DNA from: a virus | Direction: 5' to 3' (one strand) | DNA: 23,965 nt | Virus record (IMG/VR): IMGVR_UViG_3300009091_000060 | Coordinates: 1 to 23,965 of that record | In this document: positions 1-23,965 of the stretch, piece by piece | Layout of the letters: each line of letters begins with the position of its first letter | Numbering within the stretch: position 1 is the first letter of the stretch | Notes under the pieces: generated by a model | Seen by the model: only the letters and a program-made list of their open reading frames with translations | Told to the model about the DNA's origin: nothing | Databases searched by the model: none | Made by a program: the position numbers and the translations under genes

Positions 1-3000
1 CAGTAACAGTTACTGCTACTCCACTTCCTATAGTTATAGGTCCTACACTCATTGCATTTGTACCTGTAGCTATCGTATAATTAGTTGATATTGTAGTATT
101 ATTTATAATCAACCCATTTGAGGCAATTACTTCAGGTGCTGTTAGTTCCCCACTGGATGGGTTATATGTTAATTTAGTTGATGAAACATATGCTGTAGTT
201 AAGTTACCTGTTGTAGCATTAGAAAAAGTTGGATATCTGGTAGCATTAGTTGTTGTATCGTCAGTAATAGCTGCTCCAGAACTAACAGTAGCCCATTCCA
301 TAGCAGTTGCACCAGCATTAGTTCTTAATAATTGAAGACTAGTTCCCAGAGCAGTTAATCCAGTTCCTCCATTAGCAACTGTTAATGTTCCACCTAATGT
401 TAAGGTTCCTGTAGTAGTAATAGGACCACCAGTTAAGGTTAATCCTGTAGTTCCACCTGAACCGGTGATAGAATTTACTGTACCAATATCAATATGTTGA
501 AGTGCTGTGGTATGTGAATTACCATCAAAAAGATATATCCAATTAGTTAAGGAACCAACTTGGATAGGTGATGATTTATCTAGTATTGTTCCATCTCCTA
601 ATTGTCCATATACATTATGTCCCCAATTCCACAATGTTCCATCTGTTTTAATAGCTGTTGTGTAGGTATATCCACAAGATACCTGTGACCAATTAGATAA
701 AGAACCAATTTGGACTGGAGAGGATTTATCTAATATAGTTCCATCCCCAAGTTGACCAGCACTATTAGACCCCCAACTCCATAAAGTTCCATCTGTTTTA
801 ACTGATATCGTGTGGAAATATCCACAGGCTACTTGTTTCCAAGTAGTTAACGCACCGACTTGGATAGGACTTGATACACTAATATTTCCTTGTCCTAGTT
901 GGCCAAAATAGTTATCTCCCCAAGCCCACAACGTTCCATCTGTTTTAATAGCTGTTGAAAAATCGTATCCAGCAGTTGGTCGACTCCAGTCAGTTAATAA
1001 TCCAATTTGACCAGGAGTAGAGGTGCCACCAAATGTTCCATTACCTAATGATCCGAATGAGTTAGCCCCCCAAGACCATAAGGTTCCATCTGTTTGAGTA
1101 GCTAATGTAAACGCTCCACCACAAGATATATGCGACCAATTGGTAAAAGAACCAATTTGAATTGGAGAAGATTTAGAAACTAATGTTCCATCTCCTAATT
1201 GACCATTGTTGTTATGTCCCCAAGCCCATAATGTTCCGTTTGTTTTAATAGCAACAACATGATCTATACCACTAGAAATTCGTAACCAACTAGTTAAAGA
1301 ACCAATTTGGATAGGTGATGATTTATCAACTGTTGTTCCATCTCCTAGTTGACCAAAAGTATTATATCCCCAAGCCCAAAGTGTACCATCTGCTTTAATA
1401 GATGTTGTGTACATATATCCACAAGATACTTGTGACCAATTAGTTAATGAACCAATTTGAATAGGACTTGATTTTGGAATTGTTGTTCCATCACCTAGGT
1501 TTCCATAAAGATTAGCACCAAAAGTCCATAAAAAAGATAAATTGTTACTAACTATATTATTCCAAGTTGAAGATATCGTACCATAAGTTTCAATATTATT
1601 CAAATCTGTATTATAACGTAACATTCCACTAATTGGAGTCGGTCTTTGAACTGTTGTTCCAGTAGGAATTGTTACTGAACCTGTACCTGGTAATATAGCA
1701 TTATTTGCTATACCAATGGTTACAGTTCCTATTCCATGTGTTACAGTAGTTTGATTAGATACTCCTGAAATGGTTTTGTATTCAAGAGCAGTTACACCGT
1801 TATTAACACCGATAAGTTGATTTCCAGTTCCTAATGATGTTAATCCAGTTCCTCCATTAGCAATTGCTAAAGTTCCGCCTAATGTTAGTGTTCCTGATGA
1901 AGTTATAGGACCACCAGTTAAGGTTAATCCTGTAGTTCCACCTGATCCGTTAACTGAAGTGACTATACCAAATAATGGGCGTTGAATAGCAAATGTATTA
2001 ACAAATCGTGTAGATATTTGACTCCAATTAGTTAATGAACCAATTTGAATAGGAGAAGATTTCGGAACAATAGTTCCATCACCAAGTTGTCCATATCCAT
2101 CATTTCCCCAAGCCCAAAGAGTTCCATCATTTTTAATAGCTGTTGTTTGACTATATCCACAAGATATTTGATTCCAGTTTGTTAATGACCCAACTTGAAT
2201 AGGAGAAGATTTATCAACAAGAGTTCCATCACCAAGTTGGCCAAGTTGATTTCTTCCCCAAGCCCAAAGAGTTCCATCTGTTTTTAGAGCTGCTGAATCA
2301 TCAGTTCCTCCTGCTGCTTGTTTCCAATCAGTCAAAGAACCAATTTGAATAGGAGATGATTGTGGTATTTGTGTTCCATCACCAAGTTCTCCATAAAGAT
2401 TTCTTCCCCAACTCCATAAACTTCCGTTGGTTTTTATAGCTATTGTGTGTGTATGTCCACAAGCAATAGATTTCCAATCAGTCAAAGAACCAATTTGAAT
2501 AGGAGATGATTGTGGTGTTTGTGTTCCATCCCCAAGTTCTCCATAAAGATTTCTTCCCCAAGCCCAAAGTGTACCATCTGTTTTAATAGTTCCTATATGT
2601 GCATATCCGTTGGATACTTGTTTCCAATCAGTTAAAGAACCAATTTGAATAGGAGAAGATTTAGGAACAATAGTTCCATCACCAAGTTGTCCATTATTAT
2701 TATATCCCCAATTCCATAATGTTCCATCAGTTTTTATAGCAGATGAAAAAAGATATCCACAACTTACTTGTTTCCAATCAGTTAAAGAACCAATTTGAAT
2801 AGGAGATACTTGTGAGGTAGTTGTTCCATCACCCAATTCTCCATATATATTATATCCCCAACTCCAAAGAGTTCCGTCTGTCTTTATTGCTTCTGTGTTT
2901 AAATATCCACAAGCTATTTCTGACCAATTAGTTAAACTCCCTACTTGAATAGGAGAAGATTTAGGAACAATAGTTCCATCACCAAGTTGTCCATGAACAT

Positions 3001-6000
3001 TGTTTCCCCAACCAAATAATAAGTAGTTTGAATTATCAAGTGCTCCCCAATAAGCGTTTGTTCCACTAGTGGTTAATAATTTGCCAGAATTATTAAGTTG
3101 ACTTGGTTCTAATGCATTAAAAGCTATATTTGCTGTTGTTTGTCCAGTTCCTCCATTAGCAATTGCTAAAGTTCCGCCTAATGTTAGTGTTCCTGATGAA
3201 GTTATAGGACCACCAGTTAAGGTTAATCCTGTAGTTCCACCTGATCCGGATATAGAAGTTACAGTTCCTGTTCCAATTATAGGTTGTTGTAATGCCGCAA
3301 ATGTTTTAGCACTCTTAATAGAAAGTACTTTCCAATTAGTTAAAGAACCAATTTGAACTGGACTAGATCGGTTAATAGTATCTCCTAATCCAAGTTGTCC
3401 ATAATCATTTCCTCCCCAAGTCCATAAGGTTTTAGTATTTGTTGTAGCTATTATACTGGAATGTCCACAAGCTATCTGATTCCAATTAGTCAAAGAACCA
3501 ATTTGAATAGGAGAAGATTTAGGAACAATAGTTCCATCCCCAAGTTGACCTACATTGTTTTGTCCCCAAGTCCATAATGTTCCATCAGTTTTAATAGCTG
3601 CAAGAATATACCCACAAGAAATTTGTTTCCAATCAGTTAAACTCCCTACTTGAATAGGAGAAGATTTATTAACGCGTGTTCCATCACCAAGTGTACCATT
3701 AGCATTATACCCACAAGTCCAAAGAGTTCCATCTGTTTTTATAGCTAATGTAAAGTTACTACCACAAGCAATAGATTTCCAATCAGTTAAAGAACCAATT
3801 TGAATAGGAGAAGATTTTTTAATAATTGTTCCATCACCAAGTTGACCTTGAGAATTATATCCACAAGCCCACAATGTTCCATCAGTTTTTATAGCAGATG
3901 TAAACAATGATCCACAGTCTACTTGTTTCCAGTTTGTTAAAGTGCCAATTTGAATTGGAGATGAGTATGAAGTTGTTGTTCCGTCCCCAAGTTGTCCGTA
4001 TGTATTAATTCCCCAAGCCCAAAGAGTTCCATCAGTTTTAATAGCTGAAACACTATAACCTCCAACAGCACAAGAAATTTGTTTCCAATCAGTTAAAGAA
4101 CCAATTTGAATTGGAGATGATTTATTAATAGTTGTTCCATCACCAAGTGAACCATAATCATTTCTTCCCCAAGCCCAAAGTGTTCTATCAAGCTTTAAAG
4201 CTATTGTATAGATACCTCCACAAGCTACCTGTTTCCAATCAGTTAAAGAACCAATTTGAATAGGAGAAGATTTAGAAGTAGTTGTTCCATCTCCAAGTTG
4301 AGCATTAATATTATTTCCCCAAATCCACAGAGTGTAGAATTCTGTACTAATGTTATTCCAACTTAAGGTTGGCACATTATAAGTTTCAATGATATCTAAG
4401 TTTGTATTATATCTTAACATCCCTCCTGTTGGAATAGGTCTTTGAACTATTGTACCAGTTGGAATCGTTATTGAACCTGTACCTGGTAATATAGCATTAT
4501 CTGCTATACCAACATTTACAGTTCCTACTCCATGTGTTACAGTAGTTTGATTAGATACCCCTGAAATGGTTTTGTATTCAAGAGCAGTTGCACCATTATT
4601 AACACCGATAAGTTGATTTCCAGTTCCAAGTGATGTTAACCCAGTTCCTCCGTTAGCAACTATTAATGTTCCACCTAATGTTAAAGTACCAGTTGTAGTA
4701 ATAGTACCAGATAATGTTAATCCAGTTGTCCCACCAGAACCAGTTACAGAAGTAACTGTTCCTGTAGTAGGGGTATACCACTCTATCGCATTAACACCAG
4801 CATTAGTTCTCAAAGCTTGAAGACTAGTTCCAAGAACAGCCAATCCAGTTCCACCATTAGTATAAGCTAATGTTCCACCTAAAGTTAATGTACCTGTTGT
4901 AGTGATAGTACCAGTTAAAGTTAATCCAGTAGATCCACCTGAACCAGTTACGGAAGTAACAGTACCAACACTACCCCATTCTATTGCTGTAGCACCAGTA
5001 TTAGTTCTTAATACTTGAAGACTAGTTCCAAGAACAGCCAATCCAGTTCCACCATTAGTATAAGCTAATGTTCCACCTAATGTTAATGTACCAATATTAA
5101 TAATTGGACCACCAGTTAATGTTAATCCAGTAGTTCCACCAGAACCAGATATAGAAGTAACTGTACCATTACATACTCCACTACCATATCCTTGAATTTT
5201 AGATGGTGAAGTAGTCCAAGTACCAGCAGTAGTCTGTGTGGATTCTATATAGCCAACTACTCTAAAGGGTACATTTGTTCGGGATGTTGTTGAGTAAAAT
5301 GTTGTATTTGAGGATGAGCCAGAGGTAATAGCAGTAGTGCTTATTAATGTAGATTCATCTAAAAGAGTACCTCCAGATGCATTGATAACTGCAAGTTCTA
5401 CTGTTCCAGCATTGTCAATAGCAATTACCATTATATGGGATAATGTTGCATTAATAGTTCCAAGTGTTGCACCAGATGGAACTATTAATGCAATTGAACT
5501 ATTAACTAATCTAGTATTAGATACTCCTGATAAAAGAGATGAGTTACGAAAATCTAACACACAAGGACTCAATCCAACTGTCATAGCTGATGAACCCATA
5601 GTAGATGTTATAGAAAATATTTTACTAGTAGCTCCACCGGTATTGTAATTAACAGCATCAGCACCATTTATCAGTAATGCACCATTATTAATTCCTGATC
5701 TAATTCCTGTTGTTGATGTTGGCGGAATTGATATAGTAGGAAGCCATATTCTACTTTTTTGTGGTTTGAAGATTTGCCAAGGGTTTTCAGACAAGGAGGC
5801 AAGTAGATTAGAGTCTGTTTGTTTACCAATTCTTACCCATAAGGTATTTTCAGAATATGCATTAATATCATCTCCAGGATTCCAGCCCATAGCATGATTT
5901 CTACCAACTCCAGCATTATACCCTAAAGTATTGCTACCACTAGAAGTTCTACCTGTTACAGGACTTCCTCCTGAGTATATCTTCCAAGTAGACTGAGTAC

Positions 6001-6433
6001 GATTACCTAGACTACTAGCTACAACATTACTTTTAGCAGTAAATGTTTCAGTTAGCATTGTCCAAGACTCTCCTGTCCCTATATATATAGCAGTATTACG
6101 GCAATCAGTTCCGTAATAAACACCACCTGTAGAATAGGGACGCGTTCCTATACCAATCACATCTACAGTTATAGTTGTAAAGTCAATAGGAGCTTCGATA
6201 GAAGTAATTGGACGTAGAAGGATGGTACTTGCTACATATTGAGCCTTACCTGCTGCCTTTATTAAGGGGTTCATTGCATACCGAAATTGCAATTCCTTAC
6301 CATTTATATACTCATACCATATACCATTACAAAATACATGAGCATATGGAGCACCCTTAAATACAGGATGTGACCAATCAACAATAGCCTGTGTTTGTGG
6401 TTGTTGTATCCTTTTAGAAGGTAAAATTAACAT
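1..6433 (-). CDS. Giant tail fibre protein with three RCC1-like seven-repeat propellers (3' end off the left edge)
   Basis: The frame is open from an ATG at 6433 to the left edge, 2144 complete codons. Seen: residues 1-260 are a head domain I do not recognise, starting MLILPSKRIQ. Residues about 260-700 are fibre modules, including the phage-fibre motif FRVVGYIESTQ, NGGTGL linkers and an RP-P-GGMLRYN motif. RCC1-like arrays of seven repeats lie at about 699-1050, 1137-1485 and 1634-1980, with consensus TDGTLWAWG-N--GQLGDGT then SSPIQIGSLT-W. Fibre linkers separate the arrays. The last visible residues match the C-terminal tag of the 128-aa fibre at 7484-7870, so the gene probably ends within roughly ten codons beyond the window. 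Known: RCC1 repeats form seven-bladed beta-propellers. Inferred: a receptor-binding fibre with three propeller heads. No clear ribosome site is visible; the ATG lies four bases after the upstream stop, so coupled translation is likely. The fibre role is confident, the propeller target unknown. Confidence 0.88.
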   Translation of the reverse strand, partial: MLILPSKRIQQPQTQAIVDWSHPVFKGAPYAHVFCNGIWYEYINGKELQFRYAMNPLIKAAGKAQYVASTILLRPITSIEAPIDFTTITVDVIGIGTRPYSTGGVYYGTDCRNTAIYIGTGESWTMLTETFTAKSNVVASSLGNRTQSTWKIYSGGSPVTGRTSSGSNTLGYNAGVGRNHAMGWNPGDDINAYSENTLWVRIGKQTDSNLLASLSENPWQIFKPQKSRIWLPTISIPPTSTTGIRSGINNGALLINGADAVNYNTGGATSKIFSITSTMGSSAMTVGLSPCVLDFRNSSLLSGVSNTRLVNSSIALIVPSGATLGTINATLSHIMVIAIDNAGTVELAVINASGGTLLDESTLISTTAITSGSSSNTTFYSTTSRTNVPFRVVGYIESTQTTAGTWTTSPSKIQGYGSGVCNGTVTSISGSGGTTGLTLTGGPIINIGTLTLGGTLAYTNGGTGLAVLGTSLQVLRTNTGATAIEWGSVGTVTSVTGSGGSTGLTLTGTITTTGTLTLGGTLAYTNGGTGLAVLGTSLQALRTNAGVNAIEWYTPTTGTVTSVTGSGGTTGLTLSGTITTTGTLTLGGTLIVANGGTGLTSLGTGNQLIGVNNGATALEYKTISGVSNQTTVTHGVGTVNVGIADNAILPGTGSITIPTGTIVQRPIPTGGMLRYNTNLDIIETYNVPTLSWNNISTEFYTLWIWGNNINAQLGDGTTTSKSSPIQIGSLTDWKQVACGGIYTIALKLDRTLWAWGRNDYGSLGDGTTINKSSPIQIGSLTDWKQISCAVGGYSVSAIKTDGTLWAWGINTYGQLGDGTTTSYSSPIQIGTLTNWKQVDCGSLFTSAIKTDGTLWACGYNSQGQLGDGTIIKKSSPIQIGSLTDWKSIACGSNFTLAIKTDGTLWTCGYNANGTLGDGTRVNKSSPIQVGSLTDWKQISCGYILAAIKTDGTLWTWGQNNVGQLGDGTIVPKSSPIQIGSLTNWNQIACGHSSIIATTNTKTLWTWGGNDYGQLGLGDTINRSSPVQIGSLTNWKVLSIKSAKTFAALQQPIIGTGTVTSISGSGGTTGLTLTGGPITSSGTLTLGGTLAIANGGTGQTTANIAFNALEPSQLNNSGKLLTTSGTNAYWGALDNSNYLLFGWGNNVHGQLGDGTIVPKSSPIQVGSLTNWSEIACGYLNTEAIKTDGTLWSWGYNIYGELGDGTTTSQVSPIQIGSLTDWKQVSCGYLFSSAIKTDGTLWNWGYNNNGQLGDGTIVPKSSPIQIGSLTDWKQVSNGYAHIGTIKTDGTLWAWGRNLYGELGDGTQTPQSSPIQIGSLTDWKSIACGHTHTIAIKTNGSLWSWGRNLYGELGDGTQIPQSSPIQIGSLTDWKQAAGGTDDSAALKTDGTLWAWGRNQLGQLGDGTLVDKSSPIQVGSLTNWNQISCGYSQTTAIKNDGTLWAWGNDGYGQLGDGTIVPKSSPIQIGSLTNWSQISTRFVNTFAIQRPLFGIVTSVNGSGGTTGLTLTGGPITSSGTLTLGGTLAIANGGTGLTSLGTGNQLIGVNNGVTALEYKTISGVSNQTTVTHGIGTVTIGIANNAILPGTGSVTIPTGTTVQRPTPISGMLRYNTDLNNIETYGTISSTWNNIVSNNLSFLWTFGANLYGNLGDGTTIPKSSPIQIGSLTNWSQVSCGYMYTTSIKADGTLWAWGYNTFGQLGDGTTVDKSSPIQIGSLTSWLRISSGIDHVVAIKTNGTLWAWGHNNNGQLGDGTLVSKSSPIQIGSFTNWSHISCGGAFTLATQTDGTLWSWGANSFGSLGNGTFGGTSTPGQIGLLTDWSRPTAGYDFSTAIKTDGTLWAWGDNYFGQLGQGNISVSSPIQVGALTTWKQVACGYFHTISVKTDGTLWSWGSNSAGQLGDGTILDKSSPVQIGSLSNWSQVSCGYTYTTAIKTDGTLWNWGHNVYGQLGDGTILDKSSPIQVGSLTNWIYLFDGNSHTTALQHIDIGTVNSITGSGGTTGLTLTGGPITTTGTLTLGGTLTVANGGTGLTALGTSLQLLRTNAGATAMEWATVSSGAAITDDTTTNATRYPTFSNATTGNLTTAYVSSTKLTYNPSSGELTAPEVIASNGLIINNTTISTNYTIATGTNAMSVGPITIGSGVAVTVT
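494..1534 (-). repeat. RCC1-like array 3: seven repeats (last propeller in the protein)
   Basis: Seven repeats from SFLWTFGANLYGNLGDG to the closing strand HTTALQHI. The marker codon falls at 1499, 1349, 1199, 1049, 899, 752 and 602: steps of 150, 150, 150, 150, 147 and 150 bases. This array has the most divergent blades, including GSLGNGTFGG near 1040 and GQLGQGN near 890. Confidence 0.88.
1844..1949. repeat. 106-base perfect direct repeat, copy A (fibre linker)
   Basis: Identical base for base to 3143-3248, at an offset of 1299 bases (433 codons, in frame). It encodes the fibre linker around GGTTGLTLTGGPITSSGTL and TLGGTLAIANGGTG. It follows propeller 2 in the protein. The identity, including third codon positions, points to recent duplication or gene conversion. 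Confidence 0.93.
1979..3024 (-). repeat. RCC1-like array 2: seven repeats with exact 150-base period
   Basis: Seven repeats from YLLFGWGNN to the closing strand TFAIQRP. The marker codon in the GQLGDG or GELGDG motif falls at 2987, 2837, 2687, 2537, 2387, 2237 and 2087, so all six steps are exactly 150 bases. Long stretches of DNA between blades are nearly identical, for example the segment encoding SSPIQIGSLTDWKQ. This is the most regular of the three arrays. Confidence 0.9.
3143..3248. repeat. 106-base perfect direct repeat, copy B (fibre linker)
   Basis: Partner of 1844-1949. It follows propeller 1 in the protein. The two copies bracket propeller 2, so recombination between them would delete or duplicate a whole in-frame propeller unit of 433 codons. 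Confidence 0.93.
3284..4339 (-). repeat. RCC1-like array 1: seven repeats (first propeller in the protein)
   Basis: Seven repeats in coding order start near FYTLWIWGNN and end with a closing strand TFAALQQ. The equivalent codon in the G-x-LGDG motif falls at 4298, 4148, 3992, 3842, 3692, 3545 and 3395, giving steps of 150, 156, 150, 150, 147 and 150 bases (50, 52, 50, 50, 49, 50 codons). The last half-repeat supplies the strand that would close the ring, as in RCC1 propellers. The blade at 4148 has an S for the usual Q, and two blades carry WACGYN or WTCGYN in place of WAWG-N. Confidence 0.88.
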
Positions 6434-6437
6434 TATA

Positions 6438-6827
6438 TTATGCTATACTAGCAACTACTGATACAAATGCTTCTACAGTTACTGGTTGAACTGTATTACC
6501 AGTAAATTCTATTTCTAAGTGCATTATTTCAGGACCAAAGACATAGTTCCATTCACCAATAGTAGCTGCTGTTGTACCATTACCTACTGTATAAATAGTT
6601 TTCCAATCTGTACCAGCTGGGTTTGCTGTAGGTGTAGCTCCAGCATTATGAGCAATTAATAAATTAGCTACACATTGTAAGGTTGGACCTGTTCCACCAT
6701 TTATTATTTTGTAAGTTACAATACCACCAAGAGCAGTACGTAAATCTATTGCTCCTCTTGTAGTACTACCTGCTGCATTTGCCACTGACGCTACTAATGT
6801 CGTGACTGTTTTAGTTGCTGTTGCCAT
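6438..6827 (-). CDS. Small virion-type protein of unknown function in the fibre locus
   Basis: The 129-residue product is not a family I recognise. It is rich in Thr, Ala, Val and Gly and has alternating hydrophobic stretches suggesting a beta-sandwich: VTYKIINGGTG near residue 37, then EIMHLEIEFTG and VTVEAFVSVVAS at the C-terminus. No signal peptide, membrane segment or catalytic motif is visible. An AAAGGA ribosome site precedes the ATG. The stop lies four bases before the start of the giant fibre gene, so the two are probably translated together. Its place between fibre genes suggests a fibre-associated or decoration protein, but this is inference only. Confidence 0.8.
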   Translation of the reverse strand: MATATKTVTTLVASVANAAGSTTRGAIDLRTALGGIVTYKIINGGTGPTLQCVANLLIAHNAGATPTANPAGTDWKTIYTVGNGTTAATIGEWNYVFGPEIMHLEIEFTGNTVQPVTVEAFVSVVASIA

Positions 6828-6855
6828 ATTTAATTCCTTTATTACTAGGGTTGTA

Positions 6856-7473
6856 TTATTTATGTTCTAGTTTATATACCTTTGCAGATAACTCTTTAAT
6901 AGATTCAATTAAAAACCCAATAATTGCACTATATTCCACACTTAATACTCCTTCTGCATTTTTATGAACTATATGAGGCAACACTGTTTCAATTTGTTGT
7001 GCTATTACTCCATAAGATGGTATTCCTGTATCTTTCCAATTAAATGATACTCCTTCCATCTTGTTTACTATATCTAAACTATTTGTTAATAGAGTAATAT
7101 TAGTTTTTAAAGTTTCGTCAGATGTATTGACGAATGTTGTTGCAGTTACTGTACCAGTTGAAGGATTATATGTTAATTTAGTTGATGAAGTATAAGTATT
7201 TAAAAGATGTCCAGTTGTACTATCAGCAAATGTTAGGTAACGAGTAGAATTTGTAGTATTATCATCAGTTAAAGTAGGAGCACCTCCACCTATTGGAAAA
7301 TTAACTATTCCACTAGGGTCTACAGTCATAATATCTTGTGTAGTGTTCCCAACATTACCTCTCGATAATTTCATTGTTCCATCTGGTATAGTTGGAACAG
7401 TAAACACAAAGTTCTGAGTGGTATTTGTACTATCACCTATTTGTAATCTACTTATAGTTAGTTGACCAGCCAT
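6856..7473 (-). CDS. Tail fibre/spike protein with C-terminal S74 intramolecular chaperone
   Basis: This 205-residue protein has a short N-terminal fibre part (residues 1-110) and a C-terminal S74 (endosialidase-type) chaperone domain from about 118. Seen: the S-D-x-x-x-K signature SDETLKTNI with Ser118 and Lys123; the GVIAQQIETVLP motif; and the terminal helix VEYSAIIGFLIESIKEL. Known: this domain trimerises and helps a fibre fold, then cuts itself off just before the serine. Both key residues are present, so self-cleavage is likely intact. If cleaved, only about 117 residues remain in the virion, a very short mature fibre. An AAAGGA ribosome site precedes the ATG. It is co-directional with and close to the 128-aa fibre upstream. 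Confidence 0.88.
   Translation of the reverse strand: MAGQLTISRLQIGDSTNTTQNFVFTVPTIPDGTMKLSRGNVGNTTQDIMTVDPSGIVNFPIGGGAPTLTDDNTTNSTRYLTFADSTTGHLLNTYTSSTKLTYNPSTGTVTATTFVNTSDETLKTNITLLTNSLDIVNKMEGVSFNWKDTGIPSYGVIAQQIETVLPHIVHKNAEGVLSVEYSAIIGFLIESIKELSAKVYKLEHK
6857..6864 (-). promoter_or_regulatory. Possible T4-type late promoter, CATAAATA (7 of 8)
   Basis: The minus strand reads CATAAATA, one base off the T4 late octamer, 30 bases upstream of the 6827 start codon. It overlaps the stop codon of the upstream S74 fibre gene. In such AT-rich DNA a 7-of-8 match can arise by chance, so this is only a candidate. Confidence 0.3.
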
Positions 7474-7483
7474 TTATATTCCT

Positions 7484-7870
7484 TTAGTGTATTATTGTCC
7501 ATACTGACCCGTTTGGTACTGTTACAATAACCCCACTATTAATTGTTATTGGACCCGCAGACATAGCATTTTTATTTGTAGTTATTGTATAATTAGTAGT
7601 TACAGTTGTGTCATTTTCATAAAATACTTTATCAGTACCACCTCCAACAGGAACATTACCACCTGTTCCCCCACTTAAACTAATCCAAGAACCGTTAACA
7701 TACCCTTCAATAACAGGAGTAGCATCTGTATTATAACGTATCATACCAGCAATAGGTGTTCCACGTTGTGCTACTGTACCGGATGGTAAAACTAAGGCAC
7801 CTGTTCCACCAATAGTTATATTACCAGTATTGTCAGGTATGATAATTTCAAAACTATAATCAAAGTCCAT
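7484..7870 (-). CDS. Short tail-fibre tip protein
   Basis: This 128-residue protein consists only of fibre modules. Residues about 22-60 match the motif seen in the larger fibres here: GALVLPSGT, then RGTPIAGMIRYNTD, then NGSWISL. The C-terminus has NAMSAGPITINSGVIVTVP followed by NGSVWTIIH, a tag common at the ends of phage fibres. The same tag closes the visible part of the giant fibre at the left edge. AAAGGA lies upstream of the ATG. It could be a stand-alone tip, a fibre-assembly partner, or the remnant of a longer fibre whose middle has been lost. Its role as a fibre component is likely, the exact job unknown. Confidence 0.78.
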   Translation of the reverse strand: MDFDYSFEIIIPDNTGNITIGGTGALVLPSGTVAQRGTPIAGMIRYNTDATPVIEGYVNGSWISLSGGTGGNVPVGGGTDKVFYENDTTVTTNYTITTNKNAMSAGPITINSGVIVTVPNGSVWTIIH

Positions 7871-7885
7871 TTTTATCCTTTAATA

Positions 7886-10800
7886 TTAGTTAGTTACTTC
7901 AGATGTGATTACTGTTGCCACCCAACGAATTGTTTTTGTTAATTCACCTGTTACTACTAATTTTAATGAACCATTTGTAGTGTCTGCTGATAAAACAATA
8001 TCCCAACCAGCATTTGTTTCACCAAGAATTACTTTTGATGGTGTACCAATAGTTGTTAAAGATGCTGAGGTTGCATCTTTACGTAATGCCCCCTCAAGTC
8101 TATAACTTGCTCCACCACCAACTACATCAGTTCTGCGAGCAGCCACTAAAATACTGAATGTCCATACAGAATTATTTGGAACAATAAGACGTTGGGAACC
8201 AGCAGTTCCATCTAAAAATAATTCTAATGGGGTAGCGTCAACTGTTATATTACGAAGAACATATAATCCAGATTGAGCATCACCAGCCGTAGCAAATTTA
8301 CCATTAGCATATGCTTTACCACCCCATATTCCTTGTCCTGTACCATCACCATTAGCATATGATCCAATACCTGATGCTGTTGAACCACTTCCAACAGCTA
8401 TTGAATTTGCTGCTGAAGCTACTGGAGTTGTTGGAGTGCTTGGATTTTCTGTATACAATTTAATAGGTAGATCAGCATATGCTAATGAACGGAAAGCTGG
8501 AGTACCAGTTGTACCATTTGGTGAAGCAAACACTAAATTAGTGGTTTGTGTATTAAATACAGCTGTTAATGTTCCTGTTGTAGTTACAGTTGCTGTAGTA
8601 ACATTAAAAATACTTGGTAATGATAAACCAACAGAAGTAACACCAGCATTTGTATATGTTACAGAACCATTTCCATAAGCAACAGACATACCTGTTCCAG
8701 CTAATTCAATAGGAGCTGTAGTATACCATTGTGTAGTAGAAGAAGCTACAACAGTAAGAGAAGCACCAACTGGTAATACAACAGGATTATTTGTACCAGC
8801 TGCATCAATTGTACCACTTACTGCAGGATAAACATTAACAGGATTTGCACCTTTATTAACAATCATTACTTCCCAACCAGCTAATGCTGGAGTTGGTAAT
8901 GCAACTCCAGTTCCTGATGCTGCAACTGTAATTATATTGTAAGATGCTGTTAATGCAGTTGCAGTACCTTGTGTTGTTCCAGATGCAGTTATTGTTGATG
9001 AGGTTGATTGATATAAACCAGTTGTTACTTGAACTGAACCAGGAGCAACAAATGTACTTGGTATACTTGCTGTAACACTACCAGTTGCAGCAGATACTGT
9101 AACTTGATTTGCTGTTCCAGCTAGTGATGTTACACCAGTGTTTACTATTGTAATTGAACCAGCACCATTAGTAATTGTAATGCCTGCACCTTGTGTCAAT
9201 GTTGCTGCAACAGGTGCTGCCCCTGTTGAACCAATTAATAATTGACCATTTGTTGGTGCAGTAGTTGTAGTTAATAATCCAGCTGTTCCAGAATACAAAA
9301 ATGAGTTTTCAGTTAATCCAGAAACTGTTAATCCAGTTGTGATAGTAACAGAATTAGGTAAACTTAATGTAACACCACCTGTTGAAGTTGATGCTGTAAT
9401 TTGGTTTGTTGTACCTGTAATAGATGTAACACCAGTATTGGTATATGTTACTGTACCATTACTATAAGCAACAGATAAACCTGTTCCTGCTGCTTCAATT
9501 TCAACAGTTGTAAACCATTGAGTTGAAGAAGTTGATGTAACATAAACACCAGCACTAACTGGTAAAGTAATACCAAGATTTGTTGCTAATCCGTCAATTG
9601 CACCACCAGATGCTGGATATACAACAATTGGATTTGCACCTCTATTAACAACAGATACCATCCAACCAGCTAATGATGGAACTGGTAATATAACTCCAGT
9701 TCCTGCTGCAGCAGTTGTAACAACATTAAATGAAGCAGTTAATGGTGTAGCTGTACCTTGATTTGTACCAGCAGCAGATATTGCTGCTGATGTTGATACA
9801 TAAAAACCTGTTGTTGCTTGGATTGATCCAGGAGCAACAAAGGCAGATGGAATACTAAAACCAAGAGTACCTGTACCATTAGTAAGAGTAATTTGATTTG
9901 CTGTCCCTGAAAAGGTTTTATATTCAAGAGCAGTTCCACCATTATTCATACCAAGAATTTGGTTTCCTGTACCGTATGCACTTAATCCTGTACCACCATT
10001 TACAGCAGCTACTGGAGTAACTAATACAATAGTATTACCTTGATATGTTAATCCATTACCAACTAATACAGATCCAGGACCAGCAATTTCTGCCCAAGTA
10101 AATGTTGTATTATTGTACAAATAAGTATGGCTATAATGTAAACTAGATGTAGCATTAGCTAGAACTGTAATACCATTTAGCATTGTATTACCAGCAGATG
10201 TTGCAATACCATCAGGTTCAGACCAATTTGATGCTGTTGTTAAGTCTGTTCCGATATAAGCACCAACCATTATCCATTGAATTAAGTCAGATTTATCTAA
10301 TGCTGTACCACTAACTGTCATACCTGTTAATGATGTATCAACTGTATAAGCAGTACCAACTTCACCAGCAATAATAAATCTATCACCAGTTGCTAATGTT
10401 TTTAATTTAACCCAAGCTGTACCAGACCATTCTACAATATCACCAACTGCAACACCTAATACTCCCCAAGTACCAACTGTATTAACAATATATGAAAGTT
10501 TAGTAACAGGAGAACCTGGAGCAGCTGCTAAAATACCCATTAAATCTGGTGTTACAATTGGATTACGCCATTTAGTACCAGAACTTACAGCATTATCCAC
10601 ATATGCTCTTGTAGCAGCATCCGACGCTGCTGCTGGAGCAGCCAATCCAGTAACTGTACCAGCAGAGAATGTTAATGTACCGGACATTGTATCACCAGCT
10701 TTATTAACTGGAGTATATGTTAATGCACCTGTAATATCACTAGCACTAACTGCAAGATTATTGGTAACACGTCCAAAACTATCTAATGCAACTCTTACAA

Positions 10801-11338
10801 ACGAAGTACCTGTTGTACCTTGAGTAACTCCTGCCAAGTTAATAGTAGGAGCACCAGCAACACCATCTCCATCAGTAACAGCAATATTACTTGCTGTACC
10901 AGCAATAGTTCTTGGAATATATGTAGCAGTATTAGTTCTTGCCACTAATCCTGTGGTGGCTAATGCTGCTAAAGCGTTTAATTCGGTGTTTAATGCTAAA
11001 TGAATATTACCAGCTGTAGTAATTGGTGAACCACTAACAACTGTTAAACCTGTTGTAGTATCTGATGTAATAGCAACACTAGTTACTGTAGCAGAACCAG
11101 CAGCAAGAGCTGTCCAAGTACCATTATAGAATTCTAATCCAGATGCGGTACTATTGTAACGAAGCATACCATTTACTGGTGTACCAGGACGATCTGTTGT
11201 ATTATTACCAGATGGTAGTTTTAATGCCCCTGCCCCTGTAATAGATAAAATACCTGTTGTGGCTGTTAATGGGGAAGCAACTGTGGTATCGATAACGAGT
11301 AATGAGGTAATACTACCAATGTCGTGGTCAAAATTCAT
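7886..11338 (-). CDS. Long modular tail fibre protein (1150 aa)
   Basis: The N-terminus (MNFDHDIGSITSLL) leads into a GALKLPSGN module with RPGTPVNGMLRYNS. Residues about 220-400 contain GDTMSGTLTF and ATRAYVDNAV, typical of phage fibres, and a region with FIIAGEVGTAYTVD. A domain starting FVAPGS occurs twice (near 500 and 763), 263 residues apart. The C-terminal 190 residues form a tip domain with GDAQSGLYVLR, ELFLDGT, RLIVP--SVWTF, ARRTD and KTIRWVATV. This tip is shared with the next gene upstream (11399-12037). There are many VTS-x-x-GT-NQ linkers, as in trimeric beta-structured fibres. The ribosome site AAGGAC lies about 12 bases before the ATG. A fibre is near certain; which tail position it occupies is unknown. 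Confidence 0.9.
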   Translation of the reverse strand: MNFDHDIGSITSLLVIDTTVASPLTATTGILSITGAGALKLPSGNNTTDRPGTPVNGMLRYNSTASGLEFYNGTWTALAAGSATVTSVAITSDTTTGLTVVSGSPITTAGNIHLALNTELNALAALATTGLVARTNTATYIPRTIAGTASNIAVTDGDGVAGAPTINLAGVTQGTTGTSFVRVALDSFGRVTNNLAVSASDITGALTYTPVNKAGDTMSGTLTFSAGTVTGLAAPAAASDAATRAYVDNAVSSGTKWRNPIVTPDLMGILAAAPGSPVTKLSYIVNTVGTWGVLGVAVGDIVEWSGTAWVKLKTLATGDRFIIAGEVGTAYTVDTSLTGMTVSGTALDKSDLIQWIMVGAYIGTDLTTASNWSEPDGIATSAGNTMLNGITVLANATSSLHYSHTYLYNNTTFTWAEIAGPGSVLVGNGLTYQGNTIVLVTPVAAVNGGTGLSAYGTGNQILGMNNGGTALEYKTFSGTANQITLTNGTGTLGFSIPSAFVAPGSIQATTGFYVSTSAAISAAGTNQGTATPLTASFNVVTTAAAGTGVILPVPSLAGWMVSVVNRGANPIVVYPASGGAIDGLATNLGITLPVSAGVYVTSTSSTQWFTTVEIEAAGTGLSVAYSNGTVTYTNTGVTSITGTTNQITASTSTGGVTLSLPNSVTITTGLTVSGLTENSFLYSGTAGLLTTTTAPTNGQLLIGSTGAAPVAATLTQGAGITITNGAGSITIVNTGVTSLAGTANQVTVSAATGSVTASIPSTFVAPGSVQVTTGLYQSTSSTITASGTTQGTATALTASYNIITVAASGTGVALPTPALAGWEVMIVNKGANPVNVYPAVSGTIDAAGTNNPVVLPVGASLTVVASSTTQWYTTAPIELAGTGMSVAYGNGSVTYTNAGVTSVGLSLPSIFNVTTATVTTTGTLTAVFNTQTTNLVFASPNGTTGTPAFRSLAYADLPIKLYTENPSTPTTPVASAANSIAVGSGSTASGIGSYANGDGTGQGIWGGKAYANGKFATAGDAQSGLYVLRNITVDATPLELFLDGTAGSQRLIVPNNSVWTFSILVAARRTDVVGGGASYRLEGALRKDATSASLTTIGTPSKVILGETNAGWDIVLSADTTNGSLKLVVTGELTKTIRWVATVITSEVTN
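8632..9052 (-). repeat. Internal domain duplication in the 1150-aa fibre, copy 2
   Basis: Encodes residues about 763-902, starting FVAPGSVQVTTGLY and running through LAGWEVMIVNKGANPVNVYP to TQWYTT and VTYTNAGVTS. It pairs with 9421-9841 at an offset of 789 bases (263 codons). The protein similarity is obvious but the DNA has diverged, so the duplication is older than the RCC1 linker repeat. Confidence 0.85.
9421..9841 (-). repeat. Internal domain duplication in the 1150-aa fibre, copy 1
   Basis: Encodes residues about 500-640, starting FVAPGSIQATTGFY and running through LAGWMVSVVNRGANPIVVYP to TQWFTT and VTYTNTGVTS. It is the partner of 8632-9052. Confidence 0.85.
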
Positions 11339-11379
11339 AATGAATTGTCCTTAATAATAAGTTTTGGTTTATATAAGTA

Positions 11380-11387
11380 TATTTATC
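11380..11387 (-). promoter_or_regulatory. Possible T4-type late promoter, GATAAATA (7 of 8)
   Basis: The minus strand reads GATAAATA in the 60-base gap before the 1150-aa fibre gene, 42 bases upstream of its ATG. One base differs from the T4 late octamer. This gap has no terminator-like hairpin, so read-through from the upstream gene is also possible. Confidence 0.35.
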
Positions 11388-11398
11388 CACAAAGAACA

Positions 11399-12037
11399 TT
11401 AATTAGTAACTTCAACTGTTTCTACCATAGCAACCCATCTAATAGTTTTTCCATTTTGACCTGTACAAGTTATTGTTAATGAACCATTAGTTGTATCTGC
11501 ATATAATTTGATTCCCCAAGCAAAATTATTTCTTGCTATTGTCGATGTGGAAGGACGACCCTGAAAAGATACAGAAGCATTTCCAGCTATTCTATATATT
11601 ACACCTTCAAATGAAAATCCAGCATGTCCGTCACTTATATCTGTTCTATGTCCTGTTATTATACCTCTAAATGTCCAAGTTGAATCATCTGGTAATACTA
11701 ACCGTTTTGTTCCTCCTGTACCATCTATAAACAATTCTGTTTCTGTACTATTTGTAGTATGGCTTCTTAATAGATATTTTCCAGTTTGAGCATCTCCCGA
11801 TGAAGCAAATCTACCACTTGCTTGAACAACTCCACCAGGTATACGTGCTAATGATTGTTCTCCAATTGCTAAAGAATTTGTAGCTGAAACAGCTGTTTGA
11901 GCCCCTGATCCTAAAACAATAGAATTACTACCTACTGGACTTGGTGGTATTACTGTACCTATATTTTCTTTATAAAGAATAAGATTTGAGGATGAGCCAG
12001 GTAAACCAGCTGTTGATTGTGCTATTATGACACCCAT
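11399..12037 (-). CDS. Tail fibre protein sharing a tip domain with its neighbour
   Basis: A 212-residue protein. After a short N-terminus (MGVIIAQSTAGLPGSSSN), almost all of it aligns with the C-terminal 190 residues of the 1150-aa fibre. Shared landmarks in order: LYKEN versus LYTEN, an S-IVLGSG or S-IAVGSG motif, GDAQTGKYLLR, ELFIDGT, RLVLP--STWTF, HRTD, DTTNGSLTI, GKTIRWVA and a final EVTN. It is therefore a stand-alone copy of the fibre tip. It could form its own short fibre, or compete with or cap the long one. A TATAAATA late promoter lies 24 bases upstream of the start, followed by an AAGGGAG ribosome site. It is the first gene of the leftward fibre operon. Confidence 0.87.
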   Translation of the reverse strand: MGVIIAQSTAGLPGSSSNLILYKENIGTVIPPSPVGSNSIVLGSGAQTAVSATNSLAIGEQSLARIPGGVVQASGRFASSGDAQTGKYLLRSHTTNSTETELFIDGTGGTKRLVLPDDSTWTFRGIITGHRTDISDGHAGFSFEGVIYRIAGNASVSFQGRPSTSTIARNNFAWGIKLYADTTNGSLTITCTGQNGKTIRWVAMVETVEVTN

Positions 12038-12060
12038 TAAAAACTCCCTTATGTATATTG

Positions 12061-12068
12061 TATTTATA
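12061..12068 (-). promoter_or_regulatory. T4-type late promoter, perfect TATAAATA, leftward
   Basis: A perfect octamer on the minus strand, 24 bases upstream of the 12037 start codon, in a 77-base divergent gap. In T4 this element is read by the gp55 late sigma factor. It would drive the fibre genes. Confidence 0.8.
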
Positions 12069-12082
12069 CACTATTTTCTTTG

Positions 12083-12090
12083 TATAAATA
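12083..12090 (+). promoter_or_regulatory. T4-type late promoter, perfect TATAAATA, rightward
   Basis: A perfect octamer on the plus strand, 25 bases before the ATG at 12115, with an AAGGA ribosome site between. It is back to back with the leftward copy, 14 bases apart. It would start the plus-strand unit running to 15801. Confidence 0.8.
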
Positions 12091-12114
12091 CTATACAAAC
12101 ATAAGGATATATTA

Positions 12115-12693
12115 ATGGCTCACAAAATCATATCTGTTCATTTTACATCATCAGGTATTCCTGTAACAGGATTATCTCCTGTCATCAACATCTATGAACT
12201 AAATTTAACCAATTCAGCCTTAAATCCGTTAGTGGTAACAAATGGAACAACAGTTGAGATTGGTACTGGATGGTATCGCTATGATTTTTTAACATATGAT
12301 CCAACAAAAAATTATGTGTATACTTTTGATGGTGGTATTTCATTATCAATGGGAGAAAGATATAAAATAGGAGGAAATGAAAGTTATGTTGAAGATATTT
12401 CATCAGGAGTATGGGATGAGCCAACATTATCTCATTTAGGATTAGGAACTACCGGATTTACTTTAACACAAATTCAAACAGATACTAGTACAGTATCTAT
12501 TAGTCAAACTACTATATTAACATTACTCAATACTTTATTAAAATATGAACGTAATAGAACTAAAATTGATATTCCAACTGCTACATTAACCATTTATGAT
12601 GATAATGGAACAACAGTTCTAACCACTTTTAATTTATTAGACCATTTAGGTAACCCAAGTGTAAGTGAAGTTTGTGAAAGATCGCCTATATGA
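12115..12693 (+). CDS. Putative virion structural protein, 3' end altered by HNH gene insertion
   Basis: A 192-residue product. It has an N-terminal beta-rich part (MAHKIISVHFTSSGIPVTG, then GWYRYDF near residue 60), a YVEDISSGVWDEP motif near 90, a helical stretch of Thr/Ile/Leu around 115-145, and a C-terminal beta part with TLTIYDDNGTT. The GVWDEP-type motif followed by TLTIYD-DG recurs in phage structural proteins of unknown role, which is my recollection of the group. The protein ends VCERSPI, while the original ending (VCERVPI) is now the tail of the endonuclease gene downstream. Its stop overlaps that gene's ATG in ATGA. Probably a baseplate or fibre-related component; no precise function can be assigned. 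Confidence 0.78.
   Translation: MAHKIISVHFTSSGIPVTGLSPVINIYELNLTNSALNPLVVTNGTTVEIGTGWYRYDFLTYDPTKNYVYTFDGGISLSMGERYKIGGNESYVEDISSGVWDEPTLSHLGLGTTGFTLTQIQTDTSTVSISQTTILTLLNTLLKYERNRTKIDIPTATLTIYDDNGTTVLTTFNLLDHLGNPSVSEVCERSPI
12670..12689 (+). repeat. Left copy of the short duplication flanking the HNH gene
   Basis: A 20-base block matching 13380-13399 at 18 of 20 positions, at an offset of 710 bases. It encodes VCERSPI at the end of the 12115 gene. Confidence 0.85.
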
Positions 12694-13403
12694 ATTATAC
12701 TAAAATATATACATCATTAATAGACAATAGACAATTGTTATATTTTGATAGAAAACAACTTAAAAAACAAAAATTGGAATACTATGAACATCATCATATT
12801 ATTCCAAGATGTATGAATGGGAATAATAATATTAAAAATCTTGTTTATTTAACTGCTAGAGAACATTTTTTAGCACATTGGTTATTATGGAAAATATATA
12901 GAACAAAACAATTAGCATATGCTTTTATTCGAATGTCTACTAATAAAAATATACGAATAACAGGTAAGCAATATGAAATAACAAGAAAAATCAGGAGTGA
13001 AGTATATTCTGGAGAAAATTCTCCTAAAGGATTTAAAGGAAAACATCATACCAATGAAGTAAAACAACGACAAAGTGTGTCAAAAATAGGGGTAAAAAAT
13101 CCAATGTTTGGATTAGGAGAAAATCATCCAAACTGTAAACGAGTTGGGGAATTAAATCCAAATTTTGGGTTATTGCCTTGGAAAAATCCTAGTGTATTAA
13201 GAACACCATCTGCTATAAACATATGGAATAATCGAGATATATTATATCAAACTTGGATACAATTAAATAAACCACATTGGTATAAATTTGGGAAAGAAGC
13301 TATTTATTATTTTGATACCAATGGATATGAGTATATTCCACATAGTTTTCGAAAAATGGTTAATTGGTTTGAAAAATCAGTTTGTGAAAGAGTGCCTATT
13401 TAA
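12690..13403 (+). CDS. HNH homing endonuclease with NUMOD-type repeats
   Basis: A 237-residue protein. Residues about 32-63 form an HNH nuclease core: the EHHHIIPR motif with His34-His36, Asn50 in NIKNLVYLT, and His59 and His63 in REHFLAH. Residues about 108-160 hold repeated G-x-N-P-x-F-G motifs (GVKNPMFG, GELNPNFG), like the NUMOD3 DNA-binding modules of homing endonucleases. Known: such genes nick a target site and spread by recombination. Here the coding sequence starts inside the stop of the 12115 gene (ATGA) and ends with VCERVPI, a captured copy of that gene's own ending. Its stop overlaps the next start (TAATG). Most likely a free-standing homing gene; there is no extra non-coding DNA of the kind an intron would bring. 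Confidence 0.88.
   Translation: MNYTKIYTSLIDNRQLLYFDRKQLKKQKLEYYEHHHIIPRCMNGNNNIKNLVYLTAREHFLAHWLLWKIYRTKQLAYAFIRMSTNKNIRITGKQYEITRKIRSEVYSGENSPKGFKGKHHTNEVKQRQSVSKIGVKNPMFGLGENHPNCKRVGELNPNFGLLPWKNPSVLRTPSAINIWNNRDILYQTWIQLNKPHWYKFGKEAIYYFDTNGYEYIPHSFRKMVNWFEKSVCERVPI
13380..13399 (+). repeat. Right copy of the short duplication flanking the HNH gene
   Basis: Matches 12670-12689 with two differences. It encodes VCERVPI in the frame of the endonuclease and is followed at once by TAATG, the start of the next gene. It is probably the original 3' end of the 12115 gene. Confidence 0.85.
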
Positions 13404-13804
13404 TGTCCTTATTTACCCACAATTATAGTTCTATAATTACCAAAGGATTAGGTAATCCTGCTTGTTGTAGTCTAATTGTATCACAATTTAGTCTTACAGG
13501 ACTTTGTAGTATAGAAATTATAACACCACCTACTACTGTTGGTGGGGGTGGTGGAGGTGGAGCTTTTCTTGTACCCTTTCCACAACAATTAAATCAACAA
13601 ACTCGAATTGTATTAATAACGATAAAATTCCCTGAAGATAAAGTTTGGAGACGGTCATATGTTATTAATGTATTCAATGCTAACAAATTAGTTACAGTAA
13701 TGAACTTTGGAAACAAAGTAAAAGATAGTATTGCTATTGGTGTTGAACATATTAAACAAATTGGAAGAAGGGTTATTGCTGTGTTCCATAAAGAAGATAA
13801 ATAA
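13403..13804 (+). CDS. Small protein with polyglycine hinge, unknown function
   Basis: A 133-residue product. The N-terminal half (residues 1-48) has SSIITKGLGNPACCSLIVSQF with a Cys-Cys pair, then a run of seven glycines near 47-53. After a proline-rich PFPQQ stretch, the C-terminal half is basic and beta/alpha mixed, with RRSYVINVFNANKLVTVMNF and a final IGRRVIAVFHKED. The glycine run looks like a flexible linker between a virion-anchored part and a second domain. It starts in the TAATG overlap with the endonuclease gene, a coupling that would have served the 12115 gene before the insertion. I do not recognise the family. A structural or accessory virion protein is the best guess from context. 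Confidence 0.75.
   Translation: MSLFTHNYSSIITKGLGNPACCSLIVSQFSLTGLCSIEIITPPTTVGGGGGGGAFLVPFPQQLNQQTRIVLITIKFPEDKVWRRSYVINVFNANKLVTVMNFGNKVKDSIAIGVEHIKQIGRRVIAVFHKEDK
13796..13803 (+). promoter_or_regulatory. Possible T4-type late promoter, GATAAATA (7 of 8)
   Basis: GATAAATA ends 21 bases before the 13825 start codon. It also encodes the last codons and stop of the previous gene (Asp-Lys-stop), which could explain the match by chance. Confidence 0.25.
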
Positions 13805-13824
13805 TAGATTATACGGAGATTTTG

Positions 13825-14718
13825 ATGGCTGATGAAAATAATACAATAAGATTAAATCCAACTAAGGCATCTACATTAGAGTTTGATGTGACAGTTTCAG
13901 GATTAGAAAATATAACCCCAACTGTTAGGTTTGTGATTGAAAATGCTAGTGATGGGATAGACTGGGTAGTTAATTGCTCAAAATTAGAAGGGTCAAAATG
14001 GCAAGCATCTTTTCCTGCATTTAAAGATTTTAAACTTAATACTTGTAAATTTTGTGTCGAAGTTATTGTTGATGAATATTTCTTTAAACCAGCTGAAGGT
14101 GAAATTATCTTTATTAATTCTCCTGATGTATCATTTACTCCAAAAGTTGGACCAAAACCTTCTGTAACTACATCATTTACTGTTAAACAAGATGATAAAC
14201 CAGTTAAACCAAAAAAGAAAAAAGTAAGTGAAGCAGCATCAGGTGGTCCAGAAGTAACAGGACAATTTGCTCCAAATAATAGTTTATTAAAACCTGAAGA
14301 AAATCCAGAAGATACCCATGGAAAAGTTAAAGTAGCACAAGCAGAATTAGATGATCAGTTTATAGAAAAAGAAAAATTAGATGATATGTCTGATGAAGAA
14401 CCAATTCCAGGCGATGGTCGTCAATACCCACAACCTGATGGCAAGAGAAAAAGATTCAAAAAGTTAAATGATTTAGTGGATGATACCTCTGAACAAATAA
14501 CTAATAATATTCAATCAGAAGAATTTGACCCTAAAAAAGTAGCAGAAGGTATTTTACAAGCTACAATAGGAATGAATAAACCTACAATTGGAACATTGCG
14601 TGGCTCGTTATTTAAAAGAGATGCTAGTGGAAAGATTGTTGTTCCTGGATTAGAAAGTCAACAACAATTGCAAGAAAAGGCTACTCGTGAGCAGAAGGTT
14701 AAAGATATATTAAAATGA
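13825..14718 (+). CDS. Charged virion-type protein with N-terminal beta domain, unknown function
   Basis: A 297-residue protein starting MADENNTIRL. I chose the ATG at 13825 because GGAG lies six bases upstream; an in-frame TTG directly before it is less likely. Residues 1-110 look like an immunoglobulin-like beta-sandwich, with LEFDVTVSGLENITP, KWQASFPAF and CVEVIVDEYFFKPAEG. Residues about 120-245 are low in hydrophobics and very rich in Lys, Glu, Asp and Pro, probably disordered. The C-terminal part has KKVAEGILQATIGM and a Gln/Glu/Lys-rich helix. The charge and Glu-rich stretches recall prohead core or internal proteins of T4-like phages, but no specific homologue is recognised. Its stop overlaps the next start in ATGA. 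Confidence 0.8.
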   Translation: MADENNTIRLNPTKASTLEFDVTVSGLENITPTVRFVIENASDGIDWVVNCSKLEGSKWQASFPAFKDFKLNTCKFCVEVIVDEYFFKPAEGEIIFINSPDVSFTPKVGPKPSVTTSFTVKQDDKPVKPKKKKVSEAASGGPEVTGQFAPNNSLLKPEENPEDTHGKVKVAQAELDDQFIEKEKLDDMSDEEPIPGDGRQYPQPDGKRKRFKKLNDLVDDTSEQITNNIQSEEFDPKKVAEGILQATIGMNKPTIGTLRGSLFKRDASGKIVVPGLESQQQLQEKATREQKVKDILK

Positions 14719-15350
14719 AATTAAATGAGATTGTTATAATGAATCAACAATCATTATCTAACTCTGGTATTGATCATACTATGTTTGGGAAAAACGGTAT
14801 TAAAGTTGGTGAAATGGGAAATAACAGTATAATGTTATATACAGCAACAAGACCTAGAGGAAAAGAAAATAAAAAAATCTCATTAGTTAATCAAGATGGT
14901 ACCGAAATAGCAAGCATTGTTGGATTCTTTTTTAAACATAATAATAGTGGAAATACTTTTTTTAAAATAGGTAGAATTTGGACAGAACCTACTTATCGTA
15001 ATCAAGGAATAATGACAACATTGAGACAATTTATAAAATCCAAATGGCATATACAATTTATGAGTGACAGAGATTTAACTCAAGATGGTCTTAATACTTG
15101 GAGAAAAGTTAAAAATGACTGGAAAGTTAGTATAATTGATGGGCTTACAGGAAAAATTATTCCTTGGACTAATCAAACTGAACAAGAACTTTTTGTGCCA
15201 GAAGAAGATTATAATAAAGTTCGAGGAGATATTGAAAATCCTGTTTATATTAAAGCAAATCAATATTTTTTAATAAGTGAAACTTTTAGTATATTTAATC
15301 CCAATTGTACTGGTATACCTTCAGTTGCAGAAGGTATATTAAAAAACTAA
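14715..15350 (+). CDS. GNAT-like acetyltransferase, possible packaged head protein
   Basis: A 211-residue protein. Seen: a GNAT-type core with beta strands IGRIWTEP near residues 88-95 and YRNQGIMTTLRQFI near 97-110, which fits the acetyl-CoA pyrophosphate-binding motif (R/Q-x-x-G-x-x). It is followed by an HIQFMSDRDLTQDGLNTWRKV helix region and a GLTGKIIPW turn. Known: GNAT enzymes move an acetyl group from acetyl-CoA to amines. The N-terminus MKLNEI fits an (L/I)-x-E prohead-protease site at residue 5, shared with the three following genes. The C-terminus SVAEGILKN echoes VAEGIL in the gene upstream. The start overlaps the previous stop (ATGA). The acetyltransferase fold is likely; activity and target are unknown, and packaging into the head is inference. 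Confidence 0.68.
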   Translation: MKLNEIVIMNQQSLSNSGIDHTMFGKNGIKVGEMGNNSIMLYTATRPRGKENKKISLVNQDGTEIASIVGFFFKHNNSGNTFFKIGRIWTEPTYRNQGIMTTLRQFIKSKWHIQFMSDRDLTQDGLNTWRKVKNDWKVSIIDGLTGKIIPWTNQTEQELFVPEEDYNKVRGDIENPVYIKANQYFLISETFSIFNPNCTGIPSVAEGILKN

Positions 15351-15366
15351 TTAGAGATATGTAAAA

Positions 15367-15801
15367 ATGAAAATAAATGAAGTATTAAGTACAGTATTAC
15401 CGTATGAATGGGATGGAGATCCTGATAATCTTGAGGATTATGGACAGGCTAACTTTATTGTGAACGATAAAGAATATATGGTACTTTTTTCAAACGAAAA
15501 TACTAACGAAGATAGAAGTTCACATTGGAATATAGAGTTTGGTTTATATCCTTCAAAAAATACCAAATATTCAAGTTTGACTAGATATGATATTACAAAT
15601 ACTGGAGACCAGTTTGCTGTAATGAGTACTGTACAAGCTATTTGTAAAGAATGGTTTCATTACCATCCAACTTCTCAAATATCTATGTCAGCAAATGTTC
15701 CAAGTCGTAAAAAATTATATTCTAGGATGTTACGTAACTTATTACCAAATTGGAATATTACTGTAACTGGAAATACTCTTACTGCTGAAGCTCCACGTTA
15801 A
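15367..15801 (+). CDS. Unknown protein with MKINEV head-targeting-like N-terminus
   Basis: A 144-residue protein. After MKINEV it has an alternating beta pattern (ANFIVNDKEYMVLFSN, HWNIEFGLYP) and a conserved-looking block YDITNTGDQFAVMSTVQAI. That block leads into a helix and a strand-helix unit, SMSANVPSRKKLYSRMLRNL. This SRKKLYSRM block appears in small proteins of other large phages as I recall them, without known function. The start lies 16 bases after the previous stop with only a weak AGAG ribosome site. The stop abuts the stop of the minus-strand gene at 15802 with no base between. Convergent transcription therefore meets here without a visible terminator. Confidence 0.75.
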   Translation: MKINEVLSTVLPYEWDGDPDNLEDYGQANFIVNDKEYMVLFSNENTNEDRSSHWNIEFGLYPSKNTKYSSLTRYDITNTGDQFAVMSTVQAICKEWFHYHPTSQISMSANVPSRKKLYSRMLRNLLPNWNITVTGNTLTAEAPR

Positions 15802-16329
15802 TTATTTTATTAATCCATAACCTCGAAGGTCTTCAATTGCTTTTAATAAATGTTTACAACATCCAGGTACAGCATTTGGATTAGCAGGTGGTCTTGTTGT
15901 AGTTTTTCTTACATATCTTGGTGGAATAGGACCAACATGACAATTATGGTTTAGATTATAATTAGCAAATCGCATAACATAATCTGGACAATCACAGAAT
16001 ACACCAACATTTGTGTTATTTAAAGGAACTGGTTGAAGTGAAGTTTCTTGTCTATCTGTACTAGTAACCGTAACATTATTTTCAGTATCTCCACCTTCAA
16101 AAGTAACACCACGAAGGTCTATTAATATTTTATGTTTATTTCCATTATTAGAAGTAGTTTCTGATTCTACCCGAAGGATTCCATTACCTTTAAATGGTGT
16201 ATATGTAAATTTGTCAACACGTACTTCATTTGTAGCATGTTGACGTTTTTTAGTATCAGGAAATCCTTGTGCTGTTGATTGTGTTAATTGAGGAATAGTT
16301 AAGTCTTCAAAAAGTTCATAAATTTTCAT
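15802..16329 (-). CDS. SWIM-type zinc-binding phage protein
   Basis: A 175-residue protein. The C-terminal half carries a SWIM-like zinc signature: Cys-Asp-Cys in VFCDCPDYVMRF near residues 112-114, and Cys-Lys-His in GCCKHLLKAIEDL near 158-160. The region between, with PPRYVRKTTTRPPANPN, is longer than in classical SWIM domains. Known: the C-x-C...C-x-H set binds zinc and mediates nucleic-acid or protein contacts. Residues about 30-90 are beta-rich (FKGNGILRVESET, HKILIDLRGV). The N-terminus MKIYELFEDLTIPQ resembles the start of T4 Alt as I remember it, including an I-x-E site at residue 5. The start overlaps the upstream stop in ATGA. Zinc binding is fairly sure, function unknown. Confidence 0.72.
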   Translation of the reverse strand: MKIYELFEDLTIPQLTQSTAQGFPDTKKRQHATNEVRVDKFTYTPFKGNGILRVESETTSNNGNKHKILIDLRGVTFEGGDTENNVTVTSTDRQETSLQPVPLNNTNVGVFCDCPDYVMRFANYNLNHNCHVGPIPPRYVRKTTTRPPANPNAVPGCCKHLLKAIEDLRGYGLIK

Positions 16330-17042
16330 GGTGTATAGTCCAGATGGGTTGGTAATCCTCTATTTAATAGTTTCATATAATCATAATGGACAGAATAGTC
16401 ATCAATATTATAAATTCCAGTGGATTCAACTATTATTCGCCAATCTGTCTTACTGATTTTAGATCTATACGGTTCATTAATCAGCCCCTGTTTTGGTTTA
16501 TCTTTTGTTGGATCATAATTAACAATTTGTCCAGTTTGGATATTTAACCACTGTATTTTATTGTTTTTTGATAAAATATGTATTGCTCTTATAGCATCAT
16601 CAGATTGATATCCACTATATTCAATAAACGGTAGATTATAATGTGTTTTCATAAAATCTAAAAGAATAAATAACAAATTTTTTCCAACTAATTCTTTTAA
16701 TATCTGCTGTTGTGCTGCCATATCTGCTAAACTATGTACTAATATTATATCTATATATTTTTTATCAAATAATGTTTTTAAAGAGAATTTTACAAATGCT
16801 CCTATTATATTCAATGGTTTATAATATATACCTATTATATAATCTCCATCCTGTTCAGTTTGAAGTATTGAATACTTGTTTGCAGCAGTTCCGATTTGTT
16901 TTCCAGTAGTTCTTACTAAATTATAATGTGCACGTAGTGCCTCATTCATTAATAAAGATTGGTCAAAATTTCCAGTTGCTTTTGTCTCAAAGTAATAATC
17001 TTCTGTTATATTGAAAGATTTAAACAATTCAGTTAATTTCAT
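16326..17042 (-). CDS. Divergent GNAT-like protein, possible packaged head protein
   Basis: A 238-residue protein starting MKLTELF, the fourth gene here with an (L/I)-x-E at residues 3-5. Residues about 115-180 line up by eye with the GNAT-like gene at 14715. LLFILLDFMKTHYNLPF matches IMTTLRQFIKSKWHIQF; SDDAIRAIHIL matches TQDGLNTWRKV; and TGQIVNYDP matches TGKIIPWTN. The acetyl-CoA loop here reads LVGKNLLF, without the R-x-x-G-x-G pattern, so catalysis may be lost or changed. No membrane segment is seen. The start lies 36 bases after the kinase stop, and the stop overlaps the next start in ATGA. It could also be an unrelated alpha/beta protein. Confidence 0.62.
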   Translation of the reverse strand: MKLTELFKSFNITEDYYFETKATGNFDQSLLMNEALRAHYNLVRTTGKQIGTAANKYSILQTEQDGDYIIGIYYKPLNIIGAFVKFSLKTLFDKKYIDIILVHSLADMAAQQQILKELVGKNLLFILLDFMKTHYNLPFIEYSGYQSDDAIRAIHILSKNNKIQWLNIQTGQIVNYDPTKDKPKQGLINEPYRSKISKTDWRIIVESTGIYNIDDYSVHYDYMKLLNRGLPTHLDYTP

Positions 17043-17072
17043 TGATACAGTAGTCCGTATATTTTATTATAC

Positions 17073-17080
17073 TATTTATT
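17073..17080 (-). promoter_or_regulatory. Possible T4-type late promoter, AATAAATA (7 of 8)
   Basis: The minus strand reads AATAAATA, 31 bases before the 17042 start codon, overlapping the stop of the kinase gene. The position is good, but the surrounding DNA is almost all A and T, so the match is weak evidence. Confidence 0.28.
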
Positions 17081-17582
17081 ATATACCTAAAGTTAACGAA
17101 CTTGAATCTAATATCTCATCAAATCCCTCCGTTATTGAAGGGTATTGGTAACTTTCAAACTGTTTAATAACAGCTGTTTCTGGTACGTATTTATCTGGAC
17201 GAGTGGATTGACGAGATATTAATGTCTCTAAACTAACATCAAAAGTAATACCAACAACAGTATATCCTAATTTTTTAGCAGCTTCGATATATGGTCTACG
17301 ACGTTTTTTAGATAAATTGGTGTTATCAATGAACAAATCTGTCTTTTCATTCAACAATTCATTAAACTTAACATCCAATTTATTTTTGAATTCTTTGTCC
17401 ATACAAGACATTTCCCAAGCTTTAGCATAACTAGTTTTGTCATACCATTCTAACCGACAAGCATCCCAAGAATAATAATTTATCCACGGATGTTTATCTT
17501 TTAATTTTTCAAAAATCGTTGATTTTCCACTTCCTGATGGACCAATAGCCATGAATAAAATTGGTTGTAATAATTTTGTCAT
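17079..17582 (-). CDS. Polynucleotide-kinase-like P-loop kinase
   Basis: A 167-residue protein with a Walker A loop GPSGSGKST at residues 14-22. Asp40 sits in SWDACR, at the place of the catalytic Asp of T4 polynucleotide kinase. DNTNLSKKRRRPYIEAAKK at 86-104 corresponds to the DTNL motif of that family. The arginine-rich lid is SRQSTRPDKYVPE, near 123-135. Known: the kinase domain of T4 Pnk moves the ATP gamma-phosphate to 5'-OH ends for RNA or DNA repair. The C-terminal phosphatase domain of T4 Pnk is missing, so this is a kinase-only form. A GGAG ribosome site precedes the ATG, and a sigma70-like promoter lies just upstream. The exact substrate is uncertain, as related folds also phosphorylate small molecules. 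Confidence 0.8.
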   Translation of the reverse strand: MTKLLQPILFMAIGPSGSGKSTIFEKLKDKHPWINYYSWDACRLEWYDKTSYAKAWEMSCMDKEFKNKLDVKFNELLNEKTDLFIDNTNLSKKRRRPYIEAAKKLGYTVVGITFDVSLETLISRQSTRPDKYVPETAVIKQFESYQYPSITEGFDEILDSSSLTLGI

Positions 17583-17605
17583 ATAATATCTCCGTTTAAT
17601 GTGAT

Positions 17606-17634
17606 ATTATACTCTATATTTGATTAAGAATCAA
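17606..17634 (-). promoter_or_regulatory. Sigma70-like promoter for the kinase gene
   Basis: The minus strand has TTGATT (17629-17634), a 17-base spacer and a perfect TATAAT (17606-17611), about 24 bases before the 17582 ATG. The -35 box matches the consensus at four of six positions and overlaps the terminase stop codon. It is one arm of a small inverted repeat, TTGATT-AAG-AATCAA, at 17620-17634, which could act as an operator. It suggests early or host-polymerase transcription of the kinase, independent of the late genes. Confidence 0.5.
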
Positions 17635-19205
17635 CTGAATATAAAAGCATCAGGCATAAAATTATTATCTGAATCACTATACTCATCCCCTTCTCCTAAA
17701 AAGGCATGAGCGTATAATTTATCATAAGCATCTTGGTCAAAAGCAGAAACTTCTTCTAATAATCTAGTGACAATCAAACAAGCTGAAATTAAATCATCTG
17801 TTCCACCTGTTTTAGCAGAATATCCTCCCCCTCTTCGAACAAATTGTTTCATTTCTTCTACTAAGGTTCTTGAACGAATTTTCATACCATTTCGTTCTAC
17901 CAATTCTTTAATAGTTACACAAGCCTTCATTTTAGATTTACTGGTGGTAGTCATTCCTTTACGCTTAGCTCCATTTTCTGATATAAATTCAGCCAATTCA
18001 GGCGGATTATCATCAGCTTCATACAACGAAATCATTCCCTCCCCAACACCATTATTTTCAATAGAGAAATATACTGTTGCATCAACTTTCTCATACATCG
18101 TTAACATTCTTTTTAAGATATGATAGGCTTGAACAGAAGACATTGTGTTAGACCTCCATTCAGCTACTTGTTCTAATGCTGGAAAATCAAATACAACAAA
18201 TGTAGAATAATCTTCTCCAGTTCCAGTTGCTGGGTCAACTCCAACTAAATATACTCCGTTTTGTACAGGAGGTTTAAAGAATATAATATCACTAATAGTT
18301 CCATATGGTTTAATAAGTTTTACTTCTTCTGTAAGAGTTGCCATTGCTATAGTATCAAATAATAATGGGTCTGAAGACAAAAATTGGGTTTCATATTCTT
18401 GTAACCACTTAATATCACCAATCTTTGCTTTTTCTTTTTCCATAAATTCAGCATCACGACCTGGAGGTTCATCCCATCGTATATGAATTGGTATAAATCC
18501 ATTTGTACCAATTTCAGAATCAGCAGTAAGTGGAATATTAGCACCTCTCCATAATTGAGCATATAAATTACTATCACCATTTGGAGTAGATGTTATAATA
18601 CATGAACCACCTGTTGCTAATGTAGGTGCCATTGAAGTCCAAAATGCTCCTTGAACCGTATCTCTAACAAATGCAAACTCGTCCAAGAATAATAATGAGA
18701 TAGCTAAACCACGACCAGAATTCTCTGATGTTGCTGTTGATATGATACGAGAACCATTATCAAATCCAATAGCATGTTTATTATATCCATCATCTGTAAG
18801 ACCTGGTTTTAACCAATGTGGAACTCTCTCATACATAAATTTAATACGATAAATCATTTCCATCGCATTAGCATTCATATTTGAAGCAATAAGTATAGTT
18901 TTTTCAAAGTGAAACATAGCATACCATAATAAATATGCTCCTGATACCTGGCTCTTGCCTACTTGGCGTGAAGCTAATACTATCACTTGTTTGTTTATTT
19001 GATAAGTATCAAGCATTGTTTTTTGATATGGATATAAATCAAACGCTATAGATCCTAATATAGGATGTTGGATTTGACAATATTTGTTGATGAAATAAGC
19101 AGCATTTTCAGAACATTTTTTTAACTCTTGAATATGATCTATATCATATTCATGCTGCTCATTTGCTTGTTTTAAAAATGGGTTTTTTAATTTTGATGCG
19201 GCCAT
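17631..19205 (-). CDS. gp17: Terminase large subunit (T4 gp17-like)
   Basis: A 524-residue DNA-packaging motor with ATPase and nuclease domains. ATPase: Walker A ASRQVGKS at 78-85, Walker B LLFLDE at 171-176 with catalytic Glu176, and coupling motif TSTPNG at 205-210. RNase H-like nuclease: Asp324 in VGVDPATG, Glu383 in IENNGVGEG, and Asp470-Asp471 in GGTDDL. Known: gp17 docks on the portal, pumps DNA into the prohead and cuts the concatemer. All key residues are present. The N-terminus is some 80 residues shorter than in T4 gp17. The start codon sits in a strong hairpin (19201-19232). It follows the small subunit by 51 bases, as is usual for the pair, but the order relative to sheath and tube differs from T4. 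Confidence 0.97.
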
Positions 19206-19232
19206 AAAAACCTACTCTCTTGTTTTTATGGC
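19201..19232 (-). promoter_or_regulatory. Start-codon hairpin of the large terminase gene
   Basis: In the mRNA, GCCATAAAAA (19232-19223) pairs perfectly with TTTTTATGGC (19210-19201) around a 12-base loop. The loop carries the ribosome-binding bases AGTAGG, and the ATG lies in the stem. This would hide the start codon and could limit or gate translation of the large terminase. It lies in the short gap after the small terminase gene. It is not a terminator, because no U run follows in the right place. Confidence 0.6.
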
Positions 19233-19256
19233 TATTTACTTTTATTATATTAGGAC

Positions 19257-19694
19257 CTACCTTTGATTTCCTGCTATCATTCGTAATATTTCGTTTCTAT
19301 CAGCTATTACTAAGTTGTTGTTGGTAGTTGTATGTCCATCCTGTTTTTTAGCAAAAGGGGATAATTTATCTTTATGTTCTTTCATCATTCGTTGTTCACG
19401 AACAGCACCAAGTGCTACATTTAACATATTAGCTGTAACTTCACCCATACGAGCTTTATATCTACCTTCAACTACTTCAATACTATCAGCCATTGTATTT
19501 GCTTGACCTATAGCAGTAGTATAAATTTGTTCAAGTTTTCCTTCTATTTCATCATCCTTTACATCATAATTAGGCATGTCTACTAATGGTTCTGGTAAGA
19601 ATTCATTATATTCCACTACGGTAGTTCCTGATTCTATTCCAAAAACTGTTTCTAAGGGATGTTCAATAGTTTTTTCTTCTGTTTTAATTTTCAT
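19257..19694 (-). CDS. gp16: Terminase small subunit (T4 gp16-like)
   Basis: A 145-residue protein. The acidic N-terminus with VVEYNEFLPEPL is followed by a long helical, coiled-coil-like region, residues about 47-110: DDEIEGKLEQIYTTAIGQA, EVVEGRYKARMGEVTANML, and RMMKEHKDKL. The C-terminus has VIADRNEILRMI. This layout (acidic leader, coiled coil, short C-terminal tail) fits T4-type small terminases. Known: gp16 forms rings, recognises viral DNA and stimulates the gp17 ATPase. The gene overlaps the end of the gp4 gene (ATGA), so translation is probably coupled, and it directly precedes gp17. Confidence 0.86.
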   Translation of the reverse strand: MKIKTEEKTIEHPLETVFGIESGTTVVEYNEFLPEPLVDMPNYDVKDDEIEGKLEQIYTTAIGQANTMADSIEVVEGRYKARMGEVTANMLNVALGAVREQRMMKEHKDKLSPFAKKQDGHTTTNNNLVIADRNEILRMIAGNQR

Positions 19695-20137
19695 TTAAAG
19701 ACACTCATTTCTGTAAGAAGTCGAAAAGACATGTTTCGTTGTTGACACCATATTGAACATGCTCGCCATTTGGCCGTATTTACTGCAAAAGTTAATTGCT
19801 CATACAATCGATACTTACTATTGGATCTTGGTGGTTTTGTTTGAGTTTTTGGTTTTATTTCAATTACTTCTTGAATTATTTCCCCATTAGTATTAATATA
19901 TTCAATCCAATAATCTGGATAATATTTATGTATTTTTCCATCTGTTGGTTTAATATACGGAATACAAAATCCTTCACTTGACCATCTTAATACTCTGGGA
20001 TTATTATCAAAGAAATTATGTGCTTGTAACTCCCAAGAAGACATATATCTTATTTTGTGAATATCTCCTGTATATTTTTCTGGATGTTTAGGAGTATAAT
20101 AGCCTTGAGTAAAACGACTTTTTTTAGATACTAACAT
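19691..20137 (-). CDS. gp4: Head completion protein, nuclease-like (T4 gp4-like)
   Basis: A 148-residue protein with the pattern of T4 gp4 (also called gp50/65). It starts with basic residues and GYYTPKHPEKYTGD, then IRYMSSWE (Glu36), NPRVLRWSSE (Glu55), IPY, HKYYPDY with Asp75, and EIKPK at 93-97. The spacing PD...E-x-K fits a PD-(D/E)xK nuclease core. Known: gp4 is needed to finish filled heads so that tails can join. The start lies three bases after the stop of the structural gene upstream, and no good ribosome site is visible, so coupling is likely. Its placement between tail and terminase genes is unlike T4. Confidence 0.85.
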   Translation of the reverse strand: MLVSKKSRFTQGYYTPKHPEKYTGDIHKIRYMSSWELQAHNFFDNNPRVLRWSSEGFCIPYIKPTDGKIHKYYPDYWIEYINTNGEIIQEVIEIKPKTQTKPPRSNSKYRLYEQLTFAVNTAKWRACSIWCQQRNMSFRLLTEMSVFK

Positions 20138-20140
20138 ATA

Positions 20141-21541
20141 TTATTGTGGAACTGTCATAAACTCACCCAACCCTTGGGTAATACTTCCACCGAATCCCCC
20201 ACCAATCATTCCACTTGTATTTTGAGAACTTAATGGATCACAATTATTTTGACCAGGAATTGGTGAGCCAAACGGACTAATACCGTGGGTATTTGGACCT
20301 TGTGTAGCTGAAGCGGCATCGTTATATCGTAATTGATAAAAGGCATCACGTTGAGCACTACGAAATGTTTGGTCTAATGCTCTCATTTCTGTAGTTTCAA
20401 CAAATACAGTATCATAAGCAAATGTGATTGATAATTCATTACCTTCATTGCCAACTGACATATCAACATCATCAGGAATTAGTGTTGTTATACGAGGGTT
20501 AAGAAAATGATATACATTAACCATTGCTCCATTATTATAAACATGATATAATATAATTTCTTTAAATATACCTTGTTTATTATCGTTATTTAACGGTCCT
20601 AACGAAGCAGCATATCTATTTGTTTTTATTGGCATTCCTTCAGCATCTAATGACATATTATCTTTAAAACTCATTCCTAATTGTTCAAAAGCATCTTGAG
20701 TTGGAGATTGTTGGGGGGTCATATTAGCAATTGGGGTCATTGCTTTAAGATATGCTGTATAAAATTGTATGGCATTATTTAATATATCATCGTGAAATGA
20801 CATATTCATTTCATCAAATTCAGTTTTTGTTATTAATTTTGTTCTATAGTTATAATAATTAACTGGTTCTGTTTGGTATGTAATTTTAGGACGAGAAGAC
20901 TTTTTAACCACAAAAGCCATTCCTCTCATTATTTCATCTAATTCACTATATCCAGCAGCAGTTACAAATTGAACCATAAACAAGAATTTATATTTAGGTG
21001 CTCTTGCTATAAGGTCTATAGCATAGGGAGATGCTTCACAAGCAGGAGTTAATGAATTTAATCTATCACTTCCAGGTGTATAGATTCCTCGAGCTAATCT
21101 TTCTAAATTTTGAAAATCTTGAAGGTAGTATGGAATATCAGTGGCTTTAAAATGTCCTTGTTGAACTTGTTGATAAATTTGTTGAGCTTGACCCCAAGCC
21201 TGATTAGCTATTTGTGGGTTTAGACCTTGTAGGGATTGTATTAAGGTTGGAGCAATTCCTATATTACTTAATATCCAATTAGCACCTTGATCTAAACTAT
21301 CACCTATAATAGTTGGTAGAGAGCCACATCCAGTTCTAATTGAATTTGAAACACTAGCAACAGTACGTAATCCAGTACCAATGGAACCTGCTCCAATACT
21401 ATTTAAAACTTGGAGGTCACCTATTTTTCCAATAGCGTTTCCAAAATCACGTCTGTTAGAAACAGCACTACCTATATCAGCTCTACTTTTAGATGCGTAG
21501 GCTGCTGGACAAGGTTTAACAGAAAAAGTTCGTGGATCCAT
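20141..21541 (-). CDS. Tail-tube-like structural protein, possibly baseplate/tube junction
   Basis: A 466-residue protein. Residues 1-165 are Gly/Ser/Ala/Gln-rich and helical, with GQAQQIYQQVQQGHFKATDI near 117. Residues about 183-395 look like a tail-tube fold: KYKFLFMVQFVTAAGY, FVVKKSSRPKITYQTEPVNY, YNYRTKLITKTEFDEMNMSF and later LSITFAYDTVFVET. The RP-x-x-x-Y...YYNYRTK pattern is typical of tube and tube-initiator proteins of contractile phages. The last 70 residues are Gly/Asn/Ser-rich and likely flexible. Position just after gp19 would suggest the portal in T4 order, but no portal features are seen. Possibilities: a gp48/gp54-type tube cap or initiator, or another virion protein. It has its own late promoter and an AAGGAAG ribosome site. 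Confidence 0.62.
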   Translation of the reverse strand: MDPRTFSVKPCPAAYASKSRADIGSAVSNRRDFGNAIGKIGDLQVLNSIGAGSIGTGLRTVASVSNSIRTGCGSLPTIIGDSLDQGANWILSNIGIAPTLIQSLQGLNPQIANQAWGQAQQIYQQVQQGHFKATDIPYYLQDFQNLERLARGIYTPGSDRLNSLTPACEASPYAIDLIARAPKYKFLFMVQFVTAAGYSELDEIMRGMAFVVKKSSRPKITYQTEPVNYYNYRTKLITKTEFDEMNMSFHDDILNNAIQFYTAYLKAMTPIANMTPQQSPTQDAFEQLGMSFKDNMSLDAEGMPIKTNRYAASLGPLNNDNKQGIFKEIILYHVYNNGAMVNVYHFLNPRITTLIPDDVDMSVGNEGNELSITFAYDTVFVETTEMRALDQTFRSAQRDAFYQLRYNDAASATQGPNTHGISPFGSPIPGQNNCDPLSSQNTSGMIGGGFGGSITQGLGEFMTVPQ

Positions 21542-21565
21542 AAATCTTCCTTAACAAATATGAAG

Positions 21566-21573
21566 TATTTATA
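21566..21573 (-). promoter_or_regulatory. T4-type late promoter, perfect TATAAATA
   Basis: A perfect octamer on the minus strand, 25 bases upstream of the 21541 start codon and 18 bases downstream of the terminator hairpin. It would start the unit structural protein - gp4 - gp16 - gp17. Confidence 0.8.
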
Positions 21574-21590
21574 TAAAGGGAACAGGCATA

Positions 21591-21616
21591 AAAAAGGAGT
21601 CAAAAGACTCCTTTTT
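21591..21616 (-). terminator. Intrinsic terminator after the tail tube gene
   Basis: A perfect 11-bp inverted repeat, AAAAAGGAGTC and GACTCCTTTTT, around a four-base loop, 20 bases after the tail tube stop. The GC-rich core followed by a T run fits a Rho-independent terminator. The symmetric A/T flanks could let it work in both directions. It separates the very abundant sheath/tube messages from the next unit. Confidence 0.88.
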
Positions 21617-21635
21617 ATTGGTATTAGTAGTTGTA

Positions 21636-22223
21636 TTACATTGCCCCCGCACCACCAGTAGCAATACCTTTACCCTGTTTATATCCACCAAGAAATTGAC
21701 GAGCATGATCATAACTAATGGTAAGTTCGATTTCAACAGGATCACCTGTTTCATATGCCAACTCTCCCCAATTATTATCTTCAATCCAACATCCTTCAAC
21801 AGTCCATTTTTCGATTACTTGGTCATTACCATCTAATTGGTCAAGATATGTAACAAATTTGTAAAGTGAACCTTCTCCTGCAGATGCTAACCATTGTCCT
21901 TCAGCACCAACTAACCATTGTTGTTTTTGTAATTGTGCTTGAATAACTCTTGATGCTGTACCTGTAACATCATCTTGAACTGTAAGAGCCATTGTTTCCC
22001 AAGAATGCTTGGCAGCAATATATGCTACAGAATTATAACGATGTAAAGTGACTTTCTCAAATTTTAAATGTGGTCGATTTACTTTAGTTGATTGCATTGA
22101 AACTGGTTGACTATCAAATCCGCCTCCCATGTTGGCGAATGTAACTCTCCAACGGTTCTTTGCTTTTGGGTGTAAGATACCTGTTCCTACTCCTGGGATA
22201 CCTATGTCATTAATTGTACTCAC
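21636..22223 (-). CDS. gp19: Tail tube protein (T4 gp19-like)
   Basis: A 195-residue protein with the conserved T4-type tube pattern: NRWRVTFANMGG near 23, VNRPHLKFEKVTLHRYNS near 48, AAKHSWE, LTVQDDVTG, RVIQAQLQKQQWLVGAEGQW near 92, FVTYLDQLDGN, EGCWIEDNNWG and a terminal ISYDHARQFLGGYKQG. Known: six copies per ring stack to form the inner tube through which DNA leaves the head. I chose the GTG at 22223 because AAAGGAGA lies a good distance before it; the first in-frame ATG is far inside the protein. The Gly/Ala-rich tail (GIATGGAGAM) extends slightly beyond the conserved core. It lies 26 bases after the sheath gene and is followed by a strong terminator. Confidence 0.95.
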   Translation of the reverse strand: MSTINDIGIPGVGTGILHPKAKNRWRVTFANMGGGFDSQPVSMQSTKVNRPHLKFEKVTLHRYNSVAYIAAKHSWETMALTVQDDVTGTASRVIQAQLQKQQWLVGAEGQWLASAGEGSLYKFVTYLDQLDGNDQVIEKWTVEGCWIEDNNWGELAYETGDPVEIELTISYDHARQFLGGYKQGKGIATGGAGAM

Positions 22224-22249
22224 GTGATCTCTCCTTTAATCTGTTAATA

Positions 22250-23965
22250 TTATGCTGTTAAAGTTGCGCCAGTAGCAACAATTCTGATTGGTATATAGAT
22301 AAATTCAGCTGCTTTGACTGGTTTTAAGGCCACATCAATATACATTTCATTTCTATCTATACGATCAGGAGTATTGTTAGAAGCATCACAAACAGTAGCG
22401 AAGTCATATAAACCTCGTTTTACGATAAGATCACCTAAGAACGAATCAACCGTTGCTTTTAAATTATCGCGTGTTAGTTGGTCATTCGGTTCAAATACAA
22501 ATGACATTGTGTTTTTACGTAATGAACGTTTGATGTATTGTACTAAACGAACGACATTAATACGGTCCATCGCAGAAGCATCAGGAGCTGAAGTTTTTTG
22601 ACCCCAGATAATAATACCACGTCCTGGAAAGAACACAATAGGATTAATATTTGTAAAATATTTGTATAGGTTATCACGTTGTCCTTGGTTTAAAGCAACA
22701 GGAACAAATGTTGTTGGAGTTCCTAACACCCCAGTAATATATCCAACATCAGATAAAGTAGTAACCATACCACGACGTGTTCCTGCTGGAGCAATCCATA
22801 ATTCAGAAACTTCATCACTATAAGTTATAGTAGCTAAGGCTGTACCAGATGCTGCTACAAAAACATTTACTCCATCTAAATTAGATGATATACCATGTGG
22901 ATAGTAATATCCAACATTACGATTAGTACGACGTTCAACAGTAGCTGCCCATGTAACAACATTTTCAGGTGTCTTATCAAATGGGGTATCTGCAATAACA
23001 AAAGCTTCCTCTTGAATCTCAATACATAAAGTTAATAACTCATCAACAACTTCTGGAAATCCTGGACATAAAATAATATTATATTCATAAGTTTCTGAAC
23101 GAATATCAGTATTACTGTTAATAGCTGCTTGAAGTGCTGTCGTAACAGCAACTCGACGAGCTGCATCATTAGCACCAAGACTTGTTTCATTTAAGAAATT
23201 AATTGTATACTTGAATTCATCAGCAGCACCAAGTAATGTATTTGCAGCTTCTTGTGGTGTCCATTCTGTTGGAATTACTCCACCAAGTGAATTAGTTGTC
23301 CAGTCAATAGCAATACCAGTTAACCCTAAAAATGTACCTGTTGGTGCATAATTATAACCATTTGCAAAAACATCATAAGGTGCTAGAGTATGATTAGCTG
23401 TAAAACTGGTTTGGCTGTGAGCAAAAGAGAACATTTGCCAAATTGTTTGAGTAGCAGTGGCTGCTAATGATAAAAAGTGTGTTTGATCAACAGTTACTTT
23501 ATAAAGTGGATTAGAAGGAGTATAACCATTAGTTTGATTAAATTCGTTCAAATAAGCATTAGCTAAATTTTCAAGAACATATGCTGCTTCTTGCATTTTG
23601 ATATCCCACATATTGCGGATATCGTCAAGATTGTCGTTCAAATTGACGTTAGCACGAATAACATAAGCAAGATCACCAATACGAAGATATTGATTAAGTG
23701 CGAATACTCCATATTCGTTGCGGGTGTCTCCATGTAATGGATTTCCACCAGAATCTTGTAAGAAACGTGGGACTCCATATAATTCTGTACTCTGTCTGAG
23801 TGATGTTACTGTACGTATAACGTCAGATTCAAATGTTCCAGCAGCATCTGTGACACCGTCTGGTCGTTTCTTTTCATCTGCAGTTGCAACAAAAAACAAT
23901 GGAACTGTTCTTGCTGTAGCCGGAATAAAAAAACTTTCATCTGTAACTGTAACGCTTACGCCTGG
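22250..23965 (-). CDS. gp18: Contractile tail sheath protein (T4 gp18-like), 5' end off the right edge
   Basis: The frame is open to the right edge: 571 residues are visible, and probably only a few N-terminal residues are missing. The visible start PGVSVTVTDESFFIPATART matches the usual sheath beginning (S-P-G-V...). Other landmarks: NEYGVFALNQYLRIGDLAYVIRA, a large inserted domain in the middle (residues about 120-370), GRGIIIWGQKTS near 435, INVVRLVQYIKRSLRKNTM and FVFEPND, a conserved C-terminal sheath pattern, ending in AAEFIYIPIRIVATGATLTA. Known: the sheath contracts to drive the tube through the host envelope. A TTG inside the frame at 23899 is not the true start, since the conserved N-terminus lies upstream of it. 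It is followed 26 bases later by the tube gene. Confidence 0.93.
   Translation of the reverse strand, partial: PGVSVTVTDESFFIPATARTVPLFFVATADEKKRPDGVTDAAGTFESDVIRTVTSLRQSTELYGVPRFLQDSGGNPLHGDTRNEYGVFALNQYLRIGDLAYVIRANVNLNDNLDDIRNMWDIKMQEAAYVLENLANAYLNEFNQTNGYTPSNPLYKVTVDQTHFLSLAATATQTIWQMFSFAHSQTSFTANHTLAPYDVFANGYNYAPTGTFLGLTGIAIDWTTNSLGGVIPTEWTPQEAANTLLGAADEFKYTINFLNETSLGANDAARRVAVTTALQAAINSNTDIRSETYEYNIILCPGFPEVVDELLTLCIEIQEEAFVIADTPFDKTPENVVTWAATVERRTNRNVGYYYPHGISSNLDGVNVFVAASGTALATITYSDEVSELWIAPAGTRRGMVTTLSDVGYITGVLGTPTTFVPVALNQGQRDNLYKYFTNINPIVFFPGRGIIIWGQKTSAPDASAMDRINVVRLVQYIKRSLRKNTMSFVFEPNDQLTRDNLKATVDSFLGDLIVKRGLYDFATVCDASNNTPDRIDRNEMYIDVALKPVKAAEFIYIPIRIVATGATLTA

Follow-up and report, generated by a model that had tools for sequence, protein, structure and literature searches.

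Three predicted RCC1-type propellers in a fibre-type chain of a putative large contractile-tailed phage

A fibre-type protein encoded in a viral DNA fragment displays a composite architecture in which three sets of seven RCC1 repeats alternate with ordinary fibre modules. Profile searches, structure prediction and superposition on known RCC1 rings support the presence of three closed seven-bladed propellers in this one chain. We consider it probable (about 0.68) that the rings serve as multivalent adhesin heads in the fibre shaft and bind the host via a variable face. Built into a tail fibre, three RCC1 rings would point to the virion exterior and to host binding, a role that can be tested.

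Chain architecture and predicted ring folds

The window, that is, the whole stretch of DNA analysed, is a linear viral fragment of 23,965 bases. The fibre frame exits its left end without a stop codon before the contig end. The features of the chain and its gene cluster are listed below.

2..6433, minus strand: fibre gene, a single open frame, 2144 aa read, stop codon past the contig end
5684..6433, minus strand: N-terminal region, aa 1-250, without a Pfam or PHROG match
4343..5683, minus strand: fibre shaft, aa 251-697, repeated TVTSxxGSGGTTGLTLTGG modules and a GxMLRYNT module immediately before ring 1
3284..4339, minus strand: ring 1, aa 699-1050, seven RCC1 repeats, joint model
3026..3283, minus strand: linker between rings 1 and 2, aa 1051-1136, a fibre module
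1973..3025, minus strand: ring 2, aa 1137-1487, seven RCC1 repeats, joint model
1538..1972, minus strand: linker between rings 2 and 3, aa 1488-1632, fibre modules, the final one common to ORF 7484-7870
485..1537, minus strand: ring 3, aa 1633-1983, seven RCC1 repeats, own model
2..484, minus strand: C-terminal fibre region, aa 1984-2144, modules also in the S74 ORF and ORF 7484-7870
6438..12037, minus strand: rest of the fibre cluster, ORFs 6438-6827, 6856-7473 (S74 chaperone domain), 7484-7870, 7886-11338 and 11399-12037

About 9-11 aa are absent from the C-terminus of the chain. Its last 33 aa resemble the end of ORF 7484-7870 (73% over 33 aa), which continues for about 10 residues, and its C-terminus stops no more than 9 positions short of where phrog_34255 and phrog_5342 end. 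Because it aligns so near to these three ends, the chain is nearly complete. An exact pattern search of the viral contig collection returned no contig overlapping the missing C-terminus. At the other end, the N-terminal region has only distant kin (24-31%), in other viral contigs.

Two readings give the same repeat count. Exactly 21 RCC1 repeats are recognized by PF00415, each at 35-56 bits and all above the curated cut-off, in groups of seven at window positions 4330-3299, 3019-2012 and 1531-500. For the whole protein the E-value is 1.3e-228, and a chance match is therefore excluded. A motif scan likewise yields 21 repeat starts (aa 702-1003, 1139-1439 and 1635-1934), with a spacing of nearly always 50 aa. 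The arrangement of 21 repeats as 7 + 7 + 7 in one open frame, described in an earlier note made from the sequence alone, is thereby reproduced, also by the profile search that the note had proposed. The strands TFAALQQ, TFAIQRP and HTTALQ, which it had taken for an additional closing half-repeat at the end of each set, instead make up, in the Pfam register, the latter half of repeat 7. The chain is also matched by PF25390, the RCC1-like domain (RLD).

Structural models extend this picture to the fold. Ring 3, predicted on its own with AlphaFold2 from 88 aligned sequences, reached a pLDDT of 95.4 and a pTM of 0.92, with 27 strands listed. Foldseek placed it at TM 0.88-0.91 to the UVR8, RCC1 and HERC2 rings, and VIA-align gave Z 53.5 against 7q40_C (rmsd 1.5 A over 350 residues) and Z 53 against HERC2 RLD2. 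The first and last strands of the model are the longest (E6-13 and E348-355), which would be in keeping with their pairing to close the ring. Rings 1 and 2 were modelled jointly with their linker from a shallow alignment of 12 double-ring proteins, which yielded a pLDDT of 71, a pTM of 0.49 and very low confidence in the linker. Within that model, ring 1 scored Z 47.3 against 7q40_C (rmsd 1.8, 352 residues aligned), and ring 2 scored Z 46.0 against 4o2w_A and 45.5 against human RCC1 (1i2m_D). Ring closure was judged by full-length superposition on closed rings, and both halves of the joint model superpose over their entire length on closed RCC1 rings. The closed ring of seven four-stranded blades that characterizes an RLD is predicted for ring 3 and, with lower model confidence, for rings 1 and 2. 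The earlier proposal of three folded, closed propellers is supported by these models, at that reduced confidence for the first two rings.

The same superpositions bear on a role in which the rings would act as BLIP-II-like inhibitors, disarming a secreted host enzyme at the cell surface. BLIP-II is itself an RCC1-type ring with seven blades and a tight binder of a protein target, and its fold does match (Z 31.9). However, BLIP-II is a compact ring of about 270 residues of which only about 262 align, whereas the rings here comprise about 350 residues and match the 350-residue RCC1/HERC2 type far better (Z 53.5), so that we regard such inhibition as very unlikely. The match to RCC1 proper is one of fold, and the fibre context makes a role as Ran exchange factor or in chromatin binding unlikely.

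Exact sevens are ordinary for the RCC1 family. A viral sample of 80 contigs, retrieved with the three rings as query, contained 129 uncut RCC1 arrays. Multiples of seven account for 122 of them (94.6%; 117 arrays of 7, three of 14, one of 21 and one of 42), a share somewhat inflated by a ranking that favours full seven-repeat matches to the query, although that ranking does not account for the runs of 14, 21 and 42. In bacterial loci retrieved likewise, the figure was 61 of 105 arrays. Since viral arrays keep to multiples of seven, the argument that exact sevens reflect functional rings, made in the earlier note, holds. An independent Pfam count gave 21 repeats in contig L042 (one ORF of 1075 aa), 14 in L055, 28 in L011 and 56 in L064.

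Phage RCC1 genes are widespread, with 59 GenBank phage records and at least 590 viral stretches. Among 18 RCC1 contigs tested, eight have a match to terminase or tail sheath, so that at least these eight derive from tailed phages. Several large arrays stood out among the collected loci. A single ORF in L035 (2953-9378) holds 42 contiguous repeats, equivalent to six rings without linkers, and the ORF in L042 (1010-4234) holds 21, equivalent to three. In L017, an ORF of 1771 aa (2008-7320) starts with an N-terminal seven-repeat ring followed by some 1400 aa of short degenerate repeats (TGSGxIxTSGAA). Clostridioides phage LIBA6276 of C. difficile (L113, 6576-11459) encodes a 1627-aa RCC1 protein with many divergent repeats between tail-fibre and endolysin genes.

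Fibre context and assembly of the ring region

The chain combines shaft modules of tail-fibre proteins with a position in a fibre gene cluster, and is assigned to the tail fibres on both grounds. Its linker modules (TVTSxxGSGGTTGLTLTGG..., GxMLRYNT...) are present in 120 ORFs of other viral contigs. Five of six such ORFs examined matched tail-fibre families in PHROGs, one of them also head-decoration families, and Pfam, applied to eight, placed an S74 chaperone at the end of two. The description of the linkers between the sets as ordinary fibre linkers is consistent with this recurrence in tail-fibre ORFs. A tblastn search of the fibre linker against GenBank phages returned no match at 1e-5, perhaps owing to low-complexity masking. 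None of the 120 module-bearing ORFs contains RCC1, and none of the sampled RCC1 ORFs contains the linker modules. RCC1 rings inside such a fibre are therefore rare in the data searched. RCC1 is also absent from the fibre neighbours found via ORF 6438-6827 (L089-L095).

The nearest relatives of the tail sheath and terminase (44-49%) are those of the large Xanthomonas and Stenotrophomonas phages XacN1, CM1 and RAS14, and the terminase search matched only two viral contigs (L114 and L115). Several neighbouring genes merit a separate description. ORFs 7886-11338 and 11399-12037 end in a common domain (45% over 192 aa), which points to duplication of modules in the fibre cluster. On the plus strand, 12690-13403 combines a weak NUMOD3 match (E 0.004) with an HNH-like motif and is probably a free-standing homing endonuclease adjoining the fibre cluster. 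Further along, 20141-21541 and 21636-22223 are adjacent, different ORFs, each with a match to tail-tube family phrog_4542; the larger, at 466 aa, is of unusual length.

The fibre context also bears on the function commonly attached to these proteins. Phage RCC1 proteins are annotated as "chromosome condensation" proteins, and DNA packaging has been proposed for them. In this reading, the rings would bind or organize DNA in the capsid, as the authors working on phAPEC6 suggested (PMC7247149) and as a paper on phage W70 repeated (PMC11370258). Beyond those suggestions, the reading draws on annotation by name. The rings described here lie within a fibre chain, among modules of tail-fibre proteins, and in other phages, too, RCC1 repeats belong to tail fibres or are encoded next to fibre genes; in S-SRM01, for example, RCC1 genes adjoin baseplate-wedge and long-tail-fibre genes. 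Owing to this context, a DNA role is disfavoured for this protein, and we consider it highly improbable.

Given that the fragment is an assembled contig, the joints between rings require attention. A 106-bp exact direct repeat flanks ring 2, with copies at 3143-3248 (minus strand, linker 1-2) and 1844-1949 (minus strand, linker 2-3), and a 67-bp exact repeat occurs in the shaft (4816-4882 and 5014-5080). Both could mislead short-read assembly, and a mis-join at the 106-bp repeat could have placed ring 2 in line. The true ring number would then differ, the assembly having joined or split the chain at this repeat. Against this stand arrays that diverge by 29-33% in DNA, so that none is a copy of another, an open frame that is continuous over every joint, and an even GC content along rings and linkers (0.35-0.38). 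A different ring number is consequently improbable, and ring 2 likely lies in line within the chain. An assembly duplication of the arrays themselves, which the earlier note had named as grounds for abandoning its proposal, is rejected on the same DNA identity of 67-71%. The 106-bp repeat, apart from being an assembly hazard, is a possible recombination site for gaining or losing rings.

The variable ring face and a proposed mode of action

The blades of the three rings are about equally related within and between rings, with identities of 0.601 and 0.599. Whole-ring duplication was considered as their origin and set aside, for blades in register across rings are barely closer (0.62) than those off register (0.595). 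Judged by blade sequences, the pattern fits shuffling or homogenization among rings more than duplication of a finished ring.

Variation within the blade is partitioned among the loops. Most hypervariable positions lie in the S1-S2 and S3-S4 loops, and the S2-S3 and S4-S1 loops are conserved. Judging from strand order, the variable loops would share one face of the ring, since S1-S2 and S3-S4 project to the same side of an antiparallel blade. Loop entropy in this gene is 1.50 bits on the variable face versus 0.32 bits on the conserved face (permutation p 0.007), and the same contrast appears among 964 viral blades (2.19 versus 0.82 bits, p 0.003). In bacterial RCC1 repeats it is weaker (p 0.07), with mostly the same top positions. 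Because bacterial repeats vary mostly at the same loop positions, the variable face may stem from the fold rather than from phage adhesion. In the three S1-S2 loop columns that vary most, dN/dS reaches 1.76 versus 0.52 overall, an excess that is suggestive only, as the sites are near saturation and belong to repeats.

This partition is relevant to a further reading, in which the rings would serve as bulky spacers or would stick non-specifically to particles, mucus or biofilm, and receptor binding would take place elsewhere, for instance in an S74-matured tip protein. The rings are internal and not C-terminal, a neighbouring gene encodes an S74 fibre, and stand-alone RCC1 genes occur as clusters of several genes per phage, all of which would suit such a function. 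Pfam detected no S74 chaperone (PF13884) in the fibre chain, which lacks only the few residues at its end; the domain resides in the separate ORF 6856-7473, so the chain does not have the C-terminal S74 of a fibre matured in this way. Nonetheless, a scaffold that is conserved while most of its variable positions gather on one face is more in keeping with a specific interface than with a passive spacer. We regard the spacer role as unlikely, though it is the most credible of the alternative functions considered.

Adhesin heads with a variable binding face would operate as follows. The gene product would be a fibre chain attached to the tail or baseplate of a large contractile-tailed phage, in which ordinary shaft modules are interspersed with three RCC1-type beta-propellers as side modules. 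Each ring is closed and both of its ends should sit together, so that its insertion would leave the shaft continuous. Binding to a host surface component (a glycan, an S-layer or a protein) would fall to loops S1-S2 and S3-S4, which share one face of each ring; the opposite face has conserved loops. Several rings per chain, times three chains if the fibre is a trimer, would add avidity. Blades may be shuffled or homogenized among rings, and recombination between the near-identical linkers may add or remove whole rings.

Trimerization, and hence nine rings per fibre, is presumed here. The fullest version of this model, a trimeric fibre with nine RCC1 side lobes in which blades shuffle and rings move as linker cassettes, so that recombination would generate a combinatorial host-binding surface while the scaffold stays fixed, is offered as a tentative and rather speculative possibility.

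Relation to known phage and cellular propellers

The earlier note supposed a multivalent adhesin of this kind to be undescribed. As stated, that supposition is not supported, given that phage RCC1 genes are common and that multi-ring chains, RCC1 proteins in virions and trimeric propeller-bearing receptor-binding proteins are known. By mass spectrometry, RCC1 proteins were found in virions of GAP32 (PMC5259590) and W70 (PMC11370258). Stand-alone phage RCC1 proteins (phrog_4219, phrog_7220, phrog_16766; GAP32 gp1, W70_237-239, phAPEC6, S-SRM01) belong to the same repeat family and form the same seven-bladed ring, but mostly consist of one ring of about 380-410 aa without shaft modules. Several rings per chain, as here, occur in cyanophage BUCT-ZZ01 (14 repeats), L042 (21), L035 (42) and LIBA6276 (1627 aa). 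In these proteins, however, the rings follow one another directly, and such fibre linkers were not detected.

RCC1 repeats within a tail-fibre or tail protein are found in two cultured Pseudomonas phages, PollyC (gp12) and Littlefix (gp88). In the PollyC fibre, RCC1 repeats are combined with a weak T7-fibre N-terminal match. In both proteins just three repeats each reach the PF00415 search threshold, and both are divergent (26-29% identity). No prior report of RCC1 rings in phage fibres was found in the open-licence literature, where a mention of Littlefixvirus (PMC12309495) is unrelated to RCC1.

Other propellers offer structural parallels. Gp45 of phi11, for which a structure has been solved, forms a trimer whose three five-bladed propellers are proposed to hold a GlcNAc site (PMC4901313). 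As in the fibre chain, the propeller sits between shaft-like parts of a phage receptor-binding chain, yet it is five-bladed, not of RCC1 type and present once per chain, and Gp45 was not among the fold-search matches listed for the rings. The C-terminal domain of phiKZ gp131 (4GBF), from a jumbo phage, forms a seven-bladed propeller that sits at the periphery of the baseplate; receptor binding or cell-surface degradation is its speculated function (PMC4901313). It provides a single propeller and resembles the rings much less (Z 16.3, 11% identity) than RCC1 types do (Z 53). Human RCC1, HERC2 RLD2 and UVR8 have the same fold (Z 49-54, 25-30% identity) and are cellular proteins with unrelated roles.

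The RCC1 family, its ring, multi-ring chains, virion RCC1 proteins and propeller-bearing trimeric receptor-binding proteins are thus already known. The combination of three RCC1 rings and intervening fibre modules in one chain is an unusual arrangement, unseen elsewhere in the data searched, and would represent a modular route to multiply binding heads on a single fibre.
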